NCBI GenBank assembly: GCA_009784825.1
Contig: WQXO01000010.1
Span: forward strand, 1-64,000
Length of the DNA: 64,000 nucleotides
Direction of reading: 5' to 3'
Origin: Oscillospiraceae bacterium
Lineage (GTDB): Bacteria; Bacillota; Clostridia; Oscillospirales; Ruminococcaceae
The notes beneath the pieces were generated by a model that saw only the letters and a list, made by a program, of their open reading frames with translations, had not been told where the DNA came from and searched no databases. Of this stretch, positions 1-64,000 are shown in pieces (within the stretch, counting starts at the first letter, position 1; every line of letters starts with the position of its first letter). Both the position numbers and the translations under genes were made by a program.

Positions 1-112
1 ACAAGCGTGTCAAGGCTGTGTAAATTTAGTGAAGGGTTTTAAAAAAACCTTGTGACAAAGAAAAAATTACGACATGTTTTTTTTTTTTTTTTGTGAAACA
101 TCACCAAAGCGT

Positions 113-1099
113 TTACACGATTATTCCACCACCCAGAACAACCTCGTCTTTATAAAACACCGCACACTGCCCCGCCGTAATTGCTTTTTGGGGAACATCT
201 AAGATTACATTCCCGTCCTTAACCACACAAGGATAATCGTTTTGACTGTAACGGATTTTCACACAACACCGAAACTCACCGACAGGCAGGTTAGAATTCT
301 TTATCTTAAACTCGGATAAAAAAAGCTCGCTTTCCTCCCCTAATGTAACGGTGTTATCACGAGCGTCTTTCCCGATTACATAAAGGCGTTGACTGTTCGA
401 CAATTCCAACCCCCGCCTCTGCCCGACGGTATAATGGATATGCCCCTTATGCCTACCGATAACCCTACCCCCCATGTCAAGGAAATCTCCCCCCTCGGGA
501 ACGTCGCAATTCTCCCCGATGAACGCCGCATAATCCCCGTCCGGAATAAAACAAATGTCTTGGCTGTCGGGCTTGTCTGCGTTTAACAACCCATGCTCCC
601 CCGCCAATTCCCTCACAGCGGATTTGCTCATATTCCCCAGCGGCAGAACTAACTTAGACAGCATTTCTTTTGACAGATTATACAACATATACGACTGGTC
701 TTTATTATTTGTACCCGCCGACTTAATTAAGCCTTTTTTTAGAATACCGTTTTCGACTCTCGCATAATGCCCCGTCGCCATATAATCACAGCCCAATTCA
801 TCGGTATGCTTCATCAAAACATCGAACTTCATATAACGGTTGCAATGGGTACACGGATTAGGTGTCTCACCGTTTAACCACGCTTGATTAAAAGGCTCAA
901 TCACCCTTTCAATAAACTCCCTGCGATAATCAAAAACATAATGCTTTATATTGAACTGCTCTGCGATTTTCTTAACCCCGTCAACATCAATCCCGCAAAA
1001 ATCGAAAGTCACCCCTATGACTTCATAGTGTTCTCTCAGTAATATAACGGCGGCGGAGCTGTCAACCCCGCCACTCATAGCTAATAATACTTTTTTCAT
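113..1099 (-). CDS. mnmA: tRNA-specific 2-thiouridylase MnmA
   Basis: Predicted to activate U34 of tRNA-Lys/Glu/Gln with ATP and replace its 2-oxygen with sulfur in the cytoplasm. The PP-loop motif SGGVDSS lies at about residues 9-15. The first catalytic Cys sits in NPCTHCNRYMKF (about 80-92) and the second in SQDICFIPDG (about 175-185), as known for the family. At 328 residues it is somewhat shorter than the usual 350-370, mainly in the N-terminal domain, but both cysteines are present. ATG start; it follows nrdD on the same strand across a repeat-containing gap of about 50 bp. A poly-T tract and an imperfect A/T hairpin lie beyond the stop. Function is assigned with confidence; only sulfur-donor specificity is unseen. 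Confidence 0.95.
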   Translation of the reverse strand: MKKVLLAMSGGVDSSAAVILLREHYEVIGVTFDFCGIDVDGVKKIAEQFNIKHYVFDYRREFIERVIEPFNQAWLNGETPNPCTHCNRYMKFDVLMKHTDELGCDYMATGHYARVENGILKKGLIKSAGTNNKDQSYMLYNLSKEMLSKLVLPLGNMSKSAVRELAGEHGLLNADKPDSQDICFIPDGDYAAFIGENCDVPEGGDFLDMGGRVIGRHKGHIHYTVGQRRGLELSNSQRLYVIGKDARDNTVTLGEESELFLSEFKIKNSNLPVGEFRCCVKIRYSQNDYPCVVKDGNVILDVPQKAITAGQCAVFYKDEVVLGGGIIV

Positions 1100-1158
1100 A
1101 ATTAATAATTAATAAGGAATAATGAATAATTTTTGTGTCGCTTTGCGACGGATTATAA
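1100..1158. repeat. Partial MITE-like repeat between nrdD and mnmA
   Basis: An AT-rich arm (AATTAATAATTAATAA followed by TAATGAATAAT) is followed by a short TGTCGC/GCGACGG hairpin. The same order occurs in the full elements at 25806 and 52139, but here the right half is missing and the sequence runs into the 3' end of nrdD. Partial copy by comparison within the window. Confidence 0.6.
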
Positions 1159-3495
1159 TTTATGTTTTACACGTTCGCTTTCTTCCACACGCTTAGCGTT
1201 GTTAAACCGGTCAATCGTCCCCACTAAATACCCCGTAATCCGTCGAATTCTCTCGAATTTAACCCCGTCATCCTCACTTCGGCGGCACTTAGGGCAAATA
1301 TCGTCAATAACCCCGGTATACCCGCAGATGGAGTCATGGTCAACAGGATGGTTAATCGCACCATACCCCACACCGGACTCTTTCATAAGGCGGATAATCT
1401 TCTCGAACGCCTCAAGGTTATTACCCATGTCACCGTCCATCTCGACATAACTGATATGCCCCGCATTGGATAAAGCGTGATAGGGTGCTTCAATCTTAAT
1501 TTTCTCATAAGCGGTAATGTCGAAATACACAGGAATGTGGAACGAGTTAGTGTAATAATCGTGGTCAGTTACATTCTTAATCTCCCCATAAAGCCGCCTG
1601 TCTATCCGTAAAAATCTACCTGCCAGCCCCTCAGCGGGAGTAGCCAACAGCGTAAAGTTTAAGCCTGTCTTGGCACTTTCCTCATCTAAGCGGGTTCTGA
1701 ACCGTTTAATAATCCGCAGCCCCAGCTCACGTGCCTCCTCGGTTTCGCCGTGGTGTGAGCCTATTAACGAGTTCAAACACTCAGCCAAACCGATATACCC
1801 CATCGCAAGCGTTCCGTGCTTGAGGATTTCACCAATGGTATCCTCCGGACCTAATTTATCAGAATCCATCCAAACACCTTGCCCCATAAGGAACGGGAAG
1901 TTCTTGACTTTTTTCTGGCACTGGATTTTGAAACGATACATCAGCTGGTCAATAACAAGGTTCATCACATCCTCGAGCATTTCAAAAAACCTAACCGTAT
2001 CACCGCCCGCTTTAATGGCTAAACGAGGGAGGTTAACCGAGGTGAAACTCAAGTTCCCCCTACCGCTTACATGGTTGCGTGTCTTATCATAATTGTTTGC
2101 AATAACACGGGTGCGACAGCCCATATACGCCGCTTCACTTTCATAGTCGCCCTCTTTATAGAATTGCAGGTTATACGGTGCATCAAGGAACGAGAAATTT
2201 GGATACAGCCGCTTCGCCGAAACACGGCAGGCAATCTTAAACAAGTCATAGCTTGGGTCTTCCGGGTTATAGTTAATCCCCTCTTTAATTTTAAACACAT
2301 GAATGGGGAAAATCGGCGTCTCAGAATTGCCCAAGCCCCGCTCATTTGCGAGCAGAATATTCTTAATGACCATTCTACCCTCGGGGGAGGTGTCCGTCCC
2401 GTAGTTTATGGAAGAGAAAGGAGTCTGTGCCCCCGCACGGCTGTTCATGGTGTTGAGGTTATGAACCAACGCCTCCATGGCTTGGAAAGTAGCACGGTCA
2501 GTCTCTTTAACAGTTAATTTAGCTGAAAATCCTTGTATTTTTTTAGTAAGAGCGTCATCGCCGCCCATAATTTCTTTCAAGTGGGTGTATTCGGCTTCCT
2601 TATACCCGTTGTTGTCGGCGATAATGGGGTATAACCCGCTTTCCGCCTCGATTTTATTCATATAAGCTTCCACTTTTTCGCCGATTTCATCAAGCTCAAA
2701 GGTATCGGTATACAGTCCAATCCCTCGAACGATATTCTTTTCATATAACTGGCGAAAGGTCTTAGTAACCCCCTCTGCCATTGCATAATCGAAGTTAGGG
2801 ATTGACTGCCCGCCGTGCTGGTCATTCTGGTTAGACTGAATGGCAATACACGCCAAAGCGGAATAACTCCCTATATTATTAGGCTCTCTCAAAAAACCGT
2901 GTCCGGTGGAAAACCCGCCCTTGAACAATTTCTTAATATCAATCTGACAGCAAGTGGTGGTAAGCGTGAAGAAATCCAAATCATGGATATGTATATCGCC
3001 GTTTACATGAGCGCGGGAGTGTTCCGCAGACAGCACATACATTTCATAGAACTGCTTTGCCCCCTCCGAACCATACTTCAGCATAGTCCCCATAGCGGTA
3101 TCACCGTCTATATTGGCGTTCTCCCGCTTAATATCGCAGTCACTCGCCGATTTAAACGTCAAGTCCTCGAAAATCTTCATCAATCGTGTATTCATCTCCC
3201 GAACACGGGTTCTGTCTGCACGATACAGGATATAAGCCTTAGCAGTCTTAGCGTGACCGGTCTCGACAAGAACCTTCTCAACCACGTCTTGAACCTCTTC
3301 CACCGACGGCAGAATGTTGTTCTCGACGAAGTATCTTTCGAGCCGCTCGCAGACTTCCTCCGCTAAACTCATCGCTGTTGCATAGTCGTGACCGCCGACC
3401 GCCCTTGCCGCCTTGTAGATGGCATCGGCAATCTTGTCGATATTAAAGGAAACCTGTCGCCCGTCACGTTTCTGGATTTTTGTAAGCATAGCCAT
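1153..3495 (-). CDS. nrdD: Anaerobic ribonucleoside-triphosphate reductase (class III)
   Basis: Glycyl-radical enzyme making dNTPs from NTPs without oxygen. An N-terminal ATP-cone (about 5-95) is followed by the large barrel domain. The radical loop RITGYLVG near the C-terminus places the radical Gly at about residue 755 of 780, the usual length. The zinc site upstream of it reads HDSICGYTG..CPKC: three cysteines are visible, and the position expected to hold the first Cys is Asp. The start is ATG with GAAGGTG eight bases upstream. Its activase gene nrdG is not in the window. Regulation is unusually readable: a TTGACA-17-TATAAT promoter with two NrdR boxes 32 bp apart lies just upstream. Confidence 0.96.
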   Translation of the reverse strand: MAMLTKIQKRDGRQVSFNIDKIADAIYKAARAVGGHDYATAMSLAEEVCERLERYFVENNILPSVEEVQDVVEKVLVETGHAKTAKAYILYRADRTRVREMNTRLMKIFEDLTFKSASDCDIKRENANIDGDTAMGTMLKYGSEGAKQFYEMYVLSAEHSRAHVNGDIHIHDLDFFTLTTTCCQIDIKKLFKGGFSTGHGFLREPNNIGSYSALACIAIQSNQNDQHGGQSIPNFDYAMAEGVTKTFRQLYEKNIVRGIGLYTDTFELDEIGEKVEAYMNKIEAESGLYPIIADNNGYKEAEYTHLKEIMGGDDALTKKIQGFSAKLTVKETDRATFQAMEALVHNLNTMNSRAGAQTPFSSINYGTDTSPEGRMVIKNILLANERGLGNSETPIFPIHVFKIKEGINYNPEDPSYDLFKIACRVSAKRLYPNFSFLDAPYNLQFYKEGDYESEAAYMGCRTRVIANNYDKTRNHVSGRGNLSFTSVNLPRLAIKAGGDTVRFFEMLEDVMNLVIDQLMYRFKIQCQKKVKNFPFLMGQGVWMDSDKLGPEDTIGEILKHGTLAMGYIGLAECLNSLIGSHHGETEEARELGLRIIKRFRTRLDEESAKTGLNFTLLATPAEGLAGRFLRIDRRLYGEIKNVTDHDYYTNSFHIPVYFDITAYEKIKIEAPYHALSNAGHISYVEMDGDMGNNLEAFEKIIRLMKESGVGYGAINHPVDHDSICGYTGVIDDICPKCRRSEDDGVKFERIRRITGYLVGTIDRFNNAKRVEESERVKHKL

Positions 3496-3508
3496 ATTTT
3501 AAACACCT

Positions 3509-3524
3509 TCACCACATATTGTAC
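3509..3524 (-). promoter_or_regulatory. NrdR box 2 upstream of nrdD
   Basis: On the minus strand this reads GTACAATATGTGGTG, close to the NrdR consensus acaCwAtATaTwGtgt. It lies 32 bp, about three helical turns, downstream of box 1, the spacing known for tandem NrdR operators, and just before the nrdD ribosome site. Confidence 0.8.
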
Positions 3525-3541
3525 TTCTAAGGGACGCACTT

Positions 3542-3573
3542 AATATTATATAGTGTATTTCCCCGCTTGTCAA
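3542..3573 (-). promoter_or_regulatory. nrdD promoter with overlapping NrdR box 1
   Basis: Minus strand: TTGACA (3573-3568), a 17-bp spacer and TATAAT (3550-3545), a perfect sigma-A promoter. NrdR box 1, ACACTATATAATATT (3556-3542), covers the -10 element, so NrdR bound with dATP would be expected to block polymerase. Motifs are seen; the repressor itself is not in the window. Confidence 0.85.
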
Positions 3574-3729
3574 GTTATAACTATATAAATTTTTTCTGTT
3601 AAAACTTGGTAATATTCGACAAATTTCTATGTTGAAAATTATGTAACCAAACTGTAACCTAAAAAACGCAACCTTTTAGAACCGTCGTTTGTGTTACTTT
3701 TAACAACATAAATGAATTGAGGTAACACC

Positions 3730-5307
3730 ATGAAAAAGAAAAGTATATTTTCCATTATTTTAGCGGGAGCGCTCGCAATAACAATGTCGTCTTGCTACGG
3801 CTTGGGCGATGCCACTATGAACGAGATGGGCGGTTATGGTTACATGGCAACCTACGCCGATTATTACTACGACGGCGAAGAGGATTGGCGTTATGTTGAG
3901 ATGAACCCTGCCGAAAACTACAACACCGTTACGGAATCGCCGTTCATCAACGCCGCCACTTCTCCGCTTTCGACGTTTTCGGCAAACCCGAACACTGCCG
4001 CCTACAGTAACATGCGTCGGATAATTAACTCAGGCAACGTCCCGCCCGCACAAAGCGTTCGCATAGAGGAATACGTCAACTATTTCAATTATGACTACCC
4101 AACCCCTCAACAGGGAAGCCCCGAACCGTTTTCGATTAATGCAGAGGTGGCAGTCTGCCCGTGGAATCCTGATAATCTTCTTGCAATGGTCGGTATTCAA
4201 GGTGAAAGGTTACAATCAGAGCAGAGAGTTCCCAATAACGTGGTATTTCTGATAGATGTCTCGGGTTCTATGAGCTCCGCCAACAGGCTTCCTTTGGTAA
4301 AGGAATCATTCCTCATGCTGTTAGACCAACTTGACGAAAATGACAGAATCTCAATCGTTACCTATGCCGGGAGCAACAAGGTACTAGCCGATTCCGTTAA
4401 GGGCAGTGACAGGAAAAGCCTTGAGCATATTATCAAGGGCTTATCTGCGGGAGGCTCCACAGGCGGCTCAGCGGGGATTACCGAAGCGTATGCCCTCGCC
4501 CACAAGAACTTCATCGAGGGCGGGAATAATCGCATAATTTTAGCCACCGACGGCGATTTTAATGTCGGATTAAGCAGTGTTGCTGATATTATCCCGTTAG
4601 TTCAGGAACAAAAGGAAAAAGGCGTGTTTATTACTGTCCTCGGATACGGCATGGGCAACCTCAACGACCATATGTTAGAGGAAATCGCAAAACAAGGGAG
4701 CGGCAACTACGCCTATATTGATACAATCGAGGAGGCGCAGAAATTCTTGGTTGACCAGTTCGATTCCACCATGTATGTAATCGCAAAGGACTTGAAGCTG
4801 CAAGTCGAGTTCAACCCTGCCGTCGTCAAGGAATACCGCCTAATCGGTTATGACAACCGCCGCCTTAATAACGAGGATTTCAACGACGATAAGAAGGACG
4901 GCGGCGACATAGGTGCAGGCTTCACGGTAACTGCGTTTTATGAATTAGTTCTGCATGACGGTGAAAGCAACAGCAGTGTTGATGAGTTAATATACCAAAC
5001 CGCCGAGTTCACGGGGAGCAGCGATTATATGAACATCAAGGTACGCTATAAAGCACCCTCAGGCGGCGAAAGCAGTCTTGTTCAAAAAACAATCACGGAA
5101 GAGTTTTTCACCCAAAACCCGTCCGATAATTTCAAATGGGCTTCCGCCGTTGCAGAATTCGGACTAATTCTGAGGAATTCCGATTACAAAGGTAACGCCG
5201 ATATTAACAGTGTAATCGAAAGAGCGGAAAACTGCCGAGGAGATAATTACGGACTTCGTTCGCAGTTCATAGAATTAGCAAAAAAGTATAAGCAAATTAT
5301 AAATTAA
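3730..5307 (+). CDS. YfbK-like von Willebrand factor A domain lipoprotein
   Basis: Secreted lipoprotein: a basic N-terminus, hydrophobic stretch and lipobox ending SSC at about residue 22. The architecture follows the YfbK family: a conserved segment before the VWA domain with RIEEYVNYFNYDYP (about 115), a VWA domain with MIDAS motif DVSGSMS (about 175) and a second metal-site stretch ATDGDFNVG (about 275), then a C-terminal domain of the type following VWA in YfbK (about 350-525). Members bind a divalent metal and probably act in cell-surface protein contacts; the older label 'calcium-activated chloride channel' is not a demonstrated function. GAGGT precedes the ATG. It is divergent from nrdD and followed by the thyA promoter. 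Confidence 0.85.
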   Translation: MKKKSIFSIILAGALAITMSSCYGLGDATMNEMGGYGYMATYADYYYDGEEDWRYVEMNPAENYNTVTESPFINAATSPLSTFSANPNTAAYSNMRRIINSGNVPPAQSVRIEEYVNYFNYDYPTPQQGSPEPFSINAEVAVCPWNPDNLLAMVGIQGERLQSEQRVPNNVVFLIDVSGSMSSANRLPLVKESFLMLLDQLDENDRISIVTYAGSNKVLADSVKGSDRKSLEHIIKGLSAGGSTGGSAGITEAYALAHKNFIEGGNNRIILATDGDFNVGLSSVADIIPLVQEQKEKGVFITVLGYGMGNLNDHMLEEIAKQGSGNYAYIDTIEEAQKFLVDQFDSTMYVIAKDLKLQVEFNPAVVKEYRLIGYDNRRLNNEDFNDDKKDGGDIGAGFTVTAFYELVLHDGESNSSVDELIYQTAEFTGSSDYMNIKVRYKAPSGGESSLVQKTITEEFFTQNPSDNFKWASAVAEFGLILRNSDYKGNADINSVIERAENCRGDNYGLRSQFIELAKKYKQIIN

Positions 5308-5312
5308 CGTAA

Positions 5313-5352
5313 TTGACAAGTTTACCCCGTTATGGTACAATCATAACGGGGT
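5313..5352 (+). promoter_or_regulatory. thyA-folA promoter with an 11-bp inverted repeat around the -10
   Basis: TTGACA (5313-5318), 17 bp, TACAAT (5336-5341). A perfect inverted repeat ACCCCGTTATG / CATAACGGGGT (5324-5334 and 5342-5352) brackets the -10 hexamer. Transcription would begin inside the right arm, so the dyad looks more like a DNA operator than an RNA hairpin of this transcript. It could also act as a terminator for the preceding gene, though no U-run follows. Confidence 0.75.
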
Positions 5353-5361
5353 GATTTAATT

Positions 5362-6192
5362 ATGAGCAAGGCAGATTTAACTTTTATAAATAACTGCAGG
5401 GACATTTTAAACAACGGGTTTTGGGACACGGGACACAACGTCCGCCCGAAATGGGACGATGGCTCACCGGCACATACCATTAAGAAATTCGGGGTCATAA
5501 ACCGCTATGACTTATCCGAGGAATTTCCCGCACTTACTTTGAGAAAGCTGGCGTTTAAGAACTGCATTGACGAAATTCTGTGGATATGGCAGAAAAAATC
5601 CAACAACGTCAAGGACTTAAGCTCACGCATATGGGATTCATGGACGGACAAGAACGGCAGTATCGGGAAAGCCTACGGTTATCAGTTGTCAATCAAGCAC
5701 AAATATTCCGAGGGAGAATTTGACCAGGTTGACAGGGTGCTGTTTTCCTTGAAGAACGACCCGTTATCCCGCAGAATTATCACTAATATATACAACCACG
5801 CCGACTTACACGAAATGGGACTCTACCCGTGCGTCTACAGCCTTACACTAAATGTAACGGGCGATACCCTTAACGGAATTCTCAACCAGCGTTCGGGGGA
5901 TTTTTTAGTCGCAAACAACTGGAACGTCTGCCAATACGCAATCCTGCTTCACATGTTCGCACAATCGTGTAATCTGCGTGTGGGCGAATTAGTTCACGTA
6001 ATCGCCGACGCACATATTTATGACAGGCATATCCCCGTTTTAGAAACACTGATTTCTAAATCGCCCCTCCCCGCCCCTAAGCTGAAAATCAACCCCGACG
6101 TTACCGATTTTTATAAATTCACGGTTGACGATTTTACTTTAGAGGATTATCAAACCCACGAGTTTAAGGAAAGAATTCCGGTGGCTGTATGA
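5362..6192 (+). CDS. thyA: Thymidylate synthase (divergent ThyA type)
   Basis: Converts dUMP to dTMP using methylene-tetrahydrofolate, which becomes dihydrofolate. The 276-residue protein has the catalytic Cys in YPCVYSLTLNV (about 153), where classic ThyA has PCH. It keeps the QRSGD phosphate-binding arginine region, NNWNV in place of PFNI, and the substrate motif DAHIYDRH (about 218). This divergent form is familiar from clostridial genomes. ATG start with GGGGTG eight bases upstream. It overlaps folA by ATGA, which is logical because folA regenerates the tetrahydrofolate consumed here. It has its own promoter with a striking dyad. Confidence 0.93.
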   Translation: MSKADLTFINNCRDILNNGFWDTGHNVRPKWDDGSPAHTIKKFGVINRYDLSEEFPALTLRKLAFKNCIDEILWIWQKKSNNVKDLSSRIWDSWTDKNGSIGKAYGYQLSIKHKYSEGEFDQVDRVLFSLKNDPLSRRIITNIYNHADLHEMGLYPCVYSLTLNVTGDTLNGILNQRSGDFLVANNWNVCQYAILLHMFAQSCNLRVGELVHVIADAHIYDRHIPVLETLISKSPLPAPKLKINPDVTDFYKFTVDDFTLEDYQTHEFKERIPVAV

Positions 6193-6683
6193 ATATAATT
6201 GTAGCAGTAGACAGTAATTGGGGAATAGGCTGTGACAATAAACTATTGTATAATATTCCTGCCGACATGCAGCATTTTAAGCGGCTCACCGACGGCAAAA
6301 TCGTAGTAATGGGCAAGAACACACTGCTGTCCTTGCCGAATTCCAAGCCGCTCAAAAACCGGATAAATATCGTCTTATCTAACAGCGTTACCGAAATCGA
6401 AAATGCAATCGTGTGCAACTCAATTGAGCAATTGCTTAAAACCGTAAAACAGTACAATTCTGATGACGTTTTCGTAATCGGCGGGCAGATTGTTTATGAA
6501 GAATTGTTGGACTATTGCAGCTACGCCTATATCACAAAAATCCACACCGCATTACCCGCCGACCGTTTCTTCCCGAATATCGACAATAAAGCAAACTGGG
6601 AATTAGTTAATAAATCGGCAGTACAGGCTCACGGTGAATTAGAATATACGTTTTGCGAGTATCGAAATCTTTCGGTAAAATAG
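6189..6683 (+). CDS. folA: Dihydrofolate reductase
   Basis: Reduces dihydrofolate to tetrahydrofolate with NADPH. The N-terminus MNIIVAVDSNWGIGCDNKL carries the usual WGIG loop; VVMGKNTLLSLP corresponds to the VMGRxTxxS cofactor motif, and VFVIGGQIVYEELL to the late IGG nucleotide-binding motif. The 164-residue length is typical. It starts inside the thyA stop (ATGA), so translation is coupled. Trimethoprim sensitivity cannot be judged from sequence alone. Confidence 0.94.
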   Translation: MNIIVAVDSNWGIGCDNKLLYNIPADMQHFKRLTDGKIVVMGKNTLLSLPNSKPLKNRINIVLSNSVTEIENAIVCNSIEQLLKTVKQYNSDDVFVIGGQIVYEELLDYCSYAYITKIHTALPADRFFPNIDNKANWELVNKSAVQAHGELEYTFCEYRNLSVK

Positions 6684-6732
6684 CACTCTCATAAAGCGTG
6701 CTTCACAAAGGTCTATCGAACAATGATTTTAT

Positions 6733-6761
6733 TTGACTTTGTGTGGTGATTGTGGTATAAT
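6733..6761 (+). promoter_or_regulatory. Sigma-A promoter of the small antitoxin-like gene
   Basis: TTGACT (6733-6738), a 17-bp spacer and TATAAT (6756-6761), about 30 bp before the start codon. Confidence 0.75.
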
Positions 6762-6790
6762 GGATAAAAATGTGATAGGAGTTGATGAAT

Positions 6791-7045
6791 ATGTCAAGCC
6801 GTGATTATGCAAGAACACAGATTGATACTTTGCCGGACAGTATAATCGAAAAAGTTATTGAGTATATCTCTTTTCAAAAATTCAACCACGGTATGTATGA
6901 TAGCGATACCGATTATTTAACTTCTGTACCCGGAATGGTTGATAAAATCAAATCGGGAATGAACACGCCGCTTTCTGAGTGTGTGCCGTTGTCCGAGGTA
7001 TGGGACATTGTCAAGGTTACAAGTATGTGGACTCATTATGAGTAA
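6791..7045 (+). CDS. Orphan antitoxin-like small protein
   Basis: An 84-residue protein with an N-terminal stretch like short DUF2281/AbrB-associated antitoxins (TQIDTLPDSIIEKVIEYISFQ) and a C-terminal motif SVPGMVDKIKSGMNTPLSEC that I associate with RelB-type antitoxins paired with RelE/YoeB-like toxins. No toxin follows: the next gene is lysC on the other strand. The last residues (DIVKVTSMWTHYE) do not look like the family ending, which suggests a rearranged tail. I chose ATG 6791 because AGGAG lies nine bases before it; TTG 6782 abuts the ribosome site. Either an orphan antitoxin or a decayed pair. Confidence 0.6.
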   Translation: MSSRDYARTQIDTLPDSIIEKVIEYISFQKFNHGMYDSDTDYLTSVPGMVDKIKSGMNTPLSECVPLSEVWDIVKVTSMWTHYE

Positions 7046-7048
7046 TCC

Positions 7049-8365
7049 TCACTGCAGCATAAACACGTTATAAATCACTTTAATCGCTTCCTCGAAATCC
7101 TCTTCCTTAATCCCGATTATAATATTAAGCTCCGACGAACCCTGGTCAATCATTCTAATATTAATCTTAGCGTGGGACAGTGCCGCAAACATTCTTGCCG
7201 CCGTTCCCCGTTTTTCTTTCATTCCCCGACCGACTACCGCAATCATCGCCAAGCCCCGCTCCGCCTCAATATGATTGGGGCGGGCGACCTCGTTAATTCG
7301 CTCAAGAAGTCCCGGGTGTTTATTAATCTCGTCGGTGCATAAAACAATACTAAGCGTGTCAATCCCCGACGGAATATGCTCGAAGTTAATCCCCTCTGCT
7401 TCAAACAAGGTGAGGATTCTCCTCAAAAACCCGATTTCGTTATTCATCTCGTCCTTTTCCAGGGAAATAACGCTGAAGTTTTTCCTGCCTGCAATCCCGG
7501 TAATAACAGTCGTGGTTTCTTCCTCGGTGGCATTCGGAACAATCATAGTCCCGGGAGCTAATGGGTCATTGGTGTTTTTGATATTTATAGGAATCCCCGC
7601 TGTTCGTACAGGGAATATCGCCTCCTCATGAAGCACGGTTGCTCCCATGTAAGAAAGCTCACGCAGCTCCCGATAGGTAATAACTTTGATTACCTCGGGG
7701 TTATCGACAATTCTCGGGTCTGCCGCAAGGAATCCGGAAACATCAGTCCAGTTTTCGTATAAGTCTGCCTTGACCGCCCTTGCGATAATCGAACCGGTGA
7801 AGTCGCTCCCCCCACGTGAGAAGGTTTTAATCTCACCGTTCGGCTTTGCCCCGTAGAACCCCGGTATCACCGCATAACGGGTTTTACTCAATATCGAGGT
7901 CAGAGAAGCATTAGTCAAATCCACATCGAAATCACCATTAGCACGGAACTTGACCCCGTCTGCCGCATCTATGAACGGGAAACCCAGATACTTCGCAAGA
8001 ATAATGCCGTTGAGGTATTCCCCCCTGCTTGCCGCATAATCCCGCCCTGCATTGTTTTTGAAATTATTTATAATTGTTTCGTATTCCTCGTTCAATGAAA
8101 GGTTCAACCCTAAATCCTTAGCTATCGCACCGAAACGCTCCGCAATCGGCTTAAATTCCTTTTGCGGGTCTGCACCCTCGGCTACAGCATCATAACAGCT
8201 GTAAAGCATATCGGTGACTTTGATGTCCGCACCGAAGCGTTTCCCCGGAGCGGAGGGGACAATGTAACGCCGCTTGCCGTCGGCTTTAATTATTTCTGCG
8301 ACTTTCTTGAATTGCTGTGCGTCAGCGAGGGACGACCCCCCGAATTTTACGACTGTCTTAGCCAT
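7049..8365 (-). CDS. lysC: Aspartate kinase
   Basis: Phosphorylates aspartate, the first step toward lysine, threonine, methionine and diaminopimelate. The kinase domain begins with VVKFGGSSLADAQQF (about 5-20). Later conserved stretches include RGGSDFTGSIIA (about 187) and ENWTDVSGFLAADPRIV (about 205). Two ACT domains occupy about 300-438 and would bind inhibitory amino acids. Length is typical for a monofunctional enzyme. The leader AGGAGAACTACAGCT-ATG is identical to that of the upstream carboxypeptidase gene 46 bp away, so the two are probably co-transcribed. No lysine riboswitch is visible. Confidence 0.94.
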   Translation of the reverse strand: MAKTVVKFGGSSLADAQQFKKVAEIIKADGKRRYIVPSAPGKRFGADIKVTDMLYSCYDAVAEGADPQKEFKPIAERFGAIAKDLGLNLSLNEEYETIINNFKNNAGRDYAASRGEYLNGIILAKYLGFPFIDAADGVKFRANGDFDVDLTNASLTSILSKTRYAVIPGFYGAKPNGEIKTFSRGGSDFTGSIIARAVKADLYENWTDVSGFLAADPRIVDNPEVIKVITYRELRELSYMGATVLHEEAIFPVRTAGIPINIKNTNDPLAPGTMIVPNATEEETTTVITGIAGRKNFSVISLEKDEMNNEIGFLRRILTLFEAEGINFEHIPSGIDTLSIVLCTDEINKHPGLLERINEVARPNHIEAERGLAMIAVVGRGMKEKRGTAARMFAALSHAKINIRMIDQGSSELNIIIGIKEEDFEEAIKVIYNVFMLQ

Positions 8366-8411
8366 AGCTGTAGTTCTCCTGTTTTATATAGTTTAATATT
8401 TTCAACTTATT

Positions 8412-9524
8412 TTATGCCATCTGATAATCAAAGGTACTGAACGCCCACTTGTACAACATCTCGTGGTCGATATAGGTATAATGATGTGCCTCTTCACCTT
8501 CCAAGCGTTCAGCTCTCAGGTGCCACGGTGCGCCTAATGACACAATGATATAGTCTAAGCTGTTGTGTGTGGCTAATGAAACCAAATTCGTGAACCCCGG
8601 CATGGGATTAACAGTGTCGAACACCCCCGGCGAAGTTTCAAGGTAATACTCGGGCATGCCCCCGGTTTTAATGCCTTTCACAAACTCACAATAATAGGGA
8701 TTGTCGGAGCTTATGTTATTTATCATCATATTTGTGTTAGTGAGGGGATAACCGTGCGGTTCATCGGAATTTCCCGGCATATTATAAACCTGAGTTGCAC
8801 ATATTTCTGAAAATATCGGATAACGCTCATAAGCGAACTGCGTAATCAAATACATATCATGGACAGTAGAATAGTTAAGAGTTTCATACAACCCGTGCGG
8901 ATTTGTAAAGTTGGTATTTAAACAACCGAGTTCAGCCGCCTTATCGTTCATCATTTTTATAAACACGTCAAAAGCGTTAAAGTTCTTGCCGCCGACGTTA
9001 TAGGCTAATATATTCGCCGCATAATTGCTGGAGTACAGTAAAAGTGCATACAGGCAATCCCGATAGGTCAGGTTAGTTTGATTAGGCTGAATACCTGCGG
9101 CAATTCCCTCAAGATATTTATTGGGAAAATTCAAGTTCCAAAATTCATCGGCACACAGCGAGGAAATGGCCACAATCTCGTCGAGGTCAGCAACTTTTTC
9201 AAGGACTATCAGGGCAGTCATAATCTTGGCAGTGGAGGCGGGCGAAAGCGGTTCATGCTCGTTTTCTGCGTAAATGACAATGCCGGTATTAAGATTGACA
9301 ATATAAACTGCTTGACTGTATATTTCAAATTCGGGAGTAACTAAAAACGATTCTTTTACAGGTGGCAATTCAATCGGTTCTGTAGATTCGGCAAGAGACT
9401 CCTCTGTAGTTATAGCTCTTGTTGTTTCATCATAATCATTATAGTTTTCGCTGCGGCTCTCGCAACCCAAAAGCCCGCATAATAATACAGCACAAACAAC
9501 TAACGCAATCAGTTTTTTTAACAT
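8412..9524 (-). CDS. D-alanyl-D-alanine carboxypeptidase (S11, PBP5 family) lipoprotein
   Basis: Trims the terminal D-Ala from peptidoglycan stem peptides at the cell surface. A lipoprotein signal ends at LLGC (about 21). The three penicillin-binding motifs are all present: SPASTAK (SxxK, about 90), SSN (about 158) and KTGG (about 268). The 370-residue length is usual for DacF/PBP5 proteins, although the C-terminal beta domain and amphipathic anchor look short; membrane attachment through the lipid could compensate. It has its own TTGACA-17-TATAAT promoter, whose -35 overlaps that of the divergent sigma-factor gene. Confidence 0.92.
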   Translation of the reverse strand: MLKKLIALVVCAVLLCGLLGCESRSENYNDYDETTRAITTEESLAESTEPIELPPVKESFLVTPEFEIYSQAVYIVNLNTGIVIYAENEHEPLSPASTAKIMTALIVLEKVADLDEIVAISSLCADEFWNLNFPNKYLEGIAAGIQPNQTNLTYRDCLYALLLYSSNYAANILAYNVGGKNFNAFDVFIKMMNDKAAELGCLNTNFTNPHGLYETLNYSTVHDMYLITQFAYERYPIFSEICATQVYNMPGNSDEPHGYPLTNTNMMINNISSDNPYYCEFVKGIKTGGMPEYYLETSPGVFDTVNPMPGFTNLVSLATHNSLDYIIVSLGAPWHLRAERLEGEEAHHYTYIDHEMLYKWAFSTFDYQMA

Positions 9525-9555
9525 AGCTGTAGTTCTCCTGTTTTTGTTTTGTTAT

Positions 9556-9606
9556 ATTATACATTATCGGTGATTAATTGTCAAATATTACTTTACGTGT
9601 TATAAT
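9556..9606. promoter_or_regulatory. Overlapping divergent promoters: carboxypeptidase (-) and sigma factor (+)
   Basis: Minus: TTGACA (9584-9579), 17 bp, TATAAT (9561-9556). Plus: TTGTCA (9578-9583), 17 bp, TATAAT (9601-9606). The two -35 elements share a seven-base palindrome TTGTCAA, so polymerase could occupy only one promoter at a time. Confidence 0.8.
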
Positions 9607-9686
9607 GGTATTTGAAAGAACATGTAATAATACTATTTTTTTGCTGTCTTTACAAGTGAAGCTTCAAATATATGGAGGTAGAGATA

Positions 9687-10241
9687 ATGACCGATATGGA
9701 AATTCTCGATTTATATCGGGAACGCTCTGAATCTGCTATCACAGAAACGGCAAAACAGTATAATTCATACTGTATTGCAATCGCAATGAATATTCTGCAC
9801 AATCGAGAGGATGCTGAGGAATGTGTTAATGATACATATTTTAAAGCATGGAACTCTATTCCCCCTCAATGCCCTGTGAAATTTTCATCGTTTCTCGGCA
9901 GAATAACACGCAACTTATCTATTAACAAATACAATGCACGGAAAGCCAAAAAACGCAACAGTGGCGAAAACGCTTTATTGTTGAGCGAATTGGAAACCTG
10001 CCTCCCCTCTGCCGATAATGTAGAAAAGAAAATAGACGAGGCAATTTTAGGGGAAACGATTGACCGTTTTCTGTCATCGGTAACAAGAAACGAAAGGGTG
10101 TTTTTTGTGCGGAGGTATTGGTACAACGATTCCGTTGCCGATATAGCGAAACGGTTTTCTGTAGGTGAAAGTAAGGTTGCGGTCAGTCTTTTCCGAACCC
10201 GTAAAAAACTGAAAGCTTATCTTGAGAAAGAGGGTATATAA
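9687..10241 (+). CDS. RNA polymerase sigma factor, sigma-70/ECF type
   Basis: 184-residue sigma factor. Region 2 includes ILHNREDAEECVNDTYFKAWNSIPP (about 35-60), where polymerase contact and -10 recognition occur. Region 4 at about 130-180 (RNERVFFVRRYWYNDSVADIAKRF, then a GESKVAVSLFRTRKKL recognition helix) reads the -35. ATG 9687 is preferred over ATG 9672 because GGAGGT lies seven bases before it. The stop overlaps the following membrane gene by one base, the usual arrangement for a sigma/anti-sigma pair. Confidence 0.9.
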   Translation: MTDMEILDLYRERSESAITETAKQYNSYCIAIAMNILHNREDAEECVNDTYFKAWNSIPPQCPVKFSSFLGRITRNLSINKYNARKAKKRNSGENALLLSELETCLPSADNVEKKIDEAILGETIDRFLSSVTRNERVFFVRRYWYNDSVADIAKRFSVGESKVAVSLFRTRKKLKAYLEKEGI

Positions 10242-11500
10242 TGAACAGTGAAGTTATGTATAACGCAATCGGATATATAAGCGATGAAAAAATCGCCGAA
10301 GCCGATACTGATTTACTTGAACAAACATCGACTATAAAAAAATGGCATGTGTTTATACCGCTTACCGCCGCTTGTCTTATTATTGCTATAGCTGTATCAA
10401 TGCTTTCGCTTAATAAGCCTGAACCTTATGAGCCTGAACCCCGTGAATATGATTTATCGAATACTTCTTTAATCGGATTACCCGTTAGTTTTTCCAATCT
10501 TTCAGAACCCTACCCGCCGTATGAGGCAAGTCTTGTTTCGGGCTTTGAAACATGGAGTGAGGTTTTCAAGCATAATCCACCGCAAGCATTTGTCTTTGTC
10601 CGTGTTCTAAATACAGAGCTGGAACAAAATGATAAAAATGATAGAAATACAAGTCACATAAGTGAATGGCAAGTTTCAACCTTGCATATTATTTCAACAA
10701 TATGGAGCGACGATATTGAATTACCCGAAATTATAACAATAAGACAAGCTGTTTATGATAATGATATATATTACATTTCTCACAATAAAAAACCGGTCAT
10801 GAATAATTTATTGCGTAAAGACGGAGTTTATATGCTGCCGTTAAGAATTTTTGAAGAAGACCAATACGGTATCTCTTCCAGAACATTTGAAGTTGATGAT
10901 GAGGGGAAAGCTTGGGCACGCATGCGTTATTGGGATAGCTGGAGAAATAATGCTCCTCCCGAATTTGCATTTTTTAACGGGAAAGACGCAAACATTCTCG
11001 CAGAATTTATAGTTGAGTTAATGTCAGACGATTTCTTTTTTGATACCATCAGCACCCCATTCGGAAAGGAAATAACACACTATAACAGCATAATAGCACA
11101 GGTTACTGTTTTATCCGAAACACAGAATATATCTTTGTTTATAGACAATATTTTATATGCACCGGGAGAATTTCATGACCTGTCAGTAATAAGAAATTTA
11201 AAAATCGGGGAAACAATTACCCGTGTTGAAGCACCTACACCAAACACATATGAACACGGGGAACAATATTTAGTGTTTATTTACTCGTTCGCCCCTTTTC
11301 GTGATGTCGATATTTATCAATTTGCTTTTGCAAAAATAAATGACGACGGCACTATAACCCCGGTTAAAGATGAGCATAGGCGAGCTAATTATTTCGCCGA
11401 ATATGACGGTTACACGATTGAAGAAATTACAGACTTAATTGAACAAATTCAAACATGGTATGATAATTATTTTGGGAGCGAAATATTATTTTGGGAATAA
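10241..11500 (+). CDS. Putative membrane-anchored anti-sigma factor
   Basis: 419 residues with a short cytoplasmic N-terminus (about 1-45) holding a helical segment with ISDEKIAEADTDLLEQ, one membrane segment (about 47-66, FIPLTAACLIIAIAVSML), a Pro/Glu-rich stalk and a large extracytoplasmic domain I do not recognise. Topology and the one-base overlap with the sigma gene support an anti-sigma role: holding the sigma factor at the membrane until an external signal is sensed. The signal cannot be inferred. A bidirectional terminator follows. Confidence 0.7.
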   Translation: MNSEVMYNAIGYISDEKIAEADTDLLEQTSTIKKWHVFIPLTAACLIIAIAVSMLSLNKPEPYEPEPREYDLSNTSLIGLPVSFSNLSEPYPPYEASLVSGFETWSEVFKHNPPQAFVFVRVLNTELEQNDKNDRNTSHISEWQVSTLHIISTIWSDDIELPEIITIRQAVYDNDIYYISHNKKPVMNNLLRKDGVYMLPLRIFEEDQYGISSRTFEVDDEGKAWARMRYWDSWRNNAPPEFAFFNGKDANILAEFIVELMSDDFFFDTISTPFGKEITHYNSIIAQVTVLSETQNISLFIDNILYAPGEFHDLSVIRNLKIGETITRVEAPTPNTYEHGEQYLVFIYSFAPFRDVDIYQFAFAKINDDGTITPVKDEHRRANYFAEYDGYTIEEITDLIEQIQTWYDNYFGSEILFWE

Positions 11501-11518
11501 AATTGAATAAACACAATA

Positions 11519-11545
11519 ATAACCGAGATAATCTCGGTTATTTTG
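11519..11545. terminator. Bidirectional intrinsic terminator
   Basis: Stem TAACCGAGA-TAA-TCTCGGTTA followed by TTTTGTTTT on the plus strand and preceded by A-rich sequence, so it can serve both converging genes. It overlaps the stop codon of the phosphatase gene. Confidence 0.85.
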
Positions 11546-12218
11546 TTTTCCCATACCCCTCACTCAACCACTTCATCGGTCTTGCCGAGGCGTTCTCATT
11601 CTCACTTATGTGGCTGTCGTCGTTAAACAACACAACCTCCGGTTTCATATCTTCATCGAAATTCACAAGACTCACCGACGTGTTCTTGCTCCAGAACGCT
11701 CGCTTGCCGATTTCCTCCTCACTGTATCCGTGGATAAACGACATCAGCATATACACGGCACACCCGTGCGTAACAACTGCAACGGTTTTCCCCCGATTAT
11801 CCTGTGCAATTCGTGTAATCGCCTGCTTCATTCTCTTATAAACATCACGGGTGGATTCACCGTTCGGGGCTTGGAAAGCACCTATATCGCTTTCCCATAA
11901 ACTATATGTATCGGGGTAAAGAACAGGCAGCTCACTCCATAGCTTACCCTCCATGTCACCCGCATTAATTTCAATAATCTCGGGTTCTTTTATTATCTCA
12001 ATGTCCCGCCCGCCCTGAACTGCTTCGGCTGTCAGCATGGTGCGTTTCAACGGGGAGGTGTAAATCACGTCTAAGTTAATATTGTGAAAACGCTCTTTCA
12101 GCAGTTCTAATTGTAACTGCCCCCGTTCGGTAATGCCGCAGTCGGTTATTCCTTGGAAGAAACCGCTGGTATTCCCCTCCGCCTCACAATGGCGGACAAT
12201 GTATATTTCAGTCACCAC
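11538..12218 (-). CDS. Histidine phosphatase family protein (PGM-like)
   Basis: 226-residue member of the phosphoglycerate-mutase-like histidine phosphatases. The catalytic motif reads IYIVRHCEAEGN (about 5-16); Cys replaces the usual Gly after His, a variant seen in part of the family. Further hallmarks are YTSPLKRTMLTAE (about 54) and VVTHGCAVYML (about 148), supplying the second catalytic His. Substrate unknown. The start is GTG, overlapping the hepT stop. Without the inserted mntA-hepT module the gene would directly follow pyrD, so it is probably the original last gene of the pyrimidine operon. Confidence 0.85.
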   Translation of the reverse strand: MVTEIYIVRHCEAEGNTSGFFQGITDCGITERGQLQLELLKERFHNINLDVIYTSPLKRTMLTAEAVQGGRDIEIIKEPEIIEINAGDMEGKLWSELPVLYPDTYSLWESDIGAFQAPNGESTRDVYKRMKQAITRIAQDNRGKTVAVVTHGCAVYMLMSFIHGYSEEEIGKRAFWSKNTSVSLVNFDEDMKPEVVLFNDDSHISENENASARPMKWLSEGYGKTK

Positions 12219-12237
12219 TTTTCCACCTTTCCGATTA
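12211..12237. repeat. 27-bp direct repeat, copy at hepT end
   Basis: Identical over 27 bases to 12849-12875. It encodes the last residues GKVEKW and the stop of HepT and overlaps the phosphatase start. The other copy encodes the same residues and stop of PyrD. The pair brackets the mntA-hepT module. Confidence 0.95.
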
Positions 12238-12559
12238 TTTCATCAATATCTTCAATTAATTTCGGTAAAAATTCCACCAACACGTCCCAAACAATGTTAT
12301 ATTGTATTCCCTCATAATCATGTACAATTTTATTACGCATACCTTTCATTTTACGCCACGGTATCTGCGTATATAAATTAATAAATTCCTCATCTAACCT
12401 ACTGACCAATTCACCGATTTGGCTCAAATTAAACACACATGCGGATATTGTTTTAAAGTCATTTGAAAACTCTGTAAAATCACAATCCCCTTTAAATTCT
12501 ATTGCTTGCAAAGCATATGTTTTCATTTTTATTAAAATAATCTTCTCATGCTCTTTCAT
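12212..12559 (-). CDS. hepT: HepT-type HEPN ribonuclease toxin
   Basis: About 115 residues, all-helical HEPN (DUF86) fold. The RX4HXY signature is intact: R75-NKIV-H80-D-Y82. Arg and His form the RNase site, and the Tyr is the residue that MntA adenylylates in characterised systems. I start at the Met of MKEHEKI (12559), which overlaps the mntA stop by 14 bp; the longer ORF reads back through mntA. The final residues IIGKVEKW match the C-terminus of PyrD because they are encoded by the 27-bp repeat, so the natural HepT tail was replaced or extended on insertion. Confidence 0.9.
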   Translation of the reverse strand: MKEHEKIILIKMKTYALQAIEFKGDCDFTEFSNDFKTISACVFNLSQIGELVSRLDEEFINLYTQIPWRKMKGMRNKIVHDYEGIQYNIVWDVLVEFLPKLIEDIDEIIGKVEKW

Positions 12560-12845
12560 ATATAACAATCCCCGTTTCTGCGATTTCCCGTTGAACCTGT
12601 CCCCCGTCAATAATCTGCGAGGCTTCAATTAAATCCACTGAAATATCTAATATCTCGGAAATATCTTCAAGGATACCAAAAAAATCAATTCCTCGTATTT
12701 TCCCCTTGCTGTCTATGAGAATGTCCACATCACTGGAATTAATCTGGTTGCCCTTTGCGTAAGAACCGAAAAGAACAGCCTTTTCAATCGGCGTTGAGCT
12801 GAACACCGGTAACAATTTTTCTTTTATTTCAATAGCTGTATACAT
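12546..12845 (-). CDS. mntA: MntA nucleotidyltransferase antitoxin
   Basis: 99-residue minimal nucleotidyltransferase. The GSX10DXD motif is exact: G27-S28 and D39-V-D41 within LFGSYAKG..SSDVDILID. In characterised MntA-HepT systems the antitoxin neutralises the toxin by transferring AMP to its RX4HXY tyrosine. It lies directly downstream of pyrD with only four bases between, after the 27-bp repeat, and overlaps hepT. No separate promoter is evident, so it likely depends on the pyrimidine operon. Confidence 0.9.
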   Translation of the reverse strand: MYTAIEIKEKLLPVFSSTPIEKAVLFGSYAKGNQINSSDVDILIDSKGKIRGIDFFGILEDISEILDISVDLIEASQIIDGGQVQREIAETGIVIYERA

Positions 12846-12848
12846 AAT

Positions 12849-12875
12849 GTCACCACTTTTCCACCTTTCCGATTA
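12849..12875. repeat. 27-bp direct repeat, copy at pyrD end
   Basis: Partner of 12211-12237; covers the last codons and stop of pyrD. The distance between copies is 638 bp, the size of the inserted unit including one repeat. Confidence 0.95.
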
Positions 12876-13767
12876 CCTCGGTTAAATTCTTCACGTCGTT
12901 CATGTTCATATAATGCTCAATCCCACCGATTATTTTAAGCGGTGAATAGGGGTCACTGATTATCACCGTCCCGATTTGGACTGCTTTTGCCCCCGCTAAC
13001 ATCATCTCGACAGCGTCCTCGGCAGTGGAAATCCCCCCCATACCGACTACGTCAATTTTAACGGCATTAGCCACCTGCCACACCATACGAACCGCCACAG
13101 GGAACACTGCCGCTCCCGATAATCCGCCCACATTATTTCGTAAAATCGGGCGGCGGGTTTTAATGTCTATCCTCATGCCTAAAAGCGTGTTAATTAAAGA
13201 AACGCAGTCTGCCCCCTCGGCTTCAACGGCTTTTGCAATTTCCGTAACATCGGCGACGTTCGGGGTCAGTTTTATCATAATCGGCTTATTCGTGACTGCC
13301 CTCACCGACTTTGTAACAAGTGCTGCACCGTTTGCAGTTACTCCCCACGCCATACCGCCCTCCTTAACATTCGGGCAGGAGATATTGACCTCAAGCATAT
13401 CGACATTCGTGGAATCTAATTTTTGAGCGATTTCAACATAATCCTCAATTGTGTTGCCTGCGATATTCGCAATTATGACATTGCCGTGTTCTTTCATATA
13501 GGGCAGGTGATTTTCAATAAAAAAGTCTATTCCGGGGTTTTGCAAGCCTACCGAATTAAGCATACCGGAGGGGGTTTCGGCAATTCTGGGGGGGATATTC
13601 CCGTCACGTTTTTCGAGCGTTAAGCCTTTACAGGAAACACCGCCTAAAATATTCATGGGGTACAGTGTCGCATAATTCTCGCCGAACCCGTAAGTCCCCG
13701 AGGCGGCGATTACCGGATTGGGGAATTTCACGCCTGCCACGATTACAGATAAGTCACGCTTTTTCAC
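12850..13767 (-). CDS. pyrD: Dihydroorotate dehydrogenase B, catalytic subunit
   Basis: FMN enzyme oxidising dihydroorotate to orotate; the class 1B form works with PyrK and NAD. Typical stretches are GVKFPNPVIAASGTYGFGENY (about 10-30), the catalytic-Cys loop VNISCPNVKEGGMAWG (about 127-142) and VGMGGISTAEDAVEMMLAGA (about 242). 305 residues, normal length. GTG start inside the pyrK stop (GTGA). The last residues GKVEKW are duplicated at the end of hepT. Confidence 0.95.
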   Translation of the reverse strand: MKKRDLSVIVAGVKFPNPVIAASGTYGFGENYATLYPMNILGGVSCKGLTLEKRDGNIPPRIAETPSGMLNSVGLQNPGIDFFIENHLPYMKEHGNVIIANIAGNTIEDYVEIAQKLDSTNVDMLEVNISCPNVKEGGMAWGVTANGAALVTKSVRAVTNKPIMIKLTPNVADVTEIAKAVEAEGADCVSLINTLLGMRIDIKTRRPILRNNVGGLSGAAVFPVAVRMVWQVANAVKIDVVGMGGISTAEDAVEMMLAGAKAVQIGTVIISDPYSPLKIIGGIEHYMNMNDVKNLTEVIGKVEKW

Positions 13768-14540
13768 AGCATTACCTCCTTACCGTTGAATACGGGTCCC
13801 TCTTTACAAACCCGCCCCATAAATTCCGTGTTGTTTTTTGAAATTCGGCAGGAACAAACGTAACATGCACCTACTCCGCACCCCATTCTCTCCTCTAAAG
13901 AAACCTCACACGGGACACCGCTTTTTTCACATTCCGCAATAACCGCTTTCAGCATGGGTTCGGGTCCGCAGGAATAAACCATGTCAACATCACCTTTTTG
14001 AAGCTCCTCTGCCAATTTAACCGTGACCGTTCCCTTGAACCCTACGCTTCCGTCGTCGGTGCAGGTAATTACGTGTGAGTCTGCCCGTTTAAAGTCCCCT
14101 GCTAATATAATTTTATCGTAGCTTCTGAAACCGAGAATGGCAGTAGCACTTTCTTTCATGACTTTCGCAATTCCGAGTAACGGAGGGACACCTATTCCGC
14201 CGCCGACAAGTATAACTCTTCTGTTGGGGTGGATTTCGTCGGGGATTGTGAACCCGTTTCCTAAAGGGGCAATCATGTCAAGGTTGTCGCCGATATTCAA
14301 GGAAGTCAGTTTTGCTGTGCCTTGTCCCCGAATTTCAAAGACTATTCGTAATGCACCGTTTTTATGGTCAATCTCGCAGATTGAGATAGGTCGCCGCAAG
14401 GTAAACCCGTCAATTTTAATATGCACGAACTGTCCGGGTTTGGCTAATTCCGCAACATCGGGGCAGAGAATTTCATAGGAATAAATCCCCGCCGAAATAG
14501 CGGTTTTTTCTATTACAGGATACGCTCCGCATTTGTACAT
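13764..14540 (-). CDS. pyrK: Dihydroorotate dehydrogenase B, electron-transfer subunit
   Basis: Carries electrons from PyrD's FMN to NAD through FAD and a 2Fe-2S cluster. The FAD-binding motif is LRRPISI (about 48), followed by the NAD-binding GGGIGVPPLLG (about 108). The cluster ligands are in MGCGVGACYVCSC with a fourth Cys in GRVCKEGPVF (about 218-248). 258 residues, full length. It overlaps pyrD by GTGA, so the subunits are translationally coupled. Confidence 0.95.
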   Translation of the reverse strand: MYKCGAYPVIEKTAISAGIYSYEILCPDVAELAKPGQFVHIKIDGFTLRRPISICEIDHKNGALRIVFEIRGQGTAKLTSLNIGDNLDMIAPLGNGFTIPDEIHPNRRVILVGGGIGVPPLLGIAKVMKESATAILGFRSYDKIILAGDFKRADSHVITCTDDGSVGFKGTVTVKLAEELQKGDVDMVYSCGPEPMLKAVIAECEKSGVPCEVSLEERMGCGVGACYVCSCRISKNNTEFMGRVCKEGPVFNGKEVML

Positions 14541-14544
14541 AATG

Positions 14545-15048
14545 TCAATCCTCTACTATTTCTCGTTTGTTTGTTTTTTTCACGGGTTTAGCCGCTTTTA
14601 TTCTGTGCCTTGTGAATATTATTATAATTATTATCAGAAATATGTCCGCTATTATTTGAAAGCTGAAAATGCTTTCCGGATTTCTTAAAATATAACTTGC
14701 GTGTTTTCCCGTAATTTCGGTGAGCATAAGCAGCACCGGTATTCTAATCAGCAGAACCGCATACACCCACATGTTAAACTGCTTTTGCGAAAACTTAGTT
14801 TTGATTTTAAAAATAAGCGGCAGAATTATTGAAGCAAGGTACACGATTATTCCGAGGATTCCCCATGTGATAATAGGGTAGGGTTCGGCATAAGCAACCT
14901 CGCCCCCGACTACTTTTACAGATGTTACATTGAACAGGGTAACCGCTATTATGAATTCGATTATGCTCCTGACAAGCAGGTACAATTGTACTGCGGAAAA
15001 GCAGTCTAAAAGGAATTGTACAATTTGGTAGTTACGTTTAAGTTTCAT
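14545..15048 (-). CDS. Four-helix membrane protein of unknown function
   Basis: About 167 residues with four predicted membrane segments and a basic C-terminal tail (RHRIKAAKPVKKTNKRE). I start at MKLKRN because its ATG overlaps the stop of the DUF2442 gene as ATGA; the longer ORF start lies inside that gene. No recognised family. It is sandwiched between the DUF4160/DUF2442 pair and pyrK and coupled to the former, so it may belong with that insertion rather than with pyrimidine synthesis. Confidence 0.65.
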   Translation of the reverse strand: MKLKRNYQIVQFLLDCFSAVQLYLLVRSIIEFIIAVTLFNVTSVKVVGGEVAYAEPYPIITWGILGIIVYLASIILPLIFKIKTKFSQKQFNMWVYAVLLIRIPVLLMLTEITGKHASYILRNPESIFSFQIIADIFLIIIIIIFTRHRIKAAKPVKKTNKREIVED

Positions 15049-15302
15049 TGGTTGTATATAACATCGGGACAAACATCAATACAATTACATGGGTCAAAAT
15101 CTCCTTTAATGTCCCATGCCAATGTATGATTTAATACAACGCACCTCTCCTTAAAAAACTTAACATCTTCAAGTTGTGCGAATATCCCGCCTTTCTCTAT
15201 CAAAGGCTTTGCATTAAAAGATTTAACCTTACCATCGTCAAAATATACACTTACAGTAAAATTATCATGGGGTTCTACCATAAAAACACTTGGAAATTCC
15301 AT
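15045..15302 (-). CDS. DUF2442 domain protein
   Basis: 85-residue protein with the DUF2442 pattern: FDDGKVKSFNAKPLIEKGGIFAQLEDVKFF followed by a LAWDI motif near the end. The start MEFPSVF is preferred because GGAGG lies eight bases upstream; the ORF track start is 39 bases earlier. DUF2442 genes commonly follow DUF4160 genes, as here, and the pair is often discussed as a toxin-antitoxin-like unit of unproven function. Confidence 0.8.
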   Translation of the reverse strand: MEFPSVFMVEPHDNFTVSVYFDDGKVKSFNAKPLIEKGGIFAQLEDVKFFKERCVVLNHTLAWDIKGDFDPCNCIDVCPDVIYNQ

Positions 15303-15318
15303 AATAACACCCTCCTTT

Positions 15319-15576
15319 TTATAGCGGATTAATTTTATCATATCCCTCGCCTGACATTAACTTCTCCCAATTCGCCAACAATTCTTCTTTGTGAAGTTCA
15401 TACCAAGCTAATACAAGCCGTGCTTCTTTGGTCGGGATACTGCCTTTAATGAATGTACCGTCTTTTATGCTGAACAATGCTTTTCTGCCATTATATTCAA
15501 CATGAAAATGAGGCGGATTGTGGTCATATGAGTTCATTGTAATAATAATACCATAAAAGCGTGATAATTCCGGCAT
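15319..15576 (-). CDS. DUF4160 domain protein
   Basis: 85 residues matching DUF4160: PELSRFYGIIITM, the hallmark HNPPHFHVEY (about 19-28), then ARLVLAWYELHKEELLANWE. GGAGAGG precedes the ATG and only 12 bases separate it from carB, so it is transcribed with the pyrimidine genes. The DUF4160-DUF2442 order is a conserved pair; the His-rich motif suggests a metal site, which is inference. Confidence 0.85.
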   Translation of the reverse strand: MPELSRFYGIIITMNSYDHNPPHFHVEYNGRKALFSIKDGTFIKGSIPTKEARLVLAWYELHKEELLANWEKLMSGEGYDKINPL

Positions 15577-15588
15577 AAAATCCCTCTC

Positions 15589-18500
15589 CTATATCTTCGT
15601 AATGTCAATCATTTCAACATCATCGATTGTTTTATTCATTTCCAAGCACTTCAGCAGTGCCGAGGCGGTGTCTAACGAAGTAAGACACGCCACTCCCCGT
15701 TCGGTGGATTTACGGCGGATTTTCACGCTGTCTAACGCAGGCTTACGCCCGGTTTCAGACGTTGATATGACGTATTGGATTTTCCCGCTTTCTATGAGCG
15801 AAATGACATTTCTCTCGTGATTGGGTTCTTCATTAATTTTGAAAGCGAAGTTTGCGGCAACCATGTTCCGGTTAAGAACGCCCGCTGTTCCTCCTGTTGC
15901 GTACAGCTTAAATCCTAATCTCTCGAACCGTTCGGCGATTTCGATAATCTCGGGCTTGTCGTTATTGCGAACTGTGAACAATACTCCGCCCTCACTAAAC
16001 ATCTTAACGCCTGCCGCCATCAGTCCCTTAAACAAGGCTTCATCAAAGGTTTTCGCTATTCCTAATACTTCACCCGTGGACTTCATTTCCGGGCCTAACT
16101 GGGTATCAACGTCATGCAGCTTCTCAAAGCTGAACACCGGGACTTTTACGGCGATGTAGCCGCTTTCGGGGAATACGCCGCTTTCGTAGCCTTGTTCTTT
16201 CAGTGAAACGCCGAGCATTGCCTTAACCGCTATGTCAACCATCGGGACACCCGTCACCTTGCTTATGTAAGGCACGGTTCTTGAAGAACGGGGGTTGACC
16301 TCTATAACATAGACTTGATTATCATGCACCACATATTGAATATTGACAAGTCCGACCACTTTTAACGCTTTTGCTAACTTTTCTGTGTAATCTACTATGA
16401 TTTTTTTGATTTTGCTTGAAAGTGTCTGCGTGGGGTAGACCGATATGCTGTCACCGGAATGGACTCCCGCTCTTTCGATATGCTCCATTATTCCGGGAAT
16501 TAAGAAGTCCGTGCCATCGCAAATTGCGTCAACCTCCACCTCGACGCCCTGCATGTATTTGTCGACTAATACAGGGTTTTCTAACTTTGTGGCAGTGATA
16601 ATATCCATGTATTCAGAAACATCGTCGTCGCAGTGTGCTATTATCATATTCTGCCCGCCGAGAACGTATGACGGGCGAAGAAGTACCGGATAACCTAATT
16701 CCTCGGCAACTGTGAGTGCTTCCTCAGTTGTGAACACTGTGCTTCCCTCGGGTCGGGGAATTCCGCACTGTTCCAAAAGAACATCGAACTTTTCCCTGTC
16801 CTCGGCGGCGTCTATGCTTTCGGCAGGTGTGCCTAAAATATTTGCTCCGATTTTTTGCAGGTGCTTAGTCAGCTTAATGGCAGTCTGCCCGCCGAATTGG
16901 ACTACAACTCCGTCGGGTTTTTCTGTGGCAAGAATGCTGTCTGCGTCCTCCGGGGTCAGCGGGTCAAAGTAGAGCCTGTCACCTGTATCGAAGTCGGTCG
17001 AAACCGTTTCGGGGTTGTTGTTGCAGATGATTGCTTCATACCCTAATTCCTTTAACGCCCATACGCAATGAACCGAGCAGTAATCGAATTCTATGCCTTG
17101 CCCTATTCTTATGGGTCCGGAACCGAATACTATTATTTTTTTCTTGCCTGTGTTATTTTTCTCGATGAATTCTGCGGCTTCATTCTCGTCGTCGTAGGTT
17201 GAATAGAAATACGGTGTGTCGGCGGCGAATTCGGCGGCACAGGTATCAACGGTTTTGTAAACCATGCTTTTGCGATTAATATTATCAAGATTTTGTTTTG
17301 ATAATTCGATTATGGTTTTATCGAGATAACCGTAATTTTTGGCACGGTTATATAGTTCTTGAGTTAAACCTAAACCGTTTGCCATTTCTTTTTCTATGTC
17401 GGACAGGTTTTTAAATTTGCGGATGAACCATTTATCCACCCATGTGATTTCATTGATTTTATCGACGGATACACCACGTTTCAACGCCTCGAATATGCAG
17501 AAAAGGCGGTCAACGTCTATATCGGATAACTTTGCGATAATTTCATCGTCACTCAGTTTTGTGAATTCCGGTTTGGTGAGCGTGTCCATGCCTAATTCTG
17601 CACCTCTGATTGCTTTCATAATCGCACTTTCAAAGGATGTTCCTATAGACATGACCTCGCCAGTCGCTTTCATCTGTGTGCCGAGGGTTTTCTTAGCGTA
17701 TACGAACTTGTCGAAAGGAAACTTCGGGAACTTAACCACAAGATAGTCTAAAGCGGGTTCACTGCAGGCGTATGTCGTCCCTGTGACTTGGTTTATGATT
17801 TCATCAAGGGTATAACCGATTGCAATTCTTGTGGCGACTTTCGCAATCGGATACCCTGTCGCTTTTGAGGCAAGAGCACTTGAACGGCTTACACGGGGGT
17901 TGACCTCGATTACGCCGTAGTCAAAGCTGTTGGGTTCAAGTGCGAATTGTACGTTACAGCCACCCTCCACCCCTAACGCTTGAACGATGTTCAGGGCTGA
18001 TGTTCTCAGCATATTAAATTCCTTGTTGCCGAGTGTGACACAGGGGGCTACCACTATGCTGTCACCCGTGTGAACGCCTACGGGGTCGATGTTCTCCATT
18101 GAGCAGACGGTTATTGCATTACCCTTGCTGTCTCTTATTACCTCGAACTCGATTTCTTTCCAGCCGGAAATGCACTTTTCAACTAAGATTTGCCCGATTG
18201 GGGAGCTGCGGATTCCGTTTTCTGCAATTGTTTCTAATTCTTCGGCGGTTTGTGCTATTCCCCCGCCTGTGCCGCCCATTGTGAATGCGGGGCGGACGAT
18301 TACCGGATATGTAATTACCTTTGCGAAGTCCAAAGCTGCTTCAACCGATTCGACTACCTTTGAGGGAATACAGGGTTCGCCTATGCTTTCTAATGTGTCC
18401 TTGAACATCTGCCTGTCTTCGGCTTTGTCAATCGTCTCGGGTTTTGCACCGAGGAGTTTTACGTTGTTCTGAGCCAAGAATCCGTCCTTAGCTAACTGCA

Positions 18501-18798
18501 TTGACAGGGTTAACCCCGTCTGCCCGCCTAAGGTTGACAACAGGCTGTCGGGCTTTTCTATTTTTATAATTTTCTTGACTGCGTCAAGGGTTAGCGGTTC
18601 TATGTAGATTTTGTCTGCCATGTTTTTGTCGGTCATAATCGTGGCAGGGTTGGAGTTAATCAGGACTACCTCAAGCCCCTCTTTTTTGAGGGCTCGGCAG
18701 GCTTGTGTTCCGGCATAATCAAACTCGGCGGCTTGCCCGATTACTATCGGCCCTGAGCCGATTACAAGTACCTTGTGAATGTCTTTCCTTAACGGCAT
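15589..18798 (-). CDS. carB: Carbamoyl-phosphate synthase, large subunit
   Basis: Makes carbamoyl phosphate from bicarbonate, ammonia and two ATP for pyrimidine (and possibly arginine) synthesis. 1069 residues with two homologous halves: each begins with an IGSGPIVIGQ/FGSGPIRIGQ glycine motif (about 12 and 560) and contains an ATP-grasp domain (for example IEVNPRVSRSSALASKATGYP at about 297). The C-terminal MGS-like allosteric domain (about 935-1069) includes LYATGGTAGVL. No catalytic defect is apparent. It overlaps carA by 10 bp, and its ribosome site GGAGGTTGAATT-ATG forms the last codons of carA. Because the partner carA lacks its glutaminase residues, this subunit may use free ammonia. 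Confidence 0.96.
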   Translation of the reverse strand: MPLRKDIHKVLVIGSGPIVIGQAAEFDYAGTQACRALKKEGLEVVLINSNPATIMTDKNMADKIYIEPLTLDAVKKIIKIEKPDSLLSTLGGQTGLTLSMQLAKDGFLAQNNVKLLGAKPETIDKAEDRQMFKDTLESIGEPCIPSKVVESVEAALDFAKVITYPVIVRPAFTMGGTGGGIAQTAEELETIAENGIRSSPIGQILVEKCISGWKEIEFEVIRDSKGNAITVCSMENIDPVGVHTGDSIVVAPCVTLGNKEFNMLRTSALNIVQALGVEGGCNVQFALEPNSFDYGVIEVNPRVSRSSALASKATGYPIAKVATRIAIGYTLDEIINQVTGTTYACSEPALDYLVVKFPKFPFDKFVYAKKTLGTQMKATGEVMSIGTSFESAIMKAIRGAELGMDTLTKPEFTKLSDDEIIAKLSDIDVDRLFCIFEALKRGVSVDKINEITWVDKWFIRKFKNLSDIEKEMANGLGLTQELYNRAKNYGYLDKTIIELSKQNLDNINRKSMVYKTVDTCAAEFAADTPYFYSTYDDENEAAEFIEKNNTGKKKIIVFGSGPIRIGQGIEFDYCSVHCVWALKELGYEAIICNNNPETVSTDFDTGDRLYFDPLTPEDADSILATEKPDGVVVQFGGQTAIKLTKHLQKIGANILGTPAESIDAAEDREKFDVLLEQCGIPRPEGSTVFTTEEALTVAEELGYPVLLRPSYVLGGQNMIIAHCDDDVSEYMDIITATKLENPVLVDKYMQGVEVEVDAICDGTDFLIPGIMEHIERAGVHSGDSISVYPTQTLSSKIKKIIVDYTEKLAKALKVVGLVNIQYVVHDNQVYVIEVNPRSSRTVPYISKVTGVPMVDIAVKAMLGVSLKEQGYESGVFPESGYIAVKVPVFSFEKLHDVDTQLGPEMKSTGEVLGIAKTFDEALFKGLMAAGVKMFSEGGVLFTVRNNDKPEIIEIAERFERLGFKLYATGGTAGVLNRNMVAANFAFKINEEPNHERNVISLIESGKIQYVISTSETGRKPALDSVKIRRKSTERGVACLTSLDTASALLKCLEMNKTIDDVEMIDITKI

Positions 18799-19586
18799 AA
18801 TTCAACCTCCGCAGCATTAAATTGCACCGACACGGCGGGTATGTTTTTGTATTTAATCCCCTCGATGGTTCTGTCGTTTACGTTTTCGAGAATTACCTCA
18901 CCTACGTCTGCGGGGACGGATTTTACCGCATATCCGTGATTTTGCCTTGTGATGTGGATTTTCCCTGTTCTTAAATCAATAACCGGTTGGTTGTTTCCTC
19001 GGTGTCCGGTTTTCATCTTGTATATTTCACAGCCCATTGCCGCCGCAAGGAACAGATGTTCTTGTTCTGAGGCGAATATGGTTTCATTTGATTCTGTGCG
19101 TTTTTTCATTTGAGCGATTTCATTAGCGTATATCTCGGTGAAATCAATTTTCATCGGTTCATTAATTGTCAATTGTCCATTGTCAATTGTCAATTGTATC
19201 GTCCCGGGCATTGAGCCGTGTTCTCTTAAATGGCGGGTCAGTTTTCGGGTGTCAATCCCGCATAAGCCTGTGATACCACGCTGTTTCATGAATTCGCCGA
19301 GTGTGCCTTTTTCACGGAAGTTCGAGGGCTCGTCACAGTATTCCCTTACGATAAGTCCTGCGGCGTTCTTTTCGGAAATGCTGTTTTCTTCGTTTATGCC
19401 TACGTTTCCGACTGTCGGGAAGGTCTGCACTAAAATCTGCCCTTGACAATTAGGGTCGGTCAGCGATTCTTGGAAGCCGGTCATGTTTGTTGCAAAGACG
19501 ACTTCGCCTGTTACGTCCCCGTCTGCCCCGAAGGAGTACCCCTCGAATTTAGTGCCGTCTTGCAGTATCAGCCACGCTTTTTTCAT
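18789..19586 (-). CDS. carA: Carbamoyl-phosphate synthase small subunit, glutaminase-defective and shortened
   Basis: 265 residues instead of the usual 350-380. The N-terminal small-subunit domain is intact (about 1-130; EVVFATNMTGFQESLTDPN, GLCGIDTRKLTRHLREHGSMPGTI). The glutamine amidotransferase domain is badly altered. Roughly 65-70 residues between GTI and the nucleophile elbow are missing and replaced by a repeat-derived stretch (QLTIDNGQLTIN). The elbow FGICLGHQ is IFASEQEH, so the catalytic Cys is gone. The YHPEA motif is FNAAE, so His and Glu are gone, and the C-terminus stops there. GHRGNNQPV and ITRQNHGYAV survive. The frame is open and the stop overlaps carB. Either an ammonia-dependent scaffold subunit or early decay. 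Confidence 0.85.
   Translation of the reverse strand: MKKAWLILQDGTKFEGYSFGADGDVTGEVVFATNMTGFQESLTDPNCQGQILVQTFPTVGNVGINEENSISEKNAAGLIVREYCDEPSNFREKGTLGEFMKQRGITGLCGIDTRKLTRHLREHGSMPGTIQLTIDNGQLTINEPMKIDFTEIYANEIAQMKKRTESNETIFASEQEHLFLAAAMGCEIYKMKTGHRGNNQPVIDLRTGKIHITRQNHGYAVKSVPADVGEVILENVNDRTIEGIKYKNIPAVSVQFNAAEVELCR
19161..19197. repeat. Five-unit heptanucleotide element inside carA
   Basis: On the coding strand five seven-base units (CAATTGA, CAATTGA, CAATGGA, CAATTGA, CAATTAA) translate as LTIDNGQLTIN. The same five-unit element, read in the same frame, occurs in clpC (38412) and nadB (49647). Confidence 0.85.
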
Positions 19587-20518
19587 ATACGTATTTCTCC
19601 CACATATTTCATTATATCGTCTCTCATGCGGATTGCCTCACGATATGCCGCTTTTGCGTAATCGTGTTCGTCGCAGTTTTCTTTTTTATATGCGGCGATT
19701 ATTCCCCTTGAGCTGTTGACAATGCCGCCTAAGCCGTTTTTATCGAATGCTGCCGCCAAGTCTTGTGCTGTTCCGCCTTGTGCCCCGTAGCCCGGAACTA
19801 AGAAGAACGTGTTCGGCAGTTTTGCACGAAGCTGTTTAATCTGTTCGGGATAAGTCGCACCCACAACCGCACCTACGCCGTTATACATGTATTTCCCGGG
19901 TAAGTCTTCTCCCCATTTCGCAACCATATCCCCCATAATCTCGTAGACTGCTTTGGATTCCGCTTCCGGCGAAGCCGGCATGCCACAGGCGGTTCGCCTG
20001 TCTTGTAGTTCACCGGAGGAGGGATTTGATGTTTTTACAAGGACGAAAATGCCTTTGTCATTGGTTTTGCAGGTGTTTATAAAAGGCTTGACCCCGTCCG
20101 TCCCTAAGTAGGCGTTTACGGTGAGTGCGTCGGCTTGGAAAGCACTGCCTCCTAAGAAAGCAGTTGCATACGCCTCGGCGGTTGAACCTATGTCACCTCG
20201 CTTGGCATCGGCGATTATGAACATTCCCTTGCTTTTTGCATATTCGGTGGTTTTTACGAAGGCTTTGACCCCCTCAACACCTAAGGCTTCATAAAAAGCT
20301 AATTGCGGCTTTACTGCGGGGACAATCCCGTAAAGCTCATCAATCAGCCCTTTGTTGAATTTATAAACGGCTTTCGCCATACCCTTGGGGTTTTCCCCGT
20401 ATTTGTCATATGCCTTTTGTTTAATGAATTCGGGGATTAAGTCTAACGACGGGTCTAACCCTACTACTGACGGGTTCTGTGTTTTTACGATTTTTTCGAT
20501 AAGTCGGTCGAGTGACAT
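19583..20518 (-). CDS. pyrF: Orotidine 5'-phosphate decarboxylase (type 2)
   Basis: Decarboxylates OMP to UMP. This is the longer type 2 enzyme (about 311 residues): VVGLDPSLDLIPEF near the N-terminus, PAVKPQLAFYEALG (about 66) and the catalytic IIADAKRGDIGSTAEAY (about 93-110). A stretch RRTACGMPASPEAE after SSGELQD does not look native; it is encoded by a double hairpin repeat and probably inserts about 12 residues in a surface loop. The start is placed at MSLDRL because GGAGGG sits just before it; the ORF track start is 18 bases upstream. ATGA overlap with carA. Confidence 0.93.
   Translation of the reverse strand: MSLDRLIEKIVKTQNPSVVGLDPSLDLIPEFIKQKAYDKYGENPKGMAKAVYKFNKGLIDELYGIVPAVKPQLAFYEALGVEGVKAFVKTTEYAKSKGMFIIADAKRGDIGSTAEAYATAFLGGSAFQADALTVNAYLGTDGVKPFINTCKTNDKGIFVLVKTSNPSSGELQDRRTACGMPASPEAESKAVYEIMGDMVAKWGEDLPGKYMYNGVGAVVGATYPEQIKQLRAKLPNTFFLVPGYGAQGGTAQDLAAAFDKNGLGGIVNSSRGIIAAYKKENCDEHDYAKAAYREAIRMRDDIMKYVGEIRI
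19962..20015. repeat. Double-hairpin palindromic repeat translated within pyrF
   Basis: Contains CCGGC-GAA-GCCGG (also readable as GCTTC-CGGC-GAAGC) and ACAGGCG-GTT-CGCCTGT. The stretch encodes about 12 residues that break the normal PyrF pattern between SSGELQD and the following helix, without shifting frame. Confidence 0.7.
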
Positions 20519-20536
20519 ATGCCCTCCTTTGTTCAT

Positions 20537-20700
20537 ACAGTGTATATTATGCAGGATTTCAAAAACCCTCGCGTGCGGGTGCGTGCGTTTTATTAATATA
20601 AATCTTATTATAATATTTATAATATATAAAGCGAGTGTGAAAAATTAGTCAAATTTGCGGTGCATATTAATGCATAAATGTTGCATAATGCTGTATAATG
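20537..20700 (-). promoter_or_regulatory. pyrC-pyrF spacer with a possible internal promoter
   Basis: 164-bp gap inside the pyrimidine cluster. On the minus strand TTGACT followed 18 bp later by TATATA could be a promoter for pyrF onward. The leader includes a GC-rich GCACGCACCCGCACGCGAGGG block and AT-rich TATAAATATTATAATAAG. No PyrR-type attenuator could be recognised with confidence. Confidence 0.4.
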
Positions 20701-21969
20701 TTATTTATCTTCATAGACGATTTCGCCGTTTACCAATGTGTATTTTATTCTGCCTTTGACCCTCATTCCTTTAAAGCAGGTGTTTTTTGATTTGGAGTGC
20801 AGTTTTTCGGGGTTGACCACCCATTGTTTATTTAAGTCAAACACTGCTATGTCCGCCATGCCACCCGCTTCTAAGCCGCCTGTGCCTATTCCTAAGATTC
20901 GGCGGGGGTTTATACAAAGCAGTCTGACGATTTTCATAAGCGGCAGCTTGCCTGTGTGGTAGAGCCGTGTTAATGTGACGGGGAGAAGCGTTTCTAAGCC
21001 GATTACACCGTTGGGGGCAGAGTGGAAGTCCGACTTTTCATCGGGGGTGTGGGGGGCGTGGTCGGAGGCAATACAGTCAAACACGTCATTGCATAGGGCT
21101 TTTGTGATTTCCATAACGTCCTCAAATTCACGAAGAGGGGGGGACATTCTGTAATCTGCGTCCTGCTTCATCAGCGAGTCCTCGGTTAGGGTGAAATAAT
21201 GCGGTGTGGTGTCACAGGTTGCCATTATTCCACGCTCGGTGAACGCTTTTATATAAACTGCCGCTTCTTTAGTTGATACGTGGGTTATATGAATAGAAGC
21301 CCGTAGGTCGTGGGCAAGGCACATGTCACGCAAGACCATGATATTCTCGCTTGAGCGGCTTACTCCCTCAACTTCTAACTTTTCTGAGATTTTTCCCTCG
21401 TTTATTATACCTTTTCCGGTTATATCAAGGTTTTCGCAGTGTGAAATTACTTTTAGCCCTGCCGCACGTGCTTTGACCAACGCTTCTGACATTAAACGGG
21501 CGTTTTCCACCGGTCTGCCGTCGTCCGAGACTGCGACTGCTCCCGCTTTCCTCAGCTCCTTGAAGTCGTTGAGTTTTTTGCCCTGCAGCCCTTTTGTGAT
21601 GGAGGCACATACGTAAATCTTGACCTTTGAGGCTTTGCCCCGCTCGATTATGTCCCGAATTATCTCGGGTGTGTCGATTACAGGAGATGTATTGGGCATA
21701 CATAAAACAGCGGTTACTCCGCCTGCCGCCGCCGCCTCGCCTCCGGAAATCAAGTCCTCCTTATGGGTTTGACCCGGGTCACGCAGGTGGACGTGCATGT
21801 CGCATATTCCGGGGATTACCGTAAGTCCTGTGCAGTCGATTGTTTTGTCTGCAGGGAAATTTATGTCCTTAGCAATGATTGAGATAAGCTTGTCCTCGAT
21901 TAGAATATCGAAAACGCCCTCTCGGCTCTTGCCGTCAACTATGTAGCCGTTTTTGAGTAATACGGTCAT
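20701..21969 (-). CDS. pyrC: Dihydroorotase (class I)
   Basis: Zinc enzyme cyclising carbamoyl-aspartate to dihydroorotate. Metal-binding DMHVHLRDPGQTHKED lies at about 56-71; later ligand regions are VISHCENLD (about 174), IHITHVST (about 226) and the catalytic CIASDHAPHTPDEK (about 298). 422 residues, typical for class I. It is the first gene of the pyrimidine cluster with its own sigma-A promoter. pyrB and pyrE are absent from the window. Confidence 0.95.
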   Translation of the reverse strand: MTVLLKNGYIVDGKSREGVFDILIEDKLISIIAKDINFPADKTIDCTGLTVIPGICDMHVHLRDPGQTHKEDLISGGEAAAAGGVTAVLCMPNTSPVIDTPEIIRDIIERGKASKVKIYVCASITKGLQGKKLNDFKELRKAGAVAVSDDGRPVENARLMSEALVKARAAGLKVISHCENLDITGKGIINEGKISEKLEVEGVSRSSENIMVLRDMCLAHDLRASIHITHVSTKEAAVYIKAFTERGIMATCDTTPHYFTLTEDSLMKQDADYRMSPPLREFEDVMEITKALCNDVFDCIASDHAPHTPDEKSDFHSAPNGVIGLETLLPVTLTRLYHTGKLPLMKIVRLLCINPRRILGIGTGGLEAGGMADIAVFDLNKQWVVNPEKLHSKSKNTCFKGMRVKGRIKYTLVNGEIVYEDK

Positions 21970-22007
21970 CGTCTGCTCCCCACATCAATCAGTACACAAA
22001 TCAATTA

Positions 22008-22036
22008 ATTATACAACATTTCAATTAGTTTTGCAA
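22008..22036 (-). promoter_or_regulatory. pyrC operon promoter
   Basis: Minus strand TTGCAA (22036-22031), 17 bp, TATAAT (22013-22008), 38 bp before the start codon. The same TTGCAA is palindromic and could also pair with a plus-strand TATAAT at 22055-22060 (18-bp spacer). Confidence 0.7.
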
Positions 22037-22078
22037 GATAAATTTTTAGTTTTTTATAATTTTTTTATTTTTACCAAG

Positions 22079-22136
22079 ACCACCCCGTCCGCTGACGCGT
22101 CCACCCCTCCACGGAGGGGAATTGCAGGGTGCAAGC
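22079..22136. repeat. ACCACCCC...GGAGGGGA dispersed repeat, copy 1
   Basis: Starts ACCACCCCG, has a small central dyad (CGCTGACGCG), then ACCCCTCCACGGAGGGGA and a tail GCAGGGTGCAAGC. Related copies at 28213 and 56505 keep the same order of blocks. Confidence 0.75.
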
Positions 22137-22512
22137 GTGAAAGTTTTCCTGCTGTTCACGATTGTGATTTGTTCTGCACCGGTACACGGGAAACAGTGTA
22201 GATGTTATTATTTACAGCAAATTGCACTATATAATTCGCAGGCGAACGCACGATAGGGCGGCAATAGCCGTCCCGTGGGCGTTCGCAAGCCACTCCGGCG
22301 TTTGAGGAGTGTGTTTTTGTTACTTTTTGCACAAGCAAAAAGTTAAAGAGGGCGTGAAGGAAACACCTGTACCGAAGTCACGGGACGCCCGGGTGTGCGT
22401 CCCCTACGGGGGCAAATTACATAGATTGTCTTCCTATTTCTGTAAATTTTCAATTTGCTATATGAATTTTTGTGTTTTTATAGTATAATAGATATACGTG
22501 TTTGACATTTAA
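22137..22512. other. Gene-free region with hairpins between pyrC and ispF
   Basis: No convincing coding sequence. It holds inverted GGCGAACGC / GCGTTCGC arms around 22240-22287, a stem ACTTTTTGC-ACAA-GCAAAAAGT (22322-22343) and a CTACG-tailed palindrome at 22382-22410. A TATAAT at about 22482 may be the ispF -10, but I cannot place a good -35. The block looks like accumulated small repeats; a short RNA is possible but unsupported. Confidence 0.5.
22382..22410. repeat. CTACG-tailed palindrome
   Basis: Stem GGGACGC / GCGTCCC followed by CTACGGG, the architecture shared by copies at 23408, 42182, 42229, 42953, 46887, 47798 and 50886. Confidence 0.75.
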
Positions 22513-22530
22513 GTGACGGGAGATATGACT

Positions 22531-23007
22531 ATGATTGGTTTTAGGGTTGGTTTCGGGTATGACGTCCACCGGTTCGCTGAGGACAGGCAGTTAGTCCTCG
22601 GGGGGGTGGAGGTTCCTCATTCTCACGGGCTGCTCGGACATTCTGACGCTGATGTACTTATTCACGCAGTTATGGACGCTTTATTGGGGGCGGCTGCGTT
22701 GGGTGATATTGGGACGCTGTTTCCGCCGTCTGACGAACGCTTTCGGGGGGCAGACAGTGCGGTTTTGTTGGGGGAGGTCGTTGCACTCCTCGCAAAACAC
22801 GGCTGGGCAGTCGGGAATATTGATACTGTCATAATTGCGGAAGCCCCTAAAATGGTTGGGTATGTTAATAAAATGCGTACCAATATTGCGGGGATTTGCG
22901 GTGTTGGTGTGAACTGTGTCAGCGTTAAGGCTACCACCGAGGAGGGGTTGGGGTTAAGCGGTAACGGAATAGGTGCAAATTGCGTTTGCCTATTATATAG
23001 AAAATAA
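22531..23007 (+). CDS. ispF: 2-C-methyl-D-erythritol 2,4-cyclodiphosphate synthase
   Basis: Fifth step of the MEP isoprenoid pathway, a zinc enzyme forming trimers. The N-terminus FRVGFGYDVHRF holds metal ligands D and H, followed by LLGHSDADVLIHAVMDALLGAAALGDIG (third ligand His) and the closing motif VKATTEEGLGLSGNGIG. About 158 residues, standard. I place the start at the ATG of MIGFRVG because GGGAG lies eight bases upstream; the ORF track begins at a GTG further up. It sits just before the flagellar cluster but is not functionally linked to it. Confidence 0.95.
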   Translation: MIGFRVGFGYDVHRFAEDRQLVLGGVEVPHSHGLLGHSDADVLIHAVMDALLGAAALGDIGTLFPPSDERFRGADSAVLLGEVVALLAKHGWAVGNIDTVIIAEAPKMVGYVNKMRTNIAGICGVGVNCVSVKATTEEGLGLSGNGIGANCVCLLYRK

Positions 23008-23022
23008 TTTTTTCTGAGGGGT

Positions 23023-23049
23023 TAAGAAATTGGTGGGAGCGGACGATAA
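23023..23049 (+). promoter_or_regulatory. Sigma-28 (FliA/SigD) promoter of the flagellar cluster
   Basis: TAAG (23023-23026), 15 bp, GACGATAA (23042-23049): close to the motility-sigma consensus TAAA-N15-GCCGATAA with one mismatch in each element. Its position before flgM, a class III gene elsewhere, fits. Confidence 0.7.
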
Positions 23050-23109
23050 TACTTGTGGAAAGATTTTTTTGGGAAAGAAATTTTTAGTTTGTAGAAGGAG
23101 GTGTGCATT

Positions 23110-23397
23110 ATGGAAATAAATAAAATTAACAGAAATGTACTGAACACCTATAAAAATATTTCAAGTGCCAAGCCATCTGAAAAGAAAGACGGCGGTGCTA
23201 AGCCGAATGTCGATAAAATAGAAATCGACTTTGAACGTGATTTCGCTAAGTTAGCTAACGCCGCTAAGTCGAATATTGCGGGCAGGCTTGACGCTGAGGC
23301 GAATTTGGCGAGAATTCAACAGCTTCAAAAGGATTATGAGGGGGATAACTGCCCTGTTTCCGTTGAAGCAGTCGCTGAGTCAATTAAAGGGGAATAG
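23110..23397 (+). CDS. flgM: Anti-sigma-28 factor FlgM
   Basis: 95-residue regulator that holds the motility sigma factor inactive until exported through the finished hook. Disordered, lysine-rich N-terminal half with the EINKINRNVLNTYKNI start, then the helical sigma-binding region (about 45-95) ending VSVEAVAESIKGE. GGAGGT seven bases before the ATG fixes the start. First gene of a late flagellar operon with a sigma-28 style promoter, giving the expected feedback loop. Confidence 0.88.
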   Translation: MEINKINRNVLNTYKNISSAKPSEKKDGGAKPNVDKIEIDFERDFAKLANAAKSNIAGRLDAEANLARIQQLQKDYEGDNCPVSVEAVAESIKGE

Positions 23398-23407
23398 TGC
23401 ATTATTT

Positions 23408-23456
23408 CGGGCGAACAGGAGGTTGATTTATCAAACTCTTATGTTCAGCCCCTACG
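23408..23456. repeat. CTACG-tailed palindrome, long variant, between flgM and flgN
   Basis: Outer arms GGGCGAACA and TGTTCAGCCC followed by CTACG. The inner part forms a second stem (GGTTGAT / ATCAAAC). It lies between flgM and flgN without disrupting either. Confidence 0.6.
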
Positions 23457-23474
23457 TTAGTTGGAGGAAATAAA

Positions 23475-23954
23475 ATGAACAATACCCAAGCACTCGAAAT
23501 AGTGGAGTTCCTCGGGAAGTACAATGAGCATTTCACGGAGCTTTTTGTGTTTTTGGGCGAGAAGCAAAACAAGGTCTTAGCTGATGATATTCTTTGGCTG
23601 CATGAATCGCTTACCACCGAGCAGAAGTTAGCGATGATGGGCAATTCGTTAGAGAATAAGCGGCTTGAAATGATGGAGCGGTTAGGGTTCAGCGAGTATA
23701 CCTCCTCTAAGCTGCTTGAAATATGTCCGGAGGAATTCCGGGGCAGATTGAAATTAGAATGTACTAATATAGAAAATACAATCGGGAAGATTAAACAGTT
23801 AAACGCCGATATACTCGAAACAGTCGAGAAGAAAATGGCGGCGGCAGAGGGGTTCTTAAGAGATAAAGGTATTTTAGCAACCGACGTTTATGATGAAGCA
23901 GGGGCAAAGCACAGGCTGAATAACCCCGATGATGATATAATAGGCAGTGTTTAA
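23475..23954 (+). CDS. flgN: FlgN-family flagellar export chaperone
   Basis: 159-residue, almost entirely helical protein between flgM and flgK, the standard position of FlgN, the chaperone for hook-associated proteins FlgK and FlgL. GGAGG precedes the ATG. The sequence has FlgN-like long coiled helices (about 1-55 and 75-135) and an acidic tail NNPDDDIIG. Family call rests on position and character more than on a diagnostic motif. Confidence 0.75.
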   Translation: MNNTQALEIVEFLGKYNEHFTELFVFLGEKQNKVLADDILWLHESLTTEQKLAMMGNSLENKRLEMMERLGFSEYTSSKLLEICPEEFRGRLKLECTNIENTIGKIKQLNADILETVEKKMAAAEGFLRDKGILATDVYDEAGAKHRLNNPDDDIIGSV

Positions 23955-23981
23955 GTTAATTACGATTAAGGAGATTGAATT

Positions 23982-25805
23982 ATGCGTCCGACATTTTTAG
24001 GGCTTGAGGTTTCTAAGCGGTCTATTCAAATGGCACAGAAAGCACTCGATATTACAGGGAATAATATGGGTAATGCCGGGGTGAAGGGTTTCACTCGTCA
24101 GCGGATTGACACATCCTCCCTGTATATCAGTTCATATACATATTGGCAGACACGGCTGTCTAAGCTTTCATTGGCAGGGCAGGGCGTTACTGCTTTCGGC
24201 GTTTCGCAAATCCGTAACGGTTACTTAGACAAACGCTACCGTGATATGGCACCTGAAGCGGCTGAGCATGATACTAAGGTGAAAATCCTTAAGGAAATCG
24301 AGACGTCGTTGGACAACATCGATAACTTCGGGCTTTTAGCCGCTTTCGATAAATTAAAATCCACCATGGCACAGGTTTCCCTTGTTTCTCCGGACGCAAA
24401 GGACATGTGCAGTCTTGTTCGTAATGAAGCGGTGAACATCTGCTCCATGCTTCGTTCGTATAATACCGACCTTGAAAGATTAATCGAGCATAACTTGGTT
24501 GAGCTCAAAAACTCCATAAATAGTGCGAATGTTCTTATTGAGAAAATCGTTGAATATAACAAGACCATTGTTGATGAATATGCTTCCACCGATATTCACC
24601 GCATGAGAAGCGGTAAGGGCGTTTCTGAGTATGGGCCTTTGGAATTGTTAGACCAGCGGAACCTCCTCTTAGATGAGCTTGCGAAATACGGAAACATCTA
24701 CGTTTCTGAAAATGTGGACGGCTCTGTTAAGGTTACTATGGGCGGTACTACCATTATCGACGGTAAGTTCAGCGAGAATATCGTTATGCTGAAATATGAG
24801 GATTATAATGCGGCAGTGCTTACTTTCTCAAACGGTGCTGAGTTCAGACCCGCTTCCGGTGAGATTAAAGCATACGTCGATATGTTAAACGGGCAGGGAC
24901 CATATTCTGTGGGTAGATTCCAGAGTTCGGAATATGGAATTCCTTATTACAGAAATGCACTTAACGCTTTCGCCGAGCAGTTCGCTAATTTAATGAACGA
25001 TACCAACGGCGTTACCAGAAGATATGATACTTATACACCCGATATGGCTGCATTAGTCGACGGTGAGGAATACAGCATTGATATTACACTCAGCGGTGTT
25101 ACAAGAAGCATTACGTTTTTGGCAGGGGCTGACGCAGATGAATCAATTATTAATATGCGTGACGCTATCAACGCCGGTTTCGGCTCGAGAATTGCCGTGG
25201 ATGATACCGGAGCGATTATCGCCAATCCGGATTCTGCCACCATATCTGTGGCTGTTACTGCGGGGCATGTTAATGCGGCGGGATTAAACGTAGTTCGGGA
25301 TACTGTTACTGCTGTTGATGAAACAAGAAGATTGATTACGGCGATTGATACCACTTACGGAATTACTGCGGCGAATATCCGTGTTTCTGACAATTGGATG
25401 GATAATTCGCTTATGATTGGCGAGACCTATAACCAAATTACCGGGCGGTGGCAGGTCAATAACTTAGACGGCACTAACCTGCATAGGTTTGTTCAGGCAC
25501 TTGAAAATCCTCGTGAGTGGGGGCGGGCAAGGGATTTCACCGGTACTGTGTTCGAGTATTTAATGTTCCTCAGCAACCGGATGGGACAGAGCATAGACTT
25601 CATGGAGAACCAGTTTGATGTGGTTATGGACACCATTAATACATTATTAGATAACCGTGATGCGATTTCTGCTGTTTCGGACACCGAGGAAGGCATTAAT
25701 ATGATGACCTATCAAAAATGGTATAACGCTTCTGCGAGAATAATGACTACCTTAGATGAAGCACTTGATGTAGTTATAAATCGTATGGGACGAGTGGGAC
25801 TGTAG
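23982..25805 (+). CDS. flgK: Flagellar hook-associated protein 1, FlgK
   Basis: Forms the first hook-filament junction zone. The N-terminal D0 rod-type motif reads GLEVSKRSIQMAQKALDITGNNMGNAGVKGFTRQR (about 6-40). The C-terminal part ends with the helical GINMMTYQKWYNASARIMTTLDEALDVVINRMG pattern of axial proteins. 607 residues; the middle (about 345-470) carries extra beta-rich material. AAGGAG precedes the ATG. Downstream lies a MITE-like element before flgL. Confidence 0.93.
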   Translation: MRPTFLGLEVSKRSIQMAQKALDITGNNMGNAGVKGFTRQRIDTSSLYISSYTYWQTRLSKLSLAGQGVTAFGVSQIRNGYLDKRYRDMAPEAAEHDTKVKILKEIETSLDNIDNFGLLAAFDKLKSTMAQVSLVSPDAKDMCSLVRNEAVNICSMLRSYNTDLERLIEHNLVELKNSINSANVLIEKIVEYNKTIVDEYASTDIHRMRSGKGVSEYGPLELLDQRNLLLDELAKYGNIYVSENVDGSVKVTMGGTTIIDGKFSENIVMLKYEDYNAAVLTFSNGAEFRPASGEIKAYVDMLNGQGPYSVGRFQSSEYGIPYYRNALNAFAEQFANLMNDTNGVTRRYDTYTPDMAALVDGEEYSIDITLSGVTRSITFLAGADADESIINMRDAINAGFGSRIAVDDTGAIIANPDSATISVAVTAGHVNAAGLNVVRDTVTAVDETRRLITAIDTTYGITAANIRVSDNWMDNSLMIGETYNQITGRWQVNNLDGTNLHRFVQALENPREWGRARDFTGTVFEYLMFLSNRMGQSIDFMENQFDVVMDTINTLLDNRDAISAVSDTEEGINMMTYQKWYNASARIMTTLDEALDVVINRMGRVGL

Positions 25806-25935
25806 GCAATTAATAATTAATAATTAATAATGAATAATGGTGGTGTCGCCTGCGGCGACGGATTTCAAATAAAAATCTTTGCGGACGCAAATACCATAAT
25901 TATTAATTATTACTTATTCATTATTAACTAATAAA
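25806..25935. mobile_element. MITE-like element, copy 1 (flgK-flgL)
   Basis: About 120-130 bp. The left arm of AATTAATAATTAATAA type and right arm (ATTATTAATTATTACTTATTCATT) are imperfect inverted repeats around a core with GTCGCC-TG-CGGCGAC and TTTGCG-GAC-GCAAA hairpins. The core is nearly identical to 52139-52263. No coding capacity, so any movement would need a transposase supplied from elsewhere. Confidence 0.75.
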
Positions 25936-25954
25936 AACCGGAGGTTTTATTGAT

Positions 25955-27490
25955 ATGGCAAGTATGAGAATAACAGGTTCAACCGTTATAAGGCGTTATG
26001 TGAATAACCTTGAGCGGAACTTTTACAAAAAGAACCAGTCTGAAAACAGAATTACCAGTGAGCGTAGATATACCAGAGCCAGCCAAAGCCCGCTTGAAGC
26101 TGTTAAGGCTTTGAAGGTGCGTAAGGCTATGTCGGAGGTAGAAACCTATCAAAGAAACCTCGAGACGGCTGCCGGTATTTATGATACTGCACAGCACGCT
26201 GTTGTTCAGATTTCCGGAATATTGCAGAACGTTCAAGAAAAGCTGATTGCTGCCGCTCACGGAACATATGCTGTTCATCCCGATAAGCAGATATTAGCTA
26301 CGGAAATTGAGGAAAGTGCCAGTGAAATGGTTCGTTTAATGAACCTGATTGTTGCTGACAGAAGAATATTCGGCGGTGTCAACAACGAAGAACAGGCTTA
26401 TAAAATAGAGGACGGGATTGTTTTTTATAACAATGTTCCCGTGAACAGACACCAAGACCCCACCGCTTTCCCGTTCAGCACCACCTCGTTCTTAGATGCG
26501 GGATTAGGTATGGCGTTCTTAGACCCTTATACCATTGACCCGCAGACCGCTATTCCCGTGACCTTCAACGGTGCGGAAATACTCGGCTCGGGATTAGGCG
26601 GCAACCTGTATACCTTAGATTTTTCCGCTTTCGGGAATAGTGTTTCGACGTTCGGGTTCGACAGCTCTTTAGATGTGTTTACCTTTGACGCAGAGGTAAA
26701 CGGGTTGGCAGGAACTATTATAATCGACAACACCTCCGGTACTCCCGTTGTGGGAGGTTCCTTAGCACCCTTTGTGACAGTTACCGAGGACGCAGGCAGG
26801 CTCATCATAAGCTCCACAGATAATGCAAATACACTGAGCGTTACAAATTCTGCAGGGGCACCGGGGTTCGCCGCAACAACCGATACGGTTTCGGATGTTG
26901 AGAGAGTTTACAGCTTTGTAGTCACACTCGGAAATAATCGGCAGGAGATTAATATTCAGGTTGAGCCGGGTGACACAGAGGAGATTATTCGTAATAAAAT
27001 TAACACCGAGTTATTTGCGGCAGGGTATGGCGATACGGTTAGATTAACCGAGAGCGGTATGTTCGTTTCACGAGCAAGTCCTTTGACCGAGTTCACCATT
27101 GCCGACAACCCGAATTTACAGCAGAGCCTTATTACTGAACAGCCCAGCGGTTATCCGCTTAATATCATTCAATTGACCTTAGATGCGGCGAAGTCCGCTC
27201 GGGCGGGAACAGATGACCAGACTGCTTTATATGCGGATTTGCTGTTCGCTTCGCAGAGCTTCCTCTCGCTTTCGATTGCTAAAATCGGTTCGGAACAGAA
27301 GTTCATCGAGTTTAACCAGGAAAGACTTGACAATAACCTGCTCAGTCTTAAAGAACAGCAGAACCTCTTAGAGTTCGTTGACTTAGGTGAAGAAGCGACA
27401 AGATGGAAAATGCTCGAAATGATTTACAACGCTACTCTTCAAATGAGTGTCACCACCGTCCCGCAGTCGATATTTAATTTCATGAGATAG
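25955..27490 (+). CDS. flgL: Flagellar hook-associated protein 3, FlgL
   Basis: 511-residue second junction protein. The flagellin-like N-terminus (MRITGSTVIRRYVNNLERNFYKKNQSENRITSERRYTRASQSPLEAVKA) and C-terminus (ARAGTDDQTALYADLLFASQSFLSLSIAKIGSEQKFIEFNQERL) flank an enlarged beta-rich middle (about 150-390). GGAGG precedes the ATG. Gene order flgK-flgL supports the assignment. Confidence 0.92.
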   Translation: MASMRITGSTVIRRYVNNLERNFYKKNQSENRITSERRYTRASQSPLEAVKALKVRKAMSEVETYQRNLETAAGIYDTAQHAVVQISGILQNVQEKLIAAAHGTYAVHPDKQILATEIEESASEMVRLMNLIVADRRIFGGVNNEEQAYKIEDGIVFYNNVPVNRHQDPTAFPFSTTSFLDAGLGMAFLDPYTIDPQTAIPVTFNGAEILGSGLGGNLYTLDFSAFGNSVSTFGFDSSLDVFTFDAEVNGLAGTIIIDNTSGTPVVGGSLAPFVTVTEDAGRLIISSTDNANTLSVTNSAGAPGFAATTDTVSDVERVYSFVVTLGNNRQEINIQVEPGDTEEIIRNKINTELFAAGYGDTVRLTESGMFVSRASPLTEFTIADNPNLQQSLITEQPSGYPLNIIQLTLDAAKSARAGTDDQTALYADLLFASQSFLSLSIAKIGSEQKFIEFNQERLDNNLLSLKEQQNLLEFVDLGEEATRWKMLEMIYNATLQMSVTTVPQSIFNFMR

Positions 27491-27540
27491 TGGGATTATT
27501 CATTCATTATTAATTATTCATTATTAATTATTAATTAGAA
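27491..27540. repeat. Solo AT-rich arm of the MITE-like family
   Basis: ATTATTCATTCATTATTAATTATTCATTATTAATTATTAATT resembles the terminal arms of the elements at 25806 and 52139 but has no core. It separates flgL from the next gene. Confidence 0.5.
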
Positions 27541-27555
27541 AAAGGAGGGCTCGCC

Positions 27556-28164
27556 ATGAGTAACCCTAATTTATTAGAAATTAACACCGTTCCGATTAAA
27601 ATTGAGATTAATGTTACCCGTGCGTCCCTCGAAAGCCCGGGTAAGAAGCTCCCTCGTATGAATGTTCGTACCGAGAAGGGCGGCTTCCGCATGGAGGCAA
27701 GACCGGCTAAGCTGAACATTGATACTTATGCGGCACGCTCAAGCATGGGGTATGGAAATTATAACCTTTCCGACTTCTACAAGAACGAAGCCAACAGAGG
27801 TATTCGCTTGTCTTATCAAGGGGTTGCGAAAATGGTCGAAAACGGCAACGCTTTGGGGCGGGGTTCGTCTCCTGTGGAAATTGCCGTTCAAAATGAGCGG
27901 GCAGGGTATTCCATTCAAACAGTCATGGAGTATATTCCCAAGACCGGCCCTGATTTCTCTTATGAAGAGGGAGTTCTGCACATTGATTATCAAGTAGACG
28001 ACAGTATGGTTGATTGGGAGAATTTGGAGGCTTCACGCTTGATATTTAATCCGGGGACTGTCGAAATAAGTGTGGCACAGTTACCGCAAATCGAAATAAG
28101 ATATGTGGGTGAGCCGATTTATGTTCCTCCCAGTGCTAACCCCAACTATGTTTCCAGAGCTTAA
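27556..28164 (+). CDS. YviE/DUF6470-like flagellar-cluster protein
   Basis: 202 residues resembling the protein encoded between flgL and fliW in Bacillus and Clostridia. It begins LLEINTVPIKIEINVTRASLE, has an Ala-Arg-rich middle and a repeated basic-hydrophobic pattern, and ends with beta-rich IEISVAQ/IEIRYVGEP. No signal peptide. Function is not established; gene order (flgL, this, fliW, csrA) is the main support. AAAGGAGG precedes the ATG. Confidence 0.75.
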   Translation: MSNPNLLEINTVPIKIEINVTRASLESPGKKLPRMNVRTEKGGFRMEARPAKLNIDTYAARSSMGYGNYNLSDFYKNEANRGIRLSYQGVAKMVENGNALGRGSSPVEIAVQNERAGYSIQTVMEYIPKTGPDFSYEEGVLHIDYQVDDSMVDWENLEASRLIFNPGTVEISVAQLPQIEIRYVGEPIYVPPSANPNYVSRA

Positions 28165-28212
28165 GTATTGTTTTGGCATTTTTATAAAGTTTCGTAACGC
28201 CCTTGGGGGCGA

Positions 28213-28267
28213 ACCACCCCGCCGGCAAGCCGGCACCCCTCCAAGGAGGGGATGGCAGGCTGCAAGC
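28213..28267. repeat. ACCACCCC...GGAGGGGA dispersed repeat, copy 2
   Basis: ACCACCCCG, a CCGGC-AA-GCCGG dyad, ACCCCTCCAAGGAGGGGA and tail GCAGGCTGCAAGC. Lies upstream of fliW; compare 22079 and 56505. Confidence 0.75.
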
Positions 28268-28290
28268 AAAAAAATGGAGATTTAATGTAA

Positions 28291-28743
28291 ATGATTAAGA
28301 TAAATACAAGAGATTTTGGTGAGATTGAGGTTAATGAGGACGATATTTTCACGTTTCCGACAGGAGTTTTCGCTTTCGAGGAAACACGGCATTTCGCCTT
28401 GTTCAGCCCCCTCGGTGAGGATGTTTACCCTAAGTGGTTGCAATCAACTGACGCGATTACCCCTTGTTTTATCGTGTTTGACCCTACGATTATTGCTGAG
28501 GATTATGCCACATCACTTAACCCTGCAGAGGAAACACTTTTGAAAATTAAAGACGGCTCTGAGGTTCGGCTTTTAGTCATTGCTACAGTTCCTGAGGATT
28601 ATAAAAAAACCACTGTTAATATGAAATCGCCGATTATTATAAACGTCAAGGAAAAATTAGCGGCACAGGTTATATTGCCGAATAATTATGAGTTCAGATT
28701 ACCCATTTACGTCGAAGCAGGGGAGAAAGCGGGGGCTGACTGA
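28291..28743 (+). CDS. fliW: Flagellar assembly factor FliW
   Basis: 150-residue protein that binds flagellin and the RNA-binding protein CsrA, tying flagellin translation to filament assembly. Typical motifs: EIEVNEDDIFTFPTGVFAFEETRHFAL near the N-terminus and VNMKSPIIINVKEKLAAQVIL toward the end. It overlaps csrA by one base, the conserved fliW-csrA arrangement. Flagellin is not in the window. Confidence 0.94.
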   Translation: MIKINTRDFGEIEVNEDDIFTFPTGVFAFEETRHFALFSPLGEDVYPKWLQSTDAITPCFIVFDPTIIAEDYATSLNPAEETLLKIKDGSEVRLLVIATVPEDYKKTTVNMKSPIIINVKEKLAAQVILPNNYEFRLPIYVEAGEKAGAD

Positions 28744-28985
28744 TGCTCGTGATTACTCGAAAAACCGATGAGGGGATTATTATTTCCGATAACATCGAGA
28801 TTACTATTTTAGAGATTACTAAGGACAGAGTTAAAATAGGGGTCAACGCCCCTAAGGATATTAAGATAATACGGCATGAGCTGTTGGCGGCTCAAAACGC
28901 AAACATGGAGGCTTCTAAGGCTGTTCCCGAAAATGCATTAAAGGCACTTTTAAATACCAAGAAAGGTAATGGACAAAATGATTAA
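28743..28985 (+). CDS. csrA: Carbon storage regulator CsrA
   Basis: Small RNA-binding dimer that blocks translation of target mRNAs such as flagellin, antagonised by FliW. The start MLVITRKTDEGIIISDNIEITILEI and the conserved VKIGVNAPKDIKIIRHEL are diagnostic. 80 residues, slightly longer than average through a C-terminal tail that overlaps the fliD start by 17 bp. Confidence 0.95.
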   Translation: MLVITRKTDEGIIISDNIEITILEITKDRVKIGVNAPKDIKIIRHELLAAQNANMEASKAVPENALKALLNTKKGNGQND

Positions 28986-31848
28986 CAGAGCTACTAATTT
29001 AAGGATAGGCGGACTACATTCCGGACTCGATACCGATGCAATCGTAAGAGCCATGAGTGCGTCTACAAGACTTAGAATTAACAATAACAAGCGGAAGGTT
29101 TTGCGGTTAGAGGCACAGCAGGTGGCTTATCGTGATGTTATTTCTAAAATGCAGAATTTCCAAAGAAAGTATTTTGACCAGTTAAACAGAAATACGTTTT
29201 TGAAGTCTGCTACTATTTTTAATCAGCATAAGGCATCTGTGTTTAACTCCGATGGGGAAATGAAGACTCCGAGCGGTGTTACTGTAACTTCGGGGACGAA
29301 TGCTTCTCCGGGGTCATATGATGTTACGCTTATTCAAAAAGCGACGCAGGCGACCTTGCAGGGGACTGCTTTCGGCAGTGATGTTAAGATGGATTTGGAA
29401 AAACTCACTGACAACGGTCACGGTAGTTATGCTTTCTCCATCAGAGTCGGTGATACCGCTAAGAATATTATGGTTGAGTTTGAAGCCGGCGATACCGAGG
29501 TCGATGCAGTTAATCGGGCTTTGAAAAAGGCGTTCGGTGAAGACAATCTCGGCGGCGGGTTAGTGTATATCAACGATGAGGGTAATGTTTTTTCTGCTGA
29601 CAGAAGAGCTATTTCGGTTTCTGATTTTATTCGGGCGGAGAGCTTGGTTGACCTCGGTGAGATTGGCAGTAACCTTAAAGCGGGGAATAACTCTATCAGC
29701 ATTCAAATTGGTGATGAGCTTCGCTTGTTCCGGTTTGATTCGCAGGAGGCAAGCTATTTCAGCATACTCTTTGAAGCACCTCTGACCAATGACAGGGACG
29801 CTAATATTAAAGCTATCGCACAGGACAGATACGACGCTGCATTAGCTTTGGCTCTTGACGAAGCTCAAAATGACCCCGAAATAATGGAGAAAGCACTTGA
29901 GAGAGCTTATGCTTTGGCGATAAGAAACAAGTTTATTGACGAGGATGTAACCTTAGAGGAATGGGTTGATGATATTGGCGAGGAAGAAGCCTTTAAATAT
30001 GGTTATGCAAATAATGTAACCACCAGCCTTTTCTGGGAAACTGAAACTGTGAAAGCCTCCTATGAGCCTGCGTTTGCGGCGTTCGAGAGAGCGGTTTTAA
30101 CCAGATATAACGATATGGTTCGTCCGGAATTTGAGGAGTGGAAAGAGTCTGTCGATTATGAAACCGAGAAAGATGTTGTTTTTGAAGCGGCGTATCAAAA
30201 ACGCTTGGCTGAACAGCAGGCGACTACTATTGAACGGTTGTTTAAAGCAAATCCGGATAACGGTTATGATACTTTTGAGGAAGCGTTGGAAGCATTCAGA
30301 GATGGTGAGCTTACCGGTAAATTAGCAGAGGAAGCCGCTAAGCTGACTTGGCTTACAAAAACAGCATTCAGGAACGGTGCTTATAACGAATTTGAGGCGT
30401 TTAAAGAATTCTCTCACCTTACTAATTCTGAGTTAGATGTAAAGTTCGACGATTTTAGAAGTGATTTCGATACTGCCGAGAAAATAGCCGAGTTATATAA
30501 TCAGCAGAGTTTGAAAATTGCATTAGAATCTGAAAACTGGAATAACAAAGAAAAGCTGCATGTTTCTTTCGACAGTAACGGAATTGCTTCTGTTACCACC
30601 TCCGGCGGGGAAGATTTAGCTATATCGTTCAACAAGGGTTCTGCTAATGAGTTCGGTGTTGTTGAAAAAACTGAGGTTAAAACCGCCTCTGTTTCAAATA
30701 CCACGACTTTAGCCGCTCTTGACGGTATTGCATTCGACTCGAACGGCAGGGCAAGCATTACTGTTAACGGGACTACGATTAATCTGACTTCAACTATGAC
30801 TGTGGCTGAAATGGTGAGAGATGTTACTAACTCGGCGGCGGGTGTTGTTATGAGCTTCTCGGCACTCACCAACAGCTTTACCCTTACCTCTAAGGAATAC
30901 GGTACGGGTGCTAATATTACCGTAACCGGGACTGACGGTGTTGTTGCTACGTTGGGATTGGGCGGAACAGTTGAACGTGGGAAAAACCTTGAAATAGAGA
31001 TTAATAAAGAGAAGGTTCAAACCACCTCTAACTCTTTTACCATTGACGGGACTACCATTACTTTTGCTAATCATGTGGAGGAAAATGTTAAGTTCACCAT
31101 TGAAGTGGGCAGTGATAAATCGCAGGCGGCGGCGGCAATCAAGAGCTTCGTCGAGGACTATAACAAGTTAATTGAGGACGTTTTCGGGTATGTTTCCGAT
31201 AAGCCTAACAAAAGCTATCACTTCCTCACTGATGATGATATTGATGATATGCAGTTGTCTGACAGGCAAATCGAGCAGTGGGAAGCCGCTTCTAAAAAAG
31301 GTTTGCTGTATAACGATTCTGCCATTACCGGGATTATGTCTAAGTTAAGAACCGCTATGTATACCAGTGTTAAAGGGATTAACGGGAAGGATTTCGGGAT
31401 TTATAACATCAGGGGCAACGACGGGACGATTGCTATTAAGGCGACCTCGGACTATAAGAAAAACGGCATGTTAGAGTTCGACGAGAACGCTTTAATCGAG
31501 GCATTAGAAAGAAATCCCGACGATATAATCAAACTGTTCACTGACCCGCAAAACGGGCTTATGAAAAAGTTAGAGGACGTTCTCGATTCGGCAGTTAAGA
31601 CCACCGGTGCAAAGGAAAACCAAGGTATTCTTATTCAGAGAGCCGGAACTGCTACGGGCTTGTCTTCCATGAACAACAGCATTTTTGACCAAATCAAGAA
31701 CCTTAACAGAATGATTGATACGCTTCAGGTGCGTTATGACAAACAGCAAGACAGGTATTGGAACATCTTCACCGCTATGGAAAAACAGTTCGCTTCTATG
31801 AACAGCCAGTCAAGCTATATCACAAATATGTTCGGCGGTATGCAGTAA
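28969..31848 (+). CDS. fliD: Flagellar filament cap protein FliD with a large helical insertion
   Basis: Caps the growing filament. The FliD N-terminal domain (LRIGGLHSGLDTDAIVRAMS, about 8-27) and C-terminal domain (about 705-959: AAAIKSFVEDYNKLIEDVFGYV through NLNRMIDTLQVRYDKQQDRYWNIFTAMEKQFASMN) are clear, with a flagellin-IN-like beta segment near 600-690. At 959 residues it is about twice the enterobacterial size. The extra is mostly a charged, Ala/Glu-rich helical stretch at about 265-525 that I do not recognise. It overlaps csrA; the second Met (28978) is an equally possible start. Confidence 0.9.
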   Translation: MDKMINRATNLRIGGLHSGLDTDAIVRAMSASTRLRINNNKRKVLRLEAQQVAYRDVISKMQNFQRKYFDQLNRNTFLKSATIFNQHKASVFNSDGEMKTPSGVTVTSGTNASPGSYDVTLIQKATQATLQGTAFGSDVKMDLEKLTDNGHGSYAFSIRVGDTAKNIMVEFEAGDTEVDAVNRALKKAFGEDNLGGGLVYINDEGNVFSADRRAISVSDFIRAESLVDLGEIGSNLKAGNNSISIQIGDELRLFRFDSQEASYFSILFEAPLTNDRDANIKAIAQDRYDAALALALDEAQNDPEIMEKALERAYALAIRNKFIDEDVTLEEWVDDIGEEEAFKYGYANNVTTSLFWETETVKASYEPAFAAFERAVLTRYNDMVRPEFEEWKESVDYETEKDVVFEAAYQKRLAEQQATTIERLFKANPDNGYDTFEEALEAFRDGELTGKLAEEAAKLTWLTKTAFRNGAYNEFEAFKEFSHLTNSELDVKFDDFRSDFDTAEKIAELYNQQSLKIALESENWNNKEKLHVSFDSNGIASVTTSGGEDLAISFNKGSANEFGVVEKTEVKTASVSNTTTLAALDGIAFDSNGRASITVNGTTINLTSTMTVAEMVRDVTNSAAGVVMSFSALTNSFTLTSKEYGTGANITVTGTDGVVATLGLGGTVERGKNLEIEINKEKVQTTSNSFTIDGTTITFANHVEENVKFTIEVGSDKSQAAAAIKSFVEDYNKLIEDVFGYVSDKPNKSYHFLTDDDIDDMQLSDRQIEQWEAASKKGLLYNDSAITGIMSKLRTAMYTSVKGINGKDFGIYNIRGNDGTIAIKATSDYKKNGMLEFDENALIEALERNPDDIIKLFTDPQNGLMKKLEDVLDSAVKTTGAKENQGILIQRAGTATGLSSMNNSIFDQIKNLNRMIDTLQVRYDKQQDRYWNIFTAMEKQFASMNSQSSYITNMFGGMQ

Positions 31849-31877
31849 TAATTTTTATTTAACAGGAGAATAATATT

Positions 31878-32273
31878 ATGAATCCTTATGCTTCATATAA
31901 GCAGCAATCGGTTATGACAATGACGCCGGTTGAAATAATTGTAAAGCTTTACGACGAATGTGAGATGAACCTGCACCGTGCTGTTCATTTTATCGATGTG
32001 AAGGATTATGCGAATGCACATAACGCCTTGGATAAGTCCGGCGAGATTGTTAATGCACTTCGCTCGGCTCTCGATATGAGCGTGGGCGAAATAAGCGAGA
32101 ACCTCGACAGTCTTTATGATTTTTTCTTTAAACAAATTGTTCACGCAGATATGAAAAAAGATAAGGAAATAATCACACAGCTTATTCCGCAAATCAGTGA
32201 GCTGAAGAGTGCTTTTGTTCAAATCTCGAAGCTGCCCAAGGGTTCGTCGGGTTATGAGTTGGAAATTGTGTGA
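31878..32273 (+). CDS. fliS: Flagellin export chaperone FliS
   Basis: 131-residue helical chaperone. The N-terminus NPYASYKQQSVMTMTPVEIIVKLYDECEMNLHRAV is diagnostic for FliS, which caps flagellin's C-terminus before secretion. AGGAG precedes the ATG. It follows fliD as usual. Confidence 0.95.
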   Translation: MNPYASYKQQSVMTMTPVEIIVKLYDECEMNLHRAVHFIDVKDYANAHNALDKSGEIVNALRSALDMSVGEISENLDSLYDFFFKQIVHADMKKDKEIITQLIPQISELKSAFVQISKLPKGSSGYELEIV

Positions 32274-32285
32274 CGGTAACTATTT

Positions 32286-32810
32286 ATGATTAATAATATT
32301 GAAATTTTTCTGCGTGAAGCAAACGGGCTTCTGTCGGCTTTGACCGATTATCGTGACGCAACCGAGCGGCTTTGTGCCATTAACTTGGACTCAATCAGTG
32401 CCGATGCGATTGATAATACTATATTCGCCATTGATGAAATTGAGGCTGTTTTAGGTGAGCGTGAGGTTATTAAACAGCGTGCGGAGAAACATGAAATAGC
32501 CATGACCGCTGTTATTAACGGGCAGAGCGAGGAAAGTGCCAAGCTAATCCGCAGTATGTTCTCGGTGCTTGCGAGCGGGGAGGAGGTCGTTATTTTAAGC
32601 GGTGATGATAAGCTGGCTAAAATTGCGATTGAAAAGCTGCTCGAAATGCAAAAGGACATTATCGGTAAGGACGGCGATTTTATTGCACGGCTCACAAGCA
32701 AGTTTGATGAAATTAAAGAGGCACTTAAGGGGCTTCAGGGAGATAAAAAGAAGATAGATTATTTGCAGAAAACTGCGGTTATCGGACAGGATTTGGGGTT
32801 TAAAGCGTAG
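32286..32810 (+). CDS. FliT-like putative flagellar chaperone
   Basis: 174-residue helical, acidic protein directly after fliS and before a terminator, where many Firmicutes have a FliT/FlgN-type chaperone for FliD. No diagnostic motif is visible; it has long amphipathic helices (about 1-55, 60-95, 115-170). No strong ribosome site, and a 12-base gap to fliS suggests coupling. The role is inference from position. Confidence 0.55.
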   Translation: MINNIEIFLREANGLLSALTDYRDATERLCAINLDSISADAIDNTIFAIDEIEAVLGEREVIKQRAEKHEIAMTAVINGQSEESAKLIRSMFSVLASGEEVVILSGDDKLAKIAIEKLLEMQKDIIGKDGDFIARLTSKFDEIKEALKGLQGDKKKIDYLQKTAVIGQDLGFKA

Positions 32811-32815
32811 AATAG

Positions 32816-32843
32816 TCCCGCACTGTGATAGTGCGGGATTTTT
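32816..32843 (+). terminator. Terminator of the flagellar operon
   Basis: Perfect nine-base stem TCCCGCACT-GTGAT-AGTGCGGGA followed by TTTTTG, between convergent genes. Confidence 0.92.
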
Positions 32844-32844
32844 G

Positions 32845-33240
32845 TTATATTCCGGTGTAAATGACAGAACCGGGGTATTGTGTTAAAAGTTTGTCGGCGG
32901 TTAGAAAAACTATTCCCTCTGACATAGCCTGGGCGAGCATAATCCGGTCAAACGGGTCTTTGTGAATAGGTGGGAGAGAAGAAATAAGCAGTGTGTGCCG
33001 ACCTGTTATGGGCAGTTCTTCATAACCTGCATTGAGGAGTCCGTTATATAGAATAAATGGGTCAATTATAAAATCTTCTCGCCCTTTACTGCGTTTTACA
33101 GCAACCTCCCAAATTACTGCAGAGCTGAACAAAAGTAAATTTGACTTATCCTCGATATATCCTATCGATTTTGGTGCTTTTTGTGAAAGCCTATCCGTTG
33201 CAAGCCAAACCATTATATGTGTATCAAGTAAGATTTTCAT
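32845..33240 (-). CDS. PIN-domain toxin (VapC-like)
   Basis: About 131 residues. PIN-domain acidic motifs: D in KILLDTHIMVWLA (about 6), E in SSAVIWEVAVK (about 41), the D-rich KDPFDRIMLAQA (about 94-105) and D in FLTADKLL (about 114). These nucleases typically cleave RNA. I start at MKILLDTH, which overlaps the antitoxin stop by 17 bp; the ORF track start is further upstream inside the antitoxin. Confidence 0.9.
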   Translation of the reverse strand: MKILLDTHIMVWLATDRLSQKAPKSIGYIEDKSNLLLFSSAVIWEVAVKRSKGREDFIIDPFILYNGLLNAGYEELPITGRHTLLISSLPPIHKDPFDRIMLAQAMSEGIVFLTADKLLTQYPGSVIYTGI

Positions 33241-33487
33241 ATTTATTCTCGTATTCCCCCTCAAACATTTTAATAATTTCTTCTCTATCTAAATCATCAA
33301 AATCGTCCGGAATTGATATTTGCCCTTTCAGGAAACCTATGCGGGGAGGTTGTTCGGGTGCTGTATACGGAATTACTTTAACAAGAGGACGACCGGATTT
33401 TGCAATAATAAACGACTCCCCTGCTGCCGCCTTTTCCACGAGCGAGGAAAGATGTGTCTTTGCGGCATGAATATTAATCTGTTGCAT
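33224..33487 (-). CDS. Phd/YefM-family antitoxin
   Basis: About 87 residues. The N-terminal fold MQQINIHAAKTHLSSLVEKAAAGESFIIAKSGRPLVKVIPY is the Phd/YefM DNA-binding domain; the C-terminal part (GFLKGQISIPDDFDDLDREEIIKMFEGE) would wrap the PIN toxin. The second ATG is used because AGGAGGT lies eight bases before it. Its own sigma-A promoter carries two ACTAAGT direct repeats that may be the autorepression site. Confidence 0.88.
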   Translation of the reverse strand: MQQINIHAAKTHLSSLVEKAAAGESFIIAKSGRPLVKVIPYTAPEQPPRIGFLKGQISIPDDFDDLDREEIIKMFEGEYENKYENLT

Positions 33488-33510
33488 AAGCATACCTCCT
33501 TAATGTAGTA

Positions 33511-33544
33511 AACTAAGTATAACAGACTAAGTTCAATTTGTCAA
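33511..33544 (-). promoter_or_regulatory. Promoter of the Phd/PIN toxin-antitoxin operon
   Basis: Minus strand TTGACA (33544-33539), 17 bp, TATACT (33521-33516). Two ACTAAGT direct repeats (14-bp period, plus strand) overlap the -10 and spacer. The -35 overlaps the stop codon of the ABC permease gene. Confidence 0.8.
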
Positions 33545-34932
33545 GACTTTTTTACCATTTTAATCATGTCTTTTAGTTTTATTCTGTCGCCATTGTGCAG
33601 AATTATATGTTCGTAAACCTTTGCCACGAATATTGCAAATAATACAAGGCATAACGCTAAGAACCCGATTGCTAAAAACGCCTCGCCCCCGCTCATATCG
33701 CCGGACAGGATTGCTCCGGGGAGGGCGTAGGGAGAAGAAATCGGCAGGTAATACGACAGCTTTGCGATAAATCCGCCACCACCCTCACCCAATGAGAATA
33801 ATGGGGTGATGTAGCTTAAATAAAACCCGAATACGCTTACGAGCATGAGCGGTTGTAATGCGGTTTGCAAGTCCTCTATCCGGCTTATGGTTGCTCCGAT
33901 TAGTCCTGCTATCAGCGAATAAAACAAGAAGCCGAGAATGAATATTACTATTACCGCTATTATTTCAAGTGCACCTATCCCATTGAATGAGTTGCTTAAT
34001 TCGGCAGATAATTCTTGAATTGCTGCGTCCTCGGTTTCTATTATTCCGAATACCTCGCCGAGTGCACCCATTGGCGAAGTTACAATAAATACTATTACTG
34101 TCAGACCGCCTACGGCTATTATTGAGGTTAGGGCGACTAATGCCATTGCTAAGACTTTCCCGATTATTACCGCTAAGGGTTTAACCGAGGTCAACAGCAG
34201 CTCCATAACACGGGAGGATTTTTCTGTAGCAATGGCTTGTGCTGTCATTTGGGCGTAGGTGAATATTAGAATGAAGAGTGCTATTGAGGTAATCATGATA
34301 ATAAATGAACCCACCATTTCCGCAATGATGCCTTTTACCTCCTCGCCGTCCACCATTACCTTAAATAACACAGGTGCGTTAATCAGTGCCAGCTCCTCCT
34401 CGGTTATTCCGGTGGAGGTCAGTTTTGTGTGGTATAAAAGTGAGTTGAACACGTTTATGAGTTCCCAGCAGTCATCGCTTTTAATCACTTCAAGGCTTTG
34501 AGGGCGGGACATTGTGATTTCGTAGTAGATATTATTCCCCTCGCCGCCTTTTTCGATTACTGCCATTACCTCGGCTTCGGTGCTTTGTGTCACTTTATCG
34601 AGAATTACGCTTGTTTGAGATTGGGTAATGTATTCGTGCTCTATGTGCAGCTCTTTCAGGAATTCAAAGTCGAGGTTTAGCTCGGAATTGTCAAGAATAT
34701 ATACCTTGTTAATTTTGAACATGGCGATTTCTTCACCGATTATGTTCCCCTCATCGTCGGTGACTGTTACTGTGTTTTCCGGCTCGGCTAATAATGCGGG
34801 GAGGAAATTAGACCCCATTATCATAAGTACGAAAACTACAAGTGTGACAACGCAGCTCGCTATAAACGGTTTCGATTTGATTGTTTGTATGTAGGTGAAT
34901 TTCATCACCCTTGACCAGCCCTTAGTCTGCAT
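33541..34932 (-). CDS. ABC-2 type exporter permease (NatB/YhaP-like)
   Basis: About 463 residues: one N-terminal membrane segment (about 20-45), a large extracytoplasmic domain (about 50-200) and five to six further membrane segments (about 205-445). This matches NatB-like ABC-2 permeases. The start at MQTKGW follows AGGAGGT seven bases upstream and overlaps the ATPase gene. The pair resembles sodium or drug/peptide exporters; substrate unknown. Confidence 0.87.
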   Translation of the reverse strand: MQTKGWSRVMKFTYIQTIKSKPFIASCVVTLVVFVLMIMGSNFLPALLAEPENTVTVTDDEGNIIGEEIAMFKINKVYILDNSELNLDFEFLKELHIEHEYITQSQTSVILDKVTQSTEAEVMAVIEKGGEGNNIYYEITMSRPQSLEVIKSDDCWELINVFNSLLYHTKLTSTGITEEELALINAPVLFKVMVDGEEVKGIIAEMVGSFIIMITSIALFILIFTYAQMTAQAIATEKSSRVMELLLTSVKPLAVIIGKVLAMALVALTSIIAVGGLTVIVFIVTSPMGALGEVFGIIETEDAAIQELSAELSNSFNGIGALEIIAVIVIFILGFLFYSLIAGLIGATISRIEDLQTALQPLMLVSVFGFYLSYITPLFSLGEGGGGFIAKLSYYLPISSPYALPGAILSGDMSGGEAFLAIGFLALCLVLFAIFVAKVYEHIILHNGDRIKLKDMIKMVKKS

Positions 34933-35827
34933 TTTCGTCACCTCCTACCTTTTCTACGAAGATTTCATGTAATGAGGGTTCTCTTAACTCGAATTTTACG
35001 AGGGTGATTTGGGATTCTACAATTTTTTTAAGCAGTTCCTGCCCTTGCTGCTCGTTTTGGGTTTTGAAGCAGATTCCGTTGGGGGTATGGGAAATAGGCT
35101 CTAACCCACATTCCTTGGCAAGGGGTAGGATATTCGTGTCGGCTTTTACGCTTAGGTTAATCCGCCCGTAGCCTTTTTTAATTTCGTTTAGGTTGCCTTG
35201 CAGGACTACATCGCCCCTGTTCATGATTACGATGTTTTCGCAGAATTCCTCCACTGTGGGCATTTGGTGGCTTGACATGATTATAAACTTGTCTTTTTCT
35301 ATCTGCTCACGGATTATGCTTTTGAACAGGTCTGAATTAACCGGGTCTAACCCTGACAGCGGTTCGTCTAAAATAAGCAAGTCCGGATTTGATATTAGGG
35401 CGGCGGCAAGCTGGATTTTCTGCTGGTTGCCTTTCGATAACTGGTCGGCACGTTTTTTGCGGTATTCGTCGATTTTCAGCCGCCCGAACCAATAGTCAAT
35501 CGACACGCCTGCGTCCTTGCGGTTCATGCCTTTTAATTCGGCGAAATAATACATCTGCTCGATTATGTTGTATTTCGGGTATAAGCCTCGCTCCTCCGCT
35601 AAGTAGCCCACTTTTTCATCGGTGACGACAAGCGGTTTGTTGTTCCATGTGACAGCTCCGCTTTCTTTCGCTAACATTCCTAAAATTACGCGGATTGCTG
35701 TTGTTTTTCCCGCTCCGTTCGTCCCGAGCAGTGCGAATACGCCGGGTTTGTCAATGTTGAAGCTGAGTTCTTTTACGGCGAAGTAGTCACCGTATTTTTT
35801 TCTGACGTTCTCTACACGTAAAGACAT
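34922..35827 (-). CDS. ABC transporter ATP-binding protein (NatA-like)
   Basis: 301-residue ATPase partner of the ABC-2 permease. Walker A GTNGAGKTT (about 35-43), signature LSKGNQQK (about 134), Walker B LLILDEPLSGLDP (about 153-165), switch His in IMSSHQMP (about 190). A C-terminal extension (about 220-301) is typical of NatA/CcmA-type exporters. AGGAGGGG precedes the ATG; the promoter region carries a strong dyad. Confidence 0.92.
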   Translation of the reverse strand: MSLRVENVRKKYGDYFAVKELSFNIDKPGVFALLGTNGAGKTTAIRVILGMLAKESGAVTWNNKPLVVTDEKVGYLAEERGLYPKYNIIEQMYYFAELKGMNRKDAGVSIDYWFGRLKIDEYRKKRADQLSKGNQQKIQLAAALISNPDLLILDEPLSGLDPVNSDLFKSIIREQIEKDKFIIMSSHQMPTVEEFCENIVIMNRGDVVLQGNLNEIKKGYGRINLSVKADTNILPLAKECGLEPISHTPNGICFKTQNEQQGQELLKKIVESQITLVKFELREPSLHEIFVEKVGGDENAD

Positions 35828-35842
35828 GTACCCCTCCTTAGT

Positions 35843-35889
35843 TATGCAATACTTTTTACAAGTATAGCATAGTTTTCTTGTTTTTGCAA
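35843..35889 (-). promoter_or_regulatory. ABC exporter promoter with 12-bp dyad over the -10
   Basis: Minus strand TTGCAA (35889-35884), 17 bp, TATACT (35866-35861). A near-perfect inverted repeat (TATGCAATACTT / AAGTATAGCATA on plus, 11 of 12 matching, 5-bp centre, 35843-35871) covers the -10 and start region, suggesting a repressor operator. Confidence 0.75.
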
Positions 35890-35978
35890 TTGTTCTTTAT
35901 TTAATGAAATATTCATACAATGATTATGGGACAGGCTAACGTCCTATAATATATTAATTAAAACAAAGGAAACACAAA

Positions 35979-38456
35979 ATGATAGAATTTAATGACTTCA
36001 CCGAGAAAGCCAACAAAGCACTTAATGCCGCCGTGAAAACTGCTGCCGGGTTAGGGCATATCTATATCGGAAGTGAACATATACTCTGCGGGCTGCTGTC
36101 TGAGGAAAGCGGTGTCGCCGCCCTCGCTTTGTCTAAACAAGGCATTGTGTTAAATGAGATTACTCGAAAAATCGAGGTGGTTGTCGGGCGGGGAATACCT
36201 ACCCGTTTGACCGCTAACGATTTTACTCCGAGAAGTAAGCGAATTTTAGAACATGCACTCACTGAGGCACGTTCGCAAAGGCATAATTTTGTGGGGACTG
36301 AGCATGTCCTTAAAGCGATTATCCGTGATTCGGAATGTTATGCTGTTCTTATGCTGAAAGAAATGGGGGTTAATCTATCCTCGCTTTATAACGATTGCGG
36401 GGGAGGCGATGACAAAAGTAAGAACGTGGCATTAAACGATTCCTCTGACAGTGATTTCGCCACTACCTCCACCGACGGTAAAAAAACGGTTAAGACGGCT
36501 TTGGGAAAGTATTGCCGTGACTTAACCGAGTTGGCGAAGCAAAATAAGATTGACCCTGTTGTTGACCGGGATAATGAGATTGAGCGTGTAATACAGGTGC
36601 TTATGCGTAGGAGGAAAAATAACCCTTGCCTTATCGGGGAGAGCGGTGTGGGGAAAACCGCCATCGCTGAGGGGCTGGCTCTTAAAATAGCACAGGGGGT
36701 TGTTCCCGAGAATATAAAAAATAAGCGGATTATGATGCTCGATTTACCGTCTATGCTTGCGGGGGCGAAATATAGGGGGGACTTCGAGGAGCGGATTAAG
36801 AATGCTCTTGACGAAGCTGTCAATGACGGGAATGTGATTTTGTTCATTGATGAAACCCACTCAATTATCGGGGCGGGGGCGGCTGAGGGGGCGATTGACG
36901 CCGCTAATATTCTTAAGCCCATTTTGGCACGGGGAGAGATTAGATTAATAGGGGCGACGACGATTGAGGAGTATCGCCGTTATATCGAAAAGGATGCGGC
37001 ATTGGAACGCAGGTTCCAGCCCATTACTGTGGAGGAGCCTGACGAAAATGCGGCAGTGCGTATTCTAACAGGATTGCGGGACAAATATGAAGCACATCAT
37101 AAGGTGAAAATCACCGACGATGCGGTAAAGGCTTCGGTGGAGCTGTCGGCACGGTATATCAATGACCGCTTTTTACCGGATAAGGCAATTGATTTAATAG
37201 ATGAGGCGGCGGCGTTGTTAAGGCTACGCAAATACACCGCTCCCCCCGATATGCAGGAATTGGAAAATAAGCTTAAACGATTGACCGATGACAAGGCGAG
37301 TGCGATTAATTCGCAGGATTTTGAGGCGGCGGCGGCATTACGTGACGAGGAGCGGGAAATTACCGAAAAATTAAACAGTTATAAGGTAAGCATGGGGATT
37401 GCCTCAAAGAAAGCGGGCTTAAAAAGTAAAGAGGTTTATGGGGAGATAACCTCGGAAAATATCGCCGAGTTGGTTTCTAAGCAGACGGGGATTCCATTAG
37501 CAAGGCTGACACTTGACGAATCGGCGAAGTTATCGGATATGGAGGGTGAGCTTCAAGCAAAGGTAATCGGGCAGGACGAGGCGGTTTCGGCGGTTTCCCG
37601 TGCTATAAAAAGAAGCAGAGCAGGGTTCAAAAACCCTGCAAGACCAATCGGCAGTTTTATTTTCTTAGGGCCCACCGGTGTGGGGAAAACCGAGTTATGC
37701 AAAAGCTTGGCGGAGAACCTTTTCGGGGATAAGTCGGCGTTAATTCGGTTTGACATGTCCGAGTATATGGAAAAGCACACGGTTTCTAAGTTAATCGGGT
37801 CGCCGCCCGGATACGTCGGTTATGAGGAGGGAGGGCGGTTAACCGAGAAGGTGCGTCGTAAGCCTTATTCGGTGGTATTATTCGATGAGATAGAAAAGGC
37901 TCACCCCGATGTGTATAATATATTTTTGCAAATAATGGAGGACGGCATTCTCACCGCTTCGGACGGGCGGAGGGTGAATTTCAAAAACGCTGTTATTATT
38001 ATGACATCGAATGTCGGTGCGTCGCTTATTACCGAGAATAAACGGGCGTTGGGGTTCGCTGATAATAGTGATAATGACGATTCGAGCGTAAACAGTAGGG
38101 TTATGGAGGAGCTGAAAAAGACGTTTAAGCCCGAGTTCCTTAATCGGGTTGACGATATTATTGTGTTCGGGAAGTTATCAGAGGAGAAAATAAGTGACAT
38201 TTGTCGGTTATTGCTCGATGAGGTGGTCACACGAGCTATGGCGTTGGGGGTGACTGTTTCATTCACCGATGAAGCGGTAAGTGAGCTTGTTAAATTAGGG
38301 TATGACAAGATGTATGGGGCACGTCCGTTAAAGCGGGTCATTACTTCAAAAATAGAGGATATGCTTTCCACGAAGCTACTCGGCGGGGAGATTAAGAAAA
38401 ACGACGTTATTCAATGCACAATTCACAATGCACAATTCACAATTAATAAATTATAA
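35979..38456 (+). CDS. clpC: ATP-dependent Clp protease ATP-binding subunit ClpC
   Basis: 825-residue unfoldase feeding ClpP. Repeat domain at the N-terminus (about 1-145: FTEKANKALNAAVKTAAGLGHIYIGSEHILCGLL). AAA-1 with GESGVGKTA (about 222) and LFIDETHSIIGAGAA (about 288); a UVR-like coiled middle (about 420-470); AAA-2 with GPTGVGKTE (about 565) and LFDEIEKAHPDVYNIFLQIMEDG (about 636). It stands alone here, without the ctsR-mcsA-mcsB genes that accompany clpC in many Firmicutes. The last residues QCTIHNAQFTINKL come from a repeat element, replacing whatever tail the ancestor had. Confidence 0.95.
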   Translation: MIEFNDFTEKANKALNAAVKTAAGLGHIYIGSEHILCGLLSEESGVAALALSKQGIVLNEITRKIEVVVGRGIPTRLTANDFTPRSKRILEHALTEARSQRHNFVGTEHVLKAIIRDSECYAVLMLKEMGVNLSSLYNDCGGGDDKSKNVALNDSSDSDFATTSTDGKKTVKTALGKYCRDLTELAKQNKIDPVVDRDNEIERVIQVLMRRRKNNPCLIGESGVGKTAIAEGLALKIAQGVVPENIKNKRIMMLDLPSMLAGAKYRGDFEERIKNALDEAVNDGNVILFIDETHSIIGAGAAEGAIDAANILKPILARGEIRLIGATTIEEYRRYIEKDAALERRFQPITVEEPDENAAVRILTGLRDKYEAHHKVKITDDAVKASVELSARYINDRFLPDKAIDLIDEAAALLRLRKYTAPPDMQELENKLKRLTDDKASAINSQDFEAAAALRDEEREITEKLNSYKVSMGIASKKAGLKSKEVYGEITSENIAELVSKQTGIPLARLTLDESAKLSDMEGELQAKVIGQDEAVSAVSRAIKRSRAGFKNPARPIGSFIFLGPTGVGKTELCKSLAENLFGDKSALIRFDMSEYMEKHTVSKLIGSPPGYVGYEEGGRLTEKVRRKPYSVVLFDEIEKAHPDVYNIFLQIMEDGILTASDGRRVNFKNAVIIMTSNVGASLITENKRALGFADNSDNDDSSVNSRVMEELKKTFKPEFLNRVDDIIVFGKLSEEKISDICRLLLDEVVTRAMALGVTVSFTDEAVSELVKLGYDKMYGARPLKRVITSKIEDMLSTKLLGGEIKKNDVIQCTIHNAQFTINKL
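38412..38449. repeat. Five-unit heptanucleotide element at the clpC 3' end
   Basis: Units CAATGCA, CAATTCA, CAATGCA, CAATTCA, CAATTAA, translated as CTIHNAQFTIN just before the stop. Compare carA (19161) and nadB (49647). Confidence 0.85.
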
Positions 38457-38470
38457 AGGCGGTGTATTAT

Positions 38471-38740
38471 ATGCAGTCAAGGTCAATAGAAGAGGTTTTA
38501 GCGGAGTTACGAAAGAAACATGATGTTGAAAAACAAGAAACAGAAACAGTATCTGTGCAGACATCGCAGAGGTTCGCAGAGTCGGTGCGTCGGGGTCGCC
38601 GTACTCTGCGGTTCGGGCATGTAGTAATCGTTCAAGCAGTTACTGCTGTGATTATTGTTTTAGTTGTGTTAACGGCAAGGTTTGCAAATCCGGAGTTTTT
38701 CGAGATTATTCAGACGTTTTTACGGGAGAATGTCTTTTGA
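38471..38740 (+). CDS. Small single-pass membrane protein upstream of an M50 protease
   Basis: About 89 residues: a charged cytoplasmic N-terminus (SIEEVLAELRKKHDVEKQE, then an Arg-rich ESVRRGRRTLRFG), one membrane segment (about 52-70) and a short tail. The start follows AAGGCGGTG by six bases. Its stop overlaps the TTG start of the M50 protease, so the two are coupled. Position resembles SpoIVFA, the SpoIVFB partner, but the protein lacks the LytM-like domain of SpoIVFA, so this is only a suggestion. Confidence 0.6.
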   Translation: MQSRSIEEVLAELRKKHDVEKQETETVSVQTSQRFAESVRRGRRTLRFGHVVIVQAVTAVIIVLVVLTARFANPEFFEIIQTFLRENVF

Positions 38741-39303
38741 TACATTTACATATTAGAAATACGGCAGTTAATTTAGATTTTACGTTTTTTGCCGTGATTG
38801 CGTTATTTTTGGCGTTTGACGTTACGGGGTTTGGGATATTAAGCGTATTGGTCTGCCTTATTCATGAGGCGGGGCATTTGTTCGCTATGCTCATTCGGGG
38901 GGAGAAGGTAGAGTCGATTGTGTTTCGAGGGGGCGGGATTAAAATAATCCCGGAAATTAAGGGCGGGGATTCGATATTCGTGACAGCGGCAGGCAGTGCG
39001 GTAAATATCGGGTTGTTTTTCCTTTTGTATTTCACCTTGCCGAAAACCGACATTTATCCGGTTATGTTCGCTGTTTTGAACCTTGTTATCGGGTTGTTTA
39101 ATCTGCTGCCTGTCGGGTGCTTGGACGGTAAGCGATTAGTCGAGAATATCCTGCCTTATAAGGTGGCTCGGATTGTGGAAATAATTGCATTAGCTGTGAT
39201 ATTAGTCGGGGTGGCTGCTGCGTTTGTGTTCGGCTCGGTGAATTTTACATTATTAATTGTGATAATTTATATAATGGTTATTGATATTTTTATAAAAGTG
39301 TGA
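38737..39303 (+). CDS. M50 family intramembrane metalloprotease (SpoIVFB-like)
   Basis: 188 residues, five to six membrane segments. The zinc motif HEAGH is in VCLIHEAGHLFAML (about 43-47) and the third ligand Asp in FNLLPVGCLDGKRL (about 119-132), the site-2-protease pattern. SpoIVFB processes pro-sigma-K during sporulation, but small S2P proteases have other roles, and a spore-forming lifestyle is not shown here. TTG start overlapping the upstream stop. Confidence 0.85.
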   Translation: MIHLHIRNTAVNLDFTFFAVIALFLAFDVTGFGILSVLVCLIHEAGHLFAMLIRGEKVESIVFRGGGIKIIPEIKGGDSIFVTAAGSAVNIGLFFLLYFTLPKTDIYPVMFAVLNLVIGLFNLLPVGCLDGKRLVENILPYKVARIVEIIALAVILVGVAAAFVFGSVNFTLLIVIIYIMVIDIFIKV

Positions 39304-39336
39304 TATTATTGTTTCAATAACCTTGGGAGATATTAT

Positions 39337-40095
39337 GTGAAAATGAGAGAAAACAATAAACGGGCGGGATTTTTAGATGAGGTGAGAGGCTTTGCTATAT
39401 TATGCATGGTAGTCTATCACGTGATGTTCTTATTGAAATTCCAGTTTGAGGTAGATGTAAAGATATTCTTTGAAAGCTGGTTTTCTTATATCCAGTCCTT
39501 TTTTGCGGGGACGTTTATATTTATTTCGGGGACTGTCTGCCGTTATTCTAAGAATAATATTAAAAGAGGGGCACAGTGTTTTTTACTCGGAATGGTGGTT
39601 ACATTCGTTGTGGCTTTGTTCGTGCCGCAGTTTCCTATATTGTTCGGGATTTTGCACTTCATGGGGATATGCATGATTTTGTTCGGGCTGGGTGAGAAAA
39701 TGTGGGATTATATCCCCGCATTTATCGGAATAATCATATGTGTCGCTTTGTTTGTTCTTACCTTTAATGTACGTAACGGTTATTTAGGATTTGGCGAGCT
39801 TTCGATTGCTTTACCCGATATGTTATATGAGGCACGGTTGTTGTTCCCGCTGGGGTTCAGATATAAGGGATTCGATTCGGCGGATTATTTCCCCTTGTTC
39901 CCGTGGATGTTTTTGTTTTTCGCAGGAGGGTATTTCGGGGTTTATGTCAAGAATAATCAGATGCCCGCTTTCTTTTATAAGACACGTGTGCGGTTTTTAG
40001 CGGCGACGGGGCGGTATACCATATGGATTTATTTATTGCATCAGCCCATTGCGTTTTTAATATTATCAATTATTTTCAGAAATTCTGAAGTTTAG
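39337..40095 (+). CDS. HGSNAT-type (DUF1624) membrane acyltransferase-like protein
   Basis: 252-residue polytopic protein (about seven membrane segments). The N-terminus RAGFLDEVRGFAILCMVVYHVMF with its conserved R..D..RG....M...H pattern matches the heparan-alpha-glucosaminide N-acetyltransferase catalytic family. The bacterial substrate is unknown, perhaps a cell-envelope sugar. GTG start with GGGAGA six bases upstream. A strong hairpin terminator follows. Confidence 0.8.
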   Translation: MKMRENNKRAGFLDEVRGFAILCMVVYHVMFLLKFQFEVDVKIFFESWFSYIQSFFAGTFIFISGTVCRYSKNNIKRGAQCFLLGMVVTFVVALFVPQFPILFGILHFMGICMILFGLGEKMWDYIPAFIGIIICVALFVLTFNVRNGYLGFGELSIALPDMLYEARLLFPLGFRYKGFDSADYFPLFPWMFLFFAGGYFGVYVKNNQMPAFFYKTRVRFLAATGRYTIWIYLLHQPIAFLILSIIFRNSEV

Positions 40096-40101
40096 TGAAA
40101 C

Positions 40102-40147
40102 AAAAAAGTGCTTTCGTTTGTATGTATATACAGAAAGTACTTTTTTA
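40102..40147 (+). terminator. Terminator before the second sigma-factor gene
   Basis: Long stem AAAAAAGTGCTTTC / GAAAGTACTTTTTT (one G-T pair) ending in a T-run. It sits only 24 bases before the GTG of the next gene, leaving little room for a separate promoter, so it may act as an attenuator. Confidence 0.75.
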
Positions 40148-40171
40148 TCATTAATTTACGGAGGTTGTACC

Positions 40172-40669
40172 GTGACAGAGTATACGTTTCGAGAGAAGCT
40201 CACACAGTATAAAAACACCGTGTTCCGCCTCGCTGTCGGTTATACCAAGAATATACAGGACGCCGAGGATATAACACAGGATGTGTTTTTGAAATTATAC
40301 TGTAACGAGAAAGAGTTCGAGTCTGACGAGCACGAAAAGGCGTGGCTTATTCGTGTTACGGTCAACCTATGTAAAAATCATCTTAAGACAAGCTGGATGA
40401 GGCTGCGAAGCCCACAGTCTGAATATGACAGCAATACTGCGTTTTATGACGAGAGCAATATAGAAATGATGGAAATGCTTTCTAAGGTTAAACCGGATTA
40501 TCGTGTACTGTTGTATCTGTTTTACTATGAACAATATAAAACATATGAGATTGCCAAGATACTTAAACGAAATGAGAATACGGTGAGGACACAGCTAAAA
40601 CGTGCGAGAGAGCAATTGAGATTGCTTATGCTTGAGGAAAGGGGCGAGTTGTATGAATACAAGGTATGA
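40172..40669 (+). CDS. ECF RNA polymerase sigma factor
   Basis: 165 residues. Region 2: KNTVFRLAVGYTKNIQDAEDITQDVFLKLY (about 12-42) with the DAEDITQDVF polymerase-binding motif. Region 4: YRVLLYLFYYEQYKTYEIAKILKRNENTVRTQLKRAREQL (about 112-152). The GTG start is chosen because GGAGG lies eight bases upstream. It overlaps the following membrane gene by 17 bp. No own promoter is evident; a terminator lies just upstream. Confidence 0.92.
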   Translation: MTEYTFREKLTQYKNTVFRLAVGYTKNIQDAEDITQDVFLKLYCNEKEFESDEHEKAWLIRVTVNLCKNHLKTSWMRLRSPQSEYDSNTAFYDESNIEMMEMLSKVKPDYRVLLYLFYYEQYKTYEIAKILKRNENTVRTQLKRAREQLRLLMLEERGELYEYKV

Positions 40670-42179
40670 CAGCTTTTATAACAGCCTTGCTTTAGATGAT
40701 AGGAAAACAGAAGAAATCATCAGAAGGGCGGTTAATATGAAACAGAAAAATGAGCGGATTAAAGGATTTGCACCGTTAATGGCGTTCGCCTCAATTGCAC
40801 TTGTTGTGACATTGGGGTTTGGGATTTATTTTACGGCGTTCAGTGAATTTGGCGTGTTCGGGCAGAGGGACGGGGAGGACGATGACATTCCCGCAATTGT
40901 AAGCGACGATGAACCTGATATTGAGGATTTTCTACCCCCTCATTCCGACCCGACAGGCAAGATTATTATAAACATCAACACTTTTTCCGATGAATTGCGT
41001 GATAATATTCTCCGGCAGTTCTTGGCGGAAAATCCCGAGTTCTTTGAAAAGTATTATTTGCAATTTAATGTAATCGTTGAGGACAGCAAGTATATCATTG
41101 ACGTAAACGACAGGTTAAATCAAGGGGCGGCTGATATTTTCTTAATGGATATTAACCATATTCAATCGATTATTAATAATCCGGGAATTGCGGCATTAAG
41201 TGACTTGGGTATGAATATAAACGAGGACGATTATTTTAATTATACCCTCGATTTAATGAGGGTGAATGACGAATTAATGGGGCTACCGGTGCATACTTGC
41301 CCGGGGACGGTGTTCTATCGTGCGGATTATGCGAGTGAATATCTCGGAATTAATTCACCCGAGGAGATGACTGCTGCAATTAGCACGTGGGACGGGTTAA
41401 TTGAAACGGCGAAACGGCTTCATGAGAATTCCGGCGGGGAAATCAGCATGGTGTACAGCGTTGATGAGTTTATCCAAAGCATGTTAGCGGCGAGAACCGC
41501 TCCGTGGATTAAAGACGGCGAGCTTGTTCCCGAGGAGGAGCTTCTAAGACAATGTTATGACGTGGCAAGGGAGTTATACGATAACGGGTTGATTGCAAGC
41601 TATGAGGGGAGATGGTCGGTTTCTTGGTTTGATGAAATGCGTGACGGCGGGGTGTTTATGTATTTCGGGACGACGTGGTTCCACGATTATGTGATTAAAC
41701 ACACAGCATGCGGTGATGACCATCATGTAGTTTATAATGACCCTGAGCATGATTGCACCGGTAACGGTTCCTATGGATTATGGGCGATGGCATTACCTCC
41801 CGAGCCGTTCTTCTGGGGTGGGACGTTTGTTGGGGTTTCTAAAACTGCGGTGAATGACCCCGAAAAAAATCAAGCGATAGCACAGCTAATTGAATGGATT
41901 AGCAATAATTCGGCAAGTGCAGGGACGGATTTTTTCGCTTTTTCTAATAAATCAGACACTGACAGGGTTAATGAAAGCGAGTTCTTGGGCGGGCAGAACG
42001 CTTATACCGTGTTCGCACAAGCGGCGGAGAATATAGAAAATCTTGTTATTTTCGATGAGTATGACAATCGGTTCGTCGAGGTTGTTCTTGAGGCGATTGC
42101 GGAGGGGTGGAGCTTTGAGGAGATGATGGAGAGGTTTAATATGATAGTGGAGTATGGTCACGATATATTGTTAACGTAG
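40653..42179 (+). CDS. Putative anti-sigma factor fused to a solute-binding-protein domain
   Basis: 508 residues. The cytoplasmic N-terminus (about 1-42, YDSFYNSLALDDRKTEEIIRRAV) is followed by one membrane segment (about 46-68), an acidic linker (GEDDDIPAIVSDDEPDIEDF) and then a domain of about 400 residues with the layout of family 1 extracellular solute-binding proteins: repeated ADIFLMDINH, LPVHTCPGTVFYRADYASEYLGI, GLWAMALPPEPFFWGGTFVGVSKTA and helical C-terminal lobes. Coupling to the ECF gene, with a 17-bp overlap, suggests a membrane-tethered anti-sigma whose outside part binds a solute. No transporter genes are adjacent. Confidence 0.75.
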   Translation: MNTRYDSFYNSLALDDRKTEEIIRRAVNMKQKNERIKGFAPLMAFASIALVVTLGFGIYFTAFSEFGVFGQRDGEDDDIPAIVSDDEPDIEDFLPPHSDPTGKIIININTFSDELRDNILRQFLAENPEFFEKYYLQFNVIVEDSKYIIDVNDRLNQGAADIFLMDINHIQSIINNPGIAALSDLGMNINEDDYFNYTLDLMRVNDELMGLPVHTCPGTVFYRADYASEYLGINSPEEMTAAISTWDGLIETAKRLHENSGGEISMVYSVDEFIQSMLAARTAPWIKDGELVPEEELLRQCYDVARELYDNGLIASYEGRWSVSWFDEMRDGGVFMYFGTTWFHDYVIKHTACGDDHHVVYNDPEHDCTGNGSYGLWAMALPPEPFFWGGTFVGVSKTAVNDPEKNQAIAQLIEWISNNSASAGTDFFAFSNKSDTDRVNESEFLGGQNAYTVFAQAAENIENLVIFDEYDNRFVEVVLEAIAEGWSFEEMMERFNMIVEYGHDILLT

Positions 42180-42181
42180 AC

Positions 42182-42210
42182 AGGGACACCATGTATGGTG
42201 TCCCTACGGG
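42182..42210. repeat. CTACG-tailed palindrome
   Basis: Stem AGGGACACCA-TGTA-TGGTGTCCCT followed by ACGGG, immediately after the anti-sigma stop. May double as a terminator, though no T-run follows. Confidence 0.75.
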
Positions 42211-42228
42211 TTATGGGGGTTGGGTAGC

Positions 42229-42255
42229 GGGCGGACAGGGTCGTCCGCCTCTACG
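42229..42255. repeat. CTACG-tailed palindrome next to hicB
   Basis: GGGCGGAC-AGGGTC-GTCCGCCT followed by CTACG; nearly identical to 50886-50911. Confidence 0.8.
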
Positions 42256-42259
42256 TTTT

Positions 42260-42655
42260 TTATGGTCTTGAAAGGTTAAGATGTTCGATTACAGCAGATT
42301 GAATGAACCCCGAAAAATTCATGTTCGATTCTTTCACCGCTTCATCAATCCATGCCGGTAAAGCGATATTGCGGCGAACAGTGCGGTTTTCATGTTTTCG
42401 ACGGTATTCGTCAAAATCAATGTCAACCCATGTAATTAATTCGTTAGATTTTCTTTTAGGTTCGGTTGTTGACGGTTCGGGTATTGGTTGATTTTTGTCT
42501 TGTTTACAAATTCCCCATAATCCGATTGCATCGCGAGCCATAAAAATAGCCTCCGCCATATTTTCGCCTTGTGTGTTTATCTCAAGGTCGGGAACAGAAA
42601 CAACAAACCCACCCTCTTTTGCCGGAGTTAAAATAACAGGATATACCTTTTTCAT
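42260..42655 (-). CDS. hicB: HicB-family antitoxin
   Basis: 131 residues. The partially degraded RNase H-like N-terminal domain typical of HicB: VYPVILTPAKEGGFVVSVPDLEINTQGENMAEAIFMARDAI. The C-terminal ribbon-helix-helix-like part (RRNIALPAWIDEAVKESNMNFSGFIQSAV) would bind DNA and the toxin. AAAGGAGG precedes the ATG. It lies 46 bp after hicA; CTACG-type palindromes flank the pair on both sides. Confidence 0.92.
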   Translation of the reverse strand: MKKVYPVILTPAKEGGFVVSVPDLEINTQGENMAEAIFMARDAIGLWGICKQDKNQPIPEPSTTEPKRKSNELITWVDIDFDEYRRKHENRTVRRNIALPAWIDEAVKESNMNFSGFIQSAVIEHLNLSRP

Positions 42656-42701
42656 TGAAATTCGCCTCCTTTTCTATAATAATGTGAGGTGAGACAGACG
42701 A

Positions 42702-42893
42702 TTATTTTAATCTGTGCCTCTTGATAATTGCTTTGGCTAAGCCTTCTTTGATTTCTGTGTGTCTCGGTATCGGTTCTTCATTTACACCGTTGGTGTAGAT
42801 TGTATGATTACTGCCCTCTCTGTCGAACCACCATCCGTTTTTCTCGAAAAGTTTTATTAAATCACGTCGTTTAATTTTACCCACCTCCTGCAT
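42702..42893 (-). CDS. hicA: HicA-family mRNA interferase toxin
   Basis: Small double-stranded-RNA-binding-like toxin: KRRDLIKLFEKNGWWFDREGSNHTIYTNG with the catalytic His in GSNHTIY, and IPRHTEIKEGLAKAII. The start is doubtful. ATG 42893 lies only two bases after the -10 TATAAT, before the expected transcription start, and AGGAGG follows it. The only codon at proper distance from AGGAGG (eight bases) is ATT 42875, which would give (M)KRRDLIK, where HicA proteins normally begin. I give the ORF limit as coordinate. hicA precedes hicB, the usual order. Confidence 0.88.
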   Translation of the reverse strand: MQEVGKIKRRDLIKLFEKNGWWFDREGSNHTIYTNGVNEEPIPRHTEIKEGLAKAIIKRHRLK

Positions 42894-42895
42894 AT

Positions 42896-42924
42896 ATTAT
42901 ACACAATAAATACACAATTGTCAA
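42896..42924 (-). promoter_or_regulatory. hicAB promoter
   Basis: Minus strand TTGACA (42924-42919), 17 bp, TATAAT (42901-42896). Two TTGTGTAT direct repeats in the spacer region could be the HicB operator. Confidence 0.82.
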
Positions 42925-42952
42925 CATTTATTTAGTTTTAGTAAAAACGGGT

Positions 42953-42987
42953 GGGCGGAGTTTGTTTTAAACTCCGTCCGCCCCTAC
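42953..42987. repeat. CTACG-tailed palindrome upstream of hicA
   Basis: Arms GGGCGGAGTTT and AAACTCCG-TCCGCCC followed by CTACG. Lies between hicA and the third anti-sigma gene. Confidence 0.7.
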
Positions 42988-42991
42988 GTTT

Positions 42992-44518
42992 TCAGAAATT
43001 ACCGATGAATTCCAGAGCTTTTTCTTCACCTATGAAGAACATGCTGTCTTCACCGATTTTTAGCCAACCGTGGCTGTTTACCGTAAACTCAGTATCATTA
43101 TCAACTGTAAAGGTGACGGCGATACTATATTCCTCTTGGAAGAACCAGTAGTGATATTCTAACCGTAATGGTGTTTTGTCGGACAGCAGTTTTTCTACTG
43201 CGGTATCGAATACTTCGTTTGTGTGTACTGCGAGGTATTCGCCGAGTGTGGTTTTCATTAATGTTAAGGGTTGGTCGATTTCGACTTTGAATATTTTGGG
43301 AATTATAACGGGGTATAACTCCTGTACCATACCGTCGTAGTGGACGATTATCTCCTGTCCGGCAAAGTATGAGCCGTCTGCCGAGAGGTGTGCTAATGTT
43401 CCGTTGCCGCCGTATAGGTCGTTGGTGAATACTAAGAGGGAGTTATTGTTTGTTGACATTACGGTTGCTCGGAAGGAATGGTGTTCTTGGACTTCGCTCG
43501 CTATCGTATATTCTTTTGAATCAATTATTACCGATTGCACTTTTTCTCCGATTAATTCTTCTTTGTGAATAAAATGAATTACAAGTCCGACAATTTCACC
43601 GTTTTCAGCAACTACATGCAAAAAATGAATTGAAGTGAAGGAGTTTGAAATCTTAACCTTATCAGTGAATGTGACTTCGTACCTTTCACGGCTACACAAA
43701 GCCGAATTAATCTCCTCATTAAATTCGTCAAAGCTATAATAAATCAACACTGAATAATCCGAAAAACTTATTTTTTCTAATGCTACGGGAAAACCTTTTA
43801 CAATTGTTTCTTCGTTGATGATGGTTTCGTTCTGCTTTGCGGGAATGTAATCAGCGGTGAAAGTTGCGGTGAATATACCCTCCATGACCGGCTCGAAGCG
43901 TTCAAAAAACGGGACCTCGGTTTTCGACTCGTATCGGTAAACGCCTATTCTTGTAAATTCGAGCACAAATTCTTCGCCGATAACATCAGTTGTCATAATT
44001 TTTATATTGAAATACAGTATGCCGTCTTTAACATAACGGTCTGCGTCTTTGCTTAACGGATTAATGTCGGAGTGTATTAATTCATTTGAATGACTAAGAT
44101 ATGCGGGATAGTAAGTGTCGTATTTAAGATGCTCCAATAATAAATAATTCTCATTTTCATCGAATATATAATCGTTCGTCGGTTTCATCTCAAATAAAAC
44201 ATTGAAATAATGCTCGTCACCGTGTATTTCTAATAGGCGTACATCTAAATCAAGAGTATTTTCATGGATTGTGAAATTAGTCGATTTTTCCGCTTCGGTG
44301 CGGGGGTCGATGGCGGGGACGGCTTCTCTGAAGGTAATCCCCCACAGTAACGCTGTTCCTGCAATCAGAGTAAGACATGCCGCCGATAATACTGCGATGT
44401 TGGCTTTCCACGGTTTTTTAACGGGGACGCGAGCATTAGCGTTATCGAGCATACGGTATTTCGCCCTTTCGTCGGGTTCGATTACATCAAACGCATTTAT
44501 AATTTTTTCATTTTTCAT
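42992..44518 (-). CDS. Putative anti-sigma factor with large extracytoplasmic region
   Basis: About 508 residues: cytoplasmic N-terminus with a helical stretch (KIINAFDVIEPDERAKYRMLDNA), one membrane segment (about 41-62, IAVLSAACLTLIAGTALLWG) and a long beta-rich outside region I do not recognise. It overlaps the upstream ECF gene by 11 bp. The second ATG (MKNEK) is used because AGGAG needs spacing. Anti-sigma role from topology and coupling; ligand unknown. Confidence 0.72.
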   Translation of the reverse strand: MKNEKIINAFDVIEPDERAKYRMLDNANARVPVKKPWKANIAVLSAACLTLIAGTALLWGITFREAVPAIDPRTEAEKSTNFTIHENTLDLDVRLLEIHGDEHYFNVLFEMKPTNDYIFDENENYLLLEHLKYDTYYPAYLSHSNELIHSDINPLSKDADRYVKDGILYFNIKIMTTDVIGEEFVLEFTRIGVYRYESKTEVPFFERFEPVMEGIFTATFTADYIPAKQNETIINEETIVKGFPVALEKISFSDYSVLIYYSFDEFNEEINSALCSRERYEVTFTDKVKISNSFTSIHFLHVVAENGEIVGLVIHFIHKEELIGEKVQSVIIDSKEYTIASEVQEHHSFRATVMSTNNNSLLVFTNDLYGGNGTLAHLSADGSYFAGQEIIVHYDGMVQELYPVIIPKIFKVEIDQPLTLMKTTLGEYLAVHTNEVFDTAVEKLLSDKTPLRLEYHYWFFQEEYSIAVTFTVDNDTEFTVNSHGWLKIGEDSMFFIGEEKALEFIGNF

Positions 44519-44993
44519 AATAATCATCTCCTAATATAGTTTTCAATAGCTTTCTTGCTTCGCTTAGGTAATTGCGGATTGTAGATTCCGGCTTTTTCAG
44601 GATTTTTGCGACTTCGGCGGATTTATACCCCTCATAATAATACAGCCAGACTGTCAGCTTATACTTTTCCGGGAGGGAGAGAACCGCCTCTAATACATCA
44701 CGGTTGTCGCTGTCCGTATGACGTAATATGTTTGAGTAGGTGGAAATGTCCTCGTCACGCCTGTGCCGCTTTTTCAAAAAGTCCTTGCAGACGTTTCCCG
44801 CTGTTCTGATTAGCCACGCTTTCTCGTGTTCGGTGTCGTTGAACACGGGAGATTTTTTGATTAAACGGTAAAAGGTTTCGGAAACGCTGTCCTCGGTGTC
44901 TGCCGGGTTCTTCATAAAAGTGAAGCAGACACGATAGATTGTATTAACCTGTCGGTTGTATATTTCGGTAATCTCGTTATGCGAGCTCAACAT
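44508..44993 (-). CDS. ECF RNA polymerase sigma factor
   Basis: 161 residues. Region 2: VNTIYRVCFTFMKNPADTEDSVSETFYRLIKKSP; a linker HEKAWLIRTAGNVCKDFLKKRHR; region 4: YKLTVWLYYYEGYKSAEVAKILKKPESTIRNYLSEARKLLK. Start at MLSSHNE, eight bases after AAGGCGGTG. This is the third sigma/anti-sigma pair in the window and is very similar in design to the pair at 40172. A GGAAAC motif upstream could be an ECF-type -35, but no convincing -10 was found. Confidence 0.92.
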   Translation of the reverse strand: MLSSHNEITEIYNRQVNTIYRVCFTFMKNPADTEDSVSETFYRLIKKSPVFNDTEHEKAWLIRTAGNVCKDFLKKRHRRDEDISTYSNILRHTDSDNRDVLEAVLSLPEKYKLTVWLYYYEGYKSAEVAKILKKPESTIRNYLSEARKLLKTILGDDYYEK

Positions 44994-45092
44994 AAGGAAT
45001 TCACCGCCTTTCATTAGTAACACGATTTATATGGTGAAAATGCCGGATTTTTTTGTAAAAACAGTTTCCATAAAGTTTTCACGCTTTATGTA

Positions 45093-45121
45093 TTGAAAAA
45101 TTTGATTTTATGTAGTATAAT
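45093..45121 (+). promoter_or_regulatory. lon promoter
   Basis: TTGAAA (45093-45098), 17 bp, TATAAT (45116-45121), 44 bp before the chosen start codon. No CtsR or HrcA site recognised. Confidence 0.75.
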
Positions 45122-45164
45122 GTTATTTGTTAAATATGTCTTATACCGAAAGGAACAAATACAT

Positions 45165-47645
45165 ATGGCTTCTTCAAGAAACTTTCAGTCCATGCCTGCA
45201 CTGCCTATGCGTGGGTTGGTTATCTTTCCGAAAATGATTTTGCACTTCGATGTGGGGCGGGAGAAATCTGTCGATGCACTTAAAGCGGCGGCGAACGGCT
45301 CAAGGAAAATATTCCTTGTGGCTCAAAGGGACGCAACCGTTTCTCACCCGGAAACAAGTGAGATTTATAAAATCGGTGTTATTGCCGAGGTGAGGCAGAT
45401 TCTTAAAACTCCGGAAAATACCACCCGTGTGCTTGTCGAGGGATTGCAAAGGGCGAAGTTAATCTCCATTGACTCGAATGACCCGTTTATGAAATGCACC
45501 GTTTCTCCGATTGCACAAACATCGTCACGCCTTTCTTTAAATGAAGAATGTGCATTAGCCCGTATGCTTTTAGAAGTGTTCAAGCGGTATTGTTCCCTTG
45601 CTCCTAAGATGCCCAATGAGCTGTATCAGACTATATTAACCGAGACGAGCTTAGATAAATTATTCGACAGCATTGTGTTTAATATTTACTTAAAACCCGA
45701 GGATAAACAGGATTTGCTCGAAATTAACGGGGTGAAAAAACGAATTGAACGCCTGCTTTCTGTTCTTGAGAGTGAAATCGGGATTATGGAACTTGAAATT
45801 GATATTCACGAGCAGGTGAGAGATTCCTTGGAACGTAACCAGCGTGAGTATTATATGAGAGAGCAAATGCGGATTTTGTCACGCCAGTTAGGTGACAGAG
45901 ATGACCCTCAAGAAGAATTTTACGCTTATGTCGATGATATTGAGGCAGTCGGCTTTGATGAGGATACTGAGGAGAAGTTAGTTCGGGAGGCGGAGAAATT
46001 ATTAAAATTCTCGCCGTCTTCACAGGAGGCGGGGGTTGTTCGTGCGTATTTAGACATGGTTTTGGAAATGCCGTGGAACCATTATACCAAAGAGAAAATA
46101 GATATGGCTAAGGCACAAAAGCAGCTTGATAAAGACCATTATGGCTTAAAAGAAGTCAAGGAACGTATTCTTGAATTGTTCGCTGTTCGAGCACTCAAGC
46201 CCGATGTTAAGGGGCAGATTATCTGCCTTGCGGGGCCGCCGGGAGTGGGTAAGACCTCGGTGGGTCAGTCAATCGCAAAGGCGTTGGGGCGAAAGTATGC
46301 ACGGATTTCATTAGGCGGCGTTCGTGATGAGGCAGAAATTCGGGGTCACAGGAAAACCTACATAGGGGCAATGCCGGGCAGAATTGTTAATGCATTAAAG
46401 CAGTCAAAATCAATGAACCCCGTTATTTTGCTTGATGAGATTGATAAGATGAGTAACGATTATAAGGGAGACCCTGCCTCGGCTATGCTGGAGGTTTTAG
46501 ACACCGAGCAGAATATAGCCTTCGTTGACCATTATCTTGAAATTCCATTGGATTTAAGCAGGGTTATGTTCATCACCACTGCGAATAATACAGATGAAAT
46601 TCCCGCTCCTTTATTAGACCGCATGGAGGTTATTGATTTAAGCAGTTATACAAGGGTTGAAAAGTTTAACATAGCTAAGAAACACCTTATTCCCAAGCAA
46701 TTGAAAAAACACGGGTTAACCGCTTCACGAATGGGTATATCCACTGATGGTGTGTATACTCTTATAGATTCCTATACAAAGGAAGCGGGGGTTCGTAAGT
46801 TAGAACGGAAAATCGCCTCCCTATGCAGGAAAGCGGCTAAGGAGATTGTCGGTAACGGTTTAGAAAACAGTGCGGTGTCGGAAGACGGGCGAACACAGTT
46901 CGCCCCTACGAAAGTCGTGTTCAACCCGAGTAACCTCGAAAAGTATCTCGGTGTCAAGAAGTATTTACCCGAGCATCTTCCGGAATCTGACGAGGTGGGT
47001 GTGGTTAACGGGTTGGCGTGGACATCGGTGGGCGGTGTGCTTATGCCGCTTGAAGCCGTGATTATGGAGGGGACAGGGAAAATCGAAATTACCGGGTCTT
47101 TGGGCGAGGTCATGAAGGAATCGAGTAAGTTAGCGGTCAGCCTTGCACGGACATTGGCAGTTCAATATAATATTGACCCGAATTTTTATAAGGACAAGGA
47201 CATTCATATTCACGCACCTGAGGGAGCAGTTCCGAAGAACGGCCCGTCGGCAGGGGTGGCAATGATTACTGCGTTAATCTCGGCTTTGTCGGGGATTAAG
47301 GTTCGCCGTGATGTTGCTATGACGGGTGAGATTACACTGCACGGGAAAGTCCTCGCTATCGGTGGGCTGAAAGAGAAGACTATGGCGGCTTATAAGGCAG
47401 GTGTCAAGACCGTGATTATTCCTAAGGAGAATGAGCCTGATATTCAAGAGCTTGATGAAGCTGTTCGTGGGGCGTTGAATTTTGTGATTGCCGAGAAAAT
47501 TGAAACTGTTCTTGAAGCTGCGTTAGTCCGTAGTGAGCCGCTAATGAAGTATAAACTTGACAATGTGATTGAGAATATGGGGTTCACCATTGACGAGCAG
47601 CCCGCTTCACGTTCACGAAAGGAAATCCCGGGGCGGAGGAAGTAG
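45165..47645 (+). CDS. lon: ATP-dependent protease Lon
   Basis: 826-residue AAA+ protease. LON substrate domain (about 8-200: MPALPMRGLVIFPKMILHFDVGREKS); AAA module with Walker A GPPGVGKTS (about 357) and LLDEIDKMS (about 423); proteolytic domain with the catalytic Ser in KNGPSAGVAM (about 690) and Lys in GVKTVIIPKENE. Start at MASSRN, after AAAGGA; the longer ORF begins inside the promoter. Between the AAA and protease domains the residues GRTQFAPT are encoded by a CTACG-tailed palindrome, an in-frame insertion in what should be a flexible linker. It ends one base from the nadC stop. Confidence 0.96.
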   Translation: MASSRNFQSMPALPMRGLVIFPKMILHFDVGREKSVDALKAAANGSRKIFLVAQRDATVSHPETSEIYKIGVIAEVRQILKTPENTTRVLVEGLQRAKLISIDSNDPFMKCTVSPIAQTSSRLSLNEECALARMLLEVFKRYCSLAPKMPNELYQTILTETSLDKLFDSIVFNIYLKPEDKQDLLEINGVKKRIERLLSVLESEIGIMELEIDIHEQVRDSLERNQREYYMREQMRILSRQLGDRDDPQEEFYAYVDDIEAVGFDEDTEEKLVREAEKLLKFSPSSQEAGVVRAYLDMVLEMPWNHYTKEKIDMAKAQKQLDKDHYGLKEVKERILELFAVRALKPDVKGQIICLAGPPGVGKTSVGQSIAKALGRKYARISLGGVRDEAEIRGHRKTYIGAMPGRIVNALKQSKSMNPVILLDEIDKMSNDYKGDPASAMLEVLDTEQNIAFVDHYLEIPLDLSRVMFITTANNTDEIPAPLLDRMEVIDLSSYTRVEKFNIAKKHLIPKQLKKHGLTASRMGISTDGVYTLIDSYTKEAGVRKLERKIASLCRKAAKEIVGNGLENSAVSEDGRTQFAPTKVVFNPSNLEKYLGVKKYLPEHLPESDEVGVVNGLAWTSVGGVLMPLEAVIMEGTGKIEITGSLGEVMKESSKLAVSLARTLAVQYNIDPNFYKDKDIHIHAPEGAVPKNGPSAGVAMITALISALSGIKVRRDVAMTGEITLHGKVLAIGGLKEKTMAAYKAGVKTVIIPKENEPDIQELDEAVRGALNFVIAEKIETVLEAALVRSEPLMKYKLDNVIENMGFTIDEQPASRSRKEIPGRRK
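46887..46910. repeat. CTACG-tailed palindrome translated inside lon
   Basis: GGGCGAAC-ACA-GTTCGCCC followed by CTACG; encodes part of DGRTQFAPT. The same 23 bases occur in nadC at 47798-47820, 900 bp away. Confidence 0.9.
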
Positions 47646-47646
47646 G

Positions 47647-48504
47647 TTATTTTACCCATTTCATCGAAATATCGAATGCCTTAACCGAATGAGTTAATGC
47701 ACCCAAGCTTATTATATCAATACCTGTTTCGGCAACCTCACGTATGTTATTTAACGTGATGTTGCCGCTTGCTTCTAATAAAGGGCGTGGGTTAAGCGGG
47801 CGAACACAGTTCGCCCCTACAGTCATTGCTTTATAATCCATATTATCGAGCATGATTATGTCTGCTTTTGCCTGTATGGCTTCATTTAATTCATCGAAAT
47901 TGCGAACCTCGACCTCTATCATAATAGTGTGACCGGCACGTTCACGAAGGGTTTCAACGGCTTTTGTAATCGAGCCGTATGCGTCGATATGATTGTCTTT
48001 TATTAACGCCGCAGAACTCAGATTATACCTGTGGTTACTGCCGCCCCCGCATAACACTGCGTATTTTTGTAATGCTCGTAAACCGGGGAGGGTTTTTCTC
48101 GTGTCGGTGATTCTTGCGTTAGTTGAGCTTACCGCTTTGACACATTCATGGGTATATGTCGCAATGCCGCTCATATGCTGTAAGATATTCAATGCTGTTC
48201 GCTCGGCTTTGAGCATACTTGCACTACTGCCGCTGATTTTTGCAATTATGTCGCCGTTATTAATTTTTTCGCCGTCTTTAAAAAAAACGGTGGTTTTTGT
48301 GTTGTTATCAAGCATTGTAAACACTCGTTGGGCTATTGTTATTCCGGAAAGAATTCCGTTTGATTTTGCGATTAATTCTGCGGTGCCTTGCACGGATTCA
48401 TCAATTAATAAATCGGTGGTTACGTCAATGTAATTAATGTCCTCCGCTAAGGCGGTTTTGATAATATTATCAATGTAGAAATCGGGTAGTTTAGGCAGGT
48501 TCAT
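47647..48504 (-). CDS. nadC: Nicotinate-nucleotide pyrophosphorylase (quinolinate PRTase)
   Basis: Makes nicotinate mononucleotide from quinolinate and PRPP. Hallmarks: LAEDINYIDVTTDLL (about 18-32), ERTALNILQHMSGIAT (about 100-115), TRKTLPGLRALQKYAVLCGGGSNHRYNLS (about 134-162) and LKD/IKDNHI. 285 residues. After ADIIMLDNMDYKAM the sequence TVGANCVRPLN is a palindrome-encoded insertion replacing or extending the normal helix, then RPLLEASG resumes. It is in the same operon as nadB, with a membrane gene between. Confidence 0.95.
   Translation of the reverse strand: MNLPKLPDFYIDNIIKTALAEDINYIDVTTDLLIDESVQGTAELIAKSNGILSGITIAQRVFTMLDNNTKTTVFFKDGEKINNGDIIAKISGSSASMLKAERTALNILQHMSGIATYTHECVKAVSSTNARITDTRKTLPGLRALQKYAVLCGGGSNHRYNLSSAALIKDNHIDAYGSITKAVETLRERAGHTIMIEVEVRNFDELNEAIQAKADIIMLDNMDYKAMTVGANCVRPLNPRPLLEASGNITLNNIREVAETGIDIISLGALTHSVKAFDISMKWVK
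47798..47820. repeat. CTACG-tailed palindrome translated inside nadC
   Basis: Identical 23-base unit to the lon copy. Because nadC is on the other strand it is read as GANCVRP instead of GRTQFAP. Confidence 0.9.
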
Positions 48505-48546
48505 CTGTACTCCTTTTAATTAATATAATTATTGAAAACGCATTTT

Positions 48547-49395
48547 TTATTTCAGATTGGATTTCACCCATTTATCATATAACCTATCAAATGCAATATA
48601 CAATGTAATTGCACTAAGCACGTCTTTAACGAATTCTACATTCTCATCACCCCAATTTATACATATAGCAAATAAAGTAACAATTGCTATAATTAGAAAG
48701 TTAAATATATACGTTTCTTTTTTTGATTGCATATAATCATATTCATTGTTATCTGATTTCTCAACGTATTCATCATACGTGATTTTTCCTTTTTTATATT
48801 TTCTTTTAACAAAGAATTTCTCACAATAAAAATATATTCGGATAATTGTATATGACGTTAAATAATTAAAATTGAAACTAATAAAAACAGCAATAATGTT
48901 CGCCATAAAGAGATTAAATCCTAATAAAAAATAATAAATAATTAAATATAGTATGCAACTGACAATCGGACTAATAATTAAACACAAGGAATATAAGTGA
49001 AAGTATTTGATAACATTATGAAACTTTGTTTTATTAATTACAAACATTGATATTGTAACGGGTAACGCCAACACAAATAATACAATCAAGCAGGCAATTC
49101 CGCTTCCCCTAAGTATTTGACTTATTATTCTTATATTCTTGTTCTTTTTATTGATTTGGAATAAATTTGAGAATAATATGAATAGAAAACTTGTTAAAAA
49201 GAAAAAGGATACATAAAAGCAAAACATTTTATCAAATGCTCTGTTTGTGATGAAAGTTAATAAGAAAAACATAATCGCAAAACTAAGAGTAATGAAAATT
49301 ACCGGGATTATTCTTTTATTGTTGTTCTCGTCACCATAAAGAGCGTTTAAAAATTCATTAAACTCTTTAATAATTCTTTTTATTGATTTCCTCAT
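48547..49395 (-). CDS. Polytopic membrane protein of unknown function in the nad operon
   Basis: 282 residues with about six to seven membrane segments rich in Phe and Ile, and a charged cytoplasmic loop (KRKYKKGKITYDEYVEKSDNN). I do not recognise a family. Its ATG overlaps the nadB stop (ATGA), so it is coupled to nadB, yet it is markedly more AT-rich than its neighbours, which suggests recent acquisition. A vitamin or precursor transport role is conceivable from position only. Confidence 0.6.
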   Translation of the reverse strand: MRKSIKRIIKEFNEFLNALYGDENNNKRIIPVIFITLSFAIMFFLLTFITNRAFDKMFCFYVSFFFLTSFLFILFSNLFQINKKNKNIRIISQILRGSGIACLIVLFVLALPVTISMFVINKTKFHNVIKYFHLYSLCLIISPIVSCILYLIIYYFLLGFNLFMANIIAVFISFNFNYLTSYTIIRIYFYCEKFFVKRKYKKGKITYDEYVEKSDNNEYDYMQSKKETYIFNFLIIAIVTLFAICINWGDENVEFVKDVLSAITLYIAFDRLYDKWVKSNLK

Positions 49396-50837
49396 CTATT
49401 GTTCTCCATCACGTCTTTTAACACTAACCATGCTGTTGTTACTAACGACTTAACCTCGGCGAATTCGGGGGTTGTTGCGAATTTTCCTGTGTCTAACAGG
49501 TTCTTCAATTCATTAAGCCTTGTGAAGCCGTTCGCCGCCTCGGTGTAATTCGGGGTGACGAAAAATGATTTCTGCATAATGTCCCGCACTTCTTCCTTTA
49601 TTCCGTCGGGTAAAGCCTTACCCTTGCTGTCGGGTATCTTTATGGCAAATTGTGCATTGTGCATTGTGTTTTGTGAATTGTTAATATTTTCTGCTGTCAG
49701 CCTGCTGAACACCAACGCCTCAAGCAGTGAATTGCTGGCTAACCGATTAACCCCATGAACGCCCGTAAATGCACATTCGCCTGCCGCATATAAGCCGGGT
49801 ACGTTGGTTTCGCCGTGTGCTGTTACGGTAATCCCGCCCATTAGGTAATGCTGGCAGGGGTAAATCGGTACGGGTTCTTTGGTTAAATCATGCCCTTTTT
49901 TAAGCAATCGCTCATATATCATGGGAAACCTTTGTTTTATGAATTCAGGGTCTTTATGTGAAATATCAAGGTAGAAGTCTTTACTGCCTGTTCTCTTTTC
50001 CTCTTTCATGATGTTACGGGAAACCACGTCACGTGGGGCAAGCTCGTCGGTGAAGCGTTCCTTGTCGCAGTTGTAAATGTACGCTCCTTCACCCCGCAAC
50101 GCTTCGGTGAGTAGGAAGCATTCATGATTTTGCCTGTCGGCAAAGGCGGTCGGGTGGAATTGAATAAGGTTCATTTTTTGAATATCCGCCCCTAAGTTGT
50201 AGGCGAATTGAATCCCGTCACCCGTGGCAATTGCTGAGTTTGTTGTGAAATTATAAATTCCGCCCACTCCACCTGTTGCAAGAATGGCAACATCTGTGCT
50301 ATAATAGTTACGTTGGGTTTTTATCATTACCTCTGTTATAAAGCCGTCACCTTGTTTATCAATTCGCAGAACCTGTGCGTTTTCTAAGCAGTCTATATTT
50401 TTAAATTGTTTGACTTTTTCGATTAACGCTGTCACTATTTCCCAGCCGGTACTGTCCTTATGGTGTGCAATTCTGTTTTTGGAATGCCCCCCCTCTAAGG
50501 CGAGAGAGATTGTTCCGTCGGGGGTTTTGTCAAAGCTTACGCCTAATTCAATCAGCCTTTCGATGTTTTGCCGCCCGTGTTCAACGAGGATTTGCAGGTT
50601 TTCTTGATTGTTCTCGCCGCCTCCCGCTGTTAAGGTATCGTTAATGTGGGTGTCAAGACTGTCGTCTTCTTCGTTCATTACTGCGGCGACACCGCCTTGT
50701 GCTAATGCTGAATTGCACAAGGTAAGCTCCCGTTTCGATAACAGGAGGATTTTGAGGCGGCTGTCGAGGTTCAAAGCTGCATACAGCCCCGATACCCCTG
50801 CCCCGATTATTATAACATCGTAATTCTTAAATTGCAT
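49392..50837 (-). CDS. nadB: L-aspartate oxidase
   Basis: FAD enzyme oxidising aspartate to iminoaspartate for NAD synthesis. FAD-binding VIIIGAGVSGLYAALNL (about 9-25), ALAQGGVAAV (about 44-53), the active-site stretch IQFHPTAF (about 225) and HYLMGGITV/GLYAAGECAFTGVHGVNRLASNSLLEALVF (about 335-380). 481 residues; the C-terminal helical domain is shorter than in E. coli. Within it, NSQNTMHNAQFAIK is encoded by a five-unit heptanucleotide repeat. nadA, which would complete quinolinate synthesis, is not in the window. Confidence 0.95.
   Translation of the reverse strand: MQFKNYDVIIIGAGVSGLYAALNLDSRLKILLLSKRELTLCNSALAQGGVAAVMNEEDDSLDTHINDTLTAGGGENNQENLQILVEHGRQNIERLIELGVSFDKTPDGTISLALEGGHSKNRIAHHKDSTGWEIVTALIEKVKQFKNIDCLENAQVLRIDKQGDGFITEVMIKTQRNYYSTDVAILATGGVGGIYNFTTNSAIATGDGIQFAYNLGADIQKMNLIQFHPTAFADRQNHECFLLTEALRGEGAYIYNCDKERFTDELAPRDVVSRNIMKEEKRTGSKDFYLDISHKDPEFIKQRFPMIYERLLKKGHDLTKEPVPIYPCQHYLMGGITVTAHGETNVPGLYAAGECAFTGVHGVNRLASNSLLEALVFSRLTAENINNSQNTMHNAQFAIKIPDSKGKALPDGIKEEVRDIMQKSFFVTPNYTEAANGFTRLNELKNLLDTGKFATTPEFAEVKSLVTTAWLVLKDVMENNR
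49647..49685. repeat. Five-unit heptanucleotide element inside nadB
   Basis: On the coding strand CAATTCA, CAAAACA, CAATGCA, CAATGCA, CAATTTG. Translated as NSQNTMHNAQFAI, the same frame as in carA and clpC. Confidence 0.8.
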
Positions 50838-50885
50838 ATGTACCTCGAAACATTATTTCATTTACAGGCGGACATTTTATTTTAC

Positions 50886-50911
50886 GGGCGGACAGGGTCG
50901 TCCGCCCCTAC
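50886..50911. repeat. CTACG-type palindrome upstream of hflX
   Basis: GGGCGGAC-AGGGTC-GTCCGCCC followed by CTACA, placed just before the hflX ribosome site (AGAAAGGA). In the mRNA it would form a hairpin next to the start region. Confidence 0.8.
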
Positions 50912-50928
50912 AGAAAGGATTATTTTTT

Positions 50929-52152
50929 ATGGAACAGACAGCCATTCTCGCAGGGATTGACACCGGTGAATATGATGCCGAGATTTCAATGGAGGAGCTT
51001 GGTGAGCTTGCTAAAACAGCGGGGGCTGAGGTCGTTGCACAGGTTATTCAAAAACGCCCGTCCCCGGATACTGCAACGGTTTTAGGTGAGGGGAAGATAG
51101 AGGAAATTAAAGAATTGTGCAAGTCTATGGAAGTGGATTTGTTGATTTTCGATGTGGAATTGTCGGCGAGTCAAATTCGCAATATCGAGAAAATTACCGA
51201 GGTTCGAGTAATCGACAGGACTATGCTTATTCTTGATATATTTGCGGGGAGGGCAGTTTCAAAGGAGGGTAAGCTGCAGGTTGAGCTTGCACAGCTGAAG
51301 TATCGCTTGCCCAGACTTGCGGGTATAGGGACGGCATTGTCACGCCTTGGGGGTGGTATCGGTACACGCGGACCGGGTGAAACTCAGTTAGAAACTGACC
51401 GCCGACATATTCGCAGACGGATAGAAAAATTAACCGAGGAGTTAAAGGAATTAGAAATTCGCCGCAGCTTCTCCCGCTCTCGAAGAAAAAAAGACAGTGT
51501 GTTAGTCGGGGCGATTGTGGGTTATACCAATGCGGGAAAGTCAACCCTTTTGAACTCCTTGACGGGGGCAGATGTTTTAGCCGAGGATAAGCTGTTCGCA
51601 ACGCTTGACCCCACCTCCCGAAATATAGAATTACCAGACGGGAGAAGCCTTTTATTAGTTGACACAGTAGGGCTGATTAGGCGACTGCCGCATAAATTAG
51701 TAGAAGCGTTTAAGTCTACCTTAGAGGAAGCCGCCTGTGCCGATATAATACTGCATGTGCGTGATGTTTCTGACCCGGAATCCGACGAAAAATCAGTTGT
51801 GACTTCTAAAATTTTGGCGGAGCTCGGGGCGGCGGAAATCCCTGTCGTGAATGTGTTAAACAAATGCGATGTTTTAGAAAATAATCCGCCGGAAAACGAG
51901 AACACTGTGTTGGTTTCTGCGAAGAACGGGACAGGCTTTGAAAAGTTATTGGAGGTTATCACAGTTAATTTACCGGCTCAGGCTAAGAGAATGAATCTGC
52001 TTCTGCCTTTCGATAAAGCGGGATTGGCGGCGAAAATTCGGGTCAACGGGAAGGTGTTTCATGAGGAATACACCGAAACCGGGTTAAAGTTAGATGCACT
52101 TGTGGAGGAGAGGTTGGTTAAGGAGATGAGCGGTTATACAATTAATAATTAA
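50929..52152 (+). CDS. hflX: GTPase HflX
   Basis: Ribosome-associated GTPase that can split stalled or heat-damaged ribosomes. N-terminal HflX domain with RPSPDTATVLGEGKIEEI (about 42-60), a coiled linker RLGGGIGTRGPGETQLETDRR (about 140-160), G1 GYTNAGKST (about 198), G3 DTVGLIRRLPH (about 245) and G4 NKCD (about 318). 407 residues. The last residues TINN are supplied by the arm of a MITE-like element. Confidence 0.94.
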   Translation: MEQTAILAGIDTGEYDAEISMEELGELAKTAGAEVVAQVIQKRPSPDTATVLGEGKIEEIKELCKSMEVDLLIFDVELSASQIRNIEKITEVRVIDRTMLILDIFAGRAVSKEGKLQVELAQLKYRLPRLAGIGTALSRLGGGIGTRGPGETQLETDRRHIRRRIEKLTEELKELEIRRSFSRSRRKKDSVLVGAIVGYTNAGKSTLLNSLTGADVLAEDKLFATLDPTSRNIELPDGRSLLLVDTVGLIRRLPHKLVEAFKSTLEEAACADIILHVRDVSDPESDEKSVVTSKILAELGAAEIPVVNVLNKCDVLENNPPENENTVLVSAKNGTGFEKLLEVITVNLPAQAKRMNLLLPFDKAGLAAKIRVNGKVFHEEYTETGLKLDALVEERLVKEMSGYTINN

Positions 52153-52263
52153 TAAGTAATAATGAATAATAGTTGTGTCGCCTGTGGCGACGGGTTTTGG
52201 AATAAAATCTTTGCGGACGCAAATACCAAAATTATTCATTATACATTATTAATTATACATTAC
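52139..52263. mobile_element. MITE-like element, copy 2 (hflX-galK)
   Basis: Left arm AATTAATAATTAATAA, core hairpins GTCGCC-TG-TGGCGAC and TTTGCG-GAC-GCAAA, right arm of the inverted type. Core almost identical to 25806-25935. It fills the space between convergent genes, and its ends provide the stop codons of both HflX and GalK. Confidence 0.78.
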
Positions 52264-53523
52264 TTCTGTGCCGCCGATGTTCCTAATCCTCACAACATGG
52301 CAGGTGTTGGCACCGAATACAGTTTCTATATTCATTTTAAAGACTTTAAGGCTTTCATTAGGTACAAACGCTTGAATAGTCCCCTCAAAGCCGCCTCCGT
52401 GGACACGGCACGCACCCGTCCTCGCTAAGGCAACCTCTGCGACGTTTAAGCCGATTCCGAGGGGCTGAACCGTGGGGTTCTGCGGGGAGTAGACGTTTTG
52501 CAGGTATTTATACGAGCTGTCGCCCGATTCGTTAATGTAGCTCAAAAATGCGGGGAAGTCCCCAACTCTTAATGCGTGGACTAACTTGTCAACCCTGTTA
52601 TTCTCTTCAAAAAAGTGGAGCGAACGCAATACCGCCCTGTCGCCGCATTTTTTCCGCAGAATATTAATGTTTAAAATAATGTCCTGCTTGCAGATTTGAC
52701 GGAGGTTCTCGGTGTCAAAGTGAGCGGCAATCGCTTTCATGTCGCCGGGGACTGCTGCATAATCCTCGGTTAAATCAGCGTGTGAGCCTTTGGTGTCGAT
52801 TATGCATAAAGTATGCCCGAATTCTTCAAAATTGGCATTGACATTCTCAATTATGGGTGAACCCTTTTCTTTAAAATCAATTGCAACAAATCCGCCGACG
52901 GAGGAGGTTAATTGGTCCATAAGCCCCGACGGTTTCCCGAAATAGTTGTTTTCGGCAAATCCGCAGATGTGTGCGATTTTTATTGGTGAGATTTTTCCGT
53001 CGTTATAAAGATAAGACAGGATTGTGCCAATCAGCACTTCAAATGCCGCTGACGACGACAGCCCCGAGCCGATTGCCACCTTTGATGTGGTGTAGGCTTT
53101 GAAACCGCCGATTTTCATTCCGCCCTTGCTGAAGCCTTTTGCAATTCCCCTAATCATGGCGTTCGGGAGGAGCTTTTCTTCTTCTAAGGGTTCAAGATTA
53201 TCTAATTCTACTCGGCTTTCCTCAAAACCCTCGGATTTTACCACAATCACATTTTCTTCAATGGGGACAACTGCGGCGATTATATCAAGGTTCACCGCCG
53301 CCGAGAGAACCTTTCCGTTGTTGTGGTCAGTGTGGTTGCCGCCGATTTCAGTTCTTCCGGGGGCGGAAAAGTAGCGGAATGGTTGCTCTGTGTCACCGAA
53401 GTGTGAGTTGAATGAGGTTTTGAGATTGTCGTATCTTATGCGTTGTTTTTCAAGGAAGAATTCATTCCCCTCGCCGGTTAAATCGTAGAGCTCCTCAACA
53501 CGGTAAATAGTGGGTTTGTACAT
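52249..53523 (-). CDS. galK: Galactokinase
   Basis: GHMP kinase phosphorylating galactose for the Leloir pathway. Signature APGRTEIGGNHTDHNNGKVL (about 53-72), ATP loop GSGLSSSAAFEVLIG (about 153-167) and C-terminal RVHGGGFEGTIQAFVP (about 385-400). 424 residues. The final residues EVMYN lie in the arm of a MITE-like repeat. It is divergent from a sodium:solute symporter with interlocked promoters, which suggests joint control. galT and galE are not in the window. Confidence 0.94.
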   Translation of the reverse strand: MYKPTIYRVEELYDLTGEGNEFFLEKQRIRYDNLKTSFNSHFGDTEQPFRYFSAPGRTEIGGNHTDHNNGKVLSAAVNLDIIAAVVPIEENVIVVKSEGFEESRVELDNLEPLEEEKLLPNAMIRGIAKGFSKGGMKIGGFKAYTTSKVAIGSGLSSSAAFEVLIGTILSYLYNDGKISPIKIAHICGFAENNYFGKPSGLMDQLTSSVGGFVAIDFKEKGSPIIENVNANFEEFGHTLCIIDTKGSHADLTEDYAAVPGDMKAIAAHFDTENLRQICKQDIILNINILRKKCGDRAVLRSLHFFEENNRVDKLVHALRVGDFPAFLSYINESGDSSYKYLQNVYSPQNPTVQPLGIGLNVAEVALARTGACRVHGGGFEGTIQAFVPNESLKVFKMNIETVFGANTCHVVRIRNIGGTEVMYN

Positions 53524-53563
53524 ATTGTCACCTCATCATCGGCTGAATTTATTATAATAATTA

Positions 53564-53614
53564 AGTATAACATAAAAATTTACTCTTGACAAGATAATTA
53601 TTTTATTGTATAAT
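53564..53614. promoter_or_regulatory. Overlapping divergent promoters: galK (-) and symporter (+)
   Basis: Minus: TTGTCA (53592-53587), 17 bp, TATACT (53569-53564). Plus: TTGACA (53586-53591), 17 bp, TATAAT (53609-53614). The -35 elements overlap in the heptamer TTGACAA, as at 9578-9584. Confidence 0.8.
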
Positions 53615-53626
53615 ACAGTTTATACT

Positions 53627-53646
53627 TTGTCGCTTTAAAGCGACAA
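53627..53646. promoter_or_regulatory. 20-bp perfect palindrome in the symporter leader
   Basis: TTGTCGCTTTAAAGCGACAA, 12 bp after the -10 of the plus-strand promoter, a good position for a repressor operator. It also resembles the TGTCGC..GCGAC core hairpin of the MITE-like family, so a repeat origin is possible. Confidence 0.65.
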
Positions 53647-53670
53647 CAAAGAAGATTGGGAGAGATTGAC

Positions 53671-55206
53671 ATGTTTATAAAAGTGGCATTACTTTTGTTA
53701 TTCTTTGGGGTAACAATTTTTATCGGGATTTACTATCGCAAAAGGGCGAAAAATGTGAACGACTTCGTTCTCGGCGGGAGAAACGTAGGTCCGTGGCTTT
53801 CGGCGTTTTCGTATGGGGCAACGTATTTCTCGGCGGTGGTGTTCGTGGGGTTTGCGGGGCAGTTCGGCTGGAGGTTCGGGACGGCGGCAGTCTGGATTGG
53901 ACTGGGCAACGCCTTCATCGGTTCATTAGCGGCGTGGTTGGTTTTAGGACGGCGTACCCGTGTTATGACCAATCACCTCAAAAGTGCCACTATGCCGGAG
54001 TTTTTCGGGGCGAGGTTCTTGTCGCCTGCTTTGAAAATCGGGGCGTCGATTATTGTTTTTATATTCCTTATACCGTATACCGCTTCGTTATATAACGGGC
54101 TTTCGAGATTGTTCGCTATGGCGTTCGGTGTCCCCTTTGAGTATTGCATTATCGCTATGGGGATTATTACTGCCGTATTCGTGGTTGTCGGCGGGTATTT
54201 CGCAACGGTGGTAAATGATTTTATACAAGGCTCGATTACAATAATCGGGATTGTTGCTGTTATTGCCGTGGTTTTGGGGAATAACGGCGGGTTTTTGGCG
54301 GCGATTGAATCCCTTGCAAGAGTTGAAGCTGATGTTCCGGGGGTGTATACCTCGTTTTTCGGGCCTGACCTTGTTTCTTTAATAGGCGTGTTTATACTTA
54401 CCTCGTTCGGTGCGTGGGGGTTGCCGCAAATGGTGGCACGGTTTTATTCCATTAAGTCTGAGAAGATGATTACAAAAGGTGCGATTGTTTCTACCGTTTT
54501 TGCAATTCTTGTTGCGGGTGGGTGTTATTTCTTAGGAAGCTTCGGGCGGCTTTATGCACATATGGATATTTATAACGAAAATGGCGGGGTTATATTTGAC
54601 GCAATTATTCCGGAAATACTCTCTGAGTTGCCGGAAATTATGATTGGGTTGGTAATTGTTCTTGTGTTTGCGGCTTCCATTTCCACCCTGTCTTCCTTGG
54701 TTATGGCATCCTCGTCTACATTGACACTTGACTTTTTAAAGGGGCATGTTGTTAAAAATATGAGCGAGAAACAACAATTAATTATCATTCGTGCGTTAAT
54801 CGTTGTGTTTATTGCAATTTCTTCGGGATTGGCAATCTTCCAGTATAGCGGCGGAATTACATTTATTGCACAGCTTATGGGTATTTCTTGGGGGGCATTA
54901 GCCGGGTCATTCCTTGCACCGTTTTTGTATGGGCTGTATTGGAAGCGTGTGAGTAAGATTTCTGTGTGGGTCAACTTCATATTCAGTACATCGGTTATGG
55001 TGCTTAATATTATTTTCCGTGATTCGTTTCCGACGTTGCTGCAGTCGCCGATTAATGCAGGGGCGTTCTGTATGTTAGCGGGGCTTGTGATTGTACCGTT
55101 AGTGAGCTTGTTTACGAAAGCCCCCGCAAAGGAAAAAGTGGAACACTGCTTCTCTTGTTATGAAGAGAAGGTTACTACTACCAAAAAAGAAGCATTGGGA
55201 GAATAA
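53671..55206 (+). CDS. Sodium:solute symporter (SSS family)
   Basis: 511 residues with about 13 membrane segments. SSS features: NDFVLGGRNVGPWLSAFSYGATYFSAVVFVGFAG (about 27-60), GGYFATVVNDFIQG (about 175) and FAASISTLSSLVMASSSTLTLDF (about 328-350) carrying sodium-site serines/threonines. Start at MFIKVAL, five bases after GGGAGA. Substrate cannot be read directly; the shared control region with galK makes a sugar such as galactose possible, while the following paaK points to an aromatic acid. Confidence 0.88.
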   Translation: MFIKVALLLLFFGVTIFIGIYYRKRAKNVNDFVLGGRNVGPWLSAFSYGATYFSAVVFVGFAGQFGWRFGTAAVWIGLGNAFIGSLAAWLVLGRRTRVMTNHLKSATMPEFFGARFLSPALKIGASIIVFIFLIPYTASLYNGLSRLFAMAFGVPFEYCIIAMGIITAVFVVVGGYFATVVNDFIQGSITIIGIVAVIAVVLGNNGGFLAAIESLARVEADVPGVYTSFFGPDLVSLIGVFILTSFGAWGLPQMVARFYSIKSEKMITKGAIVSTVFAILVAGGCYFLGSFGRLYAHMDIYNENGGVIFDAIIPEILSELPEIMIGLVIVLVFAASISTLSSLVMASSSTLTLDFLKGHVVKNMSEKQQLIIIRALIVVFIAISSGLAIFQYSGGITFIAQLMGISWGALAGSFLAPFLYGLYWKRVSKISVWVNFIFSTSVMVLNIIFRDSFPTLLQSPINAGAFCMLAGLVIVPLVSLFTKAPAKEKVEHCFSCYEEKVTTTKKEALGE

Positions 55207-55208
55207 TT

Positions 55209-56504
55209 ATGTTTTTTGATAAAACTGCCGAGACTATGCCGAGAAGTGAGCTACAGTCATTGCAGGTTCAGCGGCTACGTAAGAATATCGCACTTTGTTA
55301 TGAGAAATCCGCATTATACAGGAAGAAGTTCGATGATGCGGGGGTTAATCCCAATCATATTAATTCGCTGTCGCATTTAAAAAATGTGCCTTTCACTTAC
55401 AAGGACGATTTCCGCTCACAGTATCCCTTTGATATGTTTGTAGTTCCTATGAAGAAGATTCTGCGTCTGCACGCTTCCTCGGGGACGACGGGGAAACCCA
55501 CTGTAGTCGGGTATACTCGAAATGACCTTGATACTTGGAGCGACTGCGTGGCACGGTTAATCGTAGCAGTCGGTGCTAAGGAAGACGATATTGCACAGGT
55601 GGCGTTCGGGTATGGGTTGTTCACGGGGGCGTTGGGGCTTCATTATGCTTTGGAGAAAATCGGGGCGGCAATAATCCCTATGTCCTCCGGAAATACCGAG
55701 AAACAGGTCATGCTTATGAAGGATTTCGGGACGACTGTGTTAATCGCAACACCGTCCTACGCTCTTCATATAGGAGAGGTTGCACGTGAGGCGGGAGTAG
55801 CCGACGATTTGAAAGTGCGGCTTGGTTTATTCGGCTCGGAGGGGTGCACTGCCGAAATGCGGGTGCAGATTGAAAAATTGCTGAACCTGTTCGCTACCGA
55901 CAACTATGGAATGAGCGAGGTTATGGGACCGGGGGTTTCGGGGGAATGTGAGTTCAGGTGTGGGTTGCATATTAATGAAGACCACTTTATTCCCGAGATA
56001 ATTGACCCTGTCACTGAAAAAGTCCTCCCTGAGGGGGAGAAGGGTGAGTTGGTTCTGACTACACTTACAAAAGAGGCACAGCCGGTTCTGCGTTATCGAA
56101 CCCGTGATATTACTTCGTTGAATTATGAAAAATGTGAGTGCGGCAGGACGTTCGTTCGCATGGCGAAGACAACCGGGCGTACTGATGATATGCTGAAAAT
56201 CCGCGGAGTGAACGTCTTCCCGTCGCAGATTGAAAGTGTGATTATGACCATTAGTGAGGTTGCACCGTATTATGTGATTATTGCCGAGAGGGAGGGTAAT
56301 CAAGATACTTTGGAGGTTCGAGTGGAGCTGCTCGACGGGTCACTGTTAGACAGTTATGCACTGTTGGAGCGGCTTCGTGAGAAGATTAAACATGACCTGC
56401 GGACGGTTTTGGGGTTAGATGTGAAGGTTATGTTGGTTGAGCCTAAGTCGATTGAACGGTCATTGGGGAAAGCGAAACGAGTATTCGATAACAGACAGAA
56501 ATAA
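55209..56504 (+). CDS. paaK: Phenylacetate-CoA ligase family protein
   Basis: Adenylate-forming enzyme activating phenylacetate or a related aryl acid with CoA. ATP-binding SSGTTGKPTVVGYT (about 89-102), FGSEGCT (about 208), DNYGMSEVMGPGVSGEC (about 232-248), TGRTDDMLKIRGVNVFPSQIE (about 320-340) and the C-terminal catalytic Lys region. 431 residues, standard. Only two bases after the symporter stop, so co-transcribed. In anaerobes such ligases accompany amino-acid fermentation, but no indolepyruvate oxidoreductase is nearby. Confidence 0.9.
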   Translation: MFFDKTAETMPRSELQSLQVQRLRKNIALCYEKSALYRKKFDDAGVNPNHINSLSHLKNVPFTYKDDFRSQYPFDMFVVPMKKILRLHASSGTTGKPTVVGYTRNDLDTWSDCVARLIVAVGAKEDDIAQVAFGYGLFTGALGLHYALEKIGAAIIPMSSGNTEKQVMLMKDFGTTVLIATPSYALHIGEVAREAGVADDLKVRLGLFGSEGCTAEMRVQIEKLLNLFATDNYGMSEVMGPGVSGECEFRCGLHINEDHFIPEIIDPVTEKVLPEGEKGELVLTTLTKEAQPVLRYRTRDITSLNYEKCECGRTFVRMAKTTGRTDDMLKIRGVNVFPSQIESVIMTISEVAPYYVIIAEREGNQDTLEVRVELLDGSLLDSYALLERLREKIKHDLRTVLGLDVKVMLVEPKSIERSLGKAKRVFDNRQK

Positions 56505-56542
56505 ACCACCCCCCGGCTACGCCGTACCCCTCCACAGAGGGG
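56505..56542. repeat. ACCACCCC...GAGGGGA dispersed repeat, copy 3
   Basis: ACCACCCCCCGGCTACGCCG followed by TACCCCTCCACAGAGGGGAATT, downstream of paaK; compare 22079 and 28213. Confidence 0.7.
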
Positions 56543-56550
56543 AATTAATA

Positions 56551-56583
56551 CCGCCTTTACTGTAAAAGTAAAGGCGGGTTTGT
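56551..56583 (+). terminator. Terminator after paaK
   Basis: Eleven-base stem CCGCCTTTACT / AGTAAAGGCGG followed by GTTTGTG. Lies between convergent genes and may serve both. Confidence 0.85.
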
Positions 56584-56584
56584 G

Positions 56585-57712
56585 TTATAGTGTAATCCAC
56601 ATCGCCGGACGAATGCCGACATGGGTCATGTGCGTGCTGCCACCCTTGATAACTTCACCGAAATAATTAGCGAAAGCGGCACCGCCTGTATAACCATAAT
56701 CGGCGGGAGACCTAAGCCACCAAATATCCGACATGTTACCGGAATTCAAAGCGATTCCTGCAGAGTATTTATTAGCTTCATCAACGCTTAACAGGAAAAT
56801 ATAATCTGTTGTATTCACGCCGCCCGGAGTCGGTCCGTTATCTGCATTAATAACCGTTGTCTGCCGAATTCTTGCCCTGTCTGTTGAATTGAAACTGTTG
56901 TAAAAATCACCGTTAAGCCATTTACGAATATCGCTGTCTGCCCATGTTATAGCGTCAACTTGTCTATGATAAGCCCTGTTATCTATAACCCTATCGGTCA
57001 GTATCAACGCCCTATCACCTTGAACGTCTAACACCCGCCAGTCATACCCGCCTAATTGAATTATATCGCCGACATTTACGGTAATGGGTTGGGGTTCGTC
57101 GGGGTCACCGGGTAGCCCGAAATCATCGTCATAAGCATGCATTTCGTAGTCTTCGTAGTCGGGGTGACCGGGTAGTGACCAACCGGAACCATCTTCAAAA
57201 CTATGCATTCCGTAATAGATTAACTCACCAATTGTTGTGCCGGTTGTTTCGATATTTTCGTTACGTAATAATTTCCATTTATAAGTCTGCCCCGATATAT
57301 TAACATGAAGAGTGTCGTGTCCCTCAACCCAATATGTGCCTGCTTCATCATAACCGTAAGCATAGTAATCAATGAGTCCATGGTCTTTATAGTCGTCTCT
57401 CCATGTAGCGGCGTCGGTATGTATATACGTAACTATGCCGTTTCGGTGGAATGCGTAATGATAAGGAGCCGCTCCGAAAACTAAGAATACAACTTCCTCC
57501 TCAACTTCGTACATATATTCCGCATTTTGGACGAACGGCATGGGGTGGGGAGCGGTGGTAGTCGGTGGCGGTGAGGTTGTTTCTTCAGCAGTCGTAACCT
57601 CGGTGACTGCTTCGTCTGCCGCTGTTGTTTCGTCGGGTTCGCCGGTAGTGTCACAGGCGGTAAAAGTGAGTATAAGCGACAGTGTAAGTAATAGCGAGAG
57701 TAGTTTTTTCAT
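56585..57712 (-). CDS. Lipoprotein with C-terminal DUF6273-like domain
   Basis: 375 residues. Signal peptide with lipobox FTAC (about 20), then a Thr/Glu/Pro-rich linker (TTAADEAVTEVTTAEETTS, TTTAPHP). The middle part (about 60-200) is unrecognised. The C-terminal domain (about 205-375) begins VGDIIQLGGYDWRVLDV and ends WWLRSPADYGYTGGAAFANYFG..GIRPAMWI, the DUF6273 pattern seen in surface proteins of gut Clostridia and Fibrobacter. Function unknown; presumably displayed outside the cell. Confidence 0.82.
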   Translation of the reverse strand: MKKLLSLLLTLSLILTFTACDTTGEPDETTAADEAVTEVTTAEETTSPPPTTTAPHPMPFVQNAEYMYEVEEEVVFLVFGAAPYHYAFHRNGIVTYIHTDAATWRDDYKDHGLIDYYAYGYDEAGTYWVEGHDTLHVNISGQTYKWKLLRNENIETTGTTIGELIYYGMHSFEDGSGWSLPGHPDYEDYEMHAYDDDFGLPGDPDEPQPITVNVGDIIQLGGYDWRVLDVQGDRALILTDRVIDNRAYHRQVDAITWADSDIRKWLNGDFYNSFNSTDRARIRQTTVINADNGPTPGGVNTTDYIFLLSVDEANKYSAGIALNSGNMSDIWWLRSPADYGYTGGAAFANYFGEVIKGGSTHMTHVGIRPAMWITL

Positions 57713-57860
57713 AATAATGCTCCTGTTGAGTTAATCAAGTATTGCTTTATAATATCACTAAAAACCGTGAATGTCAACTCTATACTTTTAAATTAGTTGA
57801 CATTTAGTTTAATATGTGTTAGTATTATATTAAAGATAAAGTAAATTAAGGGGGTTCGTT

Positions 57861-58424
57861 ATGAGGAAATATATCTGCCCGATTTGCGGTTACATACATG
57901 AAGGGGAAAATCCGCCCGTGTTCTGCCCGTTATGCAAGTGCGGCGGGAAGAAGTTCGAGCGTTCGTCAGAGGTGGTTGCACCGAAAATCGCCCCTGTGGC
58001 TGTTATTGGGGATGAACCATCGTCTATTCCGGAAACTGAGCCGTTTTTTGAACCTGACCCGGAATTACCCGAACCGGAGCCGGTAATTGAACCGGAAGCG
58101 GTATTGTCTGAACCGGAATCGGTGCTGCCTGAACCCGAACCTGTTATTGAACCGGAAGCAGTAAGTGAACCTGAGCCTGTTTTTGAACCGGAAGCAGTAA
58201 GTGAACCCGAGCCTGCTCCTGAAATAAAAGAAACGCCGAGTTCATCGGCGACTGCATCTGTTATATCTGATTCTGCTGAAACGGGAATGTTCTTGATTAT
58301 GTCGAAAGCCGCACATAATGCGGGTTATCCCGAGTTCGCCGAAGCGTTTATGCGGATTGCGATGGATAAGGCGGAGGAGTCTGCCGGTTCTGTCGGATTA
58401 TTGTTGAAAAAATATATGAAATGA
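57861..58424 (+). CDS. Rubredoxin-like protein with Pro-Glu repeat linker
   Basis: 187 residues in three parts. The N-terminal rubredoxin-type site ([31 protein letters not shown], about 3-33) with two CxxC pairs would bind iron. A linker of repeated EPEP/EPEAV units (about 55-125) follows. The C-terminal helix [34 protein letters not shown] (about 140-173) resembles one helix of reverse rubrerythrin, where the motif normally ends EEAEHAA. The iron-binding His is lost and the rest of the four-helix bundle is absent. Probably a derived or reduced rubrerythrin relative; peroxide reduction is doubtful. Confidence 0.7.
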
Positions 58425-58427
58425 TTA

Positions 58428-58456
58428 TTGACATTTGTTTACCAATGTGTTATAAT
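58428..58456 (+). promoter_or_regulatory. tRNA promoter
   Basis: TTGACA (58428-58433), 17 bp, TATAAT (58451-58456), a perfect sigma-A match directly ahead of the tRNA pair. Confidence 0.85.
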
Positions 58457-58469
58457 GTCATGGCACTCA

Positions 58470-58521
58470 GCGTCGGTAGCTCAATTGGATAGAGCGTCTG
58501 GCTACGGACCAGAAGGTCTGT
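58470..58521 (+). pseudogene. Truncated tRNA-Arg(ACG)-like gene
   Basis: 5' acceptor strand GCGTCGG, D-arm, anticodon arm TCTGG-CTACGGA-CCAGA and variable loop of a tRNA-Arg are present, then similarity stops; the T-arm and 3' acceptor strand are missing. Differences from the intact neighbour are compensatory in the anticodon stem (TCTGG/CCAGA versus TTTGG/CCAAA), so this was once a separate functional gene. Confidence 0.8.
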
Positions 58522-58559
58522 TGAATAATTCATGCATAATTTCGAGAAAATATACACAC

Positions 58560-58633
58560 GCGCCGGTAGCTCAATTGGATAGAGCGTTTGGCTACGGACC
58601 AAAAGGCTGGGGGTTCAAGTCCTCTCCGGCGTA
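58560..58633 (+). tRNA. tRNA-Arg (anticodon ACG)
   Basis: Complete cloverleaf: acceptor GCGCCGG / CCGGCGT (G1-U72 wobble), D-arm TAGCTCAATTGGATAGAGC, anticodon loop CTACGGA with ACG, T-loop TTCAAGT. CCA is not encoded. Preceded by a truncated copy and followed by a terminator and an integrase gene on the other strand, so it is a likely attachment site. Confidence 0.95.
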
Positions 58634-58670
58634 TCTGTGGACTTAGTGTAAACAAAGTCCTACCCGCTAT

Positions 58671-58702
58671 TACATCTAACTTTACGTTGGATGTATTTTT
58701 TT
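58671..58702 (+). terminator. Terminator after tRNA-Arg
   Basis: Ten-base stem TACATCTAAC-TTTAC-GTTGGATGTA followed by seven T residues. Confidence 0.88.
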
Positions 58703-58966
58703 GTGCCATTCATTTTTATTTTGTTGTTTTTGAGATTTATGTTTATACAGAAATTGTGTATAAAAATATGTCCGAAATCTCTTTGCTAACATTCTGCTAA
58801 CATTTGAAAAATACGCAGCCTGTGCGAGCAGTGCAGATGTGCGTTTCTTGCGTGTAAACCAACTATACTTTATATATAAACACGTTTAGGTTTACACTGC
58901 ATAAACTATAAACTACACCACTCTGTAACAAAATAATCAATGAATATTTTCTGCATATTTCCTTAA
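58703..58966. other. Non-coding region between tRNA-Arg and integrase
   Basis: No gene. It contains two direct repeats TGCTAACATT (58784-58793, 58795-58804) and a nine-base inverted repeat GTGTAAACC / GGTTTACAC (58852-58860, 58889-58897) around an AT-rich centre. These could be arm-type recombinase sites of the integrated element; that is inference. Confidence 0.5.
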
Positions 58967-60313
58967 TTATCCGTTGATTAATGCGGAGAGAAAACGCTGT
59001 TGCATTTCGGGGTCTGACTTGATTATAGCGATGAAATTATTCATGTTCTCATCCGGTGAATAAGAAACTGTTGATTCGGAACTGGTGTTGTTGTAGAAAT
59101 CCTGCTCGACCTGCTTCATCATGGAAATACGGTTTTCATCTCTTGTGTGTGCATACGTATCAATAACCATTTTTGCGGAAGCGTGCCCTGTGTCACCTTG
59201 AACAGACTTAATATCACCACCGCTGACCTTAAGCTTATATGTCGTACCTGAATGACGAATTTCGTGGAAAATTAATCCCGACACATTAAGGTGTGTTCTT
59301 GACTGCCACTTTTTAAACCACTTTTCACATAACGCCGGCTCAACAGGTGAACCATCATCCTGTGTAAAAACTAAGTCATGGTCAGTGTAATCATCCGCCA
59401 TAAACTGCTTTTGCCTTTGTACAAAAGACAATCTTTCCAAGAGTTCTTCCTTTAACGGTTCTGTAATGAATATTTCGCGTATACTTTCTTCCGTTTTAGG
59501 AGATTTCAAGATAAGCAATGACTTCGATTCCCTTTTGGGCTCAAACGTCTTAATAAGTTGTGTTGGTGGGATTTCCTCCAATGCTTCCTTATCTGCTCGC
59601 TGCATGATTTTGTTAATATAGATTTTACCGTTCACAAAATCTACGCACTCCCAAGTTAAGCCGGTGACTTCACCTATCCGTAATGTACATATAAATGCAA
59701 GATGTACAGCTAAATGAAGTTGTTTATGCTCTATTTCACCGAGTATCGACTTAACCAACCCTATATCCCAAGCTTTCCGATTTGACTTTAACTTTAGGGG
59801 TGCTTTACAGATTACAGGGTTTGAGCGGATTAGTTGCCATTCAACCGCTTTATCAAAGGCTGTTTTAAGAATAAAATAGATATGCCTCGCTGTGGTTGAA
59901 GACAAAAGCGGGGTTTCGCTCTCTTCCTTATTGTATGATTTACTTCCTAAAACGCGAGTGTTTTTAAGATTACGCATAAAGATTTCAATCATCAATGGAG
60001 TTATATTAGCAAGTTGTGCATCCCCTAATTTGGGTAGAATATGGTTTTCAATCATACACTTATTAGAGGCATAGGTTTTATACTGCCATTTTTCCTTGCC
60101 GTAAATGTCGACCCACTGTGCTAAGAACTCCCGAAGAGTTGCGGTTGTAGGGATTATCAAGTTCCCATTTAGTTTTTCATTCTCAACTTGGCTTTTGAAA
60201 CGCTGAGCTTCTTTCTTGTCAGAACATGATTTCCATTTTTGTTTTCTTTCTCCGTCTTTGTAATAGTCGTAAATAACTGTGTATTTACCATTCCTTTTTT
60301 GTATTGTTGCCAT
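58967..60313 (-). CDS. int: Phage-type tyrosine recombinase/integrase
   Basis: About 448 residues. N-terminal AP2-like arm-binding domain (MATIQKRNGKYTVIYDYYKDGERKQKWKSC), SAM-like core-binding domain (about 70-165) and catalytic domain with Arg in TLRIGEVTGL (about 215), HEIRHSGTTYKL (His-x-x-Arg, about 362), GHASAKMVIDTYAH (His and the nucleophilic Tyr, about 385-397). All catalytic residues are present. Start at MATIQ, eight bases after AAAGGA. It points toward the tRNA-Arg, the usual layout of an element integrated at that tRNA. Confidence 0.94.
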   Translation of the reverse strand: MATIQKRNGKYTVIYDYYKDGERKQKWKSCSDKKEAQRFKSQVENEKLNGNLIIPTTATLREFLAQWVDIYGKEKWQYKTYASNKCMIENHILPKLGDAQLANITPLMIEIFMRNLKNTRVLGSKSYNKEESETPLLSSTTARHIYFILKTAFDKAVEWQLIRSNPVICKAPLKLKSNRKAWDIGLVKSILGEIEHKQLHLAVHLAFICTLRIGEVTGLTWECVDFVNGKIYINKIMQRADKEALEEIPPTQLIKTFEPKRESKSLLILKSPKTEESIREIFITEPLKEELLERLSFVQRQKQFMADDYTDHDLVFTQDDGSPVEPALCEKWFKKWQSRTHLNVSGLIFHEIRHSGTTYKLKVSGGDIKSVQGDTGHASAKMVIDTYAHTRDENRISMMKQVEQDFYNNTSSESTVSYSPDENMNNFIAIIKSDPEMQQRFLSALING

Positions 60314-60331
60314 AATGACCATCCTTTCAGA

Positions 60332-60577
60332 TTAAATTTCAGTCCGGCAACAAGCAAACCAATTGTCAAAAGACTCCTTATGCACCCTGACGCACCTGCC
60401 AATGTGAACAACTTTGAATTCATCTGTTTTATTGCAAAAGTCATATGCTGTTCTTTTGCTTATTTTAAGCATTTCGGCAATTTCCGATACTTTATAAGTC
60501 ATAGAGCCTTTTTTAGTATGTCTTCTTGAGTTGCATTGTTGTTCATCAGGCTGAATAAGTAGATTTTCAGCAATCAT
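60332..60577 (-). CDS. Excisionase-like MerR/HTH_17 DNA-binding protein
   Basis: 81 residues. The core YKVSEIAEMLKISKRTAYDFCNKTDEFKVVHIGRCVRVHKESFDNW is the helix-turn-helix/wing pattern of small excisionase-family proteins. GGAGGT nine bases before ATG 60577 supports the full-length start, although Met26 is closer to the domain. It directly precedes int, so likely controls integration direction. Confidence 0.88.
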   Translation of the reverse strand: MIAENLLIQPDEQQCNSRRHTKKGSMTYKVSEIAEMLKISKRTAYDFCNKTDEFKVVHIGRCVRVHKESFDNWFACCRTEI

Positions 60578-60911
60578 TTAATTAGAACCTCCTTTTCCGC
60601 AGAGCAACCCAAAGAAGCCGAGAAGTCATGCTAATCCGAGTTGAGGCGATTTATAGTAGTATATAAAACGGTTACTTTTCAGATTAGCTCGAGAGTATTA
60701 TGTATAGCTACTTAATATTCCCGATAATTCCATATTATAACCGATTATTTCGTTTGTCAAGTGACGGTTGCTCAAAGAACCGTATTCTGTTTTGATTTCT
60801 TATGTCAAATTTGTTAATGTTGCACAATATATAATAATTATAGATGACAGAGTTGAAATATATTTTGTTCAACATTAACGAAATTCAACAAAATATCACC
60901 TCTGCGATTCT
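60578..60911. promoter_or_regulatory. Control region upstream of the excisionase-integrase genes
   Basis: No gene. On the minus strand TTGACA (60760-60755) is followed by TAATAT 17 bp or TATAAT 15 bp later, a likely promoter for excisionase-int. A hairpin ACGGTT-GCTCAAAG-AACCGT lies beside it at about 60764-60783. Inverted arms TTGTTAATGTTG (60811-60822) and CAACATTAACGAA (60870-60882) could be an operator or a terminator for the surface-protein gene. Confidence 0.55.
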
Positions 60912-63458
60912 TTATAGGGAGACCATCCCTTCTGCGGTATAATGTGATATATCTGAGAGTATATTTACATTTGGAGAATGGTCCAATATGATTTTTTTGG
61001 CTATTTCAATATTATAGTACATCAACTCAAGTTCATATTCTGAAAACGCACTTCTTCTTTTTTCAACAATGAACACTACATTGAACTCTTCGTCTTTATC
61101 AACTTTACCAGCTGTAACATTGAAAATCTCAGAAGTTGTGTGTGTCGAAACACCTAACACCTCAGAAGTTATTTCTTCCTCTAAGTCAAGCCCTAAGAAG
61201 TCGAACCACTTTTCCATGTCCATAAGACAGTAAGTTCCGAGTTCATCCACCTCAGTATATAATATATTATTCTCAATGTCAAACTTTGTTTCAATCGGGA
61301 GCGACATATTTATCTCATCGAACCACTTGAACACGTTTATTCGCTTAATTCCGACAAATTCCGGGTGGTCGGTGAAAATATCAAGCTCATTTGGGAGGTA
61401 TTCGTCCATGATTTCAAACTTCAATGTGACGCTTTCGATTATGTAATGTTCGGGATAAATCAATTCCGGCGTCACCCCGAGCATCATATCGTTCTTCATT
61501 ACATAGGAATAGCCGCTCTGACCTACAATGAGATTGCTCTCAACCCAGCCGGAAGCCTCAATTTCAATCGAAAGTTGGAAATACTCGTTTCCATCGTTTA
61601 TTCCTGCAAGAACAGGACTGTCGTTAGTTATAACCTGTGTTACAACATGCTCTATATCGGGATAACCGAATGTTTCGGGGTTGTTGGGGTCTAACCCTAA
61701 TTTAATCTCGTCCCCGTCCCAAACCCCGTCACCGTCTGTATCGGGGTTAAGCGGGTCGGTGAAGTATACGAATATTTCTTCGTAATCGGTAAGACCGTCA
61801 CCATCGGTATCGGGATTCCACGGGTCGGTTCCGTACAGGTATTCCTCATAGTTGGTAAGCCCGTCTCCATCAAAGTCATATTCACCGTCGGACTTGCCCT
61901 CACCGAGAGTATCGTATTTCAATGGGTCTGTACCCAGCACAAACACCTCATACCCATCGGGTAACCCATCACCATCGGTATCGGGGTTAAATGGGTCTGT
62001 ACCTAAGATTAACTCATATATATCGGGTAATCCGTCTTCATCACTGTCTATGTAAATGAAACCATATGTACCGAATTCATTAAGCTGTAACACTACATCG
62101 TTGGAAACGAGGTTTTCTTCGTCTTGCATTACCTTTTCCACAATAAATATATATTCGTCCTTGTATTCAGCTAAGGGGAACGTGAATATATTATCATCGG
62201 CAATTTCCGCAAGAAGTGTGTCGGTAGACGTATCAATTGCTAACGGGTGACTATCGCTGCTTTTCTCATACACACGATAAGTACCCTCAATTTCCTTATA
62301 CCCCCATTCTATGAGAATGGAGTCGGTTTCAGTATCATATGCCGCAAACGCAATAAGGGCATTTAAGTCTTTATACCAGTCACCATGTAACAATCTGATC
62401 GTGTTATCAGTGTCATAGCTTAGCCTAACTATGTAAATATAATCAACTGAACCTATTTTTATGGTTTTTGCTGTTTCAAAGGAAGTTATGCTGTTTCCCG
62501 GAGGATTTGCACTGAGTTCATTATCCATTGCAAACGCTATATTTGCAAATATGGAGAACGCAAGTATGAAACAAAGCATTAAACTTGATATTTTCAATGC
62601 TCTCTTAGACAAGCGGGTTCTGTATTTAACACCCACTATCACACCTGCTGTAATCATAACTACGGGGACTGCCCATAGCAGAAATCTTAAATTTGATGAA
62701 GATTTCTCATTATCCGTCTCTGTTGCAGTTAATATCTCATCGGCATTACCTACCACAACGGGCTGTACCCCCGAAGGTTCTTCGGGGATAATCGGGTTTA
62801 TTACACCTAAACCATCTGCTTCATTTTCTCTTTCAATAGATTCGGCAGGGGTGTTAGGCTCTGTATCTTCAATAGAATTGTTATTTGAAATATCTTGTTG
62901 TATATGGTTAGTTTCTGCGGGGATATGTTCGTTACCGCCAACAGGTACAGTATTATGATTATCGAAATCAGCCGCATAACCACCGGGGACATCTATATCA
63001 TCAACTATGTTATCGGGAGTAATTGCATCTGCGTGAGCCACTGTATTTGGCGGAATAATCGGATTAACAGACACGGGAGGGTTAGCGGGTGGATTGACTA
63101 ACCCTGCGTTGATTTCGACTACTGCAACGCTTACTTCAACTTTTTCGCCTGCCGCAAAGCTCCTCACCTCTGTTAAATTGCCATTCCCCGACACTCTTAA
63201 GCCGTGAGGGATTATATGTTCAATAATAACATTCTCGACAGGGAACGGGTTTGTGTTTTCGATAACAACAGTGATTACGGGCGTTTCGCCTCCCGAGTAC
63301 GAGGGCTTGTCCGTTGTTATGGTTACACTTAATCCGTCCTTGTTTCCCACGCCCGAATGTACACCGTTACTCGTTAAACCGGAAGGGAAGATGATTATTG
63401 TACACATTATTGCTACAAATATGATGAAGTACATGGATGTCTTTATTGGCTTAAGCAT
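60912..63458 (-). CDS. Large surface protein with thrombospondin type 3 repeats
   Basis: 848 residues. Signal peptide (about 1-33); a CARDB/DUF11-like beta domain (about 35-115); an Asn/Pro-rich linker; a membrane segment (about 250-270) with basic RTRLSKR; then a second signal-like hydrophobic stretch ending IFANIAFA (about 282-304); a fibronectin-like part; TSP type 3 calcium repeats DTDGDGLPDGYE, DTDGDGLTDYEE, DTDGDGVWDGDE (about 475-600); a beta domain; and finally VVFIVEKRRSAFSEYELE, the opening of a degenerate VWA-like domain that stops soon after. It looks like two surface proteins joined and cut at the C-terminus. GGAGG precedes the ATG. Confidence 0.8.
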   Translation of the reverse strand: MLKPIKTSMYFIIFVAIMCTIIIFPSGLTSNGVHSGVGNKDGLSVTITTDKPSYSGGETPVITVVIENTNPFPVENVIIEHIIPHGLRVSGNGNLTEVRSFAAGEKVEVSVAVVEINAGLVNPPANPPVSVNPIIPPNTVAHADAITPDNIVDDIDVPGGYAADFDNHNTVPVGGNEHIPAETNHIQQDISNNNSIEDTEPNTPAESIERENEADGLGVINPIIPEEPSGVQPVVVGNADEILTATETDNEKSSSNLRFLLWAVPVVMITAGVIVGVKYRTRLSKRALKISSLMLCFILAFSIFANIAFAMDNELSANPPGNSITSFETAKTIKIGSVDYIYIVRLSYDTDNTIRLLHGDWYKDLNALIAFAAYDTETDSILIEWGYKEIEGTYRVYEKSSDSHPLAIDTSTDTLLAEIADDNIFTFPLAEYKDEYIFIVEKVMQDEENLVSNDVVLQLNEFGTYGFIYIDSDEDGLPDIYELILGTDPFNPDTDGDGLPDGYEVFVLGTDPLKYDTLGEGKSDGEYDFDGDGLTNYEEYLYGTDPWNPDTDGDGLTDYEEIFVYFTDPLNPDTDGDGVWDGDEIKLGLDPNNPETFGYPDIEHVVTQVITNDSPVLAGINDGNEYFQLSIEIEASGWVESNLIVGQSGYSYVMKNDMMLGVTPELIYPEHYIIESVTLKFEIMDEYLPNELDIFTDHPEFVGIKRINVFKWFDEINMSLPIETKFDIENNILYTEVDELGTYCLMDMEKWFDFLGLDLEEEITSEVLGVSTHTTSEIFNVTAGKVDKDEEFNVVFIVEKRRSAFSEYELELMYYNIEIAKKIILDHSPNVNILSDISHYTAEGMVSL

Positions 63459-63504
63459 TTGTGCCTCCGATTATATATTAATATTTTTATTTCCAAATAT
63501 GTTT

Positions 63505-64000
63505 CTAACGGACACGTACCCTATAACTTCCAACTACACTTTCTTTTGGTTTTAATGAGTTATCAAGTTTTTTTATATCTTCTTTACTAAGGGTTACAGG
63601 GTAAAAGCTTTCAACATGCTTTTCACCATTAATCCATGTAATGTATTCCGTCAACCCATTACTGTAAGAAAGTGTTATTCCAGAAATATTACTTTCGATT
63701 CCACCAATCATTTTACTTACTTCCATTGAAATATTATAAATAGTAATATCTGAAACATTTGTCAGTTCAAAAGTTGTTACAACAGATGTGTCCTCAATTA
63801 TAAGGTGTTTTATATCTAAATGCAATGCCTGACCGCCCCAAACCTTTAAAGGTGGGTCGGATTTGAATACTATATTCACCTCTTCTCCGAAAGGCATTAA
63901 AAATCCACTAAAATGAGCTTCAATATTATACTCGCCAGCTGTATCACCTCTAATTATCCATGATTCTGTAACAGTTTTTCCACCCTTTACGCTTCCTAAA
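63505..64000 (-). CDS. Partial surface protein, N-terminal part beyond the window
   Basis: The ORF track starts at Met 63897, but the frame stays open to the window edge (GGKTVTESWIIRGDTAGEY and onward), so this is the C-terminal end of a longer protein. The beta-rich segment (MPFGEEVNIVFKSDPPLKVWGG) resembles repeat modules of large clostridial surface proteins. It ends with ESVVGSYRVRVR, 46 bp before the next surface-protein gene. No membrane anchor is seen in this part. Confidence 0.7.
   Translation of the reverse strand, partial: LGSVKGGKTVTESWIIRGDTAGEYNIEAHFSGFLMPFGEEVNIVFKSDPPLKVWGGQALHLDIKHLIIEDTSVVTTFELTNVSDITIYNISMEVSKMIGGIESNISGITLSYSNGLTEYITWINGEKHVESFYPVTLSKEDIKKLDNSLKPKESVVGSYRVRVR

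Follow-up and report, generated by a model that had tools for sequence, protein, structure and literature searches.

A broken tRNA-Arg(ACG) gene beside an intact copy: the very probable left end of an integrated element that brings its own whole tRNA gene

Introduction

Integrative elements can accrete in tandem by repeated integration at one tRNA locus. In the loci considered here the trace differs in that it outlasts the bodies of the older elements, as half-tRNA units of about 70–124 bp.

The closest known kind of system is the tRNA-dependent lysogeny of actinophages (Fionnbharth, cluster L), in which an essential tRNA is disrupted and a spare is supplied (Guerrero-Bustamante & Hatfull, 2024; PMC10865867). 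Its relation to canonical integration was called unclear by these authors and its spread outside the actinophages was left open. The elements that we describe from Clostridia likewise encode a tRNA of the same isotype as the gene they enter and use a short common core, of about 8–10 bp in relatives and only bracketed in our locus. The host gene is likewise single-copy for tRNA-Arg(ACG) in the genome analysed here. The tRNA gene is cut and not rebuilt in six relatives; our locus shows the 5' half. However, the tRNA of the actinophages lies elsewhere in the phage genome with its own promoter, whereas that of the Clostridia elements lies inside attP, is promoterless and would be served by the promoter of the host. 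The latter elements also differ in keeping the core, in stacking into arrays and in having conjugative-type relatives. We have not filed them under tRNA-dependent lysogeny because a temperate-phage nature was not found: relatives carry MobA/MobL, T4SS coupling and CD1107-like proteins, and no element was found in viral contigs by spacer or right-end patterns.

Rhizobium temperate phages of the vTRX32-1 type use a 12-bp core in tRNA-Leu and bear a replacement tRNA without the core, by which the authors suggest that super-integration is prevented (PMC8631192). Here, in contrast, the core is retained and super-integration is what the arrays record. With canonical islands (Islander; PMC4383910) our elements share a tyrosine integrase, a crossover in the anticodon loop and, at the far end, a displaced 3' fragment. 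Such islands restore the host gene with its 3' part, which is all that they carry of it, whereas our elements replace the gene in full and leave a 5' half behind; in relatives attR does not repeat the 3' part of the working tRNA, and its halves mate instead with the cut 5' half.

What is new here is the capture of a promoter, the tRNA inside attP, the renewable target, the half-tRNA arrays and the presence of all this on conjugative-type elements in Clostridia. We found no description of whole-tRNA attP sites or half-tRNA arrays in the open-access literature, which proves no absence.

Anatomy of the locus

The window, that is the whole stretch of DNA analysed, comprises the first 64,000 nt of a 68,372-bp contig from a genome of 2.18 Mb in 32 contigs. 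An earlier, sequence-only reading had described a perfect promoter, a tRNA-Arg copy lacking the T-arm and 3' end, an intact copy in tandem, a terminator, recombinase-like repeats and an inward-facing integrase with an excisionase gene. This anatomy was borne out in each part (Table 1). On the + strand the consensus promoter is followed by the 5' part of a tRNA-Arg(ACG) (58470–58520), the intact copy and the terminator; downstream lie the GCTAACATT repeats, with GCTAAC at 58785 and 58796, and then the tyrosine integrase (Phage_integrase, 4.8e-17, plus a SAM-like domain at the N-terminus; Pfam) and the small helix-turn-helix gene.

Table 1. Features of the tRNA-Arg(ACG) locus, in window coordinates
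Feature	Position	Strand	Basis or comment
Host promoter TTGACA-17-TATAAT, TG before -10	58428–58456	+	12/12 consensus match; read as captured by the element
5' half of the resident tRNA-Arg(ACG), from the 5' strand of the acceptor stem through the anticodon loop CTACGGA	58470–58508	+	Similarity to the intact copy
Probable crossover core CTACGGA (anticodon loop)	58502–58508	+	Analogy with the CCTCCTAA/CTACGAA cores mapped in relatives
Spacer, read as element-carried attP arm, probably a decayed tRNA 3' half	58509–58559	+	Resembles the G012 and G339 spacers
Intact promoterless tRNA-Arg(ACG), read as element-carried	58560–58633	+	ARAGORN, Rfam
Renewed core CTACGGA in the element's tRNA, which would be open to further integration	58592–58598	+	Sequence; stacked halves in relatives
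Terminator, 10-bp stem and T run	58671–58702 (also given as 58671–58695)	+	
Two direct repeats (T)GCTAACATT, probable arm-type integrase sites	58782–58804	+	
Tyrosine integrase, 451 aa	58967–60322	-	Pfam PF00589, PF14659
HTH_17 protein, probable excisionase	60332–60577	-	Pfam PF12728, 1e-9

The intact copy scores 63.9 bits and is the single intact match by ARAGORN and Rfam. The truncated copy (58470–58516) is 94% identical to it over 47 nt at a spacing of 90 bp and scores 28.5 bits, under the family cut-off (Rfam). Among 41 tRNA-like matches genome-wide (Rfam) the intact copy is the sole tRNA-Arg(ACG); for arginine, the anticodons TCT, CCG and CCT were also seen.

The anticodon stems of the two copies, TCTGG/CCAGA and TTTGG/CCAAA, show the compensatory difference from which it had been argued that both copies were once functional. 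The difference is as described, but the conclusion does not follow, because the spacer of the element is the probable source of the 3' strand in the truncated copy. Since the anticodon stem of the half is perfectly paired and the 12 nt past the loop are still tRNA-like, the crossover position in the window is bracketed only to 58470–58520 and is not mapped.

To the left (57861–58424) lies a Rubredoxin-like gene in which a long proline/glutamate repeat is combined with a conserved segment at the C-terminus; its relatives are common in the genus. To the right of the excisionase gene are two large surface-type protein genes (window 60912–64000 and L002 5912–13370) with TSP3/DUF11 followed by fn3 and PKD domains, over 1621 aa. 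The contig stops 8 kb past the integrase, at 68372, inside the second, repetitive surface-protein gene, and only surface-protein genes are visible there.

Half-tRNA loci in related genomes

The integrase was used to search 295 genomes of the order, and named genomes were scanned later. Its relatives in the 295 genomes are 29–42% identical to it and, where a tRNA is nearby, most adjoin tRNA-Arg(CCT). These intact tRNAs are preceded by one or more tRNA 5' halves, each ending at the anticodon loop CCTCCTAA and followed by a spacer of about 30–85 bp and then by the next half or the full tRNA. The collection comprises 44 half-bearing loci and 61 distinct units, with hosts that include Lachnospiraceae and Oscillospiraceae. 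For 51 integrase homologs of the sample no tRNA was detected within 900 bp. All 46 integrase loci at tRNA-Arg(CCT), near-identical elements being counted separately here and elsewhere, bear one half or more, as detected by script in 44 and by eye in two. A strict half-plus-copy pattern occurs in 25 of 394 genomes of the order and in none of the reversed control, so the tandem structure of the window type is not due to chance.

Arrays hold up to five halves. Five are found in G256 (C19, L102), where successive 93-bp units are identical; repeated self-integration, several units inside one element or duplication could each have produced them. That each half stands for one invasion is the simplest reading only, as an attP of several units may bring in more than one half in a single event. 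Halves and invasions may differ in number, since units could travel in such an attP or duplicate.

A promoter matching at least 10 of 12 consensus positions lies within 100 bp upstream of the first half at 23 of 43 loci; none was found in the last 100 bp of the array before the intact tRNA at any of the 43. The tRNA-Lys loci and the Faecalibacterium tRNA-Arg(ACG) loci have a canonical look, with the promoter directly before the tRNA.

The crossover position is best seen in four Lachnospiraceae loci (L194, L195, L215 and L217), in which four different host halves precede one and the same spacer and tRNA, with identity starting at GCCTCCTAAG. Identity to the host extends no further than the anticodon loop in relatives, and the common core mapped in them spans about 8–10 bp. 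Where the spacers of two units are at least 85% alike, the downstream tRNAs are 93% alike and the upstream halves 80%. From the four host halves and from these two similarities, it follows that the spacer travels with the downstream tRNA and that the upstream half is part of whatever stood there before.

Within the genus of the window, comparable tRNA-Arg(ACG) layouts occur in three genomes, G339 (two halves), G012 (one) and G020. The G012 and G339 spacers resemble that of the window; as to whether the tandem structure goes with an integrase, both contigs stop about 300 bp past the tRNA. In G020 the half is disturbed by a hairpin and the integrase, 65% identical to that of the window, is truncated at the N-terminus. 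On the reverse strand of G020 contig C102 (L278, about 740–1095) there are two tRNA-Arg-like genes whose anticodon stem contains an inserted palindromic hairpin immediately ahead of CTACAGAACC; the carriers are the first half and a full-length copy downstream of the intact tRNA.

The sequence-only reading had proposed a comparison with empty sites in relatives. This yielded one candidate, G328, in which the best relative of the left-flanking gene of the window is followed directly by one intact tRNA-Arg(ACG), with no integrase in the 15 kb read. Support for G328 as an empty site is moderate, because it has only that one flanking gene in common with the window and the others are not conserved.

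Far ends and stacking

In eight relatives the core recurs ahead of a solitary tRNA 3' half, at 6 to 68 kb from the near end. In six of them this displaced 3' half pairs at 12 of 12 bp (seven in the acceptor stem and five in the anticodon stem) with a 5' half of its own site. The mate is the first half of the site in G043, G172, G394, G382 and G258, and none of the 30–33 halves from other genomes pairs. In G205 the mate is the second half; this is a common tRNA type and ten other halves pair too. No mate for the far-end 3' half was found at the sites of G256 and G070. The earlier expectation had been an attR that duplicates the 3' end of the intact tRNA; six relatives show the 3' half of the broken gene instead. 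In a canonical-mode relative (G258, C13) attR does match the tRNA's 3' half exactly.

For the window, the suggested search past the right edge for a tRNA 3' end met the end of the contig at 68372, and no such 3' half is assembled. Three patterns for a displaced 3' half, run over its whole genome, returned only the intact gene and scattered chance matches.

In relatives, TTTGCTAAT repeats are present on the tRNA side and at the right end. Past the far ends of G394, G256 and G205 there are further arm-type GCTAAT repeats; none was seen in the 330 bp read beyond those of G172, G382, G258 and G043. The displaced 3' half and terminator of G394 and G205 resemble an element-carried intact tRNA gene from another genome (of G070 type and G248 type), the resemblance that stacked integration would predict. 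The older elements are largely lost, since no second integrase lies within 6 kb beyond the far ends of G394, G256 and G205.

Alternative explanations

We regard the window locus as very probably the attL of an integrated element that brought its own whole tRNA. An ordinary tandem duplication of the resident tRNA-Arg(ACG), with the first copy decaying afterwards and the integrase as an incidental neighbour, would account for two similar copies 90 bp apart, could make identical array units such as those of G256 and fits the absence of attR from the window's assembly. However, the units in relatives always end at the anticodon loop, with the missing 3' half kilobases away, and successive units often have unrelated spacers and different tRNAs. 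On this last ground duplication is rejected as the general cause of the arrays, and for the window we consider it unlikely. Canonical anticodon- or T-loop integration, in which the second copy was rebuilt from a host 5' part and an element 3' part and the first was broken independently, has precedents within the integrase family at tRNA-Arg(ACG) and at tRNA-Lys in Faecalibacterium, with an attR as in G258. In the window, though, the intact copy lacks a promoter of its own and the genome holds no duplicate of its 3' half, while the half-plus-intact layout recurs in same-genus relatives; such a history is very improbable.

The half might instead be a functional leader RNA kept by selection, for example as a decoy or as a regulator of the downstream tRNA. 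It must be transcribed together with the intact tRNA, and two hairpins are predicted (-20.3 kcal/mol, z -1.7), yet this folding barely beats that of shuffled sequences, the spacers belong to many unrelated families and upstream halves decay in arrays (G070), so that we give the idea hardly any credence. Under the attL reading, the proposal that integration broke one copy very probably holds for the first of the two. The intact one, however, is most likely the element's own and not a resident tandem gene.

Proposed mechanism and implications

In our model of the integrated element, attP would comprise a right-end arm, the anticodon-loop core, a short spacer, a complete promoterless tRNA-Arg, the terminator, the arm-type repeats and the integrase. 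The integrase would act on the resident tRNA-Arg(ACG) by strand exchange within its anticodon loop, so that the left end keeps the host promoter and 5' half and the 3' half is moved to the far end (attR). The captured promoter would then drive transcription across the half and the spacer into the intact tRNA of the element, which would replace the destroyed one and again offer an intact core to the next element. Since the core persists in the new tRNA, this could in turn be entered by further elements, and arrays of halves would build up.

The model draws on the window anatomy and, in relatives, on the crossover position, the displaced 3' halves, the arrays and the stacking, all of which can be read from the sequences themselves. 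By analogy, the window element presumably took the same path as those of its relatives; because its far end is not assembled, its case rests on them and on the one candidate empty site. As for expression of the tRNA, the simplest reading is that transcription runs through from the captured host promoter, and excision would be expected to restore the old gene.

Elements that rebuild a tRNA need a matching 3' half of about 40 bp, while one that carries a whole tRNA needs only the core of about 8–10 bp. Entry into the diverged tRNA genes of many hosts is therefore possible. The tRNA of the host thereafter belongs to the element. The loci also bear on the question of spread, as the mode is common in Clostridia, and the arrays would let the invasion history of one site be read. 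More generally, we think it fairly likely that conjugative-type elements across the Clostridia carry a promoterless whole tRNA in attP, with which they replace the tRNA, capture its promoter and renew the site, that an array is an ordered register of invasions and that the decayed T-loop of some spacers betrays a canonical, tRNA-rebuilding origin.

Nature and origin of the elements

The motif GTTCRA occurs at offset 9–10 after the core in seven of 29 spacer families (shuffled mean 0.25, maximum 3, 2000 trials). These spacers look like a decayed 3' half with a shortened variable region, and such a vestigial T-loop bears on the question of origin, suggesting that the mode descends from canonical elements that once rebuilt the tRNA. 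In an integrase tree the window enzyme falls together with L143, which has halves, and the canonical L144, both at ACG, and outside the large CCT clade; the placement is tentative because the branches are long. As this clade mixes half-bearing L143 with canonical L144, the mode appears to have arisen more than once or to have been lost in places.

No relatives were found in viral contigs with the window integrase alone as query, and three scans of these contigs for right-end and spacer patterns gave no free form; an alignment scan returned 18 loci, mostly weak. No free circular form was seen. The circular 'plasmid' record OY725843 was considered as a free attP and rejected, as it also has a 5' half beside its tRNA.

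The visible end of the window element, an integrase with an HTH_17 gene (a predicted excisionase), is as in integrative conjugative or mobilizable elements. The relatives with both ends found look like elements of these kinds because of their MobA/MobL, T4SS coupling and CD1107-like proteins. The G258 element encodes a MobA/MobL relaxase and a T4SS coupling protein, that of G172 a topoisomerase, an NlpC/P60 enzyme and a CD1107-like mobile-element protein, and that of G043 is a 6-kb remnant with an IS21-type insertion. The G172 element also carries a gene of the APH phosphotransferase family (L110, 1919–2710; Pfam PF01636).
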